Assembly: GCA_017510335.1 (NCBI GenBank)
Contig: JAFWNM010000041.1
Span: 1 to 64,000 of the forward strand
Source: Paracoccaceae bacterium
GTDB lineage: Bacteria; Pseudomonadota; Alphaproteobacteria; Rhodobacterales; Rhodobacteraceae
Length of the DNA: 64,000 nucleotides
Reading direction: 5' to 3'
A program made the position numbers and the translations under genes. Under the pieces are notes generated by a model. That model did no database searches and had not been told where the DNA came from. It was given only the letters and a program-made list of their open reading frames with translations. Shown piece after piece: positions 1-64,000 of this stretch (position 1 is the stretch's first letter; every line of letters begins with the position of its first letter).

Positions 1-136
1 GATCTCAGACAAAGGCAAGCGACACAGACCTGCAATATGGCCGCATCCAGTCAATCTATCCGCGGTCCAGCGGGCGAAAACCTATGGCACAAAACGCTTG
101 ACTAGGACGACCCCGTTACCGAAGTCTGGAGCCTAG

Positions 137-974
137 GGCAGTGGACAATCAGGGTTCCCATTGTGTCTGACTTCTGATTCAAACTTCCCAAATGGAGGTT
201 TGGATGAACGAGCGGCGCTTTGTGGTGACAGATGCTGTATGGCGGCGGCTTGAGCCGCATTTGCCGGGAAAGGCGAGCGACGCCGGGGCTACTGCAAGGG
301 ATAACCGCCTGTTTCTGGAAGCAGTGTTCTGGCGGGTTCGGACCGGCTCCCCATGGCGCGACCTGCCGCCCGCTTTCGGTAACTGGAACAGCCAGTTCCG
401 GCGTTTTCGTCGCTGGGCCAAGGCGGGCGTATTCGAGAGTCTTTTCAATGCTATGAGCAGCGGCCCGGACCTCGAATACGCGCTTATCGACGGCACCATC
501 GTTCAGGTTCACCAGAAGGCAACCGGCGCAAAAGGGGGACTCAGCATCAGGCCATCGGGCGTTCGCGCGGTGGTCTGACAACCACGATCGTCGCTCTGGT
601 GGATGCGCTTGGCAACCTGGTCCGCTTCCTGCTGCTGTCAGGCCAGGCGCATGACATGAAGGGTGTTGCCCCGTTGATCGGCAATGTTTCGTTCGGGGCG
701 CTCTTGGCAGACACGGCGTTCGATGCGACTTGGCTACTTAAAGAACTGGACACGCGAGGTTCAAGCGCCGTGATCCCCCCGAAAGCGAACCGCAAGCACC
801 AGCGTGACTATGACGCCGAAGCCTACAAGTGGCGGCATCTGGTTGAGAACTACTTTGCAAAAATCAAGGAGTTCAGAGGGATAGCCACTCGATACGACAA
901 GACAGACTGCAGCTACACAGCCAATTGGCACCTTGCCGCTGCCTTGATCGCATCAAGATGAATGTCCACAGGCC
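137..974 (+). mobile_element. IS5-family insertion sequence (IS427-like group)
   Basis: An 838-bp element bounded by imperfect inverted ends: the left end reads GGGCAGTGGACA and the right end, read inward, GGGCCTGTGGACA. A CTAG tetranucleotide sits at 133-136 and again at 975-978, consistent with a target duplication or the CTAG/YTAR preference known for the IS427 group of IS5. The element contains one transposase split over two frames. Both ends and the whole transposase are present, so it may still be active. The exact boundary is uncertain by one or two bases because the G of CTAG can be counted in the repeat. Confidence 0.8.
204..961 (+). CDS. IS5-family transposase, two overlapping frames (probable -1 frameshift)
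   Basis: DDE transposase of the IS5/IS427 type. Frame 1 runs from an ATG at 204, preceded by GGAGG at 194-198, to a stop at 576-578; it holds the N-terminal helical domain (WRRLEPHLPG, FLEAVFWRVRTGSPWRDLP) and the first catalytic Asp (ALIDGT). Frame 2 continues with the conserved QAIGRSRGGLTT block, then DTAFDAT and the final YAEAYKWRHLVEN-like DDE glutamate region, ending at 959-961. Moving from frame 1 to frame 2 needs a -1 shift at the A4G5 run at about 529-540, the usual expression route for this group. Both halves are otherwise intact. A frame-inactivating indel is the alternative. Confidence 0.85.
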
Positions 975-978
975 CTAG

Positions 979-1363
979 CTGCGCGACACCAACCTGTCAG
1001 ATTTCCGGCTGACCCCCATTGCTGACCGTCATGCGGATCGCAGCACATGTTGCGCCATCGGCGTGGAGGGCGGAGAGAGGACTTGCGGCGTTGCAAAACC
1101 CAGACAAGCGCAGGCCCAACGGGGGGAAGGATATTCGAGGCGCGAACCATGAAGGCCTGCTTCGACTATTAAGCTACGCTTTGCGCAAGGCTGTCGTCAC
1201 CGTTTCTGACCACGACTTGCCTGCTCTGGAGCGGGATCAGTGCCATGATCTACGTCAACCGATGCCGACTAATAGCACCGAAAACCATCGCCCAGATGGA
1301 CGAAAGCCCGGTCATCCGCTAATATTTCAACACGCAATACCGTCTTTGGAGCAGATCGCCAAC
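979..1363. other. Intergenic region without recognisable gene
   Basis: About 385 bases between the IS right end and the ASCH gene. An open frame continues upstream from the ASCH start to 1019, but its translation resembles no family I know and is arginine-rich in the manner of non-coding high-GC sequence. I see no RNA gene or clear terminator. Confidence 0.5.
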
Positions 1364-1771
1364 ATGAAAATCGAAAAAGCACTTATCGTCGACGAGCCGT
1401 GGATCACCAAGATCATGAATGGCACCAAGATCTGGGAAATGCGCAGTACATCCGCAAAGCAGCGCGGCTGGATTGGCCTAATCAAAAAAGGCAGTGGCCA
1501 TGTGGTTGGCGTCGCCAGAATGATCGGAGCTGACGGGCCGCTATCTGATCAGAGGATGATCGACAACGCCGACAAGCATCATATTCCGTCTAATATTTTC
1601 CTTACCGGGAAGTTCTCCAAGCATCGCCATGCATGGATCATGTCCAGCGCAGTACGCCTTCATAGCCCCGTTCACTATGTCCACAAAAGTGGCGCTGTAA
1701 TCTGGGTAACACTTGATCAACATGTTTCCGATGCTTTGGCAAGCGACGAAGCGGTTAAGGCCCTAGGATAA
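1364..1771 (+). CDS. ASCH-domain protein
   Basis: A 135-residue protein. The N-terminal pattern KALIVDEPWITKIMNGTKIW, followed by a WIGLIKKGSG strand and VVGVARM, matches the ASCH beta-barrel (PUA-like fold, proposed RNA- or nucleotide-binding), where small single-domain proteins of this size are common. The open frame extends upstream to 1019, but only the part from ATG 1364 looks protein-like, so that start was chosen although no strong ribosome site precedes it. It stands alone between an insertion sequence and a truncated P-loop gene, in a patch that looks like transferred or decaying DNA. The molecular role is unknown. Confidence 0.7.
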   Translation: MKIEKALIVDEPWITKIMNGTKIWEMRSTSAKQRGWIGLIKKGSGHVVGVARMIGADGPLSDQRMIDNADKHHIPSNIFLTGKFSKHRHAWIMSSAVRLHSPVHYVHKSGAVIWVTLDQHVSDALASDEAVKALG

Positions 1772-1891
1772 TCCACCCCATCTTAACGGGGCGGGACCGT
1801 GACAACAAATCTCATCAAGAGAAAAGGTGTCGAATGCATTTGGCCGAGCGTCTATAGTAATTGCCAGGTCAAACAGTAGGCGGTCTGAAAA

Positions 1892-2131
1892 ATGTTTCTT
1901 GTTACTGGTGCATCTCGAGCGGGCAAGACCTCTACCCTGACGGCATTGGTCTCACAAGAAACAAGATGGAGACACGTTATAGCGAGCAATGTGCTTAGGG
2001 AGATTGGTCGACCTTTAGTCCTGCTAGATCGTGAGACAGCTCACCAAAACCAACGGGCGCTAGTGGATGAGCTGAACCGGAGAGGACTACTTAACGCATC
2101 AAACACAATACTAGATGGGCATGATGCTTGA
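1892..2131 (+). pseudogene. Truncated P-loop ATPase / nucleotide-kinase-like protein
   Basis: 79 residues starting MFLVTGASRAGKTSTL, a Walker A loop (GASRAGKTS at residues 6-14), and ending ILDGHDA just after a Walker-B-like strand. AAA/adenylate-kinase-like ATPases with this layout normally continue for another 80-100 residues beyond the ILDGH strand; here a TGA follows at once, and I found no continuation in the other frames before btaB. It is therefore called a 3'-truncated gene. It sits beside the ASCH gene and the IS element, and the upstream non-coding stretch is AT-richer than most of the window, which fits acquired DNA. Confidence 0.55.
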
Positions 2132-2210
2132 TCGCGAGGTAGCCCATCGCGCCGACAAGCGATTTGCCAACCGGATCAGGAATGCAAAGATGCGCTTCCC
2201 CTAGGCGGCA

Positions 2211-2233
2211 GCGGGCCCTTGGTTGTAGCCCGC
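2211..2233 (-). terminator. Weak stem-loop after btaB
   Basis: GCGGGC at 2211-2216 pairs with GCCCGC at 2228-2233 across an 11-base loop, just downstream of the btaB stop codon on the minus strand. No U-run follows. It may end the plcP-btaA-btaB transcript. Confidence 0.35.
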
Positions 2234-2235
2234 AG

Positions 2236-2907
2236 TCAGAACCCCGACTTGGGGCGTATCGCAGGGATAGGCCCAGTTGAGCTGATCACGGCATACTGAG
2301 CATAGCTGCGATACAGGTGCTGCATATCAAGCGTCATGCTGCTATTCTTTGTCATCCTGTTCAGCTCAGCCTGTAGCTCAAGACGCGGCGTGACATGGAA
2401 CCGGGCAAGCCACGCATTCAGTGTCACACTGACAAAACGGGGCAAATGATCCTGTGCTCCGAAATCCACGATGTGCAGACTCCCGCCCGGAGCAAGGTGG
2501 CGCATGGCCTGTACCAGCGCCGCACGCCAGTCGGGGATCATGGACAGGCTGTAGGACAACACGATCCGGTCGAATTGCGCCACCCCGAAGCTGAATTGCG
2601 CGTCAAACGCGCAAGCATCACCCTGGACCAGAGCAGCGCGCATCCCCAGTTTGGCGCGCGCGCTCTCTAGCATCTGTTCGGAAATATCTAGCCCGTAGAT
2701 GTCGCAGTCCGGATAGCGGCGCGCGATATGGTCGAGATTGCGACCTGTCCCACAAGCAATTTCTAGGACCCGCCCGCCCGCAGGCACGTTCAGATCCGTG
2801 ATCAGATGATCGCGTCCAAGCAGAAACCAGGCGCGCGTCAGATCGTAAATCCGTCGCTGGTGGCGGTAGGTGCGATCCATCAGCGCAGCATGTGTCAGAT
2901 GGCTCAT
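2236..2907 (-). CDS. btaB: Betaine lipid synthase methyltransferase BtaB
   Basis: A 223-residue class I SAM-dependent methyltransferase with motif I VLEIACGTGRN (about residues 46-56), the acidic DIYGLDIS strand, and YSLSMIPDWR. In the BtaA/BtaB pathway BtaB adds three methyl groups to diacylglyceryl-homoserine, giving the phosphorus-free membrane lipid DGTS. The length fits the family. It lies 3 bases after btaA in the plcP-btaA-btaB order, so its substrate is very probably the BtaA product. Identification rests on this adjacency plus the methyltransferase motifs, since methyltransferases alone are hard to assign. Confidence 0.9.
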   Translation of the reverse strand: MSHLTHAALMDRTYRHQRRIYDLTRAWFLLGRDHLITDLNVPAGGRVLEIACGTGRNLDHIARRYPDCDIYGLDISEQMLESARAKLGMRAALVQGDACAFDAQFSFGVAQFDRIVLSYSLSMIPDWRAALVQAMRHLAPGGSLHIVDFGAQDHLPRFVSVTLNAWLARFHVTPRLELQAELNRMTKNSSMTLDMQHLYRSYAQYAVISSTGPIPAIRPKSGF

Positions 2908-2910
2908 GCG

Positions 2911-4116
2911 TCAGCCTTGATAACGATAGAGATGCACGCCGCCGTAGATGGCGGAGCGGTCTTGGGCGAAAGCCCGGTTTGATGCGGCAGGATCATAGGC
3001 CCAAAACGACATCACTTGATCGGACACGCGACCGGGAAGAATGTCATCTGTGCCGCCAGTGCGGAACAGAACCCGCGCGCCGGGTCGGGCTGTGCGGGTA
3101 ATTTCGGCCCAGAGCGCGTTCAGTTGGGCATCAGTCATCCAATCCTGCGCATCAAGCAGGATATAGGCATCCAGGCTGTGTGGCGCATGGCGGACCAATT
3201 CATCCGTGAATGTGCGATTGACGGCGCGGATACGTCCGGCACGCGCAGCGACTGCGTTGAAATTCGCGCGCTGCAGATAGGGCGGCAGGTTCGTCGTGGT
3301 GCCTGGCTCGTATCCGCGATGAAAGGCCTGCCAAAGGAAGTAATTGTCCTTCACGGGAAAGTCGCAGACCAGCCGCCGCGCCCGCGCGCGCAGCACGCGC
3401 ACAATATCGCCGTCCGCATCTGCGGCAAGCTTGTCATGCTGCGCGGGTGGGATGCCCAAGCCGAAAAGCGCGGTTCGCTGCCGCGCAAGATGTCGCACCA
3501 TGCGTTTGTCGAAGAGCGGGTCAATCTGGCGGGTAAAGAATACCTCCTGCTCGGCCAGGTTTTGCGCCTGCAAGAGGGCACGGAAATCCACCTGCGCCAC
3601 GCGCCCGACCAGATGGACCGCACCGATGAACCGTCCCAGAACCCCTTGCCGGTAGAAGCCACGCGCGAAGCGTTTCGCGTGCCTTTGCCAGAACGCCCGG
3701 CTTTCGGGGTCCAGATGCGGCGCAAGTTTGTTCTGTATCAGCGCCGGATTGTCCGGTCTGTCCGCACGGCCGAAAAGGTCGAAAAACGTGGGCTGATCCA
3801 GATGCGTTGCCGCCACGCGCTTGAGGTTGAGCAGCGCAATATGCGCGGGCGACAGATCGACCGCCGTGACAGAGGCCGGGTCGGTGATCAGGTAGGACAT
3901 TGCATTGCACCCCCCCGAGGCGATGCAAATGATATCGCTGCCCGGCGACAGGCCCAGTGCCGCCATATCGGCCACCGGGTCTTCCCATATCTGGGCATAG
4001 ACCAGCCCCTGAAACAGCCGGGCAAACAGCCGTTCCTGCAGCCCGATACGGTTTGTAACCGGGTTCTGGCAGACAGCGCCATCAATCCGGCGCATGATTT
4101 CACTGGCGTCACTCAT
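2911..4116 (-). CDS. btaA: BtaA, SAM:diacylglycerol 3-amino-3-carboxypropyltransferase (DUF3419)
   Basis: A 401-residue DUF3419 protein. The characteristic motifs QIWEDP (about residue 42), IASGGCNAMSYL (about 64-75) and AVDLSPAHIALLNLK are all present. BtaA moves the 3-amino-3-carboxypropyl group of S-adenosylmethionine to diacylglycerol, the first step of DGTS betaine-lipid synthesis under phosphate limitation. The start overlaps the end of plcP by four bases (ATGA), so translation is probably coupled: PlcP frees diacylglycerol from phospholipid and BtaA uses it. No lesion was seen. Confidence 0.93.
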   Translation of the reverse strand: MSDASEIMRRIDGAVCQNPVTNRIGLQERLFARLFQGLVYAQIWEDPVADMAALGLSPGSDIICIASGGCNAMSYLITDPASVTAVDLSPAHIALLNLKRVAATHLDQPTFFDLFGRADRPDNPALIQNKLAPHLDPESRAFWQRHAKRFARGFYRQGVLGRFIGAVHLVGRVAQVDFRALLQAQNLAEQEVFFTRQIDPLFDKRMVRHLARQRTALFGLGIPPAQHDKLAADADGDIVRVLRARARRLVCDFPVKDNYFLWQAFHRGYEPGTTTNLPPYLQRANFNAVAARAGRIRAVNRTFTDELVRHAPHSLDAYILLDAQDWMTDAQLNALWAEITRTARPGARVLFRTGGTDDILPGRVSDQVMSFWAYDPAASNRAFAQDRSAIYGGVHLYRYQG

Positions 4117-4931
4117 TGCGTAAGGGCTTTCTGGTCAGAATGTGAATGTCTGGCAGGCAGGGGCAAACCCAACGCCGCCTCGCGGCCACCGATCAGACGC
4201 AGGACACCATCGCCTTGGTCCAGCAGCGCGGTCATGCTGTCCACCCAGTCGCCGCAATTGGCATAGGTCAGGCCAAAATGGTCATGCAGGGCGGCAATAT
4301 GGAAATGCCCGCAGATAACGCCGTCAAGACCACGCGCGCGCGCAAGATCAACCATCTGCCGCTCGTGGCTGCGCCCGCGATAGCGCAACGCGTTCGCTGC
4401 CAACAAAAGCCAGCTTGCAAAGCCGCGCATTTCGGGGTCACGAAGCGACAGCCGCGACAGGAACGTGTCAAGACGGCGCAAGCCATGGTCGATCAGGCTG
4501 CCCAGCCGGGTCATGGCGTGTAGCCGGATCAGGCGACTGTCGGCCTCATCACCATGCATAACCAGAAAGCGTTGCCCAGTTGGGGCTGCGTGGATGTAGG
4601 CGTCCAGATGTTCCGCTGGAAGGGCGGCATAGGCCGGTATTCGTGACGGATCAGGATCATGATTGCCACGGATATAGATCAGGCGCGCACCAGATGCGTG
4701 GCGCGCGCGAAAGAAGTCGATCACCGCCTGATCCTGCGCACTCCAATGCGGCAGCATGGGCTGCCAGAGGTCAAGAATATCGCCAACCAGCACATAGACT
4801 TCAGCCGGATGGGCGCGCAGAAAGCGCAACACATCTTCGGCGCGCGCGGATAACGCTCCAAGATGCAGGTCTGACAGGAATAACGTATGAGGTCCCGGTG
4901 CCGGCCTTTGAAATGAGCGGTCGAATGGCAT
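4113..4931 (-). CDS. plcP: Metallophosphoesterase, PlcP-type phospholipase C
   Basis: A 272-residue calcineurin-like phosphoesterase with all metal-binding blocks: SDLHLG (about 20-25), VGDILDLW (about 49-56), RGNHD (about 89-93), VMHGDEAD and CGHFHIA. The superfamily includes LpxH (UDP-2,3-diacylglucosamine hydrolase) and PlcP, which releases diacylglycerol from phosphatidylcholine and phosphatidylglycerol during phosphate starvation. Location in one operon with btaA-btaB and opposite an Agt-like glycosyltransferase favours PlcP over LpxH. ATG 4931 was chosen because the alternative is a GTG four codons upstream. No convincing 11-bp periodic Pho box was found in the divergent promoter region, though control by phosphate is expected. 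Confidence 0.85.
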   Translation of the reverse strand: MPFDRSFQRPAPGPHTLFLSDLHLGALSARAEDVLRFLRAHPAEVYVLVGDILDLWQPMLPHWSAQDQAVIDFFRARHASGARLIYIRGNHDPDPSRIPAYAALPAEHLDAYIHAAPTGQRFLVMHGDEADSRLIRLHAMTRLGSLIDHGLRRLDTFLSRLSLRDPEMRGFASWLLLAANALRYRGRSHERQMVDLARARGLDGVICGHFHIAALHDHFGLTYANCGDWVDSMTALLDQGDGVLRLIGGREAALGLPLPARHSHSDQKALTQ

Positions 4932-5164
4932 GTCTGTACCCACATGTCTACGTTACCGATCAAATGACGCCATTGGACAACGGTTTCGTGACCGGAACGT
5001 ACCAGTTTTGTGGCAAGGCCCGACTGTGCCTGTTGTGCCACAGGGCGGGATCGCGACTGGATATGGACTAAGTTGCGCGCACGCGCGCGGGAAATGCGCA
5101 ACGGACATCAGGCTGTTACATCCGCGCGTCATACTTTGCGACATGTGGAAATCGACCGACTCTC

Positions 5165-6325
5165 ATGCCTGTGCCATCTGATCCCGCAACACCCGCATCA
5201 CGACTGCGCATCCTGATCATCAGCGACGCGTGGGAGCCTCAGGTGAATGGCGTTGTGCGGAGCTATCAGCACTTGACGCGCGAGTGGCGCGCCATGGGGC
5301 ATGAGGTGCGTGTCATCGGGCCTGCCGAGTTCGCAGCCTTGCCCATGCCCGGCTATTCCGAAATCCGCCTCGCACTTTGGCCGGGCCGAAGACTGGCGCG
5401 GCTGATTTCGCAGTTCAATCCCGATATCATCCATATCGCAGTTGAAGGCCCGCTGGGTTGGGCTGCCAGTCGCTATTGTCTGCGTCGGGGCATCGCTTTC
5501 TCGACATCGTTTCACACCAACTTCCCGGCATATATTGCGCTGCGGGTCCCGCGCGTGTTCAGGGCAACGCTGGCGCGTCTCGCCCTCGTCGCGCTGCGCC
5601 GGTTTCACGCCCGCGCATGCCATGTCTTTGTTGCAACACCTTCCATCGAGGCCCTGTTGCGCGACTGGGGGTTCCGCATGCCTTTGGCACGGCTGTCGCG
5701 AGGTGTGGACACAACGCTGTTTTTTCCGGCCCCGGAAACACTTGAACCTGACAGCACCGACCGCCCGACCTTGCTTTATGTCGGTCGGATCGCGCCTGAG
5801 AAGTCGCTGGAGACATTTCTTTCGCTGGATGAGCAGGCTCTGGGACCGCATCGCAAGGTCATTGTCGGCGATGGACCGGCGCTTGGCAGCTTGCAGCGCG
5901 CATTCCCGGATGCCGAGTTCTGTGGAAAGCTGGAAGGCAATGCACTCGCCGAAGTCTATAGACGTGCAGATGTTTTCGTCTTTCCCTCCCGCACGGATAC
6001 ATTCGGAATTGTCCTGATCGAAGCTCTCGCTTCGGGCCTGCCGATTGCCGCGCATGACGCGCCAGGGCCACGCGACATTGTGACAGAGCCGAGCCTCGGG
6101 TCACTTGACGACGATCTTGCATGCGCAATCCGGCGTGCGCTAAATGCGCCGGGTGGACGGGCCGCGCGTGCAGCTCATGTGCGCGCTACCTATGACTGGA
6201 ACTCTGTCGCAGAGGCGTTCCTGCGCGGCAACAGCAGCTCAAAAGTCTGCATGCAGCCCGAGGTCAGTACTTTCGCGGCACATACAACACCGGCGGCAGG
6301 ATCGCCCGCTCATAGTCAGGGTTGA
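5165..6325 (+). CDS. GT4-family glycosyltransferase, probable glycolipid synthase (Agt-like)
   Basis: A 386-residue GT-B glycosyltransferase. The N-terminal RILIISDAWEPQVNGVVRSY and the C-terminal donor site VFPSRTDTFGIVLIEALASGLP (about residues 275-298) are typical of GT4 enzymes that glycosylate diacylglycerol. In marine alphaproteobacteria a gene of this type (agt) accompanies plcP and makes monoglycosyl- or glucuronosyl-diacylglycerol from PlcP-released diacylglycerol. It is divergent from plcP. The last 20 or so residues (after VAEAFLRG) look non-conserved and are read antisense through the end of the ppk2 remnant, so the original stop may have been lost. Sugar specificity cannot be told from sequence. 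Confidence 0.8.
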   Translation: MPVPSDPATPASRLRILIISDAWEPQVNGVVRSYQHLTREWRAMGHEVRVIGPAEFAALPMPGYSEIRLALWPGRRLARLISQFNPDIIHIAVEGPLGWAASRYCLRRGIAFSTSFHTNFPAYIALRVPRVFRATLARLALVALRRFHARACHVFVATPSIEALLRDWGFRMPLARLSRGVDTTLFFPAPETLEPDSTDRPTLLYVGRIAPEKSLETFLSLDEQALGPHRKVIVGDGPALGSLQRAFPDAEFCGKLEGNALAEVYRRADVFVFPSRTDTFGIVLIEALASGLPIAAHDAPGPRDIVTEPSLGSLDDDLACAIRRALNAPGGRAARAAHVRATYDWNSVAEAFLRGNSSSKVCMQPEVSTFAAHTTPAAGSPAHSQG

Positions 6326-6492
6326 ACACGCGTTCGGGCAGGGTGATCGGGTCGTGCGGCACATCCTGATAGGGGATCAACCCCAGCAGATGGTCGATGC
6401 AATTCAGCCGCGCGCGGCGCTTGTCGGTGCCTTAGGTCAGATACCACGGCGCTATTGGTGCGCTCAAGCATATCTTCCTTGGCATTGGTGCC
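6264..6492 (-). pseudogene. ppk2: ppk2 remnant (polyphosphate kinase 2, C-terminal part)
   Basis: Reading the minus strand up to the stop at 6264-6266 gives DKRRARLNCIDHLLGLIPYQ, then DVPHDPITLPERV and a terminal LYVPRKY, the unmistakable C-terminus of PPK2. Just upstream an APWYLT segment ends in an in-frame TAA, and the preceding KEDMLERTNSA lies in another frame, so at least one frameshift and one stop are present. Only about 75 codons of roughly 290 remain. An ATG at 6576 followed by NPPFG may be the original start, implying a large internal deletion. The position directly after phnE matches phn-ppk2 operons of related bacteria. Confidence 0.85.
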
Positions 6493-6588
6493 CTGTTCCC
6501 GGCCACAGCAATGTCGCCGGCGCCTTCGGCATTCTTGCACGCGCCTTTATGCATCTGATCCAAAGGGCGGGTTCATCACTTTGAATGC

Positions 6589-7410
6589 TCAGATCACCGC
6601 GTGCCGAACCTTGGCCGAGACCCATTCGCTGATAACCACTGTGCCCAAGATCACCAGAATGATCAGGGACACTTGCGGCCAGGCCAATGTGTTTAGGCTG
6701 GCATTCAGTTGCGCACCAATACCACCGGCCCCGACAAGCCCCAGAATGGCGCTCTCGCGAATGTTGATGTCCCAGCGAAACACACTGATCCCATAGAAGG
6801 CAGGTAACACTTGCGGCACGATGCCATAGGTCAGGATCTGGCCCTGGCTGGCACCTGTCGCGGTAATGGCCTCGACCTGGGAAACGTCGGTTTCCTCGAT
6901 CGCCTCATAAAGCAGCTTGCCTATGAAGCCGATAGAGCGAAGCGCAATAGCCAATATACCCGCAAGGATGCCCGGCCCAAGGATCGAGACCAGCAAAAGC
7001 GCCCAGATCAGCGAATTGATCGAACGCGACGCGACGATGATGAACAAGGCGATTGGCCGCAGGATAAGCCGCGAGGGCGTGGTGTTCGACGCCGCAAGGA
7101 AGGCAAGCGGCACCGCCATCAGAATGCCCAGAAGAGTGCCGAGTGTGGCGATGTTGATTGTGTCCCAAAGCGGCCACCAGAGGCGTTCCATGTAGGACCA
7201 GCGCGGCGGGAAGGCGCGGCTGCCGATATCGGCAGCGGCATTGGGCGCGTCCCAGACAAAGGCCCAGATGGTGCGCTGGGTCATGCGTTCCCAGCACCAG
7301 ACAAATAGCGCGACACAAGCGAGCCAGCCAGCCCAGAGCAAAAGGCGCTTGAGGGGGGGGCGATGCCGCCAGACAGGTGTTTCAGCGCTTGCGATGCTCA
7401 TTTCACCCAC
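6589..7410 (-). CDS. phnE: Phosphonate-type ABC transporter permease PhnE (second)
   Basis: A 273-residue inner-membrane permease of the PhnE family with about six hydrophobic segments. The cytoplasmic ABC-coupling loop reads EAITATGASQGQILTYG (about residues 175-191), followed by the FRWDINIRESAILGLVGAGG block typical of PhnE. Its start overlaps the end of the upstream phnE by 13 bases. Two unequal PhnE subunits are usual in alphaproteobacterial phnCDEE operons, where they form the heteromeric channel for phosphonate, phosphite or phosphate esters. It is the last intact gene of the operon, followed only by the ppk2 remnant. Confidence 0.92.
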   Translation of the reverse strand: MGEMSIASAETPVWRHRPPLKRLLLWAGWLACVALFVWCWERMTQRTIWAFVWDAPNAAADIGSRAFPPRWSYMERLWWPLWDTINIATLGTLLGILMAVPLAFLAASNTTPSRLILRPIALFIIVASRSINSLIWALLLVSILGPGILAGILAIALRSIGFIGKLLYEAIEETDVSQVEAITATGASQGQILTYGIVPQVLPAFYGISVFRWDINIRESAILGLVGAGGIGAQLNASLNTLAWPQVSLIILVILGTVVISEWVSAKVRHAVI

Positions 7411-8201
7411 TTTCGCAAATAGCCCGAGGAATATTCAGCTACCATCACTATGGCGATAATGATCAGCAGGATCGCGCCCGCGCTTGAGTATTCATAGCGC
7501 GACAGCGATGTGTTCAGCGCCGCCCCGATGCCACCGGCACCCACGATTCCGATGACGGCGGATTCGCGGAAGTTGATATCCAGCCGGTAAAGCGACAGCC
7601 CGATCAGACGCGGCATGACCTGCGGCTGGATGGCGTAATTGATCAGTTGCAGCCAGCTGGCCCCGGTCGCGCGGATTGCTTCGGCCTGGGCTTCGTCGAT
7701 ATCCTCGATATCCTCGGCCAGCAGCTTGCCGATGAAGCCGATGGTGGCGAAGGTCAGCGTGAGGAACCCCGCGAAGGTCCCGAAGCCGAACAGCGCCACG
7801 AAGAAAATCGCCACAATGATTTCCTGAAGCGCGCGACTGATGGCAATGATGCTGCGGCAGATCAGATATATCCAGCGCGGTGCCAGATTGCGAGCAGCGC
7901 CCACCCCGATAGGGATCGAGATCAGCACGCCCACCACCGTTGAGGTAAAGGTCATCGTCAGGCTTTCCATCAGCCCGTTGGAAATGTCGCGCCAGCGGGT
8001 TGTGAAATCAGGTTGCAAGAAGCCCGCCACAAAGCGTTGTGCGCGCTCCATTCCCGCAATGATGCGTGCCCAGTTGACCTCGACCGAGCCAATGGCGAGC
8101 ACCAGATAGGCGATTGCACCAACAGCCAGCGCGATTCGCCAGCCCCGTGACTGGATCATCTGCGGCGGTTTGCGCCATGTGGTCGGATAGGCCGTGCTCA
8201 T
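7398..8201 (-). CDS. phnE: Phosphonate-type ABC transporter permease PhnE (first)
   Basis: A 267-residue permease with the PhnE signatures [17 protein letters not shown] and [20 protein letters not shown] and about six membrane segments. ATG 8201 was chosen over the longer frame from 8288 because it overlaps the phnC stop as ATGA, and the extra upstream residues are arginine-rich and read antisense over phnC. It forms the channel together with the second PhnE. Nothing in the gene itself is broken, but without a working PhnC it would have no dedicated ATPase. Confidence 0.92.
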
Positions 8202-9025
8202 AGTGCCCTCAGCATCTTTTCGGCCTGCGCTTTTTCTTCCGCCTCGGCCTCGGCATCCTCGGAAGCACCCTGGCGCATGGCGGTCCAATCCTCTTCGCCG
8301 TAGATTTGAGTCAGAACGCCCTCGGTCAGGCCAGAAGGCGGACCGTCAAACACCATGCGACCCGATTGCAACCCGATGATCCGGTCCGAGAATTGCTGCG
8401 CCAGCACCACATCATGAATATTGATGATCGCAGGCAAATCCCGCTCGCGACAAATCTCGACAATCAAGCGCATGATCTGACGGCTGGTTTTGGGGTCGAG
8501 GCTGGCGGTTGGTTCATCGATCAGCAGAAGTTCAGGGTTCTGCGCCAAGGCCCGTGCGATTCCAACCCGCTGGCGTTGTCAGCCCGACAGCGCATCGGCG
8601 CGCTTGTCAGCATGCGCCATCAGCCCCACACGATCCAGCAGGCGATAGGCACTGGTGATATCAGCGCCGGGATACTGGCGGGTAAAGCTGCGCCAGAAAC
8701 CCACATATCCCAGACGGCCGGACAGCACGTTTTCCATCACTGTCAGGCGCTCGACCAGCGCATATTCCTGAAAAATCATCCCGATCCTGCGGCGTGCGCG
8801 GCGCAGCTCGCGCGTGCGCAGCGCAGGCAGATTGATGTCATTGAGCCAGACCGCCCCGGAACTTGGCTCTACCAGTCTGTTGATACAACGGATCAACGTG
8901 GACTTTCCCGCACCTGACGGTCCGATCAAACCGATCACCTGTCCTTTCGGTGCCTCAAAAGAGACATCCGACAGTGCCTTGTCCCCTGTTTTGTAGGTCT
9001 TTGTCAGACCTTCGATCCTGAGCAT
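8198..9025 (-). pseudogene. phnC: phnC, phosphonate ABC ATPase interrupted by a stop in the signature motif
   Basis: The 275-codon frame is complete except for one in-frame TGA at 8579-8581. Before it come Walker [13 protein letters not shown], the Q-loop IFQEYALVE and ALSG; after it [14 protein letters not shown], Walker [13 protein letters not shown] and the switch His in NIHD. The stop falls exactly on the second Gly of LSGGQ, so a single GGA to TGA change explains it. Both halves stay in one frame with no other damage, so the lesion is recent or a sequencing error. A shine-Dalgarno-like GGGGAA precedes the start at 9025. If real, no full ATPase is made unless the stop is read through. Confidence 0.9.
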
Positions 9026-9048
9026 ATGAGCATTCCCCGAAAAAGCTG

Positions 9049-9076
9049 GGCAGGCAGAACCAAAGCTCTGCCTGCC
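9049..9076 (-). terminator. Intercistronic hairpin between phnD and phnC
   Basis: GGCAGGCAGA (9049-9058) and TCTGCCTGCC (9067-9076) form a perfect 10-bp stem with an 8-base loop, in the 75-base gap between phnD and phnC. There is no U-run. Such structures behind binding-protein genes usually stabilise the upstream message or attenuate downstream genes. Confidence 0.8.
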
Positions 9077-9100
9077 TGAAAGGATTTGGTGCTGAAATCC

Positions 9101-10048
9101 TCAGTTGCAGGTATAGGTCACGCCCATCGCTGCATCGATCTGACGGATCACCGACCAGTTTTCCTGGAATGTGATCGGAATGAACTGGCTCTCGCCTTGC
9201 GCGCCAAACTCACGCTCGAGGCCCGTGCCTTCCCACTCGAAGCTGAAGAACGCATCACGGATTTTTTCCTGCAATTCGGGATGCAGGTTGTAGACCGTGC
9301 CGTAGCCAGACGTCGGGAAGGTGTCGGATTTGTAGATTGTCACCAGATCGTCGCGGCTGACAACACCGCGCGCTTCCATCCGGGTCAGGACCGAATTGGC
9401 AATGGCCGCAGCGTCATAGTCCTGATTGGCGACACCAAGGATCGAGTTGTCATGCCCGCCCGAGAAAGCCGGCGTGTAGTTTTCTTCAACAACCAGACCA
9501 AACTCAGATTCCAGCAATGCCTGTGGGGCCTTAAAGCCAGAGTTTGAAGTTTCCGAGGTGAACGCCAGCTGACGACCATCAAGATCTGCAAGCGCCTCGA
9601 TGCCCGATCCGGGATAGGTAACGATTTCCATCTCGTAGCCGAAGGAACCATCTTCAGCCGCCATCATCGCGAACGGACGGAAGCCTGCACAAGCGACCGC
9701 AATCGGGTTTCCGCCTGTGTTGACAGCGGCAATATGCAATCGGCCTGCACGCATAGCTTCAAGCTGCGCAGCGTTGGACTGAACCGGGAAGAACTGCACG
9801 GGCTTGCTTGTCGCGTCTGACAGATGGGCAATGAATTCGGCCCAAACATCTTCATAAACTGCAGGATCTTCGACCGGCGTGTAGGCAAACACCAAAACCG
9901 GCGGATCAACCCATTCACTCGGGTCGGTGGGAATATCCGCGATCAAGTCGCCATCATTGTCGGTAAAGCGCGGGTCGAGTTGGAATGCACCAGCAGGCAG
10001 CGCCAGCGCAACGCCGAGCGCCACTGTCGAGAGAAGCCTTGCAGTCAT
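9101..10048 (-). CDS. phnD: Phosphonate/phosphite-type ABC substrate-binding protein PhnD
   Basis: A 315-residue periplasmic binding protein with a signal peptide of about 21 residues ending in ALPAGA. The segment TSETSNSGFKAPQALL is the ligand-loop signature of PhnD/PtxB-type proteins. Residues 25-50 carry an aspartate-rich stretch (TDNDGDLIAD, then TDPSEWVDPP) resembling a calcium-binding loop, which I associate with the PhnD subgroup found next to ppk2. The start has AGGGGAAAA eight bases upstream. It leads the phnD-C-E-E-ppk2 operon behind a Pho-box-like repeat. The exact ligand (phosphonate, phosphite or phosphate) cannot be read from sequence. Confidence 0.9.
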   Translation of the reverse strand: MTARLLSTVALGVALALPAGAFQLDPRFTDNDGDLIADIPTDPSEWVDPPVLVFAYTPVEDPAVYEDVWAEFIAHLSDATSKPVQFFPVQSNAAQLEAMRAGRLHIAAVNTGGNPIAVACAGFRPFAMMAAEDGSFGYEMEIVTYPGSGIEALADLDGRQLAFTSETSNSGFKAPQALLESEFGLVVEENYTPAFSGGHDNSILGVANQDYDAAAIANSVLTRMEARGVVSRDDLVTIYKSDTFPTSGYGTVYNLHPELQEKIRDAFFSFEWEGTGLEREFGAQGESQFIPITFQENWSVIRQIDAAMGVTYTCN

Positions 10049-10107
10049 GTCTTTTCCCCTTGGAAGTTGAGCTTGAGTGCGGCTTATGTTTTCGATGTAA
10101 CGCCAGG

Positions 10108-10136
10108 ATGACGGTTGCGTGAAGATTTGGTGACGA
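10108..10136 (-). promoter_or_regulatory. Pho-box-like repeat upstream of phnD
   Basis: On the minus strand, three 7-mers TCGTCAC, TCTTCAC and CCGTCAT are spaced exactly 11 bases apart, each keeping the TCA core of the PhoB consensus CTGTCAT. The array lies 60-88 bases upstream of the phnD start, a suitable place for PhoB activation under phosphate limitation. The call rests on spacing and partial consensus only. Confidence 0.65.
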
Positions 10137-10336
10137 TGTCTTCCTTCGGCGCGAAACAGGATGGATTTTACGCCAAATCACCCAGCGTTTCCGGGATCAT
10201 CAAGCGCTTTTGCCCCGGTCTCAGGCACCATGCGCTTCGTCAGCCGCACGCCTAACGCAGCCGTCGCCGCAAGCGCTTGCACACTTTCCCCATAGGTCAG
10301 CCCATGGCACCTGCGGCTTCCTTCTTCCGAGGTTTG

Positions 10337-11044
10337 TCATCCGCGCCAGCGTGCAACGTAGCTTGTGACCGTCAGGCAGCCCCCGCCTGCGGCAAGGGTG
10401 GCAGCGTTCATCCCGCCGATGCCATGCATGTTGAAGGCAAAGCGGCTTTCACCGCGGATCAGCGTTGGGCTGATCAAACGCGCAGTAAAGGTAACCCGTG
10501 CAAAAGCACCTTCGACTTGCTCGTCCACAACGACCCCGCGCCATGACAGATGCCCGGTTTGTGACCAGCGCACCATGCCACGGGTTTCGGGAAACAGCCT
10601 TTCGGGATGAAAGCGCCCGCCCCAGTTGACGGAGGTGGTGGCACTTTCCAGCCCGCCCATTCCCGTCAAGGCCACCATTGGGCATTGCGAAGTGTCGGTG
10701 ACGACATCGGTGATATGCCAGCTGCCGTCGCGTGGCACGATGTCTTCGAACAGTTGCAATGGGCAATTGCCCTGGCCACCATACAGCACGTCCAGATCGG
10801 CGGGTGCCATTGTGCTCCATCCCATGGTGCCATTGGGCGCACGCACGAGCATCATATCTTCCGCGCCGTCCGGGATTTCAATGGGCAGGGCGGCCGCAAC
10901 TTCGGTCAGGGTCAGGTTCGTGACGCTGCAGGTGCAGCCCGATCCGGTGCAATCGGCAAGCTGGACCTTTTGGGTGCCTTGGGCAAGGGCGGCACCTGCG
11001 GACAGGACAAGGGATGCCATCGCGGCAATGAATTTCAGGGCCAT
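10337..11044 (-). CDS. Exported protein of unknown function, last gene of the VWA operon
   Basis: A 235-residue protein with a clear signal peptide (KFIAAMASLVLSAGAALA, cleavage near residue 21). The mature part has cysteine pairs near the N-terminus (DCTGSGCTCS) and elsewhere, which suggests disulfides in the periplasm, and a beta-rich pattern. I do not recognise the family. It follows the VWA gene by three bases and has its own GGAG site six bases before ATG 11044, so it is almost certainly co-transcribed and probably works with the VWA protein in the envelope. The ending GGCLTVTSYVARWRG shows no anchor. Confidence 0.8.
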   Translation of the reverse strand: MALKFIAAMASLVLSAGAALAQGTQKVQLADCTGSGCTCSVTNLTLTEVAAALPIEIPDGAEDMMLVRAPNGTMGWSTMAPADLDVLYGGQGNCPLQLFEDIVPRDGSWHITDVVTDTSQCPMVALTGMGGLESATTSVNWGGRFHPERLFPETRGMVRWSQTGHLSWRGVVVDEQVEGAFARVTFTARLISPTLIRGESRFAFNMHGIGGMNAATLAAGGGCLTVTSYVARWRG

Positions 11045-11047
11045 GGT

Positions 11048-14000
11048 TTACTCCGATCCGGTTTGCGGCAGCAGGATGTCAAGAAACGTGTCTGCATCCA
11101 TGTCGCCAAGGTCGATCTCGATGAAGTGGGGGGCGGCACCGCTGGTTGCGGCAGGGCGTGCCCGATCGGGCAAAGCCGGTTGGCCTGACGCTGGCAGGAC
11201 CGGGTCACTGCCCGCCTGTTGCACTGCCAAAAGCGTGGTTGGGGCGATGTAGCTGACCGGATAGGGGCAGGAGCCCATGGTGGAACTTTCACCGACGCGG
11301 CATTGTGCGGGGCCCATGTTCAGGATGAGCGCCTCGCAGGGTGACAGGAAACTTGCATCAACGATTGTCGCCCCAGCGGTGTCAAAGCCGATGATTTCCA
11401 GAACCTGCGCGCGCTCCGTCCGCATGATCGGCGTGACCGCCGCACCTTGTGCGTCAACCCCCGTCACCGGGATGGTGACGGTAATGCGCGGACCGGGGGG
11501 CATGGAAAGGTCGGCCCCGATCATGCATCCCGCGCCGAATTGTGTGGTCGCGCGCAAAGTGACTGTGATGTGATCGCGCGCCTTGTCCGCAACAACCTCG
11601 AACCCGGTGGTGGCGCGCAGAATCCCCGCCTTGTCGGTGATGGTGATCATATAGATGCCGGGGGCATCGGGGATTGGCAGCGCCTGATCCTGTGCGTCGA
11701 TCAGTGCGGCAAGACCTGTGGTAAAAACCGCCGTCCCGTCCTGCCCTTCGATCACAAGCTGCCCGTCCAGACCTGCCGGTGCCTCGATCCCGACGGAAAA
11801 GTACCCGCCCGAGCCTGCGACCAGATCCCAATCCGACAGCAGCGCAACACTGACCGAACCTTCGGGCGCCCCGGCGCCCTGTGCCGCATCGGGCGCGACG
11901 GCTTCGAACACTGTCCCGCCGAACATCTCACCGTTGATATCAAGAAAGCGGATTTCATAATAGCCGGGCTTTTCAGGGACTGGCAGCACAGGGTCCGTGC
12001 TGTTCATCAGCTCAGCGCTGGAGATGGAAAAGAGCGCGGGTGCATCGCGGTCGTCATCGTCATGGAGAGCGATAGATCCCTGGAAATCCGAAGGTGCCAC
12101 CAGCGTGACGGGGAAAAATGCGCCCGGCCCGGCAATGACCGGATCATCGGGCAATTCCAATGTCACCTCATCGAAGGCGTAGACAGGGGCCAGCATCACC
12201 TGCTGCACCGTGGTGCCGGGGGTGATGGTGACATTCCGGTTGCGGTATTCCCGAAACAGGGTTTCGGCGCGGATGTCATAGACATTGCCCACACCAAGCG
12301 GATGATCTTTCGCGGCCATCTCGCTGTCATGCAGCTGGCCGTCCTGATAGGCCGCATCCTCGCCCGCAACAAGCTGGATGCGCACCTTGCGCATCTCGGA
12401 TCGGTCCGCGCCTGCAATGGATACGCTGACGGGCCGCGTGTGTGCGCCGGCGGTGGGTTGGCCAAGATGGACCATCGACGCGATCATCCCTGCAACCATC
12501 TGCGCGGTGATATCGGCATCTGCGAAATGGCACAGGCGCCCCAGATCCGGTGTTTCAAGGCAGGTGCCGTTGCTGTCGATCCACTGGCGCGGGTTCAGGC
12601 GCAACTCCTGCCCCTCTGGCCCGAACAGCGACAGGCTGGGCAGGGCCATGTCCGTTGGCGCGGCTGATGCGGTCTGGAATTCGGGGGCGGTCACGCTCCA
12701 GCCCATGGGTAGTGGAATGGTCAGGCCACTGGCAGGATCGGTCCAGGCGCAGATCGATTGCGCACAGGCAAAGACCGCGTCGGACCCGTCGTTCAGCCAG
12801 CCTTGGTCGGCGGGGTCCGGGCCATAGAGCGTCGCGCGCAGTTGTGTGGCGGGCGGAAGTGGCACGGCGTCGGGCCAGAACACGACGGCCAGGCTGTTGG
12901 CGCCGGCGACCAGTGTTCCGGCATAGCCTTCGGCATAGGGCATGACCGACAGCACGAAAGGCGCAGGGTCGATCATCGGCAACGCCATGGTCACGATCAG
13001 CGCGCCGTCTTCCTCTAACACGCTGTCAATTTCACGCTCAAGCAGGACCGTGCCGAAGGCTGCGGGGGCAGGCGTGAAGCGGCCCTGATAGCCGTTGGCG
13101 TCGGCGCGGGTTTCCAATATGATATCCATGATTTTCATCGGATCAATGGGGCTTCCCGGTGGCGCGTCATAGGGCGGCACGGTCAGGATGCGCCACGGCC
13201 CTTGCAGGTCCAGCGCGCCGTGATCCTCGTCGCTGCCTGCGTCGATCTGCACGATGAAATCGTTGGCCTGCCCCGGAAAGATCGTCACATCGGCCGACAG
13301 TGTCACCTCACCGGGTGCGGTGGCGGTGATGCGCCATGTGCCGGGCTCGAAACTGCCGGTGATGACAGGGCCGGTTTGCCCGGACGCCCATGGGCCGGAG
13401 GTCATGTCAGGGTCAAGGGGCACCCCAGACCATGTAACATCGGATTGCGGAAGGTCAGCAGGCAGGCGGAAGGTGGCGGTGACCTGCGCCAGTTCGTCTT
13501 GCGACGCGTCGCCCCGGGTTGCGGCGGCGGCTTGGTTGGCCAGTTCGGCGCTGGTGGTCCGGTCGGTGTCCGCGAACGGGATTCCGACACCGAAGCGGCG
13601 CGAGAACATGATCGCGGTCGCCCCCGCGTTCAGATAGCGCAATTCGTAATCACCGGGCACGCTCGGCACCGTCAGCCTGGTCGTGCCTGTCGTGTGCAAA
13701 GCGTTGGCCCAATCATAACGCTGATGTTCATTCACTGGCTGGTCAAGATCAGCGATCACGATCCGCTCTCCCAGTTGTTCCGGCGCGCGAAAGGTAAACA
13801 GCACGCGGCTGCCCGGCTCGACCGACCCGATTGGGTCAAAACCCATGGCAGGGGCCACCACCTCGACCGGCTGGCGGGCGATGATCCCGTCGCGGGCAGT
13901 GGACAGGATCAGATCATACATCCCCGGGGTTTTCGGTGCGGTGCGGGTGGCGGGGTTGTTGGGGGCTGCCGCCGTCCCCCCGATTGTACGGTAGCTGCTT

Positions 14001-14791
14001 GACGTAGGCGCGCGGCTTTCGCCCTGCGGAACGAAGCCCATGTAATCGACGAAGCGCGCCTCGCCGTTCCAGCGAATGCGATAATCGAAGCCCGCCTCTG
14101 CCTTGTCGCCGATGTCGAAGGCGGCGGCGCGGGCAGGTTGTTCAGGTTCAGGCTCTGGTTCAGGTTCAGCTTCGGGTGCCATGCTCACCTGTTGCAACGC
14201 TTCGGCCAGTTCGGCGCCGGAATTGGTCTGGAATAGCATCCCCCCGGTCTGGTCGGTGATACAGGACAGGGCCGCGACCTCGACCGCACTCAGGCCAAAG
14301 CCCACGACATGGGCGCGGATGTCGATGCCTTCGGCGGCAAGGCTGGCGGCCAGCGCGCAGGGGTCGCCCTCGCAGGTTTCCAGCCCGTCGGTCACAAGGA
14401 TGATATCGGCGGCTTCAGCGGTGGGCGGGATTTGGTCGCGCGCGCGCGCAAGGCTGTCGGTCAGCGGGGTCATGCCCCGCGGCATCAGCGCGCGCAGGCG
14501 GCTTTCCAGCGCGCCCGGCGCGGTCTGGCCCATGGGCGCGATGACCTCTATGTCGCGGCAATCGCCGCGCCGGTTGTGGCCATAGGCGATGACCGACAAG
14601 GGCACCGCGCCGTCGCGGCTGGCGAAATAGTCACCCATCACGTCGCGCGCGACCTCGATCCGGGTCAGGTCGCCCTCGACCCGGTTCCACATCGAGCCGG
14701 AGGCATCGAACACCAGCACCGAGACGCGTTCGGCCATTGCTGGCGCGGCCGAGATCATCAGGGCGGCAAGCGCGGGGAAAATTCGGGTCAT
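11048..14791 (-). CDS. Large exported von Willebrand factor A protein with repeated beta modules
   Basis: A 1247-residue secreted or periplasmic protein. A signal peptide (residues 1-20, ending AAPAMA) is followed at once by a VWA domain with a full metal-ion-dependent adhesion site: DASGS at 29-33, the Thr of GMTPLTDS near 108-111, and TDG at 134-136. A PEPEPEPEQP linker (about 209-219) leads into a long series of beta-sandwich-like modules; a PGxY motif recurs at about 289, 379, 942 and 1044, each time near the end of a module. No C-terminal anchor is seen. The start at 14791 overlaps the DUF3137 gene as ATGA and is preferred over an in-frame extension to 14980. Function is unknown; adhesion or envelope protein binding is a guess. 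Confidence 0.88.
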   Translation of the reverse strand: MTRIFPALAALMISAAPAMAERVSVLVFDASGSMWNRVEGDLTRIEVARDVMGDYFASRDGAVPLSVIAYGHNRRGDCRDIEVIAPMGQTAPGALESRLRALMPRGMTPLTDSLARARDQIPPTAEAADIILVTDGLETCEGDPCALAASLAAEGIDIRAHVVGFGLSAVEVAALSCITDQTGGMLFQTNSGAELAEALQQVSMAPEAEPEPEPEPEQPARAAAFDIGDKAEAGFDYRIRWNGEARFVDYMGFVPQGESRAPTSSSYRTIGGTAAAPNNPATRTAPKTPGMYDLILSTARDGIIARQPVEVVAPAMGFDPIGSVEPGSRVLFTFRAPEQLGERIVIADLDQPVNEHQRYDWANALHTTGTTRLTVPSVPGDYELRYLNAGATAIMFSRRFGVGIPFADTDRTTSAELANQAAAATRGDASQDELAQVTATFRLPADLPQSDVTWSGVPLDPDMTSGPWASGQTGPVITGSFEPGTWRITATAPGEVTLSADVTIFPGQANDFIVQIDAGSDEDHGALDLQGPWRILTVPPYDAPPGSPIDPMKIMDIILETRADANGYQGRFTPAPAAFGTVLLEREIDSVLEEDGALIVTMALPMIDPAPFVLSVMPYAEGYAGTLVAGANSLAVVFWPDAVPLPPATQLRATLYGPDPADQGWLNDGSDAVFACAQSICAWTDPASGLTIPLPMGWSVTAPEFQTASAAPTDMALPSLSLFGPEGQELRLNPRQWIDSNGTCLETPDLGRLCHFADADITAQMVAGMIASMVHLGQPTAGAHTRPVSVSIAGADRSEMRKVRIQLVAGEDAAYQDGQLHDSEMAAKDHPLGVGNVYDIRAETLFREYRNRNVTITPGTTVQQVMLAPVYAFDEVTLELPDDPVIAGPGAFFPVTLVAPSDFQGSIALHDDDDRDAPALFSISSAELMNSTDPVLPVPEKPGYYEIRFLDINGEMFGGTVFEAVAPDAAQGAGAPEGSVSVALLSDWDLVAGSGGYFSVGIEAPAGLDGQLVIEGQDGTAVFTTGLAALIDAQDQALPIPDAPGIYMITITDKAGILRATTGFEVVADKARDHITVTLRATTQFGAGCMIGADLSMPPGPRITVTIPVTGVDAQGAAVTPIMRTERAQVLEIIGFDTAGATIVDASFLSPCEALILNMGPAQCRVGESSTMGSCPYPVSYIAPTTLLAVQQAGSDPVLPASGQPALPDRARPAATSGAAPHFIEIDLGDMDADTFLDILLPQTGSE

Positions 14792-15864
14792 GCGATATCT
14801 CCAAAAGGCAAGGAAAGGGCGGCAGTCAGATAACCGTCCAGCACGGCCAGATCGGCGGCAAAGGCGGGGATCAGCGTGTCGGGGTCCAGCGGCAGCCAGA
14901 AGGCCGGCGGCTCGAACGCGCCGTCGAACATGGCAAGTGGCGTCAGCACCACCAACTGCCCGGGCAGGATCACGACCCATGGCCGCAGGCCTTTGCCCGG
15001 CGCGACCTCGGCCAGGCCGTGTTTGGCAGAACGCGCGTGCCGTTCCAGACCGGCAAAACCCGCCCGCAAGGCAGGTGTCAGCGGCGCGGGATCCCCATAG
15101 ACCGTATAAAGCGCGTCAAAGGTCTTGTCGCCGGTTTGCACCGTTTTCAGGCCGTGCGACAGCTTCGGCCCATGCCGGACATTCCAGCTGGCATCGGTGG
15201 GCGTAACGACCGTGACGCCCGTGCGTGCTGCTGTTTCTGGCAGGGAGACCTGAACCATGACAACGCTCAGGCCCTTGTCGTGCTTTTCCGTGTAGCGCCT
15301 GTCCTCGCCGAACATCAGCCCGACGCGTGTTACGCCCACGACGCGGCCCGCGCGCTCGCCTGTCAGGCGCAGATCGACGATTACCTTGCGGACCTGCTGC
15401 ACCAGCCTCAGCCCGGCAAACCATTCGCGCGGAATATCGGGCGCAGGATCCGGGATCAGGTCCGACATTTGCCCGGCGACAGCCGCGACGATTTGCCTGC
15501 GGGTTTCTGCGCGGGGGCCATCCTCGGCCTTGGCCATCACAAGGATGACGACGCTTACAACGGCAAGCGCCATCAGCGCCAGACCGCCAAGGAAAGAGCC
15601 GCCGATCCCCCAGCCGACCACAAGGGCCACCACCGCAGCGCCACCGCCATAGAGCTTCAGGGCGCGGTCGATCTGGTCGACATGGACCGTCCTGTCACGG
15701 TTCAGTCCCTGCAGGACAGGCGCCAGCCGGGCAACGATTGCACTGTGGTCTGCGGGCGGCAAGGCGGGTGGCGCGGGACGAGGCATGGCCGATGGGCCGA
15801 ACAAAACGCCCTTGCTGCCCGGGCTGATCCGGCCCAGCAGGCGCACGGGGCTGAACCCGCTCAT
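14788..15864 (-). CDS. DUF3137-domain membrane protein
   Basis: A 358-residue protein. Two adjacent hydrophobic segments (about residues 75-115: GGGAAVVALVVGWGIGG and GLALMALAVVSVVILVM) are followed by a long soluble domain containing LMFGEDRRYTEKHDKG and VYGDPAPLTPALRAGF, typical of DUF3137 proteins. Such proteins are membrane-bound and of unknown function. It is the first gene of the three-gene operon with the VWA protein and the 235-residue exported protein, with ATGA overlap to the VWA gene. The start at 15864 is one of two ATG codons six codons apart and is not certain. Confidence 0.8.
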   Translation of the reverse strand: MSGFSPVRLLGRISPGSKGVLFGPSAMPRPAPPALPPADHSAIVARLAPVLQGLNRDRTVHVDQIDRALKLYGGGAAVVALVVGWGIGGSFLGGLALMALAVVSVVILVMAKAEDGPRAETRRQIVAAVAGQMSDLIPDPAPDIPREWFAGLRLVQQVRKVIVDLRLTGERAGRVVGVTRVGLMFGEDRRYTEKHDKGLSVVMVQVSLPETAARTGVTVVTPTDASWNVRHGPKLSHGLKTVQTGDKTFDALYTVYGDPAPLTPALRAGFAGLERHARSAKHGLAEVAPGKGLRPWVVILPGQLVVLTPLAMFDGAFEPPAFWLPLDPDTLIPAFAADLAVLDGYLTAALSLPFGDIA

Positions 15865-16321
15865 CGGGCGGCCTTGGGCCATGGCGGTGCGGACATGGCC
15901 GCCAGCTCATACCCCTGGGACCGCCAGCGCCACAAGACCGCGAAGCCAACCCTACAGTTGACACGCGTTTGGACGGAAGCAACCACCGGACAGTCCGTCA
16001 TGCAAGCGCATGCCACCAATGACCGAAGAATGCCTGACCAAACAGACCCGATACGCCCAGATTCATATCCGATCATGCCCTTTCCCTGACAGTTACCAAA
16101 GGTTAACAATATGTCCGAAGCGTCCTGACCAAAGGGACGACACCAAGGATGGTGCCAACCCTCTCAATCGAACCAAGGCCCGTCCAAGGCATGGCCCTGT
16201 ATCAAGCCTTTGTAGACGCAGAGCGATCAGCATGAGAATATAAGGAATTCCATATAGGGGTGCCGCCGGCATTTTTGCCCCGCAGGGTTTCGAGCTTGGT
16301 TTTTTGAATTGGAGAACAAGT

Positions 16322-17044
16322 ATGCTGGACAATTTCTCTGAAGAACTTTCCTCTATCTGCGCCACAAACGATCCTGGCGCCGCAGATCGGGTTTGGGAGG
16401 TCACGGCGGCATTTTTTGCCCGGAACGGATTTGACAGGCTGATCCATATCGACACCGGCCCCGGACATTTTGCGCTGCAAACCACCCTGCCGGATGCCTG
16501 GGTCGCCCGATATAAAGAGCGTGGCTATGCCGCGATTGACCCGTTTCTGAGCCATTGTTGTGTCACCTTTCGCCCGATCAGCACGGGCATCGCCTATGCC
16601 GACCTGCATCAAGGGCTGTCGGTCGCGCAGATGACCCTGATCGACGAGGCGTCGAGTTTTGGCATCAATGCCGGGTTTTCCTCGACCATCCGGCTGAAGG
16701 GGGATCGGGGCATTGCGGGGTGGAACATCGGATCCTCGCTGTCGCGTCAGGAGGTGGACGCCCTGCGGCTGCATTCCGAAGACCGGCTTCGTCTTGCCGC
16801 GCAGCACGCGCATGAGGCGCTGGATCGGGCCCGGCGCCAAACCTCGGCGCGGCTTGCACCGCGCGAGGTCCAATGCCTGCGATTTCTTGCACAGGGCTAT
16901 CGCACCAAGGACATTGCGCGCGCGCTTGATCTCAGCTCTGCCGCGATAGAGCTCTATCTGCGTAACGCGCGCCGCAAGTTGGGGGCATTGACACGCGAAC
17001 AGGCCATCGCGATCGCGACAGCGCAGGGGATTATCGCCCCCTGA
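16322..17044 (+). CDS. LuxR-family regulator with autoinducer-binding domain
   Basis: A 240-residue transcription factor. Residues 15-160 form an acyl-homoserine-lactone-binding-type domain with WVARYKERGYAAIDPF, matching the conserved W, Y and DP positions; the further Trp usually found about 15 residues on is replaced by Tyr in STGIAYADL. Residues 175-238 are a LuxR/GerE helix-turn-helix (LAPREVQCLRFLAQGYRTKD). GGAGA lies six bases upstream of ATG 16322. No luxI-type synthase is in the window, so it is probably a solo regulator responding to another cell's signal or a different ligand. Target genes are unknown; the nearest are an IS66 remnant and a chemoreceptor. Confidence 0.88.
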   Translation: MLDNFSEELSSICATNDPGAADRVWEVTAAFFARNGFDRLIHIDTGPGHFALQTTLPDAWVARYKERGYAAIDPFLSHCCVTFRPISTGIAYADLHQGLSVAQMTLIDEASSFGINAGFSSTIRLKGDRGIAGWNIGSSLSRQEVDALRLHSEDRLRLAAQHAHEALDRARRQTSARLAPREVQCLRFLAQGYRTKDIARALDLSSAAIELYLRNARRKLGALTREQAIAIATAQGIIAP

Positions 17045-17114
17045 TCCGGCAACCCTGGCCAGGGCGATCGCAGCCTGCTTGGGTTTCTTGCGGCTCATGA
17101 TCTTCCACAGCCAG

Positions 17115-17405
17115 TCTTTGCCCCGCACCTCCTTTTCCACTGCGCAAAGCTTTGCAATCTGTTTGATCGCCTGTTGGGCAATGGGGGAGTCAGTGCGCTC
17201 GACCTCAGCGACGAATTTGCGGCGCACATGGACCATGCATGCCTGTTCGTCAGCCTTGCCCTTGCCGAACAAGCCGTTGAACCCGGCGAAGCCATCGGCA
17301 TGGACCGTGCCGGTATAGCCTGCAAGATGGTTGGCGGGGTGCTCGCCCTTTCGATCAATGCTGAACTGATACCAGGCGCAGGGGGGGCGATGCCCCGCAC
17401 GGCAG
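17115..17405 (-). pseudogene. IS66-family transposase fragment
   Basis: The minus strand encodes WYQFSIDRKGEHPANHLAGY, then ADGFAGFNGLFGKGKADEQ and MVHVRRKFVAEVERTDSP, a core stretch of the IS66 TnpC transposase. After about KEVRGK the match stops, and the frame runs antisense into luxR. The N-terminal half, the other IS66 genes and the element ends are missing. The remnant begins about 70 bases after the luxR stop. Confidence 0.75.
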
Positions 17406-17578
17406 GCGCAATATTCTTGGGTTTCAATCTTCCTTGTGTGGCGATTTCTGCCTGTTGACAGCCGCTGTGATCAGACTGGCATCCTCGGCAAATCTCTGGC
17501 TGTCCGACCTTCCCCTGCGCACAAGTTCAATTTGGGCGCAGGGTTGTGTCCCACGCAGTGGCGTCAGCCCGCAATGGC

Positions 17579-19510
17579 TCAAAACTCCATCAGGCGGGGA
17601 TTGGTGCCACCGCCTGCGGCGCGCTTGCGCATTGGTATGGATGAGCTTTCAAACTGCTGCCGGGGTGCATTCCGAAGGTTCGTCCCAAGGGTTGCGCTGC
17701 GTCCTGTCAACTTGAATTTCTCAAGTTCTGTCATCAGCTCTGAAGCTTGGTGTTGAAGCGACATCGCGGCTGCGTTGCTCTCCTCGGCGACAGCGGCGTT
17801 TTGCTGGGTGACCTGATCGAGTTGGTTCACCCCGCTGTTGATTTCGCCCAGCGCGCTTGCCTGATCAACGGCGGCAACCACGATCATGTTGACCTGATCC
17901 GAAACTTCATGGGCCTTTTGCAGAATTTGCTCGAGGCTTTGGCCTGTGCGCGAGACAAGCGATGAGCCGGTTTCAACATGATGCGATGATTCCACGATCA
18001 GGGATTTGATTTCGCGGGCGGAATCAGAAGCGCGCTGTGCCAGGCCGCGCACTTCGGAGGCGACAACCGCGAAGCCGCGCCCGGCTTCACCTGTGCGCGC
18101 GGCTTCGACCCCGGCATTCAGAGCAAGAAGGTTGGTCTGAAAGGCAATATCGTCGATAACAGCGATGATGCGGGTGATCTGATCAGCGGATTTTTCGATT
18201 TGCTGCATCGCCGCAATGGCATCTGCCACGATCTGGCGACCTTCTTCGGCGATGGTGCGGTTATCCTGCGAGGCGGTCGCTGCATTTTTTGCCACACCCG
18301 CACTGGATCGAACGGATTCGGTAAGTTCATTGAGCGCTGCGGCCGATTGCTCGAGTGTTGCAGCCTGAGTTTCGGCACGCGAAGCCAGATCGCTGGCGGC
18401 AGATGTGATTTCCCCTGAACCATTGCTGACCTGTTCGGCGACGTTGGTAATGCTCTGCATGGTTTCGGAAAACTTGTCGCTGACCCCGTTGAAGGCCTGA
18501 CGGAGTGCATCATATTCGGTCGGGAACGGGTCATGCGTCGGGTTGGTGATCTGTGCCGAGAGATCCCCTTCGGATAGTTGCTGCAACGCCCTGGACATAT
18601 CGTCGACCACGCGTTGTTGCACACGCATTTGTTTGGCCTGTTCGGCATTGCGGGCCTGATCCTGCGCTTCCGAAGCTGCGCGTGCGCGGGCCGCAGCGGC
18701 CAGTTGGTCGCGGAAGCTTTCCAGATTGCGGGCGATTGCCCCGATTTCATCGCGCAGCCCCGTCGCGGGCACCTGCGTTTGATGTTGCCCTGAGGCGATG
18801 GCCTGCATGGCGGCATTGACGGCCCCAAGCGGGCGCAGGGCGCTGCGTGTAACGAAAACCACAATCAACGCGGCGAGGGCAAGGGCGAGAGCCGCGAGCA
18901 TGAGCACGTTGATCAGCTCGGCATGAAGAAGCGCGTTGATAGTATCAATCTGCACCCCAGCATAAAGCACCCCATTGAGTGCCCCGCCCGCGTCATAGAC
19001 CGGCACATAAATCGTGAGGTAATTCGTGCCGAGGATCAATGCTTCACCGGCATATGTTTCGCCGCGCATGATCGCCTGATGGACTATGCCAGCAGCCCCC
19101 AGCACCGTGCCCACGGCGCGCGTGCCATCAGGGCGCACGATATTCGTGGTCAGACGCACAAATTCGCCCTGCGCAGCGTCATAGCGGAAAATCGTGTTGG
19201 TCTGGCCTGATTGCACGCCCACCTGATCAACCAGATCGTGGCTTTCGAAATCGGGGATTTCTGTCCAGCGCACGTTGACCAAGAAACCGTCGGCGTCGAT
19301 CTGATAGGAGAAATTGTCGAAGGCGAGCGCCAGATCATTGGCCTGAATGCGCAATGTCATCCGCTGCAATTCCTGCGCGTTTGTTATCAGCATCTCGCGT
19401 TTTGAATGGTTCGTAACCACGATAATCGTAACAGCGAGAAATCCCAACATAGAAAGCGCGGCGATGCTTACTTTCTGGGTCAAGGAAAGCCGCTCAAGGA
19501 GTCTGGTCAT
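17579..19510 (-). CDS. Methyl-accepting chemotaxis protein
   Basis: A 643-residue chemoreceptor. A first membrane segment (about 15-33) is followed by a periplasmic Cache-like sensor (about 35-190, with [20 protein letters not shown]), a second membrane segment (about 195-220), one or two HAMP segments (to about 340), and a cytoplasmic signalling domain with the invariant hairpin [20 protein letters not shown] at about 510-530. It senses a small extracellular ligand and controls CheA. The C-terminal tail ends RLMEF, only loosely like a CheR-tethering pentapeptide. ATG 19510 was chosen because upstream codons add a proline- and arginine-rich stretch. No che genes are nearby. Confidence 0.93.
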
Positions 19511-20124
19511 AATACTTGTGCCCTGCTGATTGATTCGCCCCGATGTTAGCGCAAAAGGTTTAATCCTCTGTTTCACGCGCGGGCGGGCGTCTGGGGTCAA
19601 ACCTGTCCGGCCCCGTGGGTGGGCTAGCACTTAGCGCCATTCCCCCGCCCAGGCCCGCGCGGGGGGCACACGCATCGGGGCGGCCGGGCGCAGTGCGGGA
19701 TGCATGACAATCTGCCCGGGTGGAAAGAAAAGCCGTGATCTTGCCGGTTTGGTGCGCATCTGTGTAGGCTTTGCGCCGGCTTGGGGACATGAATGTGGGA
19801 AACCGGATACCGGTGATGGCGAGATCCGCGGGCACGATAAAAGTGACGGCGCGCTTGGTTTTGTGCCGCTTTGCGCAAAGCCCGTGCGTCCCCCCCGCGT
19901 CGTTCAGCAAACCAAACATTCTGAACTTGACGGTCGATCGGCCCGACATGAGGAACCTGCACCGTCCCAGAAGCGACGGACCAGAATCGAAAAAGCGCTC
20001 GGTTGGGGGGCTTCCTTCTTGGCGCATCACCGTCCCTTTTGCTTGTCAATGGCTCGACAAGCTGATTTTCTGAACATCCAGTCAAGGCGGAACAGCCGCA
20101 ACGATCCAAAGAGGGGGAGAAAAA
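19511..20124. other. Intergenic region with overlapping meaningless frames
   Basis: About 610 bases between the chemoreceptor and the TAXI gene. Several frames on both strands stay open, but none has convincing protein character. On the minus strand a short ADLAITGIRF segment near 19800-19830 resembles the C-terminus of the CIA30 protein encoded at 23362-23880, and the DNA there is 27 of 30 bases identical to 23369-23398, so a fragment of a second copy may lie here. Confidence 0.45.
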
Positions 20125-21093
20125 ATGTTTGTCACTAGAGTTGCAAAAACCATAGGCGCAAGTGCTCTTGCGCTGGGCGCGGGTTTGGCGTTGGCGTCAA
20201 TGGCATCCGCCGAAACACGGGTTACGCTGAAGTCGGCGTCATCGACCAGCTCTTACTACGTGATGATGGTGCAACTCGGGGAAATGCTGCAAGCGCAATC
20301 TGACGGCGCGATCCAGCCCACAGTCGAGGAAAGCCAAGGCTCGGTGCAGAACGTGGCAGAAGCAGGTCGGCGGCCGGGTGCCTTCCTGTTCACGACCCCC
20401 CCAAACCTGATTGCAGATGCAATAGCAGGTGAAGCCCCTTTCGAGCGTGGGAATTATGACAATATCCGCACGCTGTTCCCCATGCCTTTCATTACGATCC
20501 ATCTGGTGGTGCGTGCAGATAGCGATATCCACACTGTCGCGGATCTGGCGGGGCGCAGCTTCATTTCCGGTGGGACCGGGACATTCTGCCAGCGTCAGGT
20601 GGCTTCCATTTTTGAAACGCTGGGGATTGCCGACAGCGTGAACGCGCCAGACATGGAGCTGTCGGGCGCGCCGGGGGCGTTGCGCAACAATCAGGTCGAT
20701 GGCTACGCGACCTGTTCAGCCCATCCGACACCGCAAGTGCAGGAACTGGCAGCCACGCTGCCGGTGCGTATCCTGTCCTTTACTGAGGACGAGCGCGCAG
20801 CAATTATCGAGGCCAACCCCGGCGCGGGGGCTGTCACTGTTGCGGCCAATACTTACGCAGGCATCGACGAGGAAATCGCGACCATGGCCGTGCCGGTGGG
20901 CGCCTATGCCACCAATATGGATGACGACACGGCGTTGGCCATCGTGTCGGCCTTCTGGGAGCAGCGCGCCGATATGGCAGATACCAACCCATGGTGGGCA
21001 GGCGTGACGCCTGATCTGGTCCCGCAGCTAGGCGCGCCGCTGCATGAGGGCGTTGTCGCGTTTTATGAGTCCCAAGGCGTTGAAATGCCCTGA
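20125..21093 (+). CDS. TAXI-family TRAP transporter substrate-binding protein
   Basis: A 322-residue periplasmic binding protein with a signal peptide ending about residue 29 (LASMASAETRV). The start TRVTLKSASSTSSYYVMMVQ, the AGRRPGAFLFTTPPN stretch, and DLAGRSFISGGTGTFCQRQV follow the TAXI (TRAP-associated extracytoplasmic immunogenic) pattern. A GGGGGAG site stands directly before ATG 20125. It delivers an unknown solute, probably an organic acid, to the fused permease encoded 123 bases downstream. A perfect hairpin lies between the two genes. Confidence 0.9.
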   Translation: MFVTRVAKTIGASALALGAGLALASMASAETRVTLKSASSTSSYYVMMVQLGEMLQAQSDGAIQPTVEESQGSVQNVAEAGRRPGAFLFTTPPNLIADAIAGEAPFERGNYDNIRTLFPMPFITIHLVVRADSDIHTVADLAGRSFISGGTGTFCQRQVASIFETLGIADSVNAPDMELSGAPGALRNNQVDGYATCSAHPTPQVQELAATLPVRILSFTEDERAAIIEANPGAGAVTVAANTYAGIDEEIATMAVPVGAYATNMDDDTALAIVSAFWEQRADMADTNPWWAGVTPDLVPQLGAPLHEGVVAFYESQGVEMP

Positions 21094-21125
21094 CTGGGTT
21101 ACGACAGGGCGGGTTCGCAAGATGG

Positions 21126-21157
21126 ACGCGCGCGCAACGCCGATGCTGCGCGCGCGT
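21126..21157 (+). terminator. Intercistronic hairpin between TAXI gene and TRAP permease
   Basis: ACGCGCGCGCA (21126-21136) and TGCGCGCGCGT (21147-21157) form a perfect 11-bp stem with a 10-base loop. No U-run follows. It probably lowers permease expression relative to the binding protein or protects the upstream message. Confidence 0.75.
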
Positions 21158-21216
21158 GTTGGCCAACCTGATCCGCCCTGCGCCTTGCCACACAGACCCC
21201 TGAAACCGAGGCCCCG

Positions 21217-23043
21217 ATGACCCGTCCCGAATTTCTCGAAACCTGGCTGACAGTGGAGGTCGACGGCAAACGCTTCGGTGCGGTCGCGATTGCGCTGGCG
21301 ATTGCGTTGGTAAGTTTCCATATGTGGAACGCTTTCGCGGGCCTGATCCCTAATCTGATCACCCGCCCCGCGCATTTGGCACTGGCGCTGCCCTGGATAT
21401 TCGTCATTGGCGCGGCAGCCCAAGGCGGGCGCGTGTCCTATTGGGCAGGATGGGCATTCCTTGCTGTCGGGCTGACGATCTGTGGGTTGATCATGCTCAA
21501 CCGGCGCGATCTTATCCAGCAATTCGGCGCGCTTGACGGGCCGTTGCAGATCGCCCTTGCCTGCGCGCTGATCGTTGTGGTGCTGGAAATGGCACGTCGC
21601 GCGATCAAGATCGTGTTGCCAGCGGTCGCCGCGATTGTGCTCGCCTATGCGTTTCTTGGCCCGTTCATCCCCGGCAGGTTCGGGCACGCAGGTATGCCGG
21701 TGGATTACCTGCTGGGCACGCTCACCATAACCGAGGGCGGGCTGTGGGGCACATTGACCGGCACGTCGGTCGATACAATCGCGATGTTTGTGATTTTGGG
21801 GGGCTTCATATCGGCAGGTCAGGCCGGGACCGGGTTCATGGCCTTCGCCACCCAGATTGCAGGCCGCGCGCGGGCAGGGGCAGCCAAGGTGGCGATCCTG
21901 TCCTCGGCTTTCTATGGCTCAATTTCCGGGGTGGCCGCAGCGAATACAGCATCCACCGGGATGATCACCATCCCGACCATGAAACGTCTTGGCTATCCGC
22001 CACAACTCGCCGCCGCGACCGAGGCCGTTGCCTCGACTGGCGGGCAGATCCTGCCGCCGGTGATGGGCGCAGGTATCTTCGTGATGGCCGAGCTGGTGCG
22101 CGTGCCCTATACCGAAATCATGGTCGCGGCCCTTTTGCCTGCGATCCTGTTCTTTCTCGCGGCATGGTTCGGCGTGCATGTCTACGCCCTGCGCAGCAAT
22201 CTGGCCGCCCTGCCGAAAGAGCTGTTGCCCGGCTGGGCCGCAGTGGCGCGGTCAGTGCCGTTCTTCATGTTGCCCTTTTCCATCCTCGTTGGCACGCTGG
22301 TGTTCACCAGTTTCACACTTGCTTATGCGGCTGTTTTCGCAACCATCGTGACCTGGTTGACGCTGGTTTTCGAGCCGGATGGCAGTCTGTCGCTGCAAGG
22401 CTGGTATCGCCGCACGCTGGTCGCCTTGGTTACGGCTGCGCAGCAGGTGGCGGTCATTGCAGCCGTCATCGTTTGCGCCGGAATCGTGGTGGGCGTCTTC
22501 AACATGACCGGGCTGGGCGTCAAGCTGACCTCGGTGATCTTGTCAGCGTCGGACGGCCGGTTATGGATTGCGCTTTTGCTGACGGCGCTGGCCGCGCTGA
22601 TCCTGGGCATGGAACTGCCTACGACCGCCGCCTATGTCATCTGCGCGGCAGTGGCGGCGCCTGCATTGGTCGGGATGGGGTTGCCAGAGCTGCAGGCGCA
22701 TCTCTTCGTCTTCTGGTATGCGCTGCTTTGCACGATCACACCGCCAGTTTGCGGCAATGTCTATATCGCTGCCGCGATTGCGAAAACGCCGTGGTTGCCA
22801 GTCGCAGGGAATGCGATGCGCCTTGGGGTCGGGTTGTTCATTATCCCGTTGGGATTCGTGGCCAATCCCGCCATACTAGAGCTTGCAACGGCACCCGCGG
22901 CCGCGCTTGTCGTGATGGCGCAGATCGCGCTGGGATTGTGGCTGATAAGTTTCGCTGTGATCGGTGCCGCGCGCCAGCCGCTTCTGGAATGGATGCGTTT
23001 GCCTGCGCTGCCTGCGGGTCTGGGCGTTATTTTCCTGCTCTGA
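21217..23043 (+). CDS. TRAP transporter fused permease (small plus large subunits)
   Basis: A 608-residue inner-membrane protein with about 16 hydrophobic segments. The N-terminal quarter corresponds to the small DctQ-like subunit and the rest to the DctM-like subunit. The TAXI-type permease signatures SSAFYGSISGVAAANTASTG, ATEAVASTGGQILPPVMGAG and ILGMELPTTAAYV are present. It uses an ion gradient to import the solute captured by the TAXI protein upstream. GAGG stands five bases before ATG 21217. It looks intact. The cargo is unknown, since no catabolic gene is adjacent. Confidence 0.93.
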   Translation: MTRPEFLETWLTVEVDGKRFGAVAIALAIALVSFHMWNAFAGLIPNLITRPAHLALALPWIFVIGAAAQGGRVSYWAGWAFLAVGLTICGLIMLNRRDLIQQFGALDGPLQIALACALIVVVLEMARRAIKIVLPAVAAIVLAYAFLGPFIPGRFGHAGMPVDYLLGTLTITEGGLWGTLTGTSVDTIAMFVILGGFISAGQAGTGFMAFATQIAGRARAGAAKVAILSSAFYGSISGVAAANTASTGMITIPTMKRLGYPPQLAAATEAVASTGGQILPPVMGAGIFVMAELVRVPYTEIMVAALLPAILFFLAAWFGVHVYALRSNLAALPKELLPGWAAVARSVPFFMLPFSILVGTLVFTSFTLAYAAVFATIVTWLTLVFEPDGSLSLQGWYRRTLVALVTAAQQVAVIAAVIVCAGIVVGVFNMTGLGVKLTSVILSASDGRLWIALLLTALAALILGMELPTTAAYVICAAVAAPALVGMGLPELQAHLFVFWYALLCTITPPVCGNVYIAAAIAKTPWLPVAGNAMRLGVGLFIIPLGFVANPAILELATAPAAALVVMAQIALGLWLISFAVIGAARQPLLEWMRLPALPAGLGVIFLL

Positions 23044-23361
23044 GCTATCAAGCAGTGGCAGCTTTGCCGCCAACTGAAGCGTCAGATCAGCCTTGAACGA
23101 CCATTGGCGCTATATACCTCAATGCGGCGCGCTCAATTCCACGACGTCGCGGGGCTTCAGATAGACCGGCGCGCTAGCCCCGGGTTTGGTGTGCTACAGC
23201 GCCATCAGGATGATCTTGCCGGGTCAGTCTTGAATGCAGATTAGCAGGCCAAGGCTGCGCGATGCAGGCCTTTCTTGGGGTGGGGTATTCCCGCCCCATT
23301 CGGGCGGCCTGTCACTGGCCGGGGCGATCCGGCTCCCGCGAGGCTCAGCCTGATATGCTTA
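23044..23361. other. Intergenic region between TRAP permease and CIA30 gene
   Basis: About 320 bases at the junction of two convergent genes. A short minus-strand frame near 23115-23190 gives PVYLKPRDVVELSAPH before a stop, which might be a gene fragment but is too short to assign. GC-rich runs near 23275-23335 could fold, but no clear terminator was identified. Confidence 0.4.
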
Positions 23362-23880
23362 TCAGAAAAACCGGATCCCGGCGATGGCGATATCCGCGTC
23401 AAACGCCCGACCGATGGCCACGATGCCGATCCGGCGCAACTGTGACAGGTCAAGCGCAGTTTCGATCCTGTGCGCGGTGAAATCGGTGAAGGGAAGCCGG
23501 ATGCGGTGCCAATCTGGTGTCGCCCGGAAGCTCGCGCGGTAGGATTGCCATGGCCGCGTCACATCGCGTGTGCGCAGGTGAAGATTGTAGTCCTCATCAT
23601 TGCCGGTAACGTCCATCTCGATCCCGGCCCAAGCCCGCGCATCGACCGTGCCGCCGCGCGGATCAAGGTCGAGGGCGATCTGGATGAACCCGCCGTTATT
23701 TTCCAAACTGACCTCTCCCTGCATGCGCAGGGCAGGGCGGTCACGGACCACCTCTCGGGTCATCACCCCGCGAGAGACACCGCCCATGACGCGGTCCGAC
23801 ACCAACTCCCAAACGGCCCCGTTCGCCGCGCGCGGATGAGGCGCGGAAAGGTCATCGATCACGGTGTCAGGGGATGTCAT
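23362..23880 (-). CDS. CIA30-family protein
   Basis: A 172-residue protein matching the CIA30 (complex I intermediate-associated protein 30) beta-sandwich: VWELVSDRVMGGVSRG (about 23-38), GEVSLENNGGFIQIALDL (about 55-72), and RPWQSYRASFRATPDWH (about 108-124). In mitochondria CIA30 assists complex I assembly; in bacteria the role of stand-alone copies is unclear, and a carbohydrate-binding-like fold has been noted. There is no signal peptide. It is convergent with the TRAP permease. The final codons (ADIAIAGIRFF) have a near-identical DNA copy at 19801-19830. Confidence 0.85.
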   Translation of the reverse strand: MTSPDTVIDDLSAPHPRAANGAVWELVSDRVMGGVSRGVMTREVVRDRPALRMQGEVSLENNGGFIQIALDLDPRGGTVDARAWAGIEMDVTGNDEDYNLHLRTRDVTRPWQSYRASFRATPDWHRIRLPFTDFTAHRIETALDLSQLRRIGIVAIGRAFDADIAIAGIRFF

Positions 23881-24368
23881 GGCGGGGCTGTCCTTCGGTG
23901 TTGTGGCAGTCAGTGTGTCAGGAGGGTATGCGATGGGGAAGATGTAGCCCGATCACGCGCGTATGACATTCTGAAAGCGCGTCACAGCTGGTGACGCGCG
24001 CCGCTGTGATCCGGTAGTGCAATGAAGAAGGGGGAATTTCAGGGTCGTCATGCGCAGATGGTCCGGTGCGTCCGGCGTGGTTCGGGGGCTTTCCGAGCGA
24101 TTAAAAGGGGGATGTCCTGAGGTGATAAATGTCTGCCCAGATGACCAGCGGGCTTTCCACGGCCGGTTTGGTTCCCGGTTCAGCGTCGCCGAAGCTGACG
24201 TTCGTGCATTGCGCAGCATCATGACTGCGTTGTGTCGGCGATGGGCGACGAAGCTGTCGTCCGACCTTATGAGGCGAATCTCCGCTTGGCCATATTCAAG
24301 CTGAGGAAGGAGATCATATTTGGACTATCGAGAGTTGTGTCGGCAGCGATTGCATAATCAGCTGATAC
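23881..24368. other. Intergenic region without recognisable gene
   Basis: About 490 bases. Short frames exist on both strands (for example 24050-24304 plus) but show no family resemblance, good ribosome site or membrane or export signal. Given the transposase fragments that follow, this may be decayed mobile DNA. Confidence 0.45.
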
Positions 24369-24635
24369 TCATCTTGTGTCGCCGTAGGGGAAGAGCTTGG
24401 TAAGGCCCGCACAAATCACACCAAAGCCGGTCAAGGCACTTGCTGTCAAAAGGCGTCCATACCTCTGTTCTGCAAAGTGCAAATACCACCCTAAACTGCG
24501 CTTGCCGTCGCTCGATAGAACAGGTTCTGGGGCACCGAAGATCAGGATGTATAATCCGGAAAACAGGCCTGTAGCCAAGAAAACCACCACCCAAAATTTT
24601 GCTTCGAAAGGCGTGAACTTCTGAAAAGAAAACAT
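24369..24635 (-). CDS. Small two-span membrane protein of unknown function
   Basis: An 88-residue protein with two hydrophobic segments, about 14-33 (FWVVVFLATGLFSGLYILIF) and about 62-78 (LLTASALTGFGVICAGL). The connecting loop is polar and contains LGWYLHFAEQRYG. A weak GGGA lies eight bases before ATG 24635. I do not recognise the family. It stands alone among insertion-sequence fragments. The clear separation of membrane and loop segments supports a real gene rather than a chance frame. Confidence 0.6.
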   Translation of the reverse strand: MFSFQKFTPFEAKFWVVVFLATGLFSGLYILIFGAPEPVLSSDGKRSLGWYLHFAEQRYGRLLTASALTGFGVICAGLTKLFPYGDTR

Positions 24636-24879
24636 GAAATCTGTTCCCTAGTCTAACGTAAAACCTCGTTGGACCCGACCGCCCTGCCATTGGTTTATTA
24701 ATCATCTGGTGTTTGTCAAACAAGTTGTCCGCCGAACTCATACAGCGTCTCTGATTGCAGGGGCGCTGATTTCGGTTTCGGGGTTGAGCCAAGACGGTCC
24801 AGCGGGTTGCCAGTTGCGGGTTTTACCTGACCAGCGTTCTGGGTTTTGCGCCCGTGCATTTGCCTAGAGACTGGCACGA

Positions 24880-25115
24880 TTGGCCAGCGTTGCACGGTTT
24901 CAGGACCGAAAGACCCCTGATGGTCATGCGAGCGCGGTCCGCAACGGCCACCACCCGGAACGGGCAGTGCAGACTGGCATCGGTCCTGTCACGGTGACGG
25001 TGCCCAAGGTGCGCTCGAAAACCGGCAAACCCATCACCTTCCATTCCGCGCTGGTCCCGCCCTATGTGCGCAAGGCAAAGTCACTGGAGGCAGCGCTGCC
25101 TTGGCTGTATCTCAA
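24880..25115 (+). pseudogene. IS256-family (Mutator-type) transposase fragment
   Basis: The plus frame encodes RNGHHPERAVQTGIGPVTVT, VPKVRSKTGKP and SALVPPYVRKAKSLEAALPW followed by LYLNGV, a well conserved N-terminal block of IS256/Mutator transposases. After about 25115 the similarity ends abruptly and the DNA instead encodes, on the other strand, a helicase-like fragment. The catalytic domain is missing, so this is a truncated relic. Confidence 0.8.
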
Positions 25116-25119
25116 CGGC

Positions 25120-25299
25120 GTCGAAGGCGCGGCGGGCGTCGCTGTCGGGGTCTCTCAGCAGGGCGGTCAGGCGCGTGATATGGTTCTTGGCGATTTCGAC
25201 GATGGAGGCGGACCAATCCACCCAATAGTTGCGGGTGCCGCATTTCTTGACAATGCTGGCCATGATGGCGCGGGAGAATTCGTCGACAGAGAAGGTCAT
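25120..25299 (-). pseudogene. Fragment resembling a large helicase/restriction-type protein
   Basis: The minus strand encodes MTFSVDEFSRAIMASIVKKC, then GTRNYWVDWSASIVEIAKNH and ITRLTALLRDPDSDARRAFD. This resembles a segment of very large predicted helicases of the COG4889 type, often found in defence islands or on plasmids; this is recalled, not searched. About 60 codons remain, and the frame runs antisense into the IS256 fragment at its end. It marks a recombination joint between two mobile or defence-related pieces. Confidence 0.45.
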
Positions 25300-25565
25300 C
25301 GCGGTCTGGGCACCGCACTCGGCCCTGATCTGCCCAGTTCACGCTGTTTGCGTGGCCGCTGACGCTGCCCGTGGCTGAAAATGCTTTCCCAACTGGCAGC
25401 TGCAGGCGATCTTGACGCCTGCTTGCACGCCACTTGATGAATATTTGCCAAAGACAAATTCTTGACTTGAAGGCGAAGCTCCTAGATTTGCGTATCTGGA
25501 ACGGCAAATAGCATGCTGAGCGGTGCAAACCTGACTCCGGCATCATACTCGGAATGGAGACCTTG

Positions 25566-26060
25566 ATGGCGCGTATTGTTTTCTTGTTGATATCCGCGCT
25601 CTTGTCTGGGCCCGTCCTGGCACAGGACCTGACATTTGACCATGTCGAAACCGAGGAATGCCTGGTCAACATGGGCCATGGTGACAATAAGGCTGATTGT
25701 ATTGGTGCTTCAGCAGGTAGTTGTATGCAGCAGCCTGGCGGGGACTCGACCTATGGTATGGGGTTCTGTCTGGATGGTGAAACGCAGTATTGGGATGGCA
25801 CGCTGAATGAAGCCTACCAACAACTGCGCGCTGTCAGGCAGAGGTCTGATGCTGAGCTGCCCGATAATCTGGCCGTTCAGGCAGACACGCTGCGCGACAT
25901 GCAGCGTGCATGGATACACTACCGGGATGCGCGTTGTGGACATGAAGCATCGCTGTGGCAGGGCGGCACCGGGGCCAGCCCCGCTTTCATGCAGTGCATG
26001 ATGCAGCTGACAGCGGAACAGGCGCTTTATCTGTTGGCGCTCTATTCGGGGGAGGGATGA
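25566..26060 (+). CDS. LprI/DUF1311-family exported protein
   Basis: A 164-residue protein with a signal peptide (IVFLLISALLSGPVLA, cleavage near residue 19). The C-terminal half has the LprI/DUF1311 pattern: LNEAYQQLRAV, LRDMQRAWIHYRDARCGHEA and CMMQLTAEQALYL, with cysteines likely paired. The Mycobacterium LprI founder inhibits lysozyme, but most DUF1311 proteins are uncharacterised. GGAG six bases upstream supports ATG 25566 rather than 25554. The next gene, 133 bases on in the same direction, is an Inh-type protease-inhibitor-like lipoprotein, so the pair may protect the envelope. Confidence 0.82.
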   Translation: MARIVFLLISALLSGPVLAQDLTFDHVETEECLVNMGHGDNKADCIGASAGSCMQQPGGDSTYGMGFCLDGETQYWDGTLNEAYQQLRAVRQRSDAELPDNLAVQADTLRDMQRAWIHYRDARCGHEASLWQGGTGASPAFMQCMMQLTAEQALYLLALYSGEG

Positions 26061-26193
26061 CCCTTGCGCGCTGCTTTTTCTGTATTTAAGTCATACATGT
26101 ATTGCGAAGGTGCCCTGGAAACCGGGCGTTAGAATCAACGGATGTTTCTCTGATCCCCACGGATATCGAGAGCTTAACCTTGCCGGAGGCACA

Positions 26194-26724
26194 ATGCACC
26201 GCCCTATTCTATTGCCTGTATCTGTGGTTTTGCTGCTGTCAGCTTGCCAAATGGAGAACCCGCCGGCAGCGTCCCAACCCGTCCAGGCAAACCCGATACA
26301 ACCCGTGGCGTCCGCACCCGCGCGGATTTCGGACAGTTCCAGCACCACCACAACGACCGTTCAGGGCAATACAACCCGCACTGTGACGGAGAGCAGTTCT
26401 GTTTCGGTAGATGCTGGTGGGCTGTTGGTGTCGATTTTGGGCGCATCTGCGCCTGCGGCAAATACGGCAAGCGACTATGTGGGCCAGTGGCGCGCTGTCA
26501 CCGAAGACAATCGCGAATGCCGCGTTAACCTGAATGCGCCACGAACCCCAAATGCGCCTGCCATCGCGCAAACGATCGGCTGTTCGGGTGATCTGTTCGC
26601 GGTCACGCGTTGGTCGCTGCGCGGGTCAGAACTTATCTTGTCCGACGCCTTTGGCAACACACAGATCAGTGTGCGCCCCACAGCTGTGAACCGTCTGGAT
26701 GGAGATATCACAATGTGGCGCTGA
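26194..26724 (+). CDS. Lipoprotein with AprI/Inh-type protease-inhibitor domain
   Basis: A 176-residue lipoprotein: signal MHRPILLPVSVVLLLSACQM with lipobox LSAC at about 15-18, a Ser/Thr/Pro-rich linker (about 20-90), then a C-terminal Inh-like barrel (about 95-176) with YVGQWRAV, RECRVNLNAP and GSELILSDAFGN. Inh/AprI proteins block serralysin-type metalloproteases; Brucella Omp19 is a surface lipoprotein of this fold. The Cys pair expected in the domain (REC, TIGC) is present. GGAGG five bases before ATG 26194 fixes the start. The long low-complexity linker suggests outer-membrane anchoring. Confidence 0.8.
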   Translation: MHRPILLPVSVVLLLSACQMENPPAASQPVQANPIQPVASAPARISDSSSTTTTTVQGNTTRTVTESSSVSVDAGGLLVSILGASAPAANTASDYVGQWRAVTEDNRECRVNLNAPRTPNAPAIAQTIGCSGDLFAVTRWSLRGSELILSDAFGNTQISVRPTAVNRLDGDITMWR

Positions 26725-27221
26725 GGATGGAACCGTAACCTTTCTCCTTGGTCCAAAAGTTCCAGAGCGGAAACAATCTACCTTTGGCATGGTCTGGGTG
26801 TGGTCTTTGAACCTTAAGCCCAACACGGGTGCCAACGCCGCTCATGCCGTCTCAGCGAGAGGTTTCCACGCAAGCGCAACAAATGTCAGCATGAATTCAC
26901 GGCATGGCCAACCTCGTTCTGGACGGAAAGACAAAGTATCTGTTCAGCGGCGCCACGCCTGAAACCTTTGTTGCCGAAATACTGCCGGGTTTGCTAGCGG
27001 ATCATTGGCCTTTTGCATGTCTGATTGACAACATTGGCCGAGAGCTGTCGGATGCTGCGCAGCGTCTGGGCGGCAACGTCGGATATTCCCGACGGGAAGG
27101 GCGACCGGCCGCTTTGGGCCGCGCACGTCGATCCTGTCGTCACCTTCGCAAGAGGGCGGAAAGAGAAGCGAACCTTCCCGGCATTCGATATAGTCAATCG
27201 CTTGAGTTCAAAAGCAGACGT
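26725..27221. other. Intergenic region without recognisable gene
   Basis: About 500 bases before the HxlR gene. The longest plus frame (26904-27290) starts plausibly (MANLVLDGKTKYLF) but becomes arginine-rich and overlaps the HxlR gene antisense. I could not assign it to a family and do not call it a gene. Confidence 0.45.
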
Positions 27222-27611
27222 TTATTCTGCTACGGGAGCTTGCCGGGCCGACAATATTTTGCCGGTGTTGTCTTCGATCCAGTCAGCTAGAACGCGCACA
27301 TGCTGTGCTATGCCTTCGCCCAGCGGGGTTAGACTGTATTCAACATGGGGCGGCACAACCTTGAAAGCCTGCCTATGAACGAACCCGTCCGCCTCTAGCG
27401 TCTGGAGAGTCTGCGTCAACATCCTGTCGCTGACCCCGCCGATCATGCGCTTGAGCGCGGCAAAACGGATCGTCCTTCCTTGAAGCGCAATCAGCGTCAG
27501 AACGGCCCAGCGGCCGGTAACATGCTTCAAAATATCGCGTGACGGGCATTCTTGTGCTTGCAGGTTCCCCACAAGCTTGCCCGAGCGTACGGCATCGCTG
27601 AGTTTTGGCAT
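27222..27611 (-). CDS. HxlR-family transcriptional regulator
   Basis: A 129-residue winged-helix regulator with the HxlR pattern CPSRDILKHVTGRWAVLTLI (about 21-40), RFAALKRMIGGVSDRMLTQTL and LEADGFVHR. The single N-terminal Cys is the redox sensor in QorR-type members. It is divergent from an NmrA/QorB-like quinone reductase, the classic QorR-QorB arrangement, so it probably represses that gene and itself in the absence of quinone or diamide stress. GAGG five bases upstream favours ATG 27611; an in-frame ATG at 27632 is possible. Confidence 0.88.
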   Translation of the reverse strand: MPKLSDAVRSGKLVGNLQAQECPSRDILKHVTGRWAVLTLIALQGRTIRFAALKRMIGGVSDRMLTQTLQTLEADGFVHRQAFKVVPPHVEYSLTPLGEGIAQHVRVLADWIEDNTGKILSARQAPVAE

Positions 27612-27644
27612 GGCGACCTCAAGAAATTTCATACTAACAAAATT

Positions 27645-27668
27645 GTATGTACTTACTTTTCGTATGTA
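27645..27668. promoter_or_regulatory. Candidate HxlR operator
   Basis: GTATGTA occurs at 27645-27651 and again at 27662-27668, 17 bases apart, with a GTACTTAC palindrome-like core between. It lies in the short divergent region between the HxlR gene and the quinone-reductase gene, where a QorR-type repressor would bind. Confidence 0.5.
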
Positions 27669-27712
27669 AAGCCCTTAACTTTGCCTCATCAAAGCAACTG
27701 GAGACATGCATC

Positions 27713-28558
27713 ATGACACTCGCGATCACAGGGGCCACCGGCCAGCTTGGCCGTCTCGTTATCGAAACCCTGAAAACAAAAACAGCGCCCGAAGACATCA
27801 TCGCGCTGGCCCGGAACATCGACAAGGCCGCCGATCTGGGCGTTCCTGCGCGCGTCTTTGACTATGACGCCCCCGAAACGCTAGCGGCGGCGCTGGATGG
27901 CATCGACACGCTTCTGTTGATCTCGGGCAGTGACATCGGCCGCCGCGTCCCTCAACATGCCGCCGTGATCGAGGCCGCCGGGGCCGCGGGCGTGCAGCAT
28001 ATCGTCTACACCAGTCTACTCAACGCGCCGAACAGCACGCTTGGCCTTGCCCCCGAGCATGTCGAGACGGAAAAGCTGCTGGCCGCGTCCGGTATTGGCC
28101 ATACTGTTCTGCGCAACGGATGGTACACGGAAAATTACACGATGGGCCTGCCGGCTGCGCTGGAACACAATGCTCTGATTGGCGCGGCCAAGGATGGCCG
28201 GATATCCTCGGCCACGCGGCAGGACTACGCCGATGCCGCTGCCGCCGTGCTGTTGGACAAGGCGCTGCAGGGAAAGACCTATGAACTCTCCGGTGATGAA
28301 AGCTACACCCTGAAGGAGCTGGCCGCCACGCTGTCAACGCAAGCTGGCAAGGAGATCCCCTATGTCGATATGCAGGAGGGCGACTATACGGCCGCTCTGA
28401 CCAGCGCGGGCCTGCCTGCCGAGCTGGCCGGGTTCCTGGCCCATTGTGATGTCGAGGCTTCCAAAGGCGCGCTTTTCGACGAGGGGACACAGCTTTCCGA
28501 CCTGATAGGCCGCCCGACAACACCGCTCGCTAAGGCGGTCGCGGCTGCCATCGGCTAA
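27713..28558 (+). CDS. NAD(P)H:quinone oxidoreductase-like SDR (QorB/NmrA family)
   Basis: A 281-residue atypical short-chain dehydrogenase. TGATGQLGRLVIETL (about 6-20) is the NmrA-type nucleotide-binding loop; YTSLLNAP, EKLLAASGIGHTVLRNGWYT and YELSGDESYTLKELAATLS match QorB and related NAD(P)H:quinone oxidoreductases. It probably reduces quinones or acts as a redox sensor in the cytoplasm. It is divergent from an HxlR regulator, and a strong terminator hairpin follows. GGAG about nine bases upstream supports ATG 27713 over the longer frame from 27647. Confidence 0.88.
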   Translation: MTLAITGATGQLGRLVIETLKTKTAPEDIIALARNIDKAADLGVPARVFDYDAPETLAAALDGIDTLLLISGSDIGRRVPQHAAVIEAAGAAGVQHIVYTSLLNAPNSTLGLAPEHVETEKLLAASGIGHTVLRNGWYTENYTMGLPAALEHNALIGAAKDGRISSATRQDYADAAAAVLLDKALQGKTYELSGDESYTLKELAATLSTQAGKEIPYVDMQEGDYTAALTSAGLPAELAGFLAHCDVEASKGALFDEGTQLSDLIGRPTTPLAKAVAAAIG

Positions 28559-28562
28559 AGCC

Positions 28563-28596
28563 AGCCTGCGGGGTGTCTGATCGCTCCCCGCAGGCT
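28563..28596 (+). terminator. Terminator hairpin after the quinone reductase gene
   Basis: AGCCTGCGGGG (28563-28573) and CCCCGCAGGCT (28586-28596) form a perfect 11-bp GC-rich stem with a 12-base loop, five bases after the stop codon, followed by ATGTCTTGT rather than a clean U-run. Confidence 0.8.
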
Positions 28597-28739
28597 ATGT
28601 CTTGTGACGAATCCACCCTGCGTTGAATGCTGCGCTTCGCAATCCTCTGAACGGCGCTCTGGGCTGTCAGCCGGTAAACCTTTGCTATGGAGGAGCTGCA
28701 GCGCAGTGTCGGCACCTTCGATGAACGGCAGTTTTTGGC

Positions 28740-28888
28740 CGGGCATGTCGATACTGTCAGCCGAACCACCGTCATGCGCATCGGAAACGGCACACCGTAA
28801 AACCAGTTCCACAGCCTTCGTCGATCCAGATATCGGGGGCAACGGTTTTGAGGCTGAAATGCGGCTTGTATCCGGTGGGGCGGGTCAT
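28740..28888 (-). pseudogene. DUF4336-family gene remnant
   Basis: From ATG 28888 the minus strand encodes MTRPTGYKPHFSLKTVAPDI followed by WIDEG, then a second frame continues with FYGVPFPMRMTVVRL. Together these are the N-terminal block of DUF4336 (metallo-beta-lactamase-like) proteins, broken by one frameshift near 28840. After about 28740 no similarity remains, although the full family protein has over 200 residues. It is a frameshifted and truncated relic. Confidence 0.65.
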
Positions 28889-29134
28889 CGGGAACTCCCT
28901 TCGACATCTGTGATCATGGCCAGGTGGCGGATCAGGAACAGCGCTTCGGCAGGATTGTGTCGCGCCAGACGAGGCGTTCGGGCAACACGGATCGGGGGCC
29001 GAACTGGCGCGGGAGGCCCACCGCGATGCGCGTAAGCGCCTGTTCATAGCAAAGTGAGATTTCGGGAATTCGCGCATGTCGCGTTCATTCGTATTCACGC
29101 GACATGCTCTGACTTATTGATTTTGTGTGTTCGA

Positions 29135-29171
29135 GAAGCTCAAATCCGGTTCCCAGTTTTGAGCAACATGC
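29135..29171 (+). repeat. Dispersed 37-bp repeat, copy 1
   Basis: This segment matches 55350-55386 at 30 of 37 positions; both end in a TTTTGA(A/G)(C/T)AACATGC motif. Both copies lie in non-coding DNA. It could be the end of a lost mobile element. Confidence 0.5.
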
Positions 29172-29313
29172 ACTGGAAATAAGGATGCGAAAGCTCTCTC
29201 TCGCCAATTGGCTGCGGGTTTGGGTCAGCGGAAAATTGTGACACCGGGGCTTGGGCCGCGCGTTCAAGCAAGATCGCAGGATAATCCGCCCTAGTGTCTT
29301 GCAAATGGGATAG

Positions 29314-30546
29314 CTAGAGCAGAACTGCCTGTCCCGGGCCGCTGCCCAAACCGACATCTGACGAAATCAGGAATTTGTTTGTCAGGGGCAGGGCTGCGGC
29401 ACCCAAGGCACGCGCGCCAATGCCTAGGCTTCCAGACTGAACCACAGGCGCGATCAAACCGGCCAACTCCTTTTTCGCTGTCGCCTCCACAACTTTTTCT
29501 GTCAGCCTTTCGCGAATATTCGCAGGGAACCATCCGTCGATAACCACTGTTTTGAAATCGATCACGGCCAGGCTGGCAACAATCGCCTGCGCGATGGCGT
29601 CTGCCGCCGTGTCCATCCATGCCGTCAGTATCGTTTCCGGGATTGGCCAGGTTTCGGGGGATTGCCACGGCAAATCAGGGTCAAGCCCCGCAAGTGCAAG
29701 GCGCTTTTCCAGTCCGTAGATCGAGGCAAGCTCTATCAATTGCACGGTTCGTCCATCATTCGTGCGGACCGGCATGGACCCCAGCGCGCCGGAATTTCCG
29801 TTCTCGCCCGTGTGCAGCGTGCCGTTCAGAACCACGCCACCGCCAATGAAGAAGCCGATATAGAAATACACGAAATCACGTGGCAGGCTGGTGTCACCAA
29901 AAGTCAACTCTGCTCCGCAGGCCGCACTGGCATCATTTCGCATGAAGACCGGATAGGGCAGCACGGTGGTCAGGTCACCACACAGATCGGCGCCGCGCCA
30001 GCGATCCATGACCTGCTGAGGCGCGCCGAGGGATGCGGCCCAATCCCAAAGCTGGAAGGGTTGCGCAATGCCAAGCCCCGCGACCCGGTCACGATGGGAC
30101 GCTGGAAGGCGCATTGACAATTCATGCGCGGCCATAAGGGCAAATTCCCGCGCGGCATCGGGTTCAGGCCATTCGTGGCGACGAATAATCCGCTCGCGAA
30201 TCGTGCCATGAAAATCGATCAGGATCATCTCGCTGGATCTACGGCCAATTTTCAGGCCAAGGAAATAAGCACCATCCGCCGCCAATGAGATCGGGATGGA
30301 AGGCTGGCCGATACGCCCGCGCACAGGCTCGCCTTTTTCAAGGAAACCGTCCTGTTCGAGTGCCCGGATTATAACGGATACTGTCTGCGCCGACAGCCCC
30401 GTGACGCGCGCAATCTCGGCCTTTGGCATCGCACCTTCTGTATGAAGTAACGTGAATAGCAGCTTTTCGTTCCAGGCGCGAAGGCCGGACTGGTTTGTGC
30501 CACGCATACTATGATGCTGTTGCTTTTGTTCAATGTTTTCGGACAT
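29314..30546 (-). CDS. frcR: ROK-family transcriptional repressor, likely regulator of frcBCA
   Basis: A 410-residue regulator. The N-terminal winged helix (about 20-75: [20 protein letters not shown]) is followed by a ROK sugar-kinase-like domain with [10 protein letters not shown], the central [20 protein letters not shown] and GALGSMPV. The zinc-binding cysteine cluster of many ROK proteins is not visible. ROK repressors bind operator DNA until a sugar or sugar phosphate is sensed. It is divergent from frcB, and an inverted repeat lies between the two genes, matching the FrcR-frcBCA arrangement of Sinorhizobium. ATG 30546 was chosen over 30597 because AAGG precedes it. Confidence 0.85.
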
Positions 30547-30593
30547 GCGCCACCTTTCCGACACCCGAACATGACCCGCATAGGGGGCAACTG

Positions 30594-30625
30594 TCAATAC
30601 TAAATAAAAGTGATTTAGTTATTGA
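30594..30625. promoter_or_regulatory. Candidate ROK-repressor operator
   Basis: TCAATACTAAAT (30594-30605) and ATTTAGTTATTGA (30613-30625) are inverted copies with a single-base offset, separated by AAAAGTG. The AT-rich site lies between the divergent ROK and frcB genes, and its right arm overlaps a TTGACA box (30622-30627) pointing to frcB. Confidence 0.7.
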
Positions 30626-30701
30626 CACCACCCCGATTCTGCCGTTTCTTTACGCCATCGCGGCCATTGGAGGGCTGCGCAGTTTTCTTGGGAGGATCCA
30701 G

Positions 30702-31730
30702 ATGAAGCTGAAATTCACATTGAACATGTCCTTGATGGGCGCCGTGGCCGGGGCTGCATTGCTGGCCAGCCCCGCCCTTGCCGATACTGGCGCTTGCCTG
30801 ATCACAAAGACCGATACCAACCCCTTTTTTGTGAAGATGCGCGAAGGCGCACAGGCTGCTGCAGCAGAGCACGGCATCACGCTTCAAACCCATGCGGGGC
30901 GGCTGGATGGTGATGTGGAAACCCAAATCGCGGCAATTGAAAGCTGTATCGCATCAGGCGTCAGCGGCATCCTGCTGACCCCCAATGACAGCCGTGCACT
31001 GGTGCCAGCTGTAACGCAGGCGCGCGAAAACGGCATTCTGGTAATCATGCTCGACACACCGCTGGAACCCGCTGATGCGGCCGATTCCACCTTTGCGACC
31101 GACAATTTCCTGGCGGGTGTGCTGATTGGTGAATGGGCGGCTGCCCAGATGGGCGACGATGCCGCAAATGCGAAAATTGCCACGCTGGACCTGAATCCCA
31201 GCCAGATTTCGGTCGATTACCTGCGCAATCAGGGTTTCATGACCGGCTTTGGCATTGATGTAAAAGACCCCACTGTAATCGGCGACGAAGATGATGCGCG
31301 TATCGTTGGCCATGATGTCACCAACGGCAACGAAGAAGGCGGGCGCACCGCAATGGAGAACCTGTTGCAGCGCGACCCGGGTATCAATCTGGTCTATACA
31401 ATCAACGAACCCGCCGCCGCTGGTGCCTATGAGGCGCTGCGTTCGGTCGCGCGGCAGGATGATGTGATCATCGTGTCGGTGGATGGTGGATGTCCGGGCG
31501 TCCAGAATGTGGCTGAAGGCATCATCGGCGCGACCTCGATGCAGTTCCCATTGCTGATGGCGTCAAAAGGGATCGAAGCAATCAAGGCATTTGCGGAAAC
31601 GGGCGAAAAACCCGAAAACACCGACGGGCTGGATTTCTTCAATACGGGTGTCGAACTTGTAACCGACTCCCCTGTTGACGGCATCCCCTCGATCACATCA
31701 GAAGAAGGTCTGGCCCGCTGCTGGGGCTGA
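30702..31730 (+). CDS. frcB: Fructose-type ABC transporter substrate-binding protein FrcB
   Basis: A 342-residue periplasmic sugar-binding protein of the CUT2 class with a signal peptide ([12 protein letters not shown], cleavage near residue 24). The mature start [20 protein letters not shown], the [16 protein letters not shown] block, the [12 protein letters not shown] hinge region and the terminal EEGLARCWG closely resemble Sinorhizobium FrcB, which binds fructose, mannose and ribose. GGAGG precedes ATG 30702. It heads frcB-frcC-frcA, divergent from a ROK repressor, with an intercistronic hairpin after it. Substrate is inferred from family resemblance. Confidence 0.92.
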
Positions 31731-31763
31731 TCTGACGTCGGTTTCCCGAAAATCGCATAACAC

Positions 31764-31792
31764 CTTGTCGCCAGTCCTATGCTGGCGGCAAG
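31764..31792 (+). terminator. Intercistronic hairpin between frcB and frcC
   Basis: CTTGTCGCCAG (31764-31774) pairs with CTGGCGGCAAG (31782-31792), an 11-bp stem with one G-U pair and a 7-base loop. It probably sets a high ratio of binding protein to permease. Confidence 0.75.
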
Positions 31793-31825
31793 AAACCCGT
31801 ATTCCCGCACAGCCGGAGGACGCAG

Positions 31826-32899
31826 ATGTCTGACAGCCCAAACAGATCCGCAGACTATGAAGGCACCCTCACTGGTGCGGACACCCGCGTGGCGCAATTT
31901 GAAGGGCCAAAACGCACGGCCCTTGGCCATGTCCAGCATTTTCTGCATTCGCATCCGACGATGGTGCCTGTCATCGTGCTGGTTCTGAGCCTGATTGTAT
32001 TTGGAATACTGGCGGGGGACCGATTTTTCACCCCGTTCAACCTGTCGCTGATCCTGCAACAGGTTTCGATCATCGGAATACTGGCTGCGGCGCAATCGCT
32101 GATTATCCTGACGGCGGGCATTGATCTGTCAGTCGCAGCGATCATGGTGCTGATGTCGGTGATCTCGGGCAAGCTGGCGATCACAATGGGGGTTCCGCCT
32201 TCACTGGCACTCACGGCCTCTTTTGTCATCGGCACGCTGGCAGGTATGCTGAACGGGCTGTTGGTCACGCGCCTGCGCCTGCCGCCCTTCATCGTGACGC
32301 TGGGGACATGGAATATCTTTTTCGCGCTGAGCCTGTGGCTGTCGGGTGCGCAGTCGATCCGTAGTCAGGACATCGACCAGATGGCGCCTTTGCTGAAATT
32401 CTTTGGCAATTCCTTCCGCATCGGCGGCGCGAATATCACCTATGGTTCAATCCTGATGGTGCTGGTCTTCGTGGTGCTTTGGTACATGCTGAACAAGACC
32501 GCGTGGGGACGCCATGTCTATGCCATAGGCGACGACAAGGACGCAGCGGAACTGGCGGGGATACGCACAGACCGCATGCTGATTTCGGTCTATGCGCTGG
32601 CAGGCTTCATCTGTGCGCTTGCGGCCTGGGCCAGTATCGGGCGGGTCGGCTCGATCTCTCCGCAATCCTTCTACGAAGGCAATCTGCAATCCATCACGGC
32701 TGTGGTGATCGGCGGCATCAGTCTGTTCGGTGGGCGCGGGTCAATCATGGGGGCGCTGTTTGGCGCGCTTATCGTCGGTGTGTTCCAGTCGGGGTTGCGT
32801 TTGGCTGGGGTCGATGTGCTCTGGCAGGTTTTCGCCATCGGCTGGCTTATCATCATCGCAGTTGCGATTGACCAATGGATCAGAAAGGTCTCGGCATGA
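31826..32899 (+). CDS. frcC: Fructose-type ABC transporter permease FrcC
   Basis: A 357-residue CUT2-type permease with about ten hydrophobic segments after a polar N-terminal tail of about 45 residues. The conserved AAAQSLIILTAGIDLSVAAI block (about 90-109), the AELAGIRTDRMLISVYALAG cytoplasmic loop and GGISLFGGRGSIMGALFGAL are typical of RbsC/FrcC. The long N-terminal extension also occurs in FrcC proteins. GGAGG stands before ATG 31826, and the end overlaps frcA by four bases. It forms the membrane channel for the sugar captured by FrcB. Confidence 0.92.
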   Translation: MSDSPNRSADYEGTLTGADTRVAQFEGPKRTALGHVQHFLHSHPTMVPVIVLVLSLIVFGILAGDRFFTPFNLSLILQQVSIIGILAAAQSLIILTAGIDLSVAAIMVLMSVISGKLAITMGVPPSLALTASFVIGTLAGMLNGLLVTRLRLPPFIVTLGTWNIFFALSLWLSGAQSIRSQDIDQMAPLLKFFGNSFRIGGANITYGSILMVLVFVVLWYMLNKTAWGRHVYAIGDDKDAAELAGIRTDRMLISVYALAGFICALAAWASIGRVGSISPQSFYEGNLQSITAVVIGGISLFGGRGSIMGALFGALIVGVFQSGLRLAGVDVLWQVFAIGWLIIIAVAIDQWIRKVSA

Positions 32900-33666
32900 C
32901 ACAAGAACCCATCCTGAAGGCCCGCGGTCTGGTCAAGCGTTACGGGCGTGTCACGGCACTGGACCATTGCGATTTCGACCTGATGCCGGGCGAGATTCTG
33001 GCCGTGATCGGTGACAATGGCGCGGGGAAGTCAAGCCTGATCAAGGCGATTTCCGGCGCTGTCACCATCGATGAGGGCGAGATTACGCTTGAAGGCCGCC
33101 CCACCGCCTTCACCTCGCCCTTGCAGGCGCGCGATGCGGGCATCGAGACGGTCTATCAGACCCTTGCGCTGTCGCCCGCATTGTCGATTGTGGAAAACAT
33201 GTTCATCGGGCGCGAATTGCGCAAGCCCGGCCCGATGGGGCAATGGTTTCGTATGCTCGACTTGCATGCAATGCGCGCTTTCGCCCGCGAGAAGCTCAAT
33301 GAACTCGGCCTGATGACGATCCAGAATATCGACCAGCCCGTGGAAACGCTGTCTGGCGGTCAGCGGCAAGGTGTGGCCGTGGCGCGGGCAGCGGCCTTCG
33401 GGTCCAAAGTTGTCATCCTCGACGAGCCAACTGCCGCGCTGGGCGTGAAGGAAAGCCGCAAGGTGCTGGAATTGATCCTTGATGTGCGCTCGCGCGGGAT
33501 TCCGATCATCCTGATCAGTCATAACATGCCGCATGTGTTCGAGGTGGCCGACCGCATACATGTCCACCGTCTTGGCAAGCGGCTTTGCGTGATCAACCCG
33601 AAAGAGTATACTATGTCCGATGCCGTGGCATTCATGACTGGCGCGAAACACCCCGAAACGGCATGA
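32896..33666 (+). CDS. frcA: Fructose-type ABC transporter ATP-binding protein FrcA
   Basis: A 256-residue single-domain ABC ATPase: Walker A GDNGAGKSS (about 38-46), Q-loop VYQTLALSP, signature LSGGQRQGVAVARA (about 148-161), Walker B VVILDEPTAALG and switch His in LISHNM. Most CUT2 ATPases are tandem duplicates of about 500 residues; FrcA is the known single-domain exception, which supports the frc assignment. Its ATG overlaps the frcC stop (ATGA), indicating coupling. No frcK kinase gene follows; the next gene is on the other strand. Confidence 0.92.
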   Translation: MTQEPILKARGLVKRYGRVTALDHCDFDLMPGEILAVIGDNGAGKSSLIKAISGAVTIDEGEITLEGRPTAFTSPLQARDAGIETVYQTLALSPALSIVENMFIGRELRKPGPMGQWFRMLDLHAMRAFAREKLNELGLMTIQNIDQPVETLSGGQRQGVAVARAAAFGSKVVILDEPTAALGVKESRKVLELILDVRSRGIPIILISHNMPHVFEVADRIHVHRLGKRLCVINPKEYTMSDAVAFMTGAKHPETA

Positions 33667-33787
33667 TGAATACTCCCGTCATATGAAAGCGGAACGCATG
33701 CAAGGCTGCGCTTTCTCGATCGGCTTTCGCGCCTAGTTTATCAATTCGCCTGCACTTAGTCCCGTTGCATCATGAATGACATCGCTT

Positions 33788-34738
33788 TCATGCGTTGACC
33801 TGCGTCAGCAGTGGACGGCCCGCGAAATGTGCCGCAAGGTTTTCGCGCAACAACTGGCCCATCGCACGCCGCGTTTCGAATGTCCCGCTAGCATGGTGGG
33901 GCTGCAGCAGCACGTTGCTCAGCCGGGAAAAACGAGGGTCGGGGGCTGGTTCGCCCTCGAATACATCCAGCGCCGCGCCGCGCAAGCGGCCCTGTTCAAG
34001 CGCATCCAGCAGGGCACGTTCATCTATATTCTGTGCGCGTGAGATATTGATCAACAGCCCGTCCGGCCCCAACGCCCGCAGCACATCCGCATCCACAATA
34101 TGATGAGTCTCTGGCGTCGCCGCCAGCGTTACAAACAGAACATCAGATTGCGCTGCCAACTCTTTTGCATCTGCGATATACTGCCACGAACCCGCCTCGG
34201 CGCGCGGTGTGCGGGTGGTATAGGAAATCTGCATGCCAAAGCCCTCAAGCCGCTGCGCAACTGCCATACCGATGCGCCCCAGCCCAAGGACACCCGCGCG
34301 CTTGCCGCATGCGCGATGCTGCAACGGAAAGCCGCCTTTGCGCGCCCAGTCGCCCGCCCGCGCCCAGGCTTCCGCCGCAACAATGCCCCGCGATAGTGCA
34401 AGCCACATACCAAGGGCCAGATCAGCGCAATCATCGGTCAGCACATCGGGGGTGTTTGTCACGACAATACCGCCCTTGGCACAAGCGGCCAGATCGACCG
34501 CATCATAGCCTACGCCATAAACCGAGATGATCTTCAGCATCGGGCAGGCTGCGATTACCTCTGCGCTTGCGCCAAGATCGCCACGGGTGGCAATGGCCTG
34601 TATTTTGGGTCCAACCTGCGCCAGAAAACTGGCCTTGTCAGGGGCGTCGAAATAACGATGCACCTCATAGGTGTCATTTAACGGGGTTTCATCCCATTCG
34701 GGCAGTCCACCCATTTGCAGAATATGTGGCTTCGGCAT
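33788..34738 (-). CDS. D-isomer-specific 2-hydroxyacid dehydrogenase
   Basis: A 316-residue NAD(P)-dependent dehydrogenase. The nucleotide-binding loop VLGLGRIGMAVAQRL is at about 148-162; the catalytic Arg-Glu-His set is visible as INISRAQNIDE, DVFEGEPAPD and LLQPHHASGT. It reduces glyoxylate, hydroxypyruvate or 2-ketogluconate, reversibly. Next to a gluconate-5-dehydrogenase-like SDR and a LacI regulator, 2-ketogluconate reduction is a reasonable guess. It is divergent from the SDR, 105 bases apart. The start is uncertain between ATG 34738 and 34750. Confidence 0.88.
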   Translation of the reverse strand: MPKPHILQMGGLPEWDETPLNDTYEVHRYFDAPDKASFLAQVGPKIQAIATRGDLGASAEVIAACPMLKIISVYGVGYDAVDLAACAKGGIVVTNTPDVLTDDCADLALGMWLALSRGIVAAEAWARAGDWARKGGFPLQHRACGKRAGVLGLGRIGMAVAQRLEGFGMQISYTTRTPRAEAGSWQYIADAKELAAQSDVLFVTLAATPETHHIVDADVLRALGPDGLLINISRAQNIDERALLDALEQGRLRGAALDVFEGEPAPDPRFSRLSNVLLQPHHASGTFETRRAMGQLLRENLAAHFAGRPLLTQVNA

Positions 34739-34843
34739 GAGACTATCCATTTTACCAAGAAAGTTTGGTGTTGACCTTGTATGATAACGATAACATAAAC
34801 AAAGAGAAACTGGCTTGTCCAGCAGAAACACAGCGGAGGAACG

Positions 34844-35599
34844 ATGAGTCTTGAACTCTTTAACCTGACTGGCAAACGCGCCCTTATCACAGGATCATCG
34901 CAAGGCATTGGCTTTGCCCTGGCAAGCGGGTTGGCGGCTGCCGGTGCGAATGTTGTGCTGAACGGGCGCGATGAAAGCAAGTTGTCTGCAGCCGCGGCGA
35001 AGTTGCCGAATGCACAAACGCTCGCCTTTGACGTGATCGATCACGAGGCCGCGCGCATGGCCATTGACGGATTTGAAGCGCAGCACGGGGCCATTGACAT
35101 TCTGGTCAACAATGCGGGCATGCAGCATCGCGCGCCCTTGCAGGACTTCCCCCCCGAGATGTTCGAGAAATTGTTGCAGACCAATATCGCCAGCGTGTTC
35201 CATGTTGGACAAGCCGTCGCGCGCCACATGATCGCGCGCGGCGCAGGGCGCATCATCAACATTGCCAGCGTGCAATCCCTGCTGGCCCGCCCCGGTATTG
35301 CGCCCTACACGGCCACCAAGGGCGCAGTCAGCAACTTGACCAAAGGCATGGCGACCGATTGGGCACCGCTTGGGTTGAACTGCAACGCCATTGCGCCGGG
35401 TTATTTCGACACCCCCTTGAATGCTGCCCTTGTTGCAGACCCCGACTTTTCTGCCTGGCTGGAAAAGCGCACCCCCGCTGGGCGCTGGGGCAATGTCGAG
35501 GAACTGCAGGGCGCGTGCATCTTTCTTGCGTCGAATGCAGCGAGCTTTGTGAATGGCCATACGCTTTATGTGGATGGCGGCATAACATCGGCGCTGTAG
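34844..35599 (+). CDS. SDR-family oxidoreductase, gluconate 5-dehydrogenase-like
   Basis: A 251-residue classical short-chain dehydrogenase: TGSSQGIGFALA cofactor loop (about 16-27), NNAG (about 87-90), and the catalytic Ser/Tyr/Lys as IASVQS and YTATK. The start LFNLTGKRALITGSSQGIG and AIAPGYFDTPLNAALVADPD are typical of gluconate 5-dehydrogenase (IdnO/GnoA), which interconverts gluconate and 5-ketogluconate. GGAGG precedes ATG 34844. It is followed by a dehydrogenase remnant and a LacI regulator, suggesting a partly decayed sugar-acid cluster. Other sugar-acid substrates are possible. Confidence 0.88.
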   Translation: MSLELFNLTGKRALITGSSQGIGFALASGLAAAGANVVLNGRDESKLSAAAAKLPNAQTLAFDVIDHEAARMAIDGFEAQHGAIDILVNNAGMQHRAPLQDFPPEMFEKLLQTNIASVFHVGQAVARHMIARGAGRIINIASVQSLLARPGIAPYTATKGAVSNLTKGMATDWAPLGLNCNAIAPGYFDTPLNAALVADPDFSAWLEKRTPAGRWGNVEELQGACIFLASNAASFVNGHTLYVDGGITSAL

Positions 35600-35614
35600 C
35601 CGTAACACAATCGG

Positions 35615-35890
35615 GAGGGGCTGACGCCGCAAGTGGCACGGCGGCAGCTATCCTGAGTTTGCACAGCCTGAAAATTGTGGCGGAAGCGGTGTTCGGGCCG
35701 GGGGGAGTGGCCGAAGCAGATGTCGCCAAGGCGCAACGCTTGCTTGCGAATGTTCCCGCAAACCAGACCCATATGGGGCCTGCGGGGGCAGGTCAGACAG
35801 CCAAACTGATAAATCAGGGACTTTGCGGGCCAGGCTTTAATGCCGTGCTGCACCAGATTACTTCTCTGGTGCGGGGCGGAATTTGCCAGA
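35615..35890 (+). pseudogene. 3-hydroxyisobutyrate/tartronate-semialdehyde dehydrogenase remnant
   Basis: The plus frame encodes LLANVPANQTHMGPAGAGQT followed by AKLINQGLCGPGFNAVLHQI, the hinge and C-terminal helix start of the 3-hydroxyisobutyrate dehydrogenase/GarR family, where the Lys in AKLINQ is catalytic. The N-terminal NAD domain and most of the C-terminal domain are missing, and the frame has no proper start. It is a relic between the SDR and the LacI gene, consistent with loss from a sugar-acid operon. Confidence 0.7.
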
Positions 35891-35956
35891 CATGACATAA
35901 TCCAGCGCAGGCGTAACAAGCTGGATTTTGGCCAGCCTTCAAGGTATTTCAGGGAC

Positions 35957-36973
35957 ATGAACACCGCCCGCAAACCCCCAACAATGACAGAAGTAGCCCG
36001 TCTTGCGGGGGTTTCGCCAATGACTGTCAGCCGGGCTTTGAAACCCGGCAGTCTGGTCAATGAACAGACCCGCGCGCGTATCCTGTCCGCGGCGGAGGAG
36101 TTGGGCTATGTGCTTGACAGCACTGCCTCCAGCCTGCGGTCCCAGAAAACCGACTTTGTCGCCGTCACCATCCCTTCTATCAACAACGCCAATTTTGCCG
36201 ATACAGTCGGCGCCTTGAATGAAGGGCTGAAGGCGCGCGGGCTTCAGATTCTGCTTGGCTACACGAATTACGACATGCAGGAAGAAGAGCGCCTGATCGA
36301 GCAATTGCTGCGCCGCAAGCCGCAAGCGATTGTGGTCACAGGCGGGAAGCACACGCCCCGCACGCGGCGGATGCTGGAGAACGCCACTGTTCCCGTGATC
36401 GAAACATGGGATCTGCCTGATACCCCGATCAACCATGTAATCGGGTTTTCCAACGCGCAGGCGGTGCAAGCCATGGTAGACCACGTCGTCAGCAAGGGGC
36501 TGACGCGGATTGCGTTCATCGGCGGCGATACAGATCGTGATACGCGCGGGCTTGACCGGCGCCGTGGGTTTGTTGCGGCTATGGAACGGCATGGACTGGA
36601 CGCAACCCGACTTGTTGCGGCTGGCCCCCCACCAATTTCGATGCGCGAAGGGGCCGATGCGATGGACCACTTGCTTGACACTGATCCGGACACAGAAGCT
36701 GTCATCTGCGTGTCTGACCTGTCCGCCTTTGGGGCGCTCAGCGCCTGCCAGCGTCGCGGCACGCGTGTCCCTGAGGAAATTTCAATCGCGGGCTTTGGCA
36801 ATTATGAGGTTGGCTCGATCTGTGTGCCATCAATCACCACCATCGACCCTTCGCCGCGCAAAATCGGTCAACAGGCCGCAGAATTGCTTTGCGAAATTCT
36901 GGATCAAGGCGCATTGTTTCCAGTGCGCCGCGAAATCATACCGCAGCTTGTGATCAGAGAATCCACGCGATAG
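35957..36973 (+). CDS. LacI-family transcriptional regulator (GntR-like)
   Basis: A 338-residue repressor. The N-terminal helix-turn-helix and hinge TMTEVARLAGVSPMTVSRAL (about 9-28) and ELGYVLDSTASSLRSQKTDF are followed by a periplasmic-binding-protein-like sensor (IAFIGGDTDRDTRGLDRRRG, AVICVSDLSAFGALSACQRR). It resembles the gluconate-responsive GntR/IdnR subgroup. It probably controls the adjacent SDR and hydroxyacid dehydrogenase genes. ATG 35957 has AGGG directly upstream at short spacing; the longer frame from 35840 reads into the dehydrogenase remnant and is not plausible. Confidence 0.9.
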   Translation: MNTARKPPTMTEVARLAGVSPMTVSRALKPGSLVNEQTRARILSAAEELGYVLDSTASSLRSQKTDFVAVTIPSINNANFADTVGALNEGLKARGLQILLGYTNYDMQEEERLIEQLLRRKPQAIVVTGGKHTPRTRRMLENATVPVIETWDLPDTPINHVIGFSNAQAVQAMVDHVVSKGLTRIAFIGGDTDRDTRGLDRRRGFVAAMERHGLDATRLVAAGPPPISMREGADAMDHLLDTDPDTEAVICVSDLSAFGALSACQRRGTRVPEEISIAGFGNYEVGSICVPSITTIDPSPRKIGQQAAELLCEILDQGALFPVRREIIPQLVIRESTR

Positions 36974-37055
36974 GATTAGACTAAAAACCAGGATCAAAGC
37001 CGCTATTGATCATATGATGGGGGCGGCCCTGACCTGCAACCTGATCATCCCTCGT

Positions 37056-37223
37056 TCATAACGAGAGGCCTTGGGGTTGATAGTTGTCATTTTGAGGCTG
37101 GGCAAGCGCGCCGGGCGCGAAGCCCTCAAATCGTTCAAGCGCTCGGCGCGCTTCAGCGGGTGTTTTGTTGGCAAGCGATGAGTGCGGCCTGACATTGTTG
37201 TATTCGTAGCGCCACAGGCCCCG
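37056..37223 (-). pseudogene. IS3-family transposase C-terminal fragment
   Basis: The minus strand encodes RGLWRYEYNNVRPHSSLANK followed by TPAEA, the invariant end of the IS3-family integrase domain (YN..RPHSSL...TP.E). About 55 codons remain, ending with a normal stop. The rest of the element is absent. Confidence 0.8.
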
Positions 37224-37319
37224 TAGCTTTGAGATATCCGTCGCCAAAACCACCTTGCCCAAACTCAACCTCGTCAAGAATTTGCCACAGAACCTGTCTT
37301 GGGGCGGGCTGATGATGTC

Positions 37320-38333
37320 CTAATCAAAAAACGGATCTATCAACACCTTGCATTGCGTCGTTCGGCTGCGCAGTGCCTCGAAGGCTGCGGGCGCGTCTGA
37401 CAATCCTACCACATCGGATACCAGTGCCTGCGGCGCGTAGCGCCCTGCGTCCAGGGCATCTATGGCGGTTGTGAACTCATGCATGTTGAAAAATACCGAC
37501 ATGATCACCGTCACTTCCTTCGAAATTGCCCGAAAGCTGTCCAGCGTGTCGGTTCCGGTGCAAAGCCCCAACACGCAAACGGTGCCCTGCGGGCGCACCA
37601 GATCAATACAATGATCGATCAGCCCGACCTTGCCTACGCATTCAAAGACAATATCAGGTGCCCCGCCACAGGCGCTGGCCACACGTTGCTTCATATCTGG
37701 CCCTGATGTGATAAAGCCTGTCGCCCCCAGATCTTCCGCGCGATCCCGCTGAAAATCATTCAGGTCCGCCGCAACAATCGCGCGCGCCCCCATCCGCCGT
37801 GCCCAGTACACGACCGCCAGCCCGATAGCCCCGGCCCCGACAACAAGCACCCGCGCCCCCGGTTTCAGGCCGGAACGCAGCACCCCGTGCAGTGCAACCG
37901 CCAAGGGTTCTGCCAGCGCGCCATCCGCCAGTGAAATGCCATCAGGCAATTTCCGCAACTGATGATCGGCAAGGGCCGTGTATTGCCCAAATCCACCGCC
38001 GATCAGTGTCATACCGTTTTCGCACCATGCCGGTGTTCCCGCGCGACAGGCAGCGCAACTTCCGCACCCGCGCAGCGGGGCGGCGGCGACAAGGTCACCC
38101 ACGCGCAGATTCCGAACATCAGCGCCGGTTTCGACCACTTCGCCAGCGAATTCATGCCCTATCACCGCGCCTTGTTCCAGGGCGAAAACAGGATCTTCGG
38201 TCATGTGCAGATCACTGCCACAAATGCCACAGCGGCAGATTTTCAGAACAACCTCGTCGCGGGCGGGCACTGGATCAGGGCAAACAGCCGATCGCAGCAG
38301 TTTTCCAAACCCGTCAAAGATAAGCGCCTTCAT
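37320..38333 (-). CDS. Zinc-dependent alcohol dehydrogenase (MDR family)
   Basis: A 337-residue medium-chain dehydrogenase. Catalytic zinc ligands are in CGICGSDLHMTE (about 36-47) and GHEFAGEV (about 60); the four structural-zinc cysteines are in CGSCAACRAGTPAWCEN (about 89-105); the NAD loop is VLVVGAGAIGLA (about 166-177). Substrate is unknown. It is the last gene of the eight-gene operon with the cupin dioxygenase, SDR and branched-chain-type transporter, and overlaps the livM stop by four bases, so an alcohol or hydroxyketone intermediate of the same pathway is likely. Confidence 0.88.
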   Translation of the reverse strand: MKALIFDGFGKLLRSAVCPDPVPARDEVVLKICRCGICGSDLHMTEDPVFALEQGAVIGHEFAGEVVETGADVRNLRVGDLVAAAPLRGCGSCAACRAGTPAWCENGMTLIGGGFGQYTALADHQLRKLPDGISLADGALAEPLAVALHGVLRSGLKPGARVLVVGAGAIGLAVVYWARRMGARAIVAADLNDFQRDRAEDLGATGFITSGPDMKQRVASACGGAPDIVFECVGKVGLIDHCIDLVRPQGTVCVLGLCTGTDTLDSFRAISKEVTVIMSVFFNMHEFTTAIDALDAGRYAPQALVSDVVGLSDAPAAFEALRSRTTQCKVLIDPFFD

Positions 38334-39334
38334 TTCACCACTCCCTTGTTGCGGACAAGATGGCGTCTGGTCGGAAACCATGGTGCGTTGAAGTGACGAC
38401 TGTAAAACCCCCACAGCCCGCCCCGGAAGTAAAGCGCGCAGGCCAGGGTCATAAGGCCCAGAACAATAAGGTAACTTGCGCCATACTCGCCAAACCAGCG
38501 TTCGGCAAAGAAGAAGATAACTGCGCCGATCAACACCCCCTCAAGGCTGCCAATGCCCCCGACCATCACAATGAAAATCGCCAGATTGGCCCAGTTCATT
38601 CCAAAAGCCGAAGGTGGGGTGATACGCAGTTGCGCCATGAAATAGACCGCACCCGCGAATCCCGAGCCGACCGCCGCCGCAACGAACAGATAGAACCGAA
38701 GCCGGTGAACATTCACGCCTTGACTGGCGGCCGCCGCGGGATTGTCGCGCATCGCGGTCATGGCGATCCCGTAGCGGCTGCGCAGCACCAGATAGCTACC
38801 GCCCAAGGTCACAAGCAACAAAAGCGCCGCCAGAAGGGACGAAGCAATAGCGCGCTCGTGAACCGAGAATTGCGTCATGACCCGCAGACTCATGCCCGCA
38901 CCGCCGTTCAACATGGGCATGTTCGTGGCCAGAAGCCGCAAGGCTTCTGCTACGACCCAGGTTCCGATGGCGAAATATGGTCCTTCAAGCCGGTGCAGCA
39001 GATAGTATATCGGCACAGCCAACGCTGCAGGGGCAAGCAGGCTTATGAACACCGCACTATAGGGATTGACCCCGTATGTCTGGGCAAGCACGAACATGGC
39101 ATATGCCGCGACCCCCACAAAAGCCTGCTGTCCCACCGACACCAACCCACCGTAGCCGGCAAGCATGTTCCACATTTGCGCAACGGCAATATAGCAGGCA
39201 AGGGTAACAACGTCCCGGATCAATCCTTGCGATGCCCACCACGGCATAGAAACAATCCCGATCAACGCTACGGCAAAGATAAACCACGCAATGCGCCCCG
39301 ACAGGGTCATGCGGATGACTTGATATTTAGACAT
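38330..39334 (-). CDS. Branched-chain-type ABC transporter permease, LivM family
   Basis: A 334-residue permease with about nine to ten hydrophobic segments. The LivM signatures LAGYGGLVSVGQQAFVGVAA (about 58-77), AMRDNPAAAASQGVNVHRLR and GGIGSLEGVLIGAVI are present. With LivH it forms the channel for the substrate of the binding protein encoded upstream. LivFGHMK-type systems transport amino acids and also aromatic acids, urea and amides, so the family name does not fix the substrate. It lies 8 bases after livH. Confidence 0.9.
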   Translation of the reverse strand: MSKYQVIRMTLSGRIAWFIFAVALIGIVSMPWWASQGLIRDVVTLACYIAVAQMWNMLAGYGGLVSVGQQAFVGVAAYAMFVLAQTYGVNPYSAVFISLLAPAALAVPIYYLLHRLEGPYFAIGTWVVAEALRLLATNMPMLNGGAGMSLRVMTQFSVHERAIASSLLAALLLLVTLGGSYLVLRSRYGIAMTAMRDNPAAAASQGVNVHRLRFYLFVAAAVGSGFAGAVYFMAQLRITPPSAFGMNWANLAIFIVMVGGIGSLEGVLIGAVIFFFAERWFGEYGASYLIVLGLMTLACALYFRGGLWGFYSRHFNAPWFPTRRHLVRNKGVVK

Positions 39335-39342
39335 GCTGAACC

Positions 39343-40203
39343 TCAGGATTTGCGTTTGAAAATGCCTTGCGGACGCACCGCAAGCACAGCCAGGAAAACA
39401 AGATGTCCTGCCAGAATGCCAAAGCCCGGATTGATGCGGAAACCGATGGACTGGCTGATGCCCAGAATCATCGCCCCCGTAAAAGCGCCCCAGATTGAGC
39501 CAAGCCCGCCAATGATCACGGCCTCGAACGCATAAATCAGCTGGAAAGGCCCGTCAGATGGTGCAACCGTCGACCGCATCGCCTGAAACGCGGCAGCAAA
39601 ACCCAGAATCCCGACTGCGATGGCTGTTGCCAGTGCGTAGACACGGCGCGGATTTACGCCCATCATCGCTGCTGCCTCCACATCGGCAGAGGCCGCGCGC
39701 AAAGCCCGGCCAAACCGCGTATAATGCATGAGGAATGCCATCCCGGCCGTCAGAACTGTTGCGCAGATCAGCACAATCAGCGGCAACACCCCGATATAGA
39801 GTGACCCGACAGGAATGGAGGCCTGCTGGATAGCCCCCCCCGAAAGTGACCGGGTGTCTGCAGACCATATCTGCAGCATCGCATTTTGCAGGGCGATTGA
39901 CAGGCCGAATGTGGCAATAAGTGATGGCAAGGGGTCATCCCCCACCACCCGGTTCAGAAGCGCACGCTGCAATATCCAGCCAATTGCCGCGCCTATCGGA
40001 ACCAACGTTGCCAGAATGCTCCAGGGGCCAAGACCTGTCAGATCCGCAAGTGAAATGCCAATTAACGCAAGCAGGATCACAAGATCGCCATGGGTGACGT
40101 TGACAATTTTCATCACGCCGAACATCAATGCCATTCCAAGGGCGTATTGCGCATATAGCCCGCCAAGAAGAATGCCTTGAACGATACCGTCAATCCAGTA
40201 CAT
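39343..40203 (-). CDS. Branched-chain-type ABC transporter permease, LivH family
   Basis: A 286-residue permease with about eight hydrophobic segments and the LivH motifs GGLYAQYALGMALMFGVMKI and NVTHGDL (about 14-40), MMGVNPRRVYALATAIAVGI and GGLGSIWGAFTGAMILG. ATG 40203 lies inside the end of livF (14-base overlap), so translation is probably coupled; the longer frame from 40284 was rejected because it lies wholly within livF. It partners LivM in the membrane. Confidence 0.9.
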   Translation of the reverse strand: MYWIDGIVQGILLGGLYAQYALGMALMFGVMKIVNVTHGDLVILLALIGISLADLTGLGPWSILATLVPIGAAIGWILQRALLNRVVGDDPLPSLIATFGLSIALQNAMLQIWSADTRSLSGGAIQQASIPVGSLYIGVLPLIVLICATVLTAGMAFLMHYTRFGRALRAASADVEAAAMMGVNPRRVYALATAIAVGILGFAAAFQAMRSTVAPSDGPFQLIYAFEAVIIGGLGSIWGAFTGAMILGISQSIGFRINPGFGILAGHLVFLAVLAVRPQGIFKRKS

Positions 40204-40915
40204 GATTTGCTCCGAAATAAGCCGCCGAGATCTGCTCGCGGGTAATGTCACTGGACGCCCCCTGAAGGGTAACGCGCCCTTCAAGCATGCAGTAGAGGCG
40301 CTGAGAGGCGCGTTGTGCCAGGCTTACATCCTGCTCGACCAGAACCAGCGCCACCCCGCCTGCAGTTATTGCCGGAAGTGCAGCGTAGATTTCGCGCACC
40401 ACCTTGGGGGCAAGACCCAGGCTGATTTCATCACATAGCAGCACCCGCGGCTGCACCAGCAGAGAGCGCCCGATAGACACCATCTGCTGTTGTCCCCCCG
40501 ACAGGTTTTCAACCAATGTTCGGGCCTTCTCGCGGAGGATGGGAAACAACGCAAAGACACGCTCCAGTGTCCATGGCTCCCCGATGGGTTCAGCGGCGTG
40601 CTCAATGGCGATCTGCAGGTTTTCTTCGACGCTCATGCCAAGGAAAAGCCGCCGCCCCTCGGGCACAATTGCGACGCCCGCCTTGACCATAAGATGCGGG
40701 CTTTTGCCCCCGACTGCCTTGCCATCCAGCATGATCATTTCTGGCGCAACGGGCAGAACCCCCATTATCGCCTTAAGAAGCGTTGATTTCCCCGCGCCAT
40801 TCGCCCCGATCAGGGCAACTGTCTCTCCTGCCTCGATGGAAATCTCGATCCCGTGAAGCGCGCGCATATCGCCATATCCGGCCTTCAGGCCATGCGTTGA
40901 CAGAAGTGCGTTCAT
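40190..40915 (-). CDS. Branched-chain-type ABC transporter ATPase, LivF family
   Basis: A 241-residue ATPase: Walker A GANGAGKSTLLKAI (about 37-50), Q-loop, signature LSGGQQQMVSIGRSL (about 137-151), Walker B VLLCDEISLGLAP and the late His position replaced in LVEQDVS as usual for LivF. It overlaps livG by four bases. LivF and LivG form the heterodimeric motor of the transporter. Confidence 0.9.
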   Translation of the reverse strand: MNALLSTHGLKAGYGDMRALHGIEISIEAGETVALIGANGAGKSTLLKAIMGVLPVAPEMIMLDGKAVGGKSPHLMVKAGVAIVPEGRRLFLGMSVEENLQIAIEHAAEPIGEPWTLERVFALFPILREKARTLVENLSGGQQQMVSIGRSLLVQPRVLLCDEISLGLAPKVVREIYAALPAITAGGVALVLVEQDVSLAQRASQRLYCMLEGRVTLQGASSDITREQISAAYFGANHVLD

Positions 40916-41649
40916 GCCTCCACCCCCATATAGACGCGTTTAACCTCTGGGTTTTCGATCACCTGCGCGGGCAGCCCTTCAGCAATCTTTTCCCCGAAAT
41001 TCAGCACCAGAAGCCTGTCAGCCACAGCGAAAAGCGCGTGCAGAACATGTTCGATCCAGATGATTGTAATCCCGCTGTCACGGATGCGACCAATCAGGGC
41101 TACCAGGTCCTTACCCTCTTCTTCGGTCAACCCGCCGGCAATTTCGTCCAGCAGCAGCAACCGGGGCTTCGATGCCAGCGCCCGCGCCAGCTCAAGGCGT
41201 TTCCGGTCCAGCAAAGTCAGCATGCCCGCATTCGTATTAGCGCGCCGGATCAGATCACAATCCTCCAGGATCATGGCACAATGGTCATAGCTTTCGGCCT
41301 CTGACATGTTGCCGCCAAAACTTGCTGCAACAAGCAAATTCTCAAATGTGGTCATTGCACCATAGGGAAGCGGAATCTGATACGTCCTGCCAATACCCTG
41401 ACGGCAGCGTTCGAACGGGGGGCCAGCCAATGGCTGGCCCCTGAAACGAATATCGCCCCCATGATCACGGATATCGCCACTTATCAGGTTGAACAACGTG
41501 GTCTTGCCCGCACCATTTGGCCCTAGTATGCCCAGCACTTCGCCGGCACGGACTTCGAAATCCACATTGTGCAGCACTCTGACTGCGCCGAAGGACTTGC
41601 TCAGCCCATGCGCCGACAACAAGGGCGCTTCGTTTTGTTCATGTTGCAT
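40912..41649 (-). CDS. Branched-chain-type ABC transporter ATPase, LivG family
   Basis: A 245-residue ATPase with Walker A GPNGAGKTTLFNLI (about 38-51), the LivG-type GIGRTYQIPLPYGAMTTFEN Q-loop region, and Walker B LLLLDEIAGGLTEEE followed by WIEHVLHAL with the switch His. The signature Gly-Gly motif is weak: the expected LSGG position reads MLTLLDRKRLELARAL. That LDRKRLELARAL form occurs in some LivG proteins transporting non-amino-acid substrates. It starts 12 bases after the binding-protein gene. Confidence 0.9.
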   Translation of the reverse strand: MQHEQNEAPLLSAHGLSKSFGAVRVLHNVDFEVRAGEVLGILGPNGAGKTTLFNLISGDIRDHGGDIRFRGQPLAGPPFERCRQGIGRTYQIPLPYGAMTTFENLLVAASFGGNMSEAESYDHCAMILEDCDLIRRANTNAGMLTLLDRKRLELARALASKPRLLLLDEIAGGLTEEEGKDLVALIGRIRDSGITIIWIEHVLHALFAVADRLLVLNFGEKIAEGLPAQVIENPEVKRVYMGVEA

Positions 41650-41661
41650 AAAATGCAGCGC

Positions 41662-42954
41662 TCAAGACGACCAGGGCAACGGTTGCATTGCCTGTTCGGG
41701 TTCAAACAGCGGATTTACGGTGTTATCCACGATCTTCAACTCGAACGGCCATTGTTCACCCCGCACCCACTGTCCACCGAAAATCGGTGTTGCCGACACA
41801 TTGGGGTGTGGTCCCGAACCAAAATCGACCGGCCCGATCAGCGTTTGCATAGAGGTTTCGCGCAACGCATCGCGGTTGGCCGTGCGGTCCAGCGGGTTGG
41901 ACGACCGGCGCAAGGCGTCAAGTGCCACCTCCCAGATGGCATGGCTATAGCCCAAAGGCTGCGTCCATTGCCGCCCGGTCGAGGCTTCCCACGCATCAGC
42001 CACGTCGCGGCTGGTCTGGCCGGTCAGCGATGACTGGAACGGGAAGGCGGGTGTCCACCAAACCTCGGACGACATACCAACGCCCAAATCGCCCAACGCT
42101 TCAATCCCTGAAGGAAACAGCAAGGCTGCTGCAACAGTAATCGCTTTCGGACGATACCCTTGCTGCGCACATTGGTTTACGAAGGTGGTGAGATCGTCAA
42201 CATATGTGATGCCGCCGACGATTTCTGCCTCGAACTGCCGGAAGTTGGAAATCATCGACGAGAAGTCATTCGTCCGCGGCTGGAAGAAACCCGGCATCCG
42301 GGTTTCAAAACCCGCCTCCTGCGTCGGAACAGGAAGCCCGTATTCAGTGCTACCCCAGGTTTCCCCATCGGCATTTTGTGGAAACAACATGCCAACCTTG
42401 CGGTTGGTCTCAAGGCTGTTCCAAAGGCCAACAAACGTGGCAAGGGCCTCGTCCAGTCCCCAGAAGAAATGATAGGTCCAGTCAAACGGCTGATCGGCCC
42501 CCCCACGCGGAAAGACAATGGCCTGCCATGGGGCCGCTGTAGACAAGCATGGCACACCGAACAGTTCCGCCTGATCTGCCGCCGGATTAATGATATCCGT
42601 TGTCGAGGCAGGCAACAACATGTGCACCTCGTCATTCAGGATAAGGTCTGCTGCAACCTGGGCTGACCTGTTCGGATCGGACTGCCCGTCGCGCACAAGG
42701 ATTTGCAGATCATACGTTCCCGCTGCTGTCTCCAGCTTCCCGCCCAGGGCCTCGCGGATCCGTTCGACGGTGAAGCCGTCGGTTTCCCCGAAAAGCGCAA
42801 GTGGCCCTGTTGCTGGTGTGATGAAGCCGATCTTGATGGTGCCTGCGCTTTGGGCGCGCAAGATTGAGGGTGCGGCAAGTGCCGCGACACCTGCGCCCAT
42901 CCCTTGCAGAACCCTGCGCCGTGTAGAAGTTCCAAGTCCAGATTGAATGCTCAT
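41662..42954 (-). CDS. Branched-chain-type ABC transporter substrate-binding protein
   Basis: A 430-residue periplasmic binding protein of the LivK/amidase type. The N-terminus has a twin-arginine-like signal (TSTRRRVLQGMGAGVAALAA) ending near SILRAQS, so it may be exported folded. The mature part starts IKIGFITPATGPLALFGETD and has typical type I two-lobe organisation. It is longer than amino-acid-specific LivK (about 370), as in proteins for aromatic or other organic acids. Next to a dihydroxyacetophenone-dioxygenase-like gene it probably binds an aromatic compound. ATG 42954 is preferred over 42981. Confidence 0.88.
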   Translation of the reverse strand: MSIQSGLGTSTRRRVLQGMGAGVAALAAPSILRAQSAGTIKIGFITPATGPLALFGETDGFTVERIREALGGKLETAAGTYDLQILVRDGQSDPNRSAQVAADLILNDEVHMLLPASTTDIINPAADQAELFGVPCLSTAAPWQAIVFPRGGADQPFDWTYHFFWGLDEALATFVGLWNSLETNRKVGMLFPQNADGETWGSTEYGLPVPTQEAGFETRMPGFFQPRTNDFSSMISNFRQFEAEIVGGITYVDDLTTFVNQCAQQGYRPKAITVAAALLFPSGIEALGDLGVGMSSEVWWTPAFPFQSSLTGQTSRDVADAWEASTGRQWTQPLGYSHAIWEVALDALRRSSNPLDRTANRDALRETSMQTLIGPVDFGSGPHPNVSATPIFGGQWVRGEQWPFELKIVDNTVNPLFEPEQAMQPLPWSS

Positions 42955-43038
42955 TTCATATCCTCCCAGAGAAAAAAGCAACTGCCGGATAGTGCGCGCG
43001 GGTCCGGCAGCAATCCCGCTTCTGTTCAGCCGGTCGGG

Positions 43039-43857
43039 TCAACCACGCAAGGAGGACCCGCCGTCAATCGTCATTTGTGCGCCTGTCACATAGCTTGATG
43101 CAGGCGATGCCAGAAAAAGCGCCAGCCCCTTGATTTCGTCAGGGTCAGCAATGCGCCCAAGAAGGGACTGCGCCTCAAAAGCCGCGCGATCAGCAGCATT
43201 CTTCAACCGCCCCCCGGCAATGTTTGTGATGAACGGCCCCGGAGAGATGCAGTTGACAAGAATCCCGAATGCCGCCAGTTCCATAGCGACATTTCGAACC
43301 AAATGATCCACACCCGCTTTTGCCGGCATATAGGCTGTTCCGACAAAGGATTCATTCACACGCGCCGCAACCGAGGATGTCACAATAATACGCCCGCCGC
43401 CGGTTGCCTTCATGTGGCGCGCGGCATTACGGATCGTGCTGAAAACAGCCGTAAGATTGACATCCAGAACCCGGTCCCACTGGTCCTCGGGCATAGTGTC
43501 TATTTGTCCCAGCGGGTGGCGTTCGCCCTCCGGGGTCTTGAAACCGGGGCCTGCATCCAGCCCCGCATTCGCAAAAACCACATCAATACGCCCATGTGTC
43601 CGGGCAACCGCGTCGAACGCTTCAGCCAATGCAGGACGGTCACTTACATCCACTGGTATGGACCATACCCGGCCCGACCAGCCTTCTGCCTCGATTTGGG
43701 CAACTGTTTGGCCCAAACCGTCCTGATCGCAATCCAGAATACAGACCTGTGCGCCGCATTCGACCATGATTTCGGCATAGGCCCTGCCGATTCCGGACGC
43801 ACCCCCCGTTACAATTACGGATTTTCCTGCGACATTGAACATTGTTTCCAGCGACAT
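43039..43857 (-). CDS. SDR-family oxidoreductase
   Basis: A 272-residue classical short-chain dehydrogenase with TGGASGIGRAYAE (about 18-30), NAG (about 96-98), catalytic Ser in VTSSVAARVN and Tyr/Lys in YMPAK, and a C-terminal GAQMTIDGGSS. Substrate unknown; in this operon oxidation of a hydroxy-aryl alcohol to the ketone cleaved by the neighbouring cupin dioxygenase is a reasonable idea. AGGG five bases before ATG 43857. It lies 40 bases after the dioxygenase gene. Confidence 0.88.
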   Translation of the reverse strand: MSLETMFNVAGKSVIVTGGASGIGRAYAEIMVECGAQVCILDCDQDGLGQTVAQIEAEGWSGRVWSIPVDVSDRPALAEAFDAVARTHGRIDVVFANAGLDAGPGFKTPEGERHPLGQIDTMPEDQWDRVLDVNLTAVFSTIRNAARHMKATGGGRIIVTSSVAARVNESFVGTAYMPAKAGVDHLVRNVAMELAAFGILVNCISPGPFITNIAGGRLKNAADRAAFEAQSLLGRIADPDEIKGLALFLASPASSYVTGAQMTIDGGSSLRG

Positions 43858-43897
43858 GTTTACCCTTCTCTTCGCCCGCGCGTTCCGACCAGGGCGC

Positions 43898-44413
43898 TCA
43901 TATGAACATGTCGTTGTTGATGGCGATTCCGTTTGCCTCGCAGTAGCTCACATAATGGTCGATGAACCAGAACACATCAGCGGTGAAGTCGTATTGCGCC
44001 TCGTCATCAAAAAACTCGATCGCCCCGTTCAACCAGAACAACGCCTTCATGCCATTGGGGTCATCCGAATACAGCGTGTGGGCCGTGCCCGGCAGTTCGT
44101 AAACGAAATCGCCAGGGCGGGCGACCCAATCATATTCATAGTAGCCCCAAGACCCTTCCAGCGTTACGGCCGAAACAACCCCGCGATGCCTGTGCGTTCC
44201 AATCCGTCCCCCGCCCTTGACCCAAAGAATATTGGCCGCCGAATTGTTGCGGACATCGAATGCAAGATGCTTGATCGCGGCAGCTTCGCCAAATGGCACC
44301 CAAGGGTTTCTGGCATCATCACCTGGGATGAACGCCCCTTCTTTGCCGAAGCGATGGATCATCGCTTCATGAGGTTCTGGCGGCAGTTTGGTAATCAGCT
44401 TTTTCGTGGTCAT
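43898..44413 (-). CDS. Cupin-fold dioxygenase, 2,4'-dihydroxyacetophenone dioxygenase-like
   Basis: A 171-residue single cupin. The metal-site motif GTHRHRGVVSAVTLEG (about 73-88) supplies two His and further ligands, and RPGDFVYELPGTAHTLYSDD (about 99-118) supplies the third His. Length and motifs fit the 2,4'-dihydroxyacetophenone dioxygenase family, which cleaves the C-C bond between carbonyl and hydroxymethyl carbon, giving 4-hydroxybenzoate and formate. A pobA gene that would use 4-hydroxybenzoate lies at 60723-61892. It is the first gene of the operon, with GGAGG before ATG 44413 and a sigma-54-type promoter about 37-52 bases upstream. Confidence 0.8.
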   Translation of the reverse strand: MTTKKLITKLPPEPHEAMIHRFGKEGAFIPGDDARNPWVPFGEAAAIKHLAFDVRNNSAANILWVKGGGRIGTHRHRGVVSAVTLEGSWGYYEYDWVARPGDFVYELPGTAHTLYSDDPNGMKALFWLNGAIEFFDDEAQYDFTADVFWFIDHYVSYCEANGIAINNDMFI

Positions 44414-44449
44414 CTGGTCCTCCCTTGACCTGTCGGGTTGGCTTATCCA

Positions 44450-44465
44450 TCCAACAGGCGTGCCA
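44450..44465 (-). promoter_or_regulatory. Sigma-54 (-24/-12) promoter upstream of the dioxygenase operon
   Basis: The minus strand reads TGGCACGCCTGTTGGA, against the sigma-54 consensus TGGCACGNNNNTTGCW: full -24 element, correct spacing and TTG, with G instead of C in the -12 pair. Transcription would start about 25 bases before the dioxygenase ATG at 44413. The adjacent divergent gene encodes a XylR/DmpR-type regulator. Confidence 0.7.
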
Positions 44466-44495
44466 GAAGTTCCGTCAACCGGAAAAAATTAAGCT

Positions 44496-44510
44496 GCATT
44501 GCGGCAATGC
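44496..44510. promoter_or_regulatory. Perfect palindrome in the divergent regulatory region
   Basis: GCATTGCGGCAATGC is a 15-base perfect palindrome (7-1-7) about 30 bases upstream of the sigma-54 promoter. A half-site GCATTGC recurs at 44607-44613. It is a candidate binding site for the divergent regulator or for another factor. Confidence 0.55.
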
Positions 44511-44530
44511 GTTTGCAGCGGGTAATTGTC

Positions 44531-44567
44531 ATTCATATTCGGGTGTTTGTATGGGTTGCATATGAAT
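44531..44567. promoter_or_regulatory. Inverted repeat, candidate upstream activator site
   Basis: ATTCATAT (44531-44538) and ATATGAAT (44560-44567) are perfect inverted copies with a 21-base spacer, 66-117 bases upstream of the sigma-54 promoter, a typical distance for an enhancer-binding protein. Confidence 0.5.
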
Positions 44568-44662
44568 TATCTGCGCAATCATGTAGTTTTTAGCGCTGAT
44601 TCTGCTGCATTGCCGCGTTATTAAATGATGAAATAAGATTCACCATTTGATAAACCGGTATC

Positions 44663-46243
44663 ATGTATACAGACAAAAGCCAGAATGAACTCCTTACCCG
44701 CGGCGGTCGTCCGACCCTGCGCGATTTGCTGGACCTGCTGGAATTCAACCCGGCTCAGGGCACCATCTCCCTGAAGGGGGAACGCATGCTGCTTACCCGC
44801 GCGAGCTTTTTCGATGATCTGCGCGATCAGCTGATGCGACGCTATAATGAACATGATGCCATGGTCCTGATGCTGCGTCTTGGGTTCCGCAGCGGGCGCG
44901 AGGATGCGGAATTCATCCGGCAGTCCTGGCCAACGCTTGACCCGGGGGATGCGTTCACGGCAGGCACACGGCTGCACATGGTAACCGGGACTGTCAAGGT
45001 CGAGACGATCTCGAATGATTTCGACTTCGAGTCTGACCGCTTTACAGGCGATTTCCTGTGGCATGAATCCGTCGAGGCAAGCAATTACCAACGCCGCCAC
45101 GGGCGCGCGACAAAACCTGTATGCTGGCTGCAAACAGGATATGCATCAGGCTATGCAAGTGTGTTCTTCCGCAGGCTTGTTATCTACAAGGAATTAAGCT
45201 GCTCGGCCACAGGGCACAAAAGTTGCCGTGTCGTTGGCAAAACAGTGGATGGCTGGGGCCCTGATGATCCTTTTGTTCAGTTTTTTCTTAGAGAAGTCAT
45301 TGGTCCGCAGGGCACGCCTTGGGGTATCGGTTCATCCGCAAAACGGAAAACCCAGACACAACCGCATGATGATCTGACATCTCTTGTTCTGTCTCCGGTC
45401 CATGAAAGACTGAAGAAAGTTGCGACGAACAAGTTACCTGCACTTATATGCGGACCTGTGGGGGCCGGCTGCAGGCTTGCGGCACGCTGGCTTTATCACC
45501 AACGCTATCCGGAAAGCACGTTTCAGATAATCCATGCGGAAGCGCCCGACCTGACCGCGCGACTTGCTGCGCTGCGCCAGACACCCGAACAAAGTCAGGC
45601 GCAGTCAAAGGGGATCGTTATTGCAGCCATTGAAACGCTGCCTGTTGACCGGCAATACGCGTTGCTTGACCTGCTGACACTGGAACGTGGGCACGCCCCG
45701 CTGGTTGTTGCGCTGTCTAACAATCCGCCGCATGCCCTGCTTTCAGACATGCGGTTTCTTCCAGAGCTCGCCTATGAATTATCAGTGTTTCCAGTCTGCT
45801 TGCCTGACCTGAATACCCGCAAGGCAGATGTGCCCCGACTGGCGGAAAAACTGCTGGCAATTCAGGGGCCGACACGCCTGAGCGACGATGCCGCAACGCT
45901 ATTGGCCTCGATCCATTTCCGCGCGGGATTGACCGAGTTGCGCTGCCTGCTGTCGCGCGCGGCCTTGCTGGCGGAACAGCCTGAATTGCTTAGCGCTTCG
46001 GATCTACGCCTCGCGTTGAGCGATGCGCCACCTGATACACCAACGCCAGAAGGCGACATGTTCTGGTCAATGTTGCAACCGGCCTTCACGAAAGGTGACG
46101 TGACCTTCGACAGCCTGGGCGCAAGCATCTTGCATGGCGCCCTTCATGCATCGGGCGGAAATGTGGCCGCCGCAGCCCGCTTGCTTGGGGTATCGCGCGC
46201 ACAAATGGCCTACCGGATTCAGGCGTCTAAAGGCACGCAGTAG
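44663..46243 (+). CDS. XylR/DmpR-like regulator with degenerate AAA+ domain
   Basis: A 526-residue protein laid out like aromatic-responsive sigma-54 activators. A XylR-N sensor (about 15-115: RASFFDDLRDQLMRRYNEHD) is followed by a V4R domain (about 135-195: WLQTGYASGYASVFFRRLVI, then CSATGHKSCRVVGK with its cysteines), a central AAA+-sized region (about 240-430) and a Fis-type helix-turn-helix (about 485-523: GNVAAAARLLGVSRAQMAYR). The centre has lost its key motifs: Walker A reads GPVGAGCR with no Lys, GAFTGA is absent and Walker B reads IVIAAIET. It therefore probably cannot hydrolyse ATP or remodel sigma-54 polymerase itself, although a sigma-54 promoter lies in its divergent region. Confidence 0.85.
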   Translation: MYTDKSQNELLTRGGRPTLRDLLDLLEFNPAQGTISLKGERMLLTRASFFDDLRDQLMRRYNEHDAMVLMLRLGFRSGREDAEFIRQSWPTLDPGDAFTAGTRLHMVTGTVKVETISNDFDFESDRFTGDFLWHESVEASNYQRRHGRATKPVCWLQTGYASGYASVFFRRLVIYKELSCSATGHKSCRVVGKTVDGWGPDDPFVQFFLREVIGPQGTPWGIGSSAKRKTQTQPHDDLTSLVLSPVHERLKKVATNKLPALICGPVGAGCRLAARWLYHQRYPESTFQIIHAEAPDLTARLAALRQTPEQSQAQSKGIVIAAIETLPVDRQYALLDLLTLERGHAPLVVALSNNPPHALLSDMRFLPELAYELSVFPVCLPDLNTRKADVPRLAEKLLAIQGPTRLSDDAATLLASIHFRAGLTELRCLLSRAALLAEQPELLSASDLRLALSDAPPDTPTPEGDMFWSMLQPAFTKGDVTFDSLGASILHGALHASGGNVAAAARLLGVSRAQMAYRIQASKGTQ

Positions 46244-46365
46244 CTGTTTTTCGTGACCTGGCAAAAGGTGCCCAGATCAAATGTGCCATGCGCTGCGCAG
46301 CCAATGGCGTTTGCCGGATTCGGGGGCCAAGTCATGCCGAGGGGTGCTTCACATACCTTTGGGGT

Positions 46366-46695
46366 CTACCCGGCCAAATGTTCTGCGGTTGTGTCATACA
46401 CTTCCAAGTCCAGGATTGCGGAGCCTAGGCATTTGCCGTGGGCATCCAAAGCCAGGGATCGGGTCACCCCCCCGCGCAAGGCGCCGCGCATAACGAAATT
46501 CAATGCCCCTAATTGGGGCAACTCGTAGCGCAGCACCTCGCCAGTAACCAAACCTTTGAAATGCTCGTTGACACGGTCTGCGGTCACTTCGCGGGCAATC
46601 AGTGCAAAATCATTCTGATCAAATGCGATGACAGAAATATTGGACGTATCGCCTTTATCACCAGTGCGGGAATGGGCAATTTCACGCAAGCGCAT
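46366..46695 (-). CDS. Small AtuA-associated protein (AtuA C-terminal-domain type)
   Basis: A 109-residue protein with LREIAHSRTGDKGDTSNISV at the start and ALNFVMRGALRGGVTRSLAL in the middle, as in the small proteins paired with AtuA/DUF1446 (in Pseudomonas AtuA this is a C-terminal domain). It starts one base after the stop of the DUF1446 gene, so the two form one unit. Function within acyclic terpene or related acid degradation is not established; a partner subunit of the AtuA-like protein is likely. Confidence 0.85.
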   Translation of the reverse strand: MRLREIAHSRTGDKGDTSNISVIAFDQNDFALIAREVTADRVNEHFKGLVTGEVLRYELPQLGALNFVMRGALRGGVTRSLALDAHGKCLGSAILDLEVYDTTAEHLAG

Positions 46696-46696
46696 G

Positions 46697-48037
46697 TCAA
46701 GTCTCCTGAATGTGAATGCCCGGGCTTACCCGGTTTTCCGGCACAAGTGTCGACACAATGCCGACAATTTCCCGCGTGGATTTCGCAGCACCCCCGCCGC
46801 CAGCCGGTCCGTTAAGATACAGCGATTCCACTTCATTTCCGACACGCGCGGCATCTTCGCGGCGATCTGTCCGACCGACAAAGCGCACACGCACCTCTCT
46901 GGGGGCAGAGCAATTCCCCGAAAGTCGTGCACCAAGGATGGAATCCACACCAATCAGTTCGCCACGGGTTTCAGCGCAGGGGACACCCGTGATTTTCAGA
47001 CGCTCTGCCACGATTTCGATGGCCAGACGCCCCCGCTCCATCGCGCCCGGTCCCGCATAGGAAATCTGCCCTTCGCCGATATAGGAATCGATATATCCCA
47101 CCGACACCTTCAGAAGCCCGGTTTTTGCACAGCCATCCCCCCCTGTGACACGGACCTTATCCGGACCTGTTTCTTCAATCCTGACGCCGGAAAAATCCGC
47201 GATCACATCGGGCTGGATGTATCGGCGCGGATCATGGATTTCATACAAAAGCTGTTCTTTTACAGTGGCCGGGGTAACCGCCCCCCCTGTCCCGGGCAGT
47301 TTGGTCACTGTCACATTTCCGTCCTCGTCAACCTCTCCTATCGGGAAACCAAGGCGCGCCAGATCGGGAATGTCCTTATAGCCGGGGTCTGCGAAATAGC
47401 CGCCTGTGATCTGGCCAGCGCATTCCAAAAGATGGCCAACAACCGTGCCACGCCCAAGGCGGCCCCAGTCGTCCATAGCCCACCCGAACGCGTGCACAAG
47501 CGGACCGAGGAAAAGAGCAGGATCTGCGGCACGGCCGGTAATTACGATATGGGCGCCACGATCGAGGGCCAGCGCAATCGGGCCAGCGCCAAGATAGGCA
47601 TTTGCCGAAATCAGCTTGCTGCCAAGCGCGGACACTGGCTGTCCCGTCTCATCAATCCGGTAATTCCCTGATTTGACTTCTGCCAGCACATCATCCCCGC
47701 TTACGGCCGCGACACGCATACCGTGAAGGCCAAGTTCACGCAGCACTGCGCGCACGGCGTCGGCCGCGGCAAAAGGGTTGGCCGCGCCCATATTGGTGAC
47801 AATCCGCACCCCCCGTGCATGGCAGGCGGGCAAAACCGCGCGCATCCGTGCAACCAGCATGGGGTCGTAACCGGCATTTGGATCACGCAGTAGCGCCTGT
47901 TGGGCAAGTGCAATTGTGCGTTCGGCAAGACATTCGAAAACAAGAAAGTCCAGATCGCCTTTTTCTGCCAGGTCAACAGCCGGTTCAATCCGGTCCCCGG
48001 AAAAACCAGCGCCCGTACCAATTCGGACAGTTTTCAT
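46697..48037 (-). CDS. AtuA/DUF1446-family protein
   Basis: A 446-residue DUF1446 protein: VRIGTGAGFSGDRIEPAVDL at the N-terminus, GYDPMLVARMRAVLPACHAR and ITGRAADPALFLGPLVHAFG in the middle. AtuA of Pseudomonas belongs to the citronellol/geraniol pathway, but most DUF1446 proteins occur next to TRAP or Bug-type uptake systems for unknown organic acids. Here it follows a TAXI-TRAP system and precedes its small partner, all on the minus strand, under a divergent LysR regulator. ATG 48037 was chosen; upstream codons lie within the permease gene. Confidence 0.87.
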   Translation of the reverse strand: MKTVRIGTGAGFSGDRIEPAVDLAEKGDLDFLVFECLAERTIALAQQALLRDPNAGYDPMLVARMRAVLPACHARGVRIVTNMGAANPFAAADAVRAVLRELGLHGMRVAAVSGDDVLAEVKSGNYRIDETGQPVSALGSKLISANAYLGAGPIALALDRGAHIVITGRAADPALFLGPLVHAFGWAMDDWGRLGRGTVVGHLLECAGQITGGYFADPGYKDIPDLARLGFPIGEVDEDGNVTVTKLPGTGGAVTPATVKEQLLYEIHDPRRYIQPDVIADFSGVRIEETGPDKVRVTGGDGCAKTGLLKVSVGYIDSYIGEGQISYAGPGAMERGRLAIEIVAERLKITGVPCAETRGELIGVDSILGARLSGNCSAPREVRVRFVGRTDRREDAARVGNEVESLYLNGPAGGGGAAKSTREIVGIVSTLVPENRVSPGIHIQET

Positions 48038-48041
48038 AATA

Positions 48042-49919
48042 TTAACCTTCCTGCGCACTGGTGATCTGACGTTTTCTAAGGTGAACATGGCGCTGCCAGA
48101 AGCCGAAAGCGAGCACCCCAAGCGCCAGGGGCGGGCCAATCCAATGCGGCACAATCGCAAGCGTCACCGCCATTAGATAGACCAGCGCATCAGCGAACCG
48201 ATTTCCGAAAAGCGGCTGGCCACTCAGCAAACCGGGGATCGCAATAACAAGCACAAGGCCGGACATGGCGGCTTCTGCAATGGCCAAGGCTCCGCCCTGG
48301 CCGGTCATGCCCGGATATAGCAAGATCATAAAGGGCACGATATAAACGACCGCCGCAAGGCGCACCGCCTCGATGGCGGCTGGCAGCCAGTTTGTCCCGG
48401 CAATGCCTGCACCCACAAAAACAGCTACACAAACAGGTGGCGTGATGACGGACAGTGTTGCGAAATAGAACACGAACATATGCGCCGCCAACGGGTCCAC
48501 ACCCACCGCTGTCATGGCAGGCGCAAGAACTGCTGCGACCAGAACATAGGCCGCGGTTGTCGGCAGACCCATCCCCATAATCAGGCACACACCCGCCACA
48601 ATCAGCGCCACAAAGAAGGTGCGATCCCCCGCAAGGCTGACGATCATGGAACTTAGTGTAACACCAATGCCCGTCAGGTTGATCATGGATACAAGGATCT
48701 GGGCACCCGCCAGCAGCACACCGATGATAACCAGCCCGCGCCCCGCATCCCCGAACCCGTCAAGAACACGCGCTGCCATGTCACGCCATGGCATTTGCCC
48801 CGCCCGCGTTAAAACAAAGGCAATCAACAGCCCCATGATGCCCCAGAACGCCGCTGTAGCGATGGACCTTCCAAGGAAAATGCCGGTGAACAGAAGGCCA
48901 AGCGCGGCAATGATCGGCAGCACGCGTCTGGGCGCAACGATCTCGCGCCAGGCAGGCAGTTCATTTTCGGGCACGATCTGCAGACCGCGGCGAATAGCAG
49001 TAATATGAACGGTTACAAAAACAGATACATAGAACAGTGTCGCTGGCAGAATTGCAGCAACCATCACCGTAACATAGCTTACGCCAAGAATTTCGGCCAT
49101 CACGAACGCAGCGGCCCCCATGATGGGCGGCGCGATCTGCCCCCCGGTAGAGGCCACAGCCTCTACTGCCGCAGAAAAGGGCTTAGGGTAGCCCAGTCGT
49201 TTCATCATCGGAATCGTGAAATTCCCGGTCGTGGCGACATTCGCAACCGCACTGCCACTAACCATACCGAACAACCCCGATGAGATTGTGGCGATCTTTG
49301 CCGCGCCACCGGGGCTTTTGCCCCCCAGGCGCATGGCAAGATCCATGAAGGCCTGTCCTCCGCCGGTGTGCAACAGCAGCGCCCCGAACAGAACAAACGC
49401 GGCGATGACAGTTGACGCGATACCAACCAACATGCCCCAAACCCCGAGATCGCCTAGAAAGATGGTTTCGGTCACGAAATCCGCGTCAAAACCCCGATGC
49501 CCCAGCGCGCCGGGCAAGTGATGACCCAGCAACGCATAAGCAAGTCCAGTCAGCACAAGGATTGGAAAGATCAGCCCGACAGCGCGCCGGCCAATTTCCA
49601 GCAAGGTCACCACCAGACCAAGGGTAAGGATTTTGTCGGTCACAGTGGCCCATGGCAAGGATGTCATTATTGCATCATAGTTCACGACAATATAGCCGCA
49701 GGCAGCAATCGTGATGCAGGCAAGCGTCAGGTCGACAACAAGCCCGATTGGCCGCCAGGATTTGCCCGCGCCCAGCGGGTAAATCGTCAAACCAAGCGCG
49801 ACAACAAGCCCGATAAACAAAGCGCGCTGGATCAGGCTTTCGAATGGTCCGGTGGCGGCAGTATAAAAAACGAAAAAGCCAATGGTCAGGGCAAGGCCCT
49901 TGGAGAGCGCTTCACGCAT
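48042..49919 (-). CDS. TRAP transporter fused permease (TAXI type)
   Basis: A 625-residue membrane protein with about 16 hydrophobic segments. The signatures AVEAVASTGGQIAPPIMGAA, SGLFGMVSGSAVANVATTGN and LIMGMGLPTTAAYVLVAAVL match the fused DctQM permease of TAXI-type TRAP systems. The SD-like AAGGGAT favours ATG 49919 over 49934. It is encoded 34 bases after its TAXI protein and 4 bases before the AtuA-like gene, so cargo and catabolic enzyme probably match. It is a paralogue of the permease at 21217-23043. Confidence 0.93.
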   Translation of the reverse strand: MREALSKGLALTIGFFVFYTAATGPFESLIQRALFIGLVVALGLTIYPLGAGKSWRPIGLVVDLTLACITIAACGYIVVNYDAIMTSLPWATVTDKILTLGLVVTLLEIGRRAVGLIFPILVLTGLAYALLGHHLPGALGHRGFDADFVTETIFLGDLGVWGMLVGIASTVIAAFVLFGALLLHTGGGQAFMDLAMRLGGKSPGGAAKIATISSGLFGMVSGSAVANVATTGNFTIPMMKRLGYPKPFSAAVEAVASTGGQIAPPIMGAAAFVMAEILGVSYVTVMVAAILPATLFYVSVFVTVHITAIRRGLQIVPENELPAWREIVAPRRVLPIIAALGLLFTGIFLGRSIATAAFWGIMGLLIAFVLTRAGQMPWRDMAARVLDGFGDAGRGLVIIGVLLAGAQILVSMINLTGIGVTLSSMIVSLAGDRTFFVALIVAGVCLIMGMGLPTTAAYVLVAAVLAPAMTAVGVDPLAAHMFVFYFATLSVITPPVCVAVFVGAGIAGTNWLPAAIEAVRLAAVVYIVPFMILLYPGMTGQGGALAIAEAAMSGLVLVIAIPGLLSGQPLFGNRFADALVYLMAVTLAIVPHWIGPPLALGVLAFGFWQRHVHLRKRQITSAQEG

Positions 49920-49953
49920 GACTATCCCTTCCATGGTCCTTGCCCGGCATTGT

Positions 49954-50925
49954 TTAATTCGCTGACGCTGGCATCAAATGCACGGGAACATCTATACCCT
50001 GCTCGCTAAACCAGCGATATGCACCCGGGTGCAACGGGATTGTTCCATATGTCATGGTCAGATCAGCAAGATTCGCGCCGCGCAATTCTGCCATTGCATT
50101 GGCTTGTGCGGTTTCATCTTCCATGATCGTGCGGACAATCTGATACGCGGTTTCCTCGCTCAGGTCGGGACTGGCCGCGACGCCCACCCCGAAACTCCAT
50201 GTTGTATAGGCAGGCATGCCATCATCCGGGCTTGCCGGGATATCGACAACAGAAATGTCCGGCATTTCGGTGCGCAGGATCTGCTGTTGTTCTTCGGTCA
50301 GGCTAAGCACTGTGATCGGGGTGAATGTCGCGATATCAAGTGTTGAAGCGTCAAGCCGTGTGCCCGCGCCGGATTTCACATAGCCAATCACGCGATTGTC
50401 CTTGATCATATCCACCACATCCGTGGTGGACCCACGCACATGCGCTGGCGCAATTCCAAGCGCTTCAAAAACCGCCTCGGATGTCTGCTCGGTTGCCGAA
50501 CCGCGTATTCCGGGATTGAATCGCGTTCCTTTCAGGTCTGCCATGCTGGAAACCCCCGCATCCTGGCGCACAACCACATTTTGCGGCGCAGCAGTGTAGA
50601 CCCACAGCAACTGGGTTTCGACAGGTTGCCCGTCAAACTCGTTCGTACCTGCAAGCGCGTGATGCGCAACATTGGTGGTGACAAGGCCCAGATCAACCTG
50701 ACCGCGCTGAATGCGGCGCAAGTTGTCAAGGGTGGCGCCAGTTTCAACAACCGATGTTTCCACATCTGTGACGCGCTCGTTCACAAGCTGGGCGACGGCA
50801 ACAAAATAGCCATAATGGCTGGATGATGCCGAAGTGGACCCTATCAAGAGCCTTTCGGACGCGTGTGTCGGCAAGGTCAAAGCGAAGACGGCGGCACCGC
50901 CAAGAAGAATATTGCGAATGGACAT
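49954..50925 (-). CDS. TAXI-family TRAP transporter substrate-binding protein
   Basis: A 323-residue periplasmic protein with a signal peptide (LLGGAAVFALTLPTHA, cleavage near residue 22). RLLIGSTSASSSHYGYFVAV, QRGQVDLGLVTTNVAHHAL and FNPGIRGSATEQTSEAVFEA are typical TAXI motifs. AGGAG lies six bases upstream of ATG 50925. It is the first gene of the TAXI-TRAP-AtuA operon, divergent from a LysR gene 231 bases away. The ligand is unknown, perhaps a branched or terpenoid acid given the AtuA neighbour. Confidence 0.92.
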   Translation of the reverse strand: MSIRNILLGGAAVFALTLPTHASERLLIGSTSASSSHYGYFVAVAQLVNERVTDVETSVVETGATLDNLRRIQRGQVDLGLVTTNVAHHALAGTNEFDGQPVETQLLWVYTAAPQNVVVRQDAGVSSMADLKGTRFNPGIRGSATEQTSEAVFEALGIAPAHVRGSTTDVVDMIKDNRVIGYVKSGAGTRLDASTLDIATFTPITVLSLTEEQQQILRTEMPDISVVDIPASPDDGMPAYTTWSFGVGVAASPDLSEETAYQIVRTIMEDETAQANAMAELRGANLADLTMTYGTIPLHPGAYRWFSEQGIDVPVHLMPASAN

Positions 50926-51156
50926 GAAGCACTCCTGGGTTGCTGTCATAGAAATATATTCATGCTGCGCGACTGCGCTGCACCACGGGAATTTCGGCGT
51001 TGGGAATTCAGGGTCCGTCTGCAATCAGGTTCAAGGGAAATGCGACTACGGGGCCTCCCTCCCCGGTTTATCGCCTGCCTCCTCCCAAAGGCCGTGGCAC
51101 AGATCATGCAGATTTTGAACTGGTGATAGAAGTGAAAGTATATCATTATTCAGTGC

Positions 51157-52089
51157 ATGAAACGCATCAATCTAGATCTGTTTGAACTTCAGGCTTTTGT
51201 CCGGCTGGCAGAGTTTAAGAACTTCCGTGGTGCCGCGGAGGCCGTTGGCCTGTCCAGTTCGGCCCTAAGCCGGTTGATTGCCCGCATAGAAGATAAACTT
51301 GATGTGCGGTTGTTTGACCGCGACACACGCAATGTGGAATTGACACCGCAAGGCCACAGACTGCTGGAACTGGGCGGGCGAATTCTTGCGGAAACCGAAA
51401 CCGCGCTGGACGAATTCGACGTTTTTCTGGCAGCGCGCCGCGGACAACTGACGCTTGCAGGGTTGCCATCCGTGACCGCCGGGTTATTGCCGCCAATCAT
51501 CGCGCGCTTTGCTGCAGACCGGCCCGATGTTGACGTCCGCATTTTCGATGCACTCTCGGATGGTGTTGTTGCGGCACTACTCGAACGGCGCGCCGATCTT
51601 GGCTTTACGGCGGGCGCTGTCGCGGCCTCTGACCGGCTTGCCTTCAAACCATTATTCGAGGAGCCATTCATGGCGGTCGCCTGGGCCGGTGGACCGCTTG
51701 ACGAACCCAGAAGCTACACATGGGAAGAGCTGGTTTCTATGCCGTTCATCGCAATGTCGCCCGGCACAAGTGTCCGCGCGCTTATAGACTCTGCGATGGC
51801 CCATGAGGGTCTGACCCTACGACCACGCTTTGAGGTATCCCATCTTGCGACAGCGGGCGCGCTTGTCGCTGAAGCCCTTGGTGTGACCGCGCTTCCGTCG
51901 CTTACTTTACCTGTTCTTGGCGCGAAGGGGTTGGTCGTGCGCCCACTTGAACGCCCGACGATGTTCCGGCGCATTGGGCTTGCATATCTCGCCGGACGTA
52001 CGCTTTCCCCATCGGCACGCACATTTCGCGACCTACTGCTGGGCACAGATTTCCGGCGCCTGCTACCAAAGTCCGGGGTAGAAAGCTAA
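51157..52089 (+). CDS. LysR-family transcriptional regulator
   Basis: A 310-residue LysR regulator with the N-terminal helix-turn-helix FVRLAEFKNFRGAAEAVGLS and SSALSRLIARIEDKL (about 12-46), followed by a two-lobe effector domain (LTLAGLPSVTAGLLPPIIAR onward). It is divergent from the TAXI-TRAP-AtuA operon and is its probable activator, responding to the transported compound or an intermediate. The frame has no internal damage. The effector cannot be inferred. Confidence 0.92.
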   Translation: MKRINLDLFELQAFVRLAEFKNFRGAAEAVGLSSSALSRLIARIEDKLDVRLFDRDTRNVELTPQGHRLLELGGRILAETETALDEFDVFLAARRGQLTLAGLPSVTAGLLPPIIARFAADRPDVDVRIFDALSDGVVAALLERRADLGFTAGAVAASDRLAFKPLFEEPFMAVAWAGGPLDEPRSYTWEELVSMPFIAMSPGTSVRALIDSAMAHEGLTLRPRFEVSHLATAGALVAEALGVTALPSLTLPVLGAKGLVVRPLERPTMFRRIGLAYLAGRTLSPSARTFRDLLLGTDFRRLLPKSGVES

Positions 52090-52504
52090 GGTTCCCGAAG
52101 TCGGGTTGACGACTTGGGGAATGTGACGAAAAACCATTGATCAAGAATGTTGATATTCTGGCCAACCAGATCGCCTGCGAACCATCCTGTAACTATCGCA
52201 TCAGGATCTGTATTTTCGTTTGATGCCATCAATTGGCTATCTGCCTGACAGTATTCTGGCCGACTATTTGCCACGCTTTATAGCGTCTTCACACTCCCGT
52301 CATCAGACCTGCTATCCTGCGCCAGTCCTGCAGCTTGCAATCCGATCATATCGCGGCTGATACCCCTTGCGCCGCGCGCGAGGTGTTCTTCCGGAGGCGC
52401 GTGTATCACGCGTGCGCAGGTCCAGCGCTGCGCCGGTTTTTTGAGGCGATACCGAGGCAATAGACGGGGTAGCGCCGGTTTGAATTCACTACGCACAGAC
52501 CTAT
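52090..52504. other. Intergenic region without recognisable gene
   Basis: About 415 bases between LysR and the DCC gene. The lower GC of 52130-52290 compared with its surroundings is noticeable, but no frame, RNA or repeat of known type was identified. Confidence 0.45.
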
Positions 52505-52894
52505 ATGCCCCATATGGAAAAGAAAGCGCAGACATCCGTCCTCTATAACGCAAACTGCCCTGTCTGTAACTTCGAGATACAGCATTACGCGCAGTATGCA
52601 GATGCAAACGACCTGCCGATCCGGTTCGATGATCTGAACTCGGACGCGCGGTCTCAGTGGGGGCTTGATGCAGACACTGCGGCACGGCGGCTATACGTTT
52701 TGCATGGGGACAAGCTGACTTCGGGGATACCCGCATTTCTGGTCCTTTGGGAACAGATGCCGAAATACCGTTGGCTGGCGCGGATCGTGGGGTTGCCGGG
52801 GATCAGACAGGTTGCTTCCGCGCTCTATGATTACGTTCTCGCGCCGATCATTTACCGCTGGCATCTGCGCCGACTGCGCAAGCATACCGCCTGA
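52505..52894 (+). CDS. DCC-family thiol-disulfide oxidoreductase-like protein (DUF393)
   Basis: A 129-residue protein with the DUF393 pattern: LYNANCPVCNFEI (CxxC at about 19-22), FDDLNSD, and ARRLYVLHGDKLTSGIPAFL. Such proteins have a thioredoxin-like fold and presumably exchange disulfides; the role is not established. The C-terminus is basic with a hydrophobic stretch (ALYDYVLAPIIYRWHLRRLR), suggesting membrane contact. The start may be ATG 52505 or 52514; neither has a clear ribosome site. It stands alone. Confidence 0.82.
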   Translation: MPHMEKKAQTSVLYNANCPVCNFEIQHYAQYADANDLPIRFDDLNSDARSQWGLDADTAARRLYVLHGDKLTSGIPAFLVLWEQMPKYRWLARIVGLPGIRQVASALYDYVLAPIIYRWHLRRLRKHTA

Positions 52895-52909
52895 GCGCCA
52901 GAGCATTAC

Positions 52910-53120
52910 CCTCGCTTCCAGCTTGTGGAAGGTTCCCCTGGCAACGACCCTTTCAGACAAGATGGGCAGGCCCAGCTTCTTCTTCAGCGCGCTGGAGATG
53001 GCACCCCTCGCTGTATGTGCCAATATGTTCATGTCACAGGGAACGAAGGTCTGCCCCGGCACGACCCATTCGCCGCGGATTGCAGCGAGCGCTTCTTTCA
53101 GGATTACGGTGACCGCGCAG
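52910..53120 (-). pseudogene. DUF3489-like gene remnant
   Basis: The minus strand encodes HTARGAISSALKKKLGLPIL followed by SERVVARGTFHKL, which matches the TVRGxISGALKKKLGL core and end of DUF3489 proteins (small winged-helix-like, unknown function). The upstream part (AVTVILKEALAAIRG) is poorly conserved, and the frame runs without a credible start or stop into flanking antisense sequence. It is probably a degraded copy. Confidence 0.5.
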
Positions 53121-53291
53121 CTTTTCACGAGCGCGTCCGGGCTCCTTGTTGCGCGGATCAACCGGGGGCCGATCTCAGGCTGAAAATCACGGATCAGCGC
53201 ATCGGCGGGTCTGTGCGTGGTTTTGGTGGTTCGCGCAAGGAAACAAGTTAAGGCGTGAACTTCGCGGGGGGGCAACCAAGTCCGATGGCAT

Positions 53292-53318
53292 GACCGGGCA
53301 AGAACGTCTTGCCCGGTC
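53292..53318 (-). terminator. Terminator hairpin after the GNAT gene
   Basis: GACCGGGCAAG (53292-53302) and CTTGCCCGGTC (53308-53318) form a perfect 11-bp stem with a 5-base loop, seven bases beyond the GNAT stop codon on the minus strand. Confidence 0.82.
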
Positions 53319-53324
53319 GGTTCT

Positions 53325-53774
53325 TCAACCCTGCAGGTGCAATGCTGCATTTTGATACGGATAGCCGAAATCATCCACATCGCGCCGGGACACTTCGCTG
53401 AAACCCAGCGACGTGTAGAAGCGGACGGCGTGTTCGTTGGCGGTATAGACCTCCAGCGAAAGCGCGCCCTTCTGCGCCAGCGCGTGCGCGACAAGCCTGC
53501 GGCCCGCGCCCAAGCCCTGCCGGTCTGGCGCGACAAAAAGCCCACCGATAAAGCTATCCAGCAGGCTGATAAAGCCAATCGCGTGCCCAGAATGGGACGC
53601 AACCCAGGTTTCTGCGTTCGGCAGGTATTCATCCGCGATCAGTCGGCGTTGTTCAAGAAGCCTGCGCCTGCCGATGAACGGATGCGCAATGATCGACGCG
53701 TCAAACCAGATGGATGACAGTATTTCAGTATCCGCAGCCCTGTCAAAGGGCCGGATCACGATGCCGTGGTTCAT
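53325..53774 (-). CDS. GNAT-family N-acetyltransferase
   Basis: A 149-residue acetyltransferase. The acetyl-CoA-binding motif GGLFVAPDRQGLGAGRRLVA (about 77-96) and the C-terminal LEVYTANEHAVRFYTSLGF (about 107-125) define the fold. The substrate is unknown; small stand-alone GNATs acetylate amines of antibiotics, peptides or metabolites. GGAG eight bases upstream supports ATG 53774 over the frame from 53801. It is a single-gene unit with its own terminator. Confidence 0.9.
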   Translation of the reverse strand: MNHGIVIRPFDRAADTEILSSIWFDASIIAHPFIGRRRLLEQRRLIADEYLPNAETWVASHSGHAIGFISLLDSFIGGLFVAPDRQGLGAGRRLVAHALAQKGALSLEVYTANEHAVRFYTSLGFSEVSRRDVDDFGYPYQNAALHLQG

Positions 53775-54163
53775 TATGTGAACTCCAGACAATTCATGCA
53801 AAAGACCGGCACTTATGTGCCGTGCGATGCCGCTACATGCGGTTCAATCGAAGCCCCTGCGCATAAATCTCCTTCTTGGATGCTGATCAGGATAGATTGC
53901 GATGTATGGATCGTCAATTGTCAGGAACGGGGCCGCTTTGCACCTGCGGGCAAACGGAAGGTGCTGCGCTTGGGGAACTGCCAGCAAACGTATCTATGAC
54001 CGGATGAATGCCAGGGCTTAGGACAGGCATGGTTTCGTCGCAAGAATAGGCGCGTGCCGGGAAATGGCCTTGCCCTGATGCCCGCAGCAATTGGAACTGC
54101 GTTGACATGGATTGATCCTGCAAACTATATGAATTTTCAATAAGCTAACTCAGGAATTCTGCA
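53775..54163. other. Intergenic region without recognisable gene
   Basis: About 390 bases between the divergent GNAT and Ldh-family genes, presumably holding both promoters. Short frames on both strands show no family resemblance. Confidence 0.45.
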
Positions 54164-55165
54164 ATGTGCACTGTCCCGCTCTCCCTCGATGCAGCGCACA
54201 TGCTGGCGCGGGATGCCTTCATGGCCTGCGGGATGCCCAAACCCCTGGCGGACCCGGCGGCAGAGGCACTGGTTCTGGCCGAACGCGAGGGGCTGCCTTC
54301 GCATGGGCTGGCGCGGGTGCCATTTTATACCGCACAAATGCGCGCGTCCAAGGTGGTGGCCGATGCAGCGCCCCTGGTTGTGCGCGACGGGGCTGTGATC
54401 CGGGTTGATGCGGGCTTTGGCCTTGCCTTCGCTGCAATCCATGCGGGCGCAGCCGCCGCGCGGGATGTCGCGCTTGATTTGGGTGTCGCGGTGGTCAGCG
54501 TCACACATTCGCACCATTTTGGCGTGGCGGGACAAGCGGTGGAACCCTTCGCGCGCTTGGGGCTGATTGCCTTGGCATTTGCGAACGCGCCTGCGGCCAT
54601 TGCCCCATGGGGGGGTACGCGCGCGTTGTATGGCACCAACCCCGTCGCTTTTGCCGCGCCACGGGAACAGGGCGACCCGCTGTTGATTGATCTGTCACTT
54701 AGCCAGGTGGCGCGCGGCAAGGTCATGCTTGCACAAAAGGCGGGGCACCCCATTCCGGAAGGGTGGGCGCTGGACATACACGGCAACCCGACCACTGACG
54801 CCGATGCCGCAATGGCCGGCACCATGACCCCTTCTGGCGGCGCGAAGGGGGCGGCGCTGGCGCTGATGGTGGAATTGCTGACTGCCGGTCTGGCCGGGGC
54901 CAATTTCGCATGGCAGGCCAGTTCCCTGTTCGATGATCAAGGCCCGCCGCCCGATCTGGCGCATTTCATTCTGGTATTGGACCCTGCACGCTTCGCACCG
55001 GGCTTCACCGAACGCGCCGAAGCGATGTTTGCAGCCATAGAAACCCAGCCGGGTGCGCGCCTGCCCGGTGCGCGACGCATGGCCGAACGTGCGTTACGCG
55101 CGCAAACCATTGAAATTTCGCAGGCGCTGCATGAGACGCTTGTGCAGCTTGGCCAGAAGCTTTGA
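54164..55165 (+). CDS. Ldh-family oxidoreductase (malate/lactate/ureidoglycolate dehydrogenase type)
   Basis: A 333-residue protein of the type 2 malate/L-lactate dehydrogenase superfamily, which has its own NAD(P)-binding fold. Characteristic motifs are EREGLPSHGLARVPFYTAQM (catalytic His, about 41-60), VVSVTHSHHFGVAGQAVEPF, APWGGTRALYGTNPVAFAAP and GGAKGAALALMVELLTAGL. Members oxidise malate, lactate, ureidoglycolate, 2,3-diketogulonate or reduce cyclic imino acids, so the substrate is open. It stands alone, divergent from the GNAT gene. No lesion seen. Confidence 0.9.
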   Translation: MCTVPLSLDAAHMLARDAFMACGMPKPLADPAAEALVLAEREGLPSHGLARVPFYTAQMRASKVVADAAPLVVRDGAVIRVDAGFGLAFAAIHAGAAAARDVALDLGVAVVSVTHSHHFGVAGQAVEPFARLGLIALAFANAPAAIAPWGGTRALYGTNPVAFAAPREQGDPLLIDLSLSQVARGKVMLAQKAGHPIPEGWALDIHGNPTTDADAAMAGTMTPSGGAKGAALALMVELLTAGLAGANFAWQASSLFDDQGPPPDLAHFILVLDPARFAPGFTERAEAMFAAIETQPGARLPGARRMAERALRAQTIEISQALHETLVQLGQKL

Positions 55166-55349
55166 CCGGATTTGTAGCCCGCATGCCACGGTGGAAAGCC
55201 CGCCAGAACGGGTGAATATGCGACTGCTTCGGGGCCTGCTGCACGGACCTGTCTGGCGCACGAACGGCTGCGTCCAGCCAAAAAACCCACAGCGCGCCAA
55301 CCTGCATATCTGGATACATCCGCAAACTTAATTGTTTCGCATGTCCTGT

Positions 55350-55386
55350 GAAGCTTAAAACCGGCTGCCAATTTTGAATAACATGC
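55350..55386 (+). repeat. Dispersed 37-bp repeat, copy 2
   Basis: Matches 29135-29171 at 30 of 37 positions in the same orientation. It lies just downstream of the Crp/Fnr gene, between two convergent genes, and could act as the end of a lost element or as a structural repeat. Confidence 0.5.
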
Positions 55387-55387
55387 T

Positions 55388-56119
55388 TTAACGCAACAGT
55401 GGCCCTTCCTGATCCAGATAATCAGGATCGAACCCTGCAAGCACGGTCAGTTTGCTGATATCATCGAAAATGACCCTGCCTTTCTGGAAGGTCACCAACC
55501 CTTCTTCGCGCAGATGACGCAGCACGCGATTGACATGCACGGCACTTAGGCCCAACGCGTCGGCCAGGTGGTATTGCGTTAGCGGGCAGTCAAAACCGCT
55601 ATTGTCCCCCACGCCCACCAGTTTCAGCCTTGCGCCAAGTTCCAGCAGGAAATGTGCCATGCGCACTTCGGCGGAACGGCGTCCAAGGTTGACCAGATGT
55701 TCCACCACCATCGCCTCGTCGCGCGAGGCGGCCCATAAAACAGCAGTGGCAAGGCGCGGGGCTGTGGAAAACGCGTCCAGAATATCCGATGCCAATACTT
55801 CAGAAGCTTCTATGCGCGTCACGGCCTGCGCACTATGGTCGATTGTGCGGAACAGCACGCTGCGCAGTCCCAGAAAGTCGCCGGGAAGCTGGAAATTGAC
55901 AATCTGCCGTTCGCCATTGGGCAGGATTTTGTAGGAACAGGCCCAACCTTCGGCAAGGATAAACGCGGATTGATTGCGTTCACCTTCGTGAATCAGCTCG
56001 TGCCCTGATGGAAAACTGCGCCTGCGCCGGTGAAACCGCGCAAGCGTCGAAAGATCGTCATCCGACAGGGCCACGAAAGCCGATAGCTTTCGTGTCAATG
56101 GACTTTGTAAAATCAACAT
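55388..56119 (-). CDS. Crp/Fnr-family transcriptional regulator
   Basis: A 243-residue regulator with an N-terminal cyclic-nucleotide-binding-like barrel (about 20-135: FPSGHELIHEGERNQSAFIL, NGERQIVNFQLPGDFLG) and a C-terminal winged helix (about 170-230: LTQYHLADALGLSAVHVNRV, then LRHLREEGLV). No N-terminal cysteine cluster is present, so it is not an oxygen-sensing Fnr. Many alphaproteobacterial relatives respond to stress. It is divergent from a small conserved-looking gene at 56287 and precedes a run of tiny stress-type proteins. ATG 56119 has GGGAAA upstream; 56143 is an alternative. Confidence 0.9.
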   Translation of the reverse strand: MLILQSPLTRKLSAFVALSDDDLSTLARFHRRRRSFPSGHELIHEGERNQSAFILAEGWACSYKILPNGERQIVNFQLPGDFLGLRSVLFRTIDHSAQAVTRIEASEVLASDILDAFSTAPRLATAVLWAASRDEAMVVEHLVNLGRRSAEVRMAHFLLELGARLKLVGVGDNSGFDCPLTQYHLADALGLSAVHVNRVLRHLREEGLVTFQKGRVIFDDISKLTVLAGFDPDYLDQEGPLLR

Positions 56120-56286
56120 GTCGGTTTCCCGCTGGGTCGGCATCGGTTTGACGTTCTATTGCGAATAGCCCGTGAACATGTGCCACAGGCTGCTCTGGAT
56201 CAGCCCAGTCTAACAAATTGCGCCTATTATCGCGAGGGACTGCTGCAGCGACCCGCCCCTTCCCCCAACCGAAAGCGAAGCCGATC

Positions 56287-56523
56287 ATGCCTGCCCCCAA
56301 TGACATTTCCGGAACCGCGGCCCTGTCCATATGCGAATCGCTGCTTCTTGCGCTGAACGACCGAAAGGTTCTGCCCGAAAAGGAAATCGTAGGCATTTTG
56401 CGGGATGCGGCAGCGGCGCATGAATCCGCCGCCGGGGTAGGGGACCACGCAGAAATGCATACGGCCGTGGCCGCGCTGATTAATGGAATTCTGGCCGGTG
56501 GAAATTCCGTGCGCCGAAGTTAG
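56287..56523 (+). CDS. Small hypothetical protein
   Basis: A 78-residue, mainly helical protein with ICESLLLALNDRKVLPEKEI (about 15-34) and ending NSVRRS. The pattern resembles small alphaproteobacterial proteins of unknown function often found beside Crp/Fnr regulators; this is from memory. It is divergent from the Crp/Fnr gene, 167 bases away. No signal or membrane segment. ATG 56287 is preferred because earlier codons in the frame are arginine- and proline-rich. Confidence 0.6.
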   Translation: MPAPNDISGTAALSICESLLLALNDRKVLPEKEIVGILRDAAAAHESAAGVGDHAEMHTAVAALINGILAGGNSVRRS

Positions 56524-56737
56524 GGCGTTTTCTGTCGAGATGTGACGGCTGTTCCAGCCTGTCACTGTTGCCAAACGCGCAGCACAGACAGGGCGCCTTG
56601 CCGCCTGCAACGCTTGCGCGCATGCCCCGAAAACAGCAAGACCACAGCCCAGTATGCCCACATTCCGGTCGGAAACCGCCCGAAAGTTGCCCCGCCGCGC
56701 GAGGGACGCCACGGCGGGGCACAATCGGCTTGCAAAA

Positions 56738-56899
56738 TCAGCCCCTGCGCAGGGTGTCTTTTGCCTTGCCGAATTCCTTTTGGAACTTGCTGTCTGCCTG
56801 ACTGTGCTTGCCTTCAGACTCGCGCGCCTTGTAATCACTTGGCGGTTTTGAGTTTTTCGGGGTCGGGCCGTTTGCCTTCTTCTTGCGGTTCTTTTCCAT
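56738..56899 (-). CDS. 53-residue lysine-rich small protein
   Basis: A complete short frame from ATG 56899 to TGA 56738-56740. The product starts MEKNRKKKANGPTPKNSKPP and contains SQADSKFQKEFGKAKDTL; it is very hydrophilic and strongly basic, with no hydrophobic segment. AAGGA lies about nine bases upstream. Other frames here are shadows with no such bias. It resembles small intrinsically disordered, nucleic-acid- or stress-associated proteins, but I do not recognise a family. Confidence 0.6.
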   Translation of the reverse strand: MEKNRKKKANGPTPKNSKPPSDYKARESEGKHSQADSKFQKEFGKAKDTLRRG

Positions 56900-57134
56900 G
56901 GTCACACTTCCTTCCATATAGGGAATACACCTGAGCGTTACAGAACGCCCTGTTTTCAGCAGGTATCGGGTAGGTCAGACCGTTCTGCGTTCGTTGCAGT
57001 CGCATGACACCGTGTGAAATTCCGGTGTCACATGCCATTAACAGAAATAATCGCGTGCCGCCTTTTTGCGCGACGCGCGAACACCACCACAGTATGGTCA
57101 TTGTGCCTGTGGGCCATGCGGGCGGAAAACACCG

Positions 57135-57557
57135 TCAGTTTCCGCTGCCATTCGCCCCAAGAAAGAACGTTTGCACCAGAACCAGCACGACAAGCAGTAT
57201 TGCAATGATCGGCCCGAACCCCACTGCTTTGGCGATGGCCGGCAAATCCGTCTGTTGCCCGCTGGTGCGCGCCGGGGCTTTTGGCAACAAGCTGACCAGC
57301 CGCAGGATAACCGTAGCGTTCCCGCCCCCAAGGGCAGGCACATCCCTGAACCGCGCCAGCAAGTCGCCAAGGCGGACGCGCGCGCCGTCTTGGGGCATAT
57401 CGGCCAGATCGGCGGCTTCATCCCATGGGTCCACGCCAAGGCGGGCCAGTGCAGACAGGACACTGACAGACTTGCCGTCCCTGTCCTGCCCAAGTTCGGC
57501 ATACAGAAATCCATCAAACGGGGTGCCCCCCTGACGAAATGTATCCATTTTGGGCAT
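57135..57557 (-). CDS. Small C-tail-anchored protein of unknown function
   Basis: A 140-residue protein. The N-terminal part (MPKMDTFRQGGTPFDGFLYA, then SVLSALARLGVDPWDEAADL) is soluble, with a short helical repeat-like pattern; one hydrophobic segment lies near the C-terminus (FGPIIAILLVVLVLVQTFFL, about 115-134). I do not recognise the family. AAAGGA eight bases upstream supports ATG 57557 over the frame from 57659. It lies in the same cluster of small proteins as its neighbours. Confidence 0.7.
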   Translation of the reverse strand: MPKMDTFRQGGTPFDGFLYAELGQDRDGKSVSVLSALARLGVDPWDEAADLADMPQDGARVRLGDLLARFRDVPALGGGNATVILRLVSLLPKAPARTSGQQTDLPAIAKAVGFGPIIAILLVVLVLVQTFFLGANGSGN

Positions 57558-57865
57558 GCGTGCCGTCCTTTCAAAGGAACTGACAATCACAGGACGCGGC
57601 AGCGTGCCGCCTGTCATGCAATGGCGAACGGAAGTGTCCGCCGATATATCCCCCTGCATAGCGTATCGTGCGGCGCCTGTCGCTGATTCAAATCAGTGCA
57701 CCACGCCAAATGCACAATTCCGGCCGCATATCGCGCGGAACTAACGCCAATCAGTTTCAGGATGGGCAAGGCGCGGTAAGGTTTCGTTTAACCGAAGCGT
57801 CTGGCCCGCCGGGATCGTCCGGCAAATGGTCCGAACGCATGCACGATTACACAAGGATACGCGAC

Positions 57866-58057
57866 ATGCCACTTATGAATCTGATCGTCACGCTGATCGT
57901 CGTTGGTGTTCTGCTTTGGTTGGTGAATACCTATATCCCGATGGATCGAAAGATAAAATCCATCCTGAATGTTGTTATCGTCATTGCCGTAATTCTGTGG
58001 CTGCTTAGCGCGTTTGGCGTTCTTGGTGGCATGACAGGAATTCGCGTTGGCGGCTGA
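57866..58057 (+). CDS. Thivi_2564-family small membrane protein
   Basis: A 63-residue protein with two membrane segments, LIVTLIVVGVLLWLVNTYI (about 6-24) and ILNVVIVIAVILWLLSAFGV (about 33-52), separated by PMDRKIKS. This is the pattern of Thivi_2564-type small membrane proteins, found widely in proteobacteria and of unknown function. AAGGA seven bases upstream fixes ATG 57866; the longer frame from 57668 is not plausible. It fits with the other small, possibly stress-related genes here. Confidence 0.82.
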   Translation: MPLMNLIVTLIVVGVLLWLVNTYIPMDRKIKSILNVVIVIAVILWLLSAFGVLGGMTGIRVGG

Positions 58058-58617
58058 CACCCACACCAGCCGCGCCCCCACTGGCCGCCCTGCGGCCCAA
58101 TTCGCAATGAAAGGGCAGATATGCAGAACCTGACACGCACCATAACAGGGTCAAACACCGAACCGTTCAGTAATCCGCGCTGTGATGCGCTATTGCTTGA
58201 CGCTAAGGATGATCTGGAAACCGGGGGCGAACCAACACATGGTTCCCTTGAGGGTCAACAGCGGCCCGCTGCGGTCCTTCTCAGATGGCCTTCCCTTCCT
58301 GCGCATCCTGCGCGCGCCAGGTCGATGGACGTGCTGTCTGGCGTGCTTTACCACCGGCTGGTCTGCGACCCACCCGCCAGACAACGGCAGTTCGATCTTT
58401 TTCTTGAAAGGCTGCTGGCCAAATCAATGGTCCGGTTGATGACAAACGCTAACCGCATATCGGAACCGGAGTTGCGCCAGATCTGTTCGCGTGGCGGCGC
58501 GACTGGCACCACCGGCAGCAAGGACCAGCCAGGCGCGCACCGCCAGCCGTCCTTTGCCGTTCAGGTTGCCGAAAACGAAGGCATGCCACCGCACGCCGCT
58601 GATCACGGGCGCGGCGC
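58058..58617. other. Intergenic region without confident gene
   Basis: About 560 bases upstream of the transglutaminase genes. A plus frame (58121-58624) stays open and starts MQNLTRTITGSNTEPFSNPR, but its composition changes midway and nothing resembles a known family. Minus frames in the same stretch are equally long. It may hold decayed mobile DNA and the promoter of the next operon. Confidence 0.4.
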
Positions 58618-59454
58618 ATGCTGATCACATTGGGGTGCCGCCTTGAATTCAGCTTCCCACAACCGACCCCGCTGCTGGCAATTCTGAATGTCCATTCCTC
58701 ATGCTTTGACGACATGGTGCAACAGGATGATCTGATCACCCATCCCGGCATTCCGCTTGCAGGCTATCATGATGATTTCGGGAACTGGTGCACACGCATG
58801 CTGGCCCCTGCGGGGGAATTCGTGTTGTCCACAAACGGGGTCTTCCGGGATTGTGGCCACCCCGACGTGGTCGCCACCACCAAAGCGCAGGTCGATGTGC
58901 AAGACCTGCCGTTCGACACACTCAAGTATCTGTTGGGCAGCCGCTATTGTGACACTGACCTGCTGTCAGACCAGGCATGGAACCTGTTTGGTCAGGGGCA
59001 CCCCGGTTCTGCACGCGTGCAGGCCATCTGCGATTACGTTCAAGCGCATGTGCGCTTCGGATACCAGCACGCCAGCGCAACGCGAACCGCGTCGCAGACC
59101 CTTGCGGAAGGGGTCGGCGTGTGCCGCGACTTTGCGCATCTGGCAATCACCCTGTGCCGTTGCATGAACATACCGGCGCGCTATTGCACCGGATACCTAA
59201 GCGATATTGGTGAACCATTGCCCCACCCTGCTGGTGATTTCGCCGCCTGGATGGAGGTGTTTCTGGATGGTGAATGGTGGATATACGACCCGCGCAACAA
59301 TAGCCCGCGTTTCGCGCGTTTTCTGGTGGCGCGTGGGCGCGACGCTGCAGATGTGCCGCTGACCCAGACATTCGGGCCCGCCAAAATGACAGGCTTCCAT
59401 GTCTGGACAAAGGAGGCGGAGATGGCCGAATTGCCGCGCCACGCCAGACTGTGA
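58618..59454 (+). CDS. Transglutaminase-like protein without the usual catalytic histidine
   Basis: A 278-residue protein of the bacterial transglutaminase-like superfamily. The catalytic-Cys motif GVGVCRDFAHLAITLCRCMN is present (about 165-184), with IPARYCTGYL. The His motif normally read as HAW is FAAW in GDFAAWMEVFLDGEWWIYDP, leaving Ala at the His position but retaining the Asp. From memory, other members of this subgroup also have Ser or Ala there, so it may be a family trait rather than damage. Cysteine protease or amidase-like activity is therefore doubtful. It overlaps the start of the zinc-ribbon gene by four bases. Confidence 0.85.
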   Translation: MLITLGCRLEFSFPQPTPLLAILNVHSSCFDDMVQQDDLITHPGIPLAGYHDDFGNWCTRMLAPAGEFVLSTNGVFRDCGHPDVVATTKAQVDVQDLPFDTLKYLLGSRYCDTDLLSDQAWNLFGQGHPGSARVQAICDYVQAHVRFGYQHASATRTASQTLAEGVGVCRDFAHLAITLCRCMNIPARYCTGYLSDIGEPLPHPAGDFAAWMEVFLDGEWWIYDPRNNSPRFARFLVARGRDAADVPLTQTFGPAKMTGFHVWTKEAEMAELPRHARL

Positions 59455-59645
59455 CCCCGACCCAGCCAGACCTGACGGCCCTGCAAAAAGCGACAGGTGA
59501 TAATCCCGGCAAACGCGCATGCCTGCGATGCAAGACCACTTTCCAAAGCAGTGGTTTTGGCGAACGTATCTGCCCGCGCTGCAAAGGGTCGGTGTCATGG
59601 AAGTCATCCGCGCCCTTGCGTGATGGCCGCCCGCGCCATAAGTGA
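59451..59645 (+). CDS. Small zinc-ribbon protein
   Basis: A 64-residue protein. Two CxxC pairs (RACLRCKTTF at about 23-32 and RICPRCKGSV at about 39-48) define a zinc ribbon, with a basic C-terminus. It overlaps the preceding transglutaminase gene by four bases (ATGA) and lies 22 bases before the next transglutaminase gene, so the three are one transcript. The partner is unknown; small ribbons of this type often bind nucleic acid or a protein partner. Confidence 0.78.
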   Translation: MTPTQPDLTALQKATGDNPGKRACLRCKTTFQSSGFGERICPRCKGSVSWKSSAPLRDGRPRHK

Positions 59646-59667
59646 CCTGCACACAAGCACCCGGAAC

Positions 59668-60534
59668 ATGACCCAAATTCGCATAACCCACAAAACAGAA
59701 TACACCTTTGCTGCGCCCGTAGCGTTCGGCCCCCACCGGATGATGCTGCGCCCCAGAGAGACGCGCGAACTCAAGCTGTTGTCATTCGACCTGACAGTAT
59801 CGCCAGCAGCAAATGTGACCTGGTCGCATGATGTTGCCGGAAACTCGATCGCTACAGCGACGGTCGCTGAAATGTCGGACCATCTGATGATCGAAAGCGC
59901 GCTGACCCTGACCCTCAGCGCCCCGCGCTGGCCTGTATTCGATATCGCAGCATCCGCGCTGAACTATCCGTTCCACTATTCCAACGAGGACTGGACCGAT
60001 CTGAACGCCCTCGCGCGCCCGCAATATGTGGATATGACAGGCCGCCTGGCCTGCTGGGTGGAACAGTTCGTCATGCAAAGGCCCACAGATACATTGTCGC
60101 TGCTCAAGGATATCAGCAACGGGATCTCGGCGCAGATCGCCTATCAATGCCGCGAGGATCAGGGCACCCAGGGGCCGCTTGATACGCTGGACATGGGCCG
60201 TGGGTCGTGCCGGGATTTCGCTGTTCTGTTCGCCGAAGCCATAAGAACACTGGGCTTTGGCGCGCGGATCGTCTCGGGCTATCTGTTCGACCCTGCGCGC
60301 AATCTTGTCGGGTCCGCAGGTCAGGGATCAACCCACGCCTGGACAGAAGTGTTCATTCCGGGCGCCGGCTGGATATCCTTTGATCCGACCAATCGCTCCG
60401 TCGGGTCCGCAAACCTTATCCCTGTCGCCGCCGCGCGCAATATCGAACAGGTGGCGCCGGTGACAGGCAGCTTTCGCGCGCAGCAAACTGTCCTGCCCAG
60501 AATGGATGTTACCATCACCGTTGCAGAAGTCTGA
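59668..60534 (+). CDS. Transglutaminase family protein with complete catalytic triad
   Basis: A 288-residue protein with a bacterial transglutaminase-like N-terminal beta domain (TQIRITHKTEYTFAAPVAFG, about 2-21) and a catalytic domain with GRGSCRDFAVLFAEAIRTLG (Cys, about 178), THAWTEVFIPGAGWISFDPT (His and Asp, about 233-252). Such proteins act as peptidases, amidases or cross-linking enzymes; the substrate is unknown. It is the third gene of the operon with the Cys-only paralogue and the zinc-ribbon protein. ATG 59668 was chosen because the longer frame overlaps the zinc-ribbon gene. Confidence 0.9.
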   Translation: MTQIRITHKTEYTFAAPVAFGPHRMMLRPRETRELKLLSFDLTVSPAANVTWSHDVAGNSIATATVAEMSDHLMIESALTLTLSAPRWPVFDIAASALNYPFHYSNEDWTDLNALARPQYVDMTGRLACWVEQFVMQRPTDTLSLLKDISNGISAQIAYQCREDQGTQGPLDTLDMGRGSCRDFAVLFAEAIRTLGFGARIVSGYLFDPARNLVGSAGQGSTHAWTEVFIPGAGWISFDPTNRSVGSANLIPVAAARNIEQVAPVTGSFRAQQTVLPRMDVTITVAEV

Positions 60535-60564
60535 CAGCGAAACCGCAACCGCGCGCGACGCAAC

Positions 60565-60708
60565 GCCCCCTTTGCGCGCGTGCCACCTGCCCGGCCGCAG
60601 GAAGAAGGTGATTGGGCGACCGATTGCATCTGTGGCGGCATGCTGTTTGGTGTTCATGCCGCCCTTGGTCCGTCCGATAAGGCGGCCAGGCCCCCCTTTC
60701 GTTTGCAC
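60565..60708 (-). pseudogene. IS5-family transposase fragment
   Basis: The minus strand encodes GRLIGRTKGGMNTKQHAATD followed by AIGRPITFFLRPG, the IS5-type GRSxGGxTTKxHAxxDxxGxP block around a catalytic Asp. About 48 codons survive between the transglutaminase operon and pobA. It is different in sequence from the intact IS5 element at 137-974 and so comes from another IS5 group. Confidence 0.75.
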
Positions 60709-60722
60709 GTTCTACGCCCGTA

Positions 60723-61961
<1,239 letters not shown>

Positions 61962-61992
61962 CTACTAACGCCAATTATGGTATTAATCGGAC

Positions 61993-62856
61993 ATGCGCGA
62001 CCAAACACAGCCAGTCTATGACATCCCTGCGTGGCACCTGTATGGGGAACACGCACCTTTCCCGGATATTGCGCATATGGAACGGATAATTGACCGTGCA
62101 GCGGGGCTTGACTGGCAGATAAAGCCACACCGGCATACGCATCTGTTGCAGATATTTCTGTTGCTATCCGGCCAGATCATTTTCAACGCCGAAGGGCGGC
62201 AGCGCAGCCTTGCGCCCCCTGTTGCGCTGTGTCTGCCGCCGACTGCAGTGCACGGGTTCGATTTCTCGGCAGGAACCGAAGGGTGGGTGCTAAGCTTGCC
62301 GGTGCATGACTTCCCGGAATTTCTGGCAGACGGGGCAGAACTGGCCTTCATTGCGCACAAGCCTGCAGTGGTGTCCCCTGATCGCGCAGTTCAGGACAGT
62401 TTCACGCGGCTGTTTGACATCTGGTCGGGGAACGGACGTTTTCGCAACACGGAATTGCGCTGCGTTCTGGGCCAGATCCTGTGCACATTGTTCAAGGATC
62501 ACGGCCCGTCATCCGATACAGAACCGACGCGCCATGACGCCAGAATCCCGCGTTTCCAATCGCTGATTGCCGCACACGCGCAGGCACATTGGCCCGTGTC
62601 GCGCTATGCCAGCGCGCTGGGCATGTCGACGCGCAATCTGGCGCGACTGTGCAAACAGCAAACCGGACTTGCCCCCCAAGCCATGATCGAAGCCCATCTG
62701 ATGCGCGAAGCCGCCCGCCTTCTGGCCTATACCCGTATGAACGCGCAAACGATTGCGCACAGGTTGGGATATGATGATCCAAGCTATTTCAACCGGCGGT
62801 TCCGCGCTTTCGCCAATATGTCACCGGGGGCCTATCGACGCCGGTTGGACCAGTAG
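61993..62856 (+). CDS. pobR: AraC-family regulator PobR
   Basis: A 287-residue AraC/XylS-type activator. An N-terminal cupin effector domain (about 1-160: LLQIFLLLSGQIIFNAEGRQ) is followed by a double helix-turn-helix (about 185-285: VSRYASALGMSTRNLARLCK, IAHRLGYDDPSYFNRRFRAF). Divergent placement next to pobA marks it as PobR, which activates pobA in the presence of 4-hydroxybenzoate. The frame is intact. AraC-type PobR proteins occur in proteobacteria including rhizobia, distinct from the IclR-type of Acinetobacter. Confidence 0.9.
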   Translation: MRDQTQPVYDIPAWHLYGEHAPFPDIAHMERIIDRAAGLDWQIKPHRHTHLLQIFLLLSGQIIFNAEGRQRSLAPPVALCLPPTAVHGFDFSAGTEGWVLSLPVHDFPEFLADGAELAFIAHKPAVVSPDRAVQDSFTRLFDIWSGNGRFRNTELRCVLGQILCTLFKDHGPSSDTEPTRHDARIPRFQSLIAAHAQAHWPVSRYASALGMSTRNLARLCKQQTGLAPQAMIEAHLMREAARLLAYTRMNAQTIAHRLGYDDPSYFNRRFRAFANMSPGAYRRRLDQ

Positions 62857-62997
62857 TTTGATCCTGCCTTGCGCGACTGCACTGCCGTATCCGGCTGGCC
62901 TGTTGGGGGCGGTTCGCGCTTGGTGCACGCCCGCGCGGCACCTGCAACATTCCCTTCACACTGTGGTTGACATCTCGCACAGTGCTGTATGCTTGCG

Positions 62998-63408
62998 TCA
63001 CTTCGTGATCTTGCGGCCCAGAAGCTCCAGCCTGTGACCATGCAAGGTATAGCCCAATCGGCGGGCAATTTTTTCCTGCAACGCCTCGATCTCGGGGTCG
63101 CAAAATTCGATCACATCGCCAGTGTCCATGTCGATCAGGTGGTCGTGATGGTCACGCTGGCTGTCTTCGAACCGCGCGCGGCCATCGCCGAATTCCAGAC
63201 GGTCCAGAATACCCACTTCTTCCAGCAATTTGACGGTGCGATACACTGTCGCCAGCGAAATGCGGGAATCCAGTGCGTTTGCGCGGGCGTGCAATTCCTC
63301 GACATCGGGGTGGTCGGACGCCTGTTCGATCACCTGCGCGATGGTGCGGCGCTGGTCGGTCATGCGCAGGCCCTGCGCTTCCAGTCGGTCAAGGATTGTC
63401 TTGCTCAC
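62998..63408 (-). CDS. Fur-family metal-responsive regulator
   Basis: A 136-residue Fur-type repressor. The N-terminal winged helix LRMTDQRRTIAQVIEQASDH and SLATVYRTVKLLEEVGIL (about 14-70) is followed by the metal site HHDHLIDMDTGDVIEFCDPE (about 86-105). The C-terminal CxxC zinc pairs of E. coli Fur are missing, as in the manganese-responsive Mur/Fur proteins of Rhodobacterales and rhizobia, so manganese sensing is plausible. It lies about 62 bases downstream of the DmsC-like gene on the same strand but is probably transcribed separately. Confidence 0.88.
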   Translation of the reverse strand: MSKTILDRLEAQGLRMTDQRRTIAQVIEQASDHPDVEELHARANALDSRISLATVYRTVKLLEEVGILDRLEFGDGRARFEDSQRDHHDHLIDMDTGDVIEFCDPEIEALQEKIARRLGYTLHGHRLELLGRKITK

Positions 63409-63470
63409 GCGTGCTGTCCTGCTTCAGTCGGTTTTGGCAGTTTAGCCGCAAGGGCGCGCGCTGGAAACCG

Positions 63471-64000
63471 TCAATCCTGCGACGCCCTGCCATAATACAG
63501 GCCCACCACATGTTCTGCCTGCGCAAAAAACAGCCAGCGCTGCACACACATTCCCGCCACATGCGCCACAAGGGCCAGCGCGACAGTCAGGTAACTGGCA
63601 GGCACCATCAGCAGCAGGGCGGGCAGCAATGCGCCAAGCACAAGCGCGATCAGGCGCAGCTTATGGGCATGTTTGCGCCCCACCACATACACCATTTCGC
63701 GCAGCAGGTAGTTTTGCCCCGAATGCGGCGGTTCCAGCAGGCGCACGCGGCCAAGATACCCCAACCCCGTGGCGCTGCCCGTATCGGACCCCGATTGCGC
63801 AAACTGCCGGTCCCCTGCAACCCAATGCGCCACCATGGCCACCGCCAGCGCCAGCATACCCCACAGGGCCAGCGTCGTCAGGCCCGCCAGCAGGGCGCCC
63901 CCCGCCAGCGCGGCCAGACCGAAAACCGGCGGCGTGCTGGCATGGTGCCAACGGGGCACAGCCTTGATCTGGGCATAGATCATGGCAGTTGCAAAAATTG
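63471..64000 (-). CDS. dmsC: DmsC-like membrane anchor subunit, N-terminus beyond the window
   Basis: The visible 176 residues (frame still open at 64000, reading FATAMIYAQIKAVPRWHHAS) match the C-terminal half of DmsC: RVRLLEPPHSGQNYLLREMV, RKHAHKLRLIALVLGALLPA and QRWLFFAEAEHVVGLYYG-like ending QAEHVVGLYYG. Four or more hydrophobic segments are visible. DmsC anchors DMSO/TMAO-type molybdenum reductases and passes quinol electrons to the iron-sulfur subunit. Catalytic and iron-sulfur subunits should lie just outside the right edge. Full-length DmsC is about 290 residues. Confidence 0.85.
   Translation of the reverse strand, partial: IFATAMIYAQIKAVPRWHHASTPPVFGLAALAGGALLAGLTTLALWGMLALAVAMVAHWVAGDRQFAQSGSDTGSATGLGYLGRVRLLEPPHSGQNYLLREMVYVVGRKHAHKLRLIALVLGALLPALLLMVPASYLTVALALVAHVAGMCVQRWLFFAQAEHVVGLYYGRASQD

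Follow-up and report, generated by a model that had tools for sequence, protein, structure and literature searches.

The systems closest to the operon described here each resemble one part of it. Exported proteins of Rhodobacteraceae that combine a VWA domain with beta repeats have the VWA domain in common with P0002, the largest protein of the operon, but those encoded at 44 loci without P0003 lack its four-cysteine domain (CW). DUF3137 proteins (PF11335) are like P0001 over the full length, including the transmembrane (TM) region, at a distance below the reach of the Pfam model; the partner gene here encodes a VWA protein, whereas at canonical DUF3137 loci LemA stands beside 2 of 12 (three neighbours tested with Pfam). 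The likeness of P0001 to the eukaryotic translocon chains 7tm3_4, 9i78_4 and 6w6l_7, which we take to be CCDC47, may reflect a common arrangement only. The 9I78 structure includes CCDC47, with no chain letter given in the available part of its description (PMC12572126). TtfA (PDB 6t84), a mycobacterial accessory of the MmpL3 transporter, has 8% identity to P0001, no profile link with it, and one predicted TM span against two. Finally, LuxR solos (PMC4338825, PMC10134790) share autoinducer-binding and GerE domains with the regulator encoded beside the operon. No published description of the operon was found among the matches listed, which covered titles and the starts of abstracts, with most subscription papers outside the scope; the name DUF3137 turned up once each in two papers.

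The operon lies in a window of 64,000 nucleotides, the whole stretch of DNA that was analysed (Table 1). Three tightly coupled genes had been predicted, and they are confirmed as real genes at the same positions, P0001 and P0002 overlapping by 4 bp and P0002 and P0003 being separated by 3 bp. The operon coincides with the G+C peak of the window (64.5% over 10337-15864, the window averaging 58.9%); of 585 operon-sized segments, two are richer in G+C, the highest beginning at 10501. P0002 matches occur in 6 of 38 genomes of the genus, at full length in this genome only, and none of the 37 congeners searched gave a full-length match. The G+C peak together with this absence suggests, from sequence composition and distribution, that the operon was acquired horizontally from a G+C-richer relative. 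PADLOC found no match to a defence system, tblastn with P0001 found none in 72,556 plasmid records, the best E-value in a viral fold library was 0.048, and the one tRNA of the window, at 23727, is away from the operon. Downstream of P0003, the region 6589-10048 presumably encodes a phosphonate-type ABC transporter, with its ATPase, binding protein and two permeases.

Table 1. Features of the operon and of the adjacent regulatory region
Feature	Position	Strand	Remarks
P0001	14788..15864	-	divergent DUF3137 membrane protein, 358 aa
P0002	11048..14791	-	exported protein, 1247 aa; signal-peptide-like start, VWA, beta modules, LIP, CW, C-terminal tail
VWA domain of P0002 (about aa 22-205)	14177..14728	-	metal-site residues D29/S31/S33, T108, D135
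LIP beta-rich region of P0002 (aa 527-642)	12866..13213	-	alignment with six homologues chosen by eye
CW four-cysteine domain of P0002 (aa 674-777)	12461..12772	-	found only at loci with P0003
C-terminal tail of P0002 (aa 1221-1247)	11051..11131	-	alike in 4 operons
P0003	10337..11044	-	235 aa; signal-peptide-like start, six cysteines
P0003 N-terminal half (aa 1-103)	10736..11044	-	signal-peptide-like start; C32, C37, C39, C94; unmatched in either fusion
P0003 C-terminal half (aa 104-235)	10337..10735	-	C121, C223; part fused to VWA protein elsewhere
LuxR-type regulator, 246 aa	16304..17044	+	divergent from operon; Autoind_bind + GerE
Palindrome ATAAGGAATTCCATAT	16240..16255	.	candidate operator

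P0001 is present in 2 of 295 genomes of the same family, its own included. A scan of genome contigs with a pattern from P0001 pair alignments yielded five loci, in a Loktanella MAG (L067), Szabonella alba (L068), two Pararhodobacter species (L069, L070) and a Tabrizicola MAG (L071). The co-occurrence outside this genome by which the original prediction was to be checked is indeed seen: a P0002 homologue adjoins P0001 in four of the five loci, each time with a 4-bp overlap, and P0003 is next in three of these four and fused in Szabonella, where a match to its residues 104-204 is found at the C-terminus of the VWA protein. P0001 identity across the four loci keeping the overlap is 39-52%. In Tabrizicola neither P0002 nor P0003 stands beside P0001; the P0001 homologue (L071:7989-9038) is immediately preceded by a small gene whose product shows a signal-peptide-like stretch.

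We then compared the neighbourhoods of 40 VWA matches, five congener VWA matches, six P0003/P0001 matches, 15 further P0003 matches and the five P0001 loci, mostly over several kb per side and less at contig ends, using HMMs of the parts. A VWA-type ORF is present at 58 of these loci (duplicate L027 dropped), 13 of them collected via P0003 or P0001 and 45 via the VWA domain. CW and P0003 occur together in 11, CW alone in none, P0003 without CW in three (L102, L153, L156) and neither in 44; CW was thus found only where P0003 is also encoded. The CW model was built from seven of the 11 loci, leaving four independent ones (L148, L150, L151, L152). The 45 loci collected via the VWA domain include no CW and a single P0003 (L102), and the CW match of L156 reached 3e-4 in a smaller locus set and fell below the threshold in the full one. 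One of the 11 loci, L029 of genome G327, is classed as VWA-type through its beta modules only, OmpA (over cut-off) and a PAN-like domain (below cut-off) replacing VWA. There an OmpA-PAN-beta-CW-LIP protein is followed by P0003 (L029:4815-8236), the recognition part being exchanged and the C-terminal end kept. The LIP HMM also matches L150. A second fusion, of 1001 aa, was found in G319 (L148) and likewise matches only the C-terminal half of P0003. Both the fusions and the joint occurrence of CW and P0003 suggest that P0003 works as a pair with the C-terminal part of P0002; judged from sequence, the conserved unit is the C-terminal cysteine domain of P0002 plus P0003.

P0003 itself was detected in 7 of 295 family genomes with the single sequence and in 23 of 394 with a profile (own genome counted in both, three of the profile matches doubtful), and its profile matched no PDB sequence at E up to 1. 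It is not a strict VWA partner, a VWA-type gene being present at 14 and absent at 12 of the 26 P0003 loci counted after removal of the duplicate; among those 12, L160-L162 are probably signal-peptide matches. Stand-alone proteins with the P0003 C-terminal domain are encoded in two genera (L154:7174-7650, L155:6905-7681), in both cases beside a gene that looks to us like a cysteine desulfurase.

We consider it close to an even chance that P0002 and P0003 form a periplasmic or surface-exposed binding complex, probably controlled by the neighbouring LuxR-type regulator. This reading draws on the complete set of VWA metal-site residues, on the export-like starts of P0002 and P0003, and on their genes being neighbours, with fusions in two genera. 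Against it count the small number of independent CW loci, the P0003 loci that lack a VWA gene, the CW and P0003 loci that lack P0001, the Tabrizicola locus with P0001 but no VWA gene, the weak link of P0001 to TtfA and the loci without the palindrome described below. The VWA domain, as the recognising part, would bind an acidic ligand, most likely another envelope or surface protein or polymer, via a divalent metal. The beta modules would serve as a spacer, and P0003 may cap or complete the C-terminal end of P0002, from the CW domain onwards.

The metal-site motif of VWA domains consists of DxSxS, T and D. As predicted, the 1247-residue P0002 carries all these residues and a signal-peptide-like start (judged, as for P0003, by reading rather than by a predictor); the residues are matched in L067, L068, L069, L070 and L032. 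The VWA fold was recognized on a model of the Szabonella VWA fusion, whose pTM of 0.27 is too poor for reading the CW, LIP or P0003 folds; a fold search with it returned VWA-type rows only and was uninformative on the other parts. The homologue at L069 matches Pfam VWA_2 at 1e-7, over the cut-off, and P0002 itself has no Pfam match.

The C-terminal tail of P0002 is alike in the four operons with P0001 and a separate P0003. Five operons, that of the window among them, combine P0001 with a VWA gene; the tail is present in all four with a split arrangement, and the fused operon has neither the tail nor the N-terminal half of P0003. An HMM of the four tails matched only those four among 60 C-termini, the next best reaching 3.0 bits, and gave no support to tail-like ends noted by eye in L032, L150, L152 and L029. 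The idea that every P0003-linked VWA protein has a tail docking on the N-terminal half of P0003 was dropped, as L151 and L156, in which P0003 lies downstream, have no visible tail.

It is less probable, though still worth weighing, that P0002 belongs to the adhesins built of VWA and beta repeats and is exported past the outer membrane to act at the surface or in biofilms, with P0003 as a dedicated chaperone or cap and P0001 serving export. Its architecture of VWA and beta modules, its large size and the linkage to a LuxR-type gene agree with such a role, as does the occurrence of related VWA domains in 114 of 295 genomes of the family (E up to 1e-10, own genome counted), encoded by open frames of widely differing length. 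However, neither a gene for outer-membrane secretion nor an anchoring signal was apparent beside P0002 on casual reading.

The binding complex that we favour includes a regulatory component: the LuxR-type gene and the palindrome, although outside the interval first described, belong to the picture. The domains of the regulator (Autoind_bind 2.4e-21, GerE 3.4e-14, both over cut-off) place it among the LuxR-type proteins. Its relatives are divergently encoded at L067, L032, L150, L152 and L156, so that a divergent LuxR-type gene, detected with a model built from three of the six positive loci, stands at 6 of 14 P0003-linked VWA loci against 0 of 44 other VWA loci. A LuxI search of the genome was negative (0/1), as was its control (0/14). 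The intergenic regions of L032 and L150 contain ATAAGGATTTCCTTAT, and the pattern ATAAGGA-NN-TCC-N-TAT occurred nowhere else among the loci covered by that search, window copies aside. Within the window the palindrome is the only site with at most two mismatches from ATAAGGANNTCCTTAT; shuffled sequences gave a mean of 0.03 sites, with a match in 3 of 100. The palindrome in its ATAAGGAATTCCATAT or ATAAGGATTTCCTTAT form is absent from L067, L152 and L156; at L067 a dyad with equal spacing but another sequence is present, and L152 and L156 have none at the threshold used. The regulator would presumably bind this candidate operator. The locus ties uncharacterised exported domains (CW, LIP and P0003) to a quorum-sensing-type regulator and, if our reading is right, raises the bench question whether a LuxR-type regulator of Rhodobacteraceae switches an envelope binding complex.

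P0001 has two TM spans within residues 69-115, followed by a globular domain that is probably cytoplasmic. Pfam returned nothing up to E 10 for P0001, P0002 or P0003, and the PF11335 model (cut-off 26.1 bits) matched none of six P0001-type members up to the same E; a search of the own genome with it was empty (0/1), as were the controls. Because Pfam is silent, the DUF3137 label rests on remote comparison. PF11335 was found at 12 places in 10 of 142 genomes of the same class, and 11 of these places (L081, below cut-off, omitted) provided a canonical profile. Aligned with it by hhalign, P0001 and its five homologues reached 98.4% (E 5e-15) over 282 columns, TM region included. The C-terminal domains alone gave 95.5%, as against no more than 1.8% in 30 column shuffles, and five other profiles compared with P0001 remained under 1%. 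An HMM of the 11 canonical proteins scored P0001 at 30 bits, against 7 bits for the best ORF taken as unrelated among 2165, a control that leaves aside L081 (14 bits), an ORF beside the L075 DUF3137 gene (36 bits; no Pfam match) and the L056 DUF3137 gene (245 bits). This full-length homology, with both spans, upholds the prediction of a two-span DUF3137 membrane protein.

The original prediction went further and proposed a three-part envelope machine, which we regard as partly supported. The fusions in two genera do join the VWA protein and P0003, but the DUF3137 protein is a one-lineage addition, present at 5 and absent from 6 of the 11 CW and P0003 loci. The three proteins are unlikely to form a direct complex, since P0002 and P0003 would be exported and the domain of P0001 cytosolic, so that contact could involve only a few residues of the periplasmic turn. 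Such a complex would need a further membrane protein, for which the multi-span protein MEM333, encoded at 2 of the 11 loci, is a candidate where present. P0001, as an inner-membrane protein with a TtfA-like domain toward the cytoplasm, would more probably attach to an inner-membrane machine or tend a membrane partner, for example the multi-span protein whose gene immediately precedes that of P0001 in Loktanella, than contact P0002 or P0003.

The likeness to TtfA comes from a model of the globular domain, which suggests a TtfA-like fold. The best PDB match of P0001 in Foldseek had E 0.074, TtfA was not among the best 50 rows, and sequence profiles gave no match between the two up to E 10. If right, the comparison would give DUF3137, a domain of unknown function, a possible fold and topology and a hypothesis on its role. 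We think it improbable that P0001 is the accessory of an inner-membrane exporter, with P0002 and P0003 as its periplasmic parts, in an operon for the movement or insertion of some envelope component. A common fold is no proof of a common function, a sequence-level link is missing, the operon includes no exporter gene, and no homologue of the Loktanella multi-span protein was detected in this genome, in a search run without a positive control.

Still less probable is mere co-transcription, with P0001 having an unrelated membrane function and being inherited alongside the VWA-P0003 pair. The loci lacking P0001 fit this, as does the family-wide picture of DUF3137-type genes (matches in 32 of 394 genomes): a VWA gene lies within the flank of about 1.5 kb in 3 of 30 loci (L167-L196), one being the window and thus 2 of 29 others, so that DUF3137 as a general VWA partner was rejected. 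Yet the 4-bp overlap persists in four loci at the P0001 divergence given above, and in G308 a canonical DUF3137 gene directly precedes the VWA gene, adjacent and with no overlap. We think it hardly credible that P0002 works in the manner of the VWA partners of MoxR-type ATPases (NorD, BatA), with a role in the maturation of an envelope enzyme. NCBIfam returned only weak VWA matches for P0002; the one to BatA, at E 0.00058, speaks for this reading, but its score of 19 is far below the cut-off of 380, and no gene for a MoxR-type ATPase was apparent in the operon on reading alone, with no MoxR model.

Beyond the P0002-P0003 binding complex, we tentatively consider an undescribed modular envelope system as possible, in which a constant end (CW and P0003, split or fused) would carry a recognition part that can be exchanged (VWA, replaced by OmpA/PAN in G327). 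A dedicated LuxR-type regulator would switch it through an ATAAGGA-NN-TCCTTAT operator, DUF3137 would have been acquired in one lineage, and DUF3137 itself might be a bacterial branch of a TtfA/CCDC47-like fold, whose members would serve transport or insertion machines of the inner membrane as cytosolic adaptors.

Other arrangements were seen around these families. In G308 (L101:3422-8343) genes for MEM333, an SH3-type exported protein, a canonical DUF3137 protein and the VWA protein are consecutive. At L092:5312-6267 and L096:7479-8455 each MEM333 match is divided between two overlapping ORFs, which may be due to gene breakage or to errors in sequencing. DUF3137-like genes occur in 5 of 38 congener genomes, including that of the window, and the other four (L163-L166) have no VWA gene in the flank. 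In two of these congeners (L164:14-2559, L166:1132-3448) a large protein gene precedes the DUF3137-like gene, and the L164 protein contains HEFGHAFGLSH, which we take for a metalloprotease-like motif. At L184 and L191, two DUF3137-type ORFs stand as adjacent pairs.
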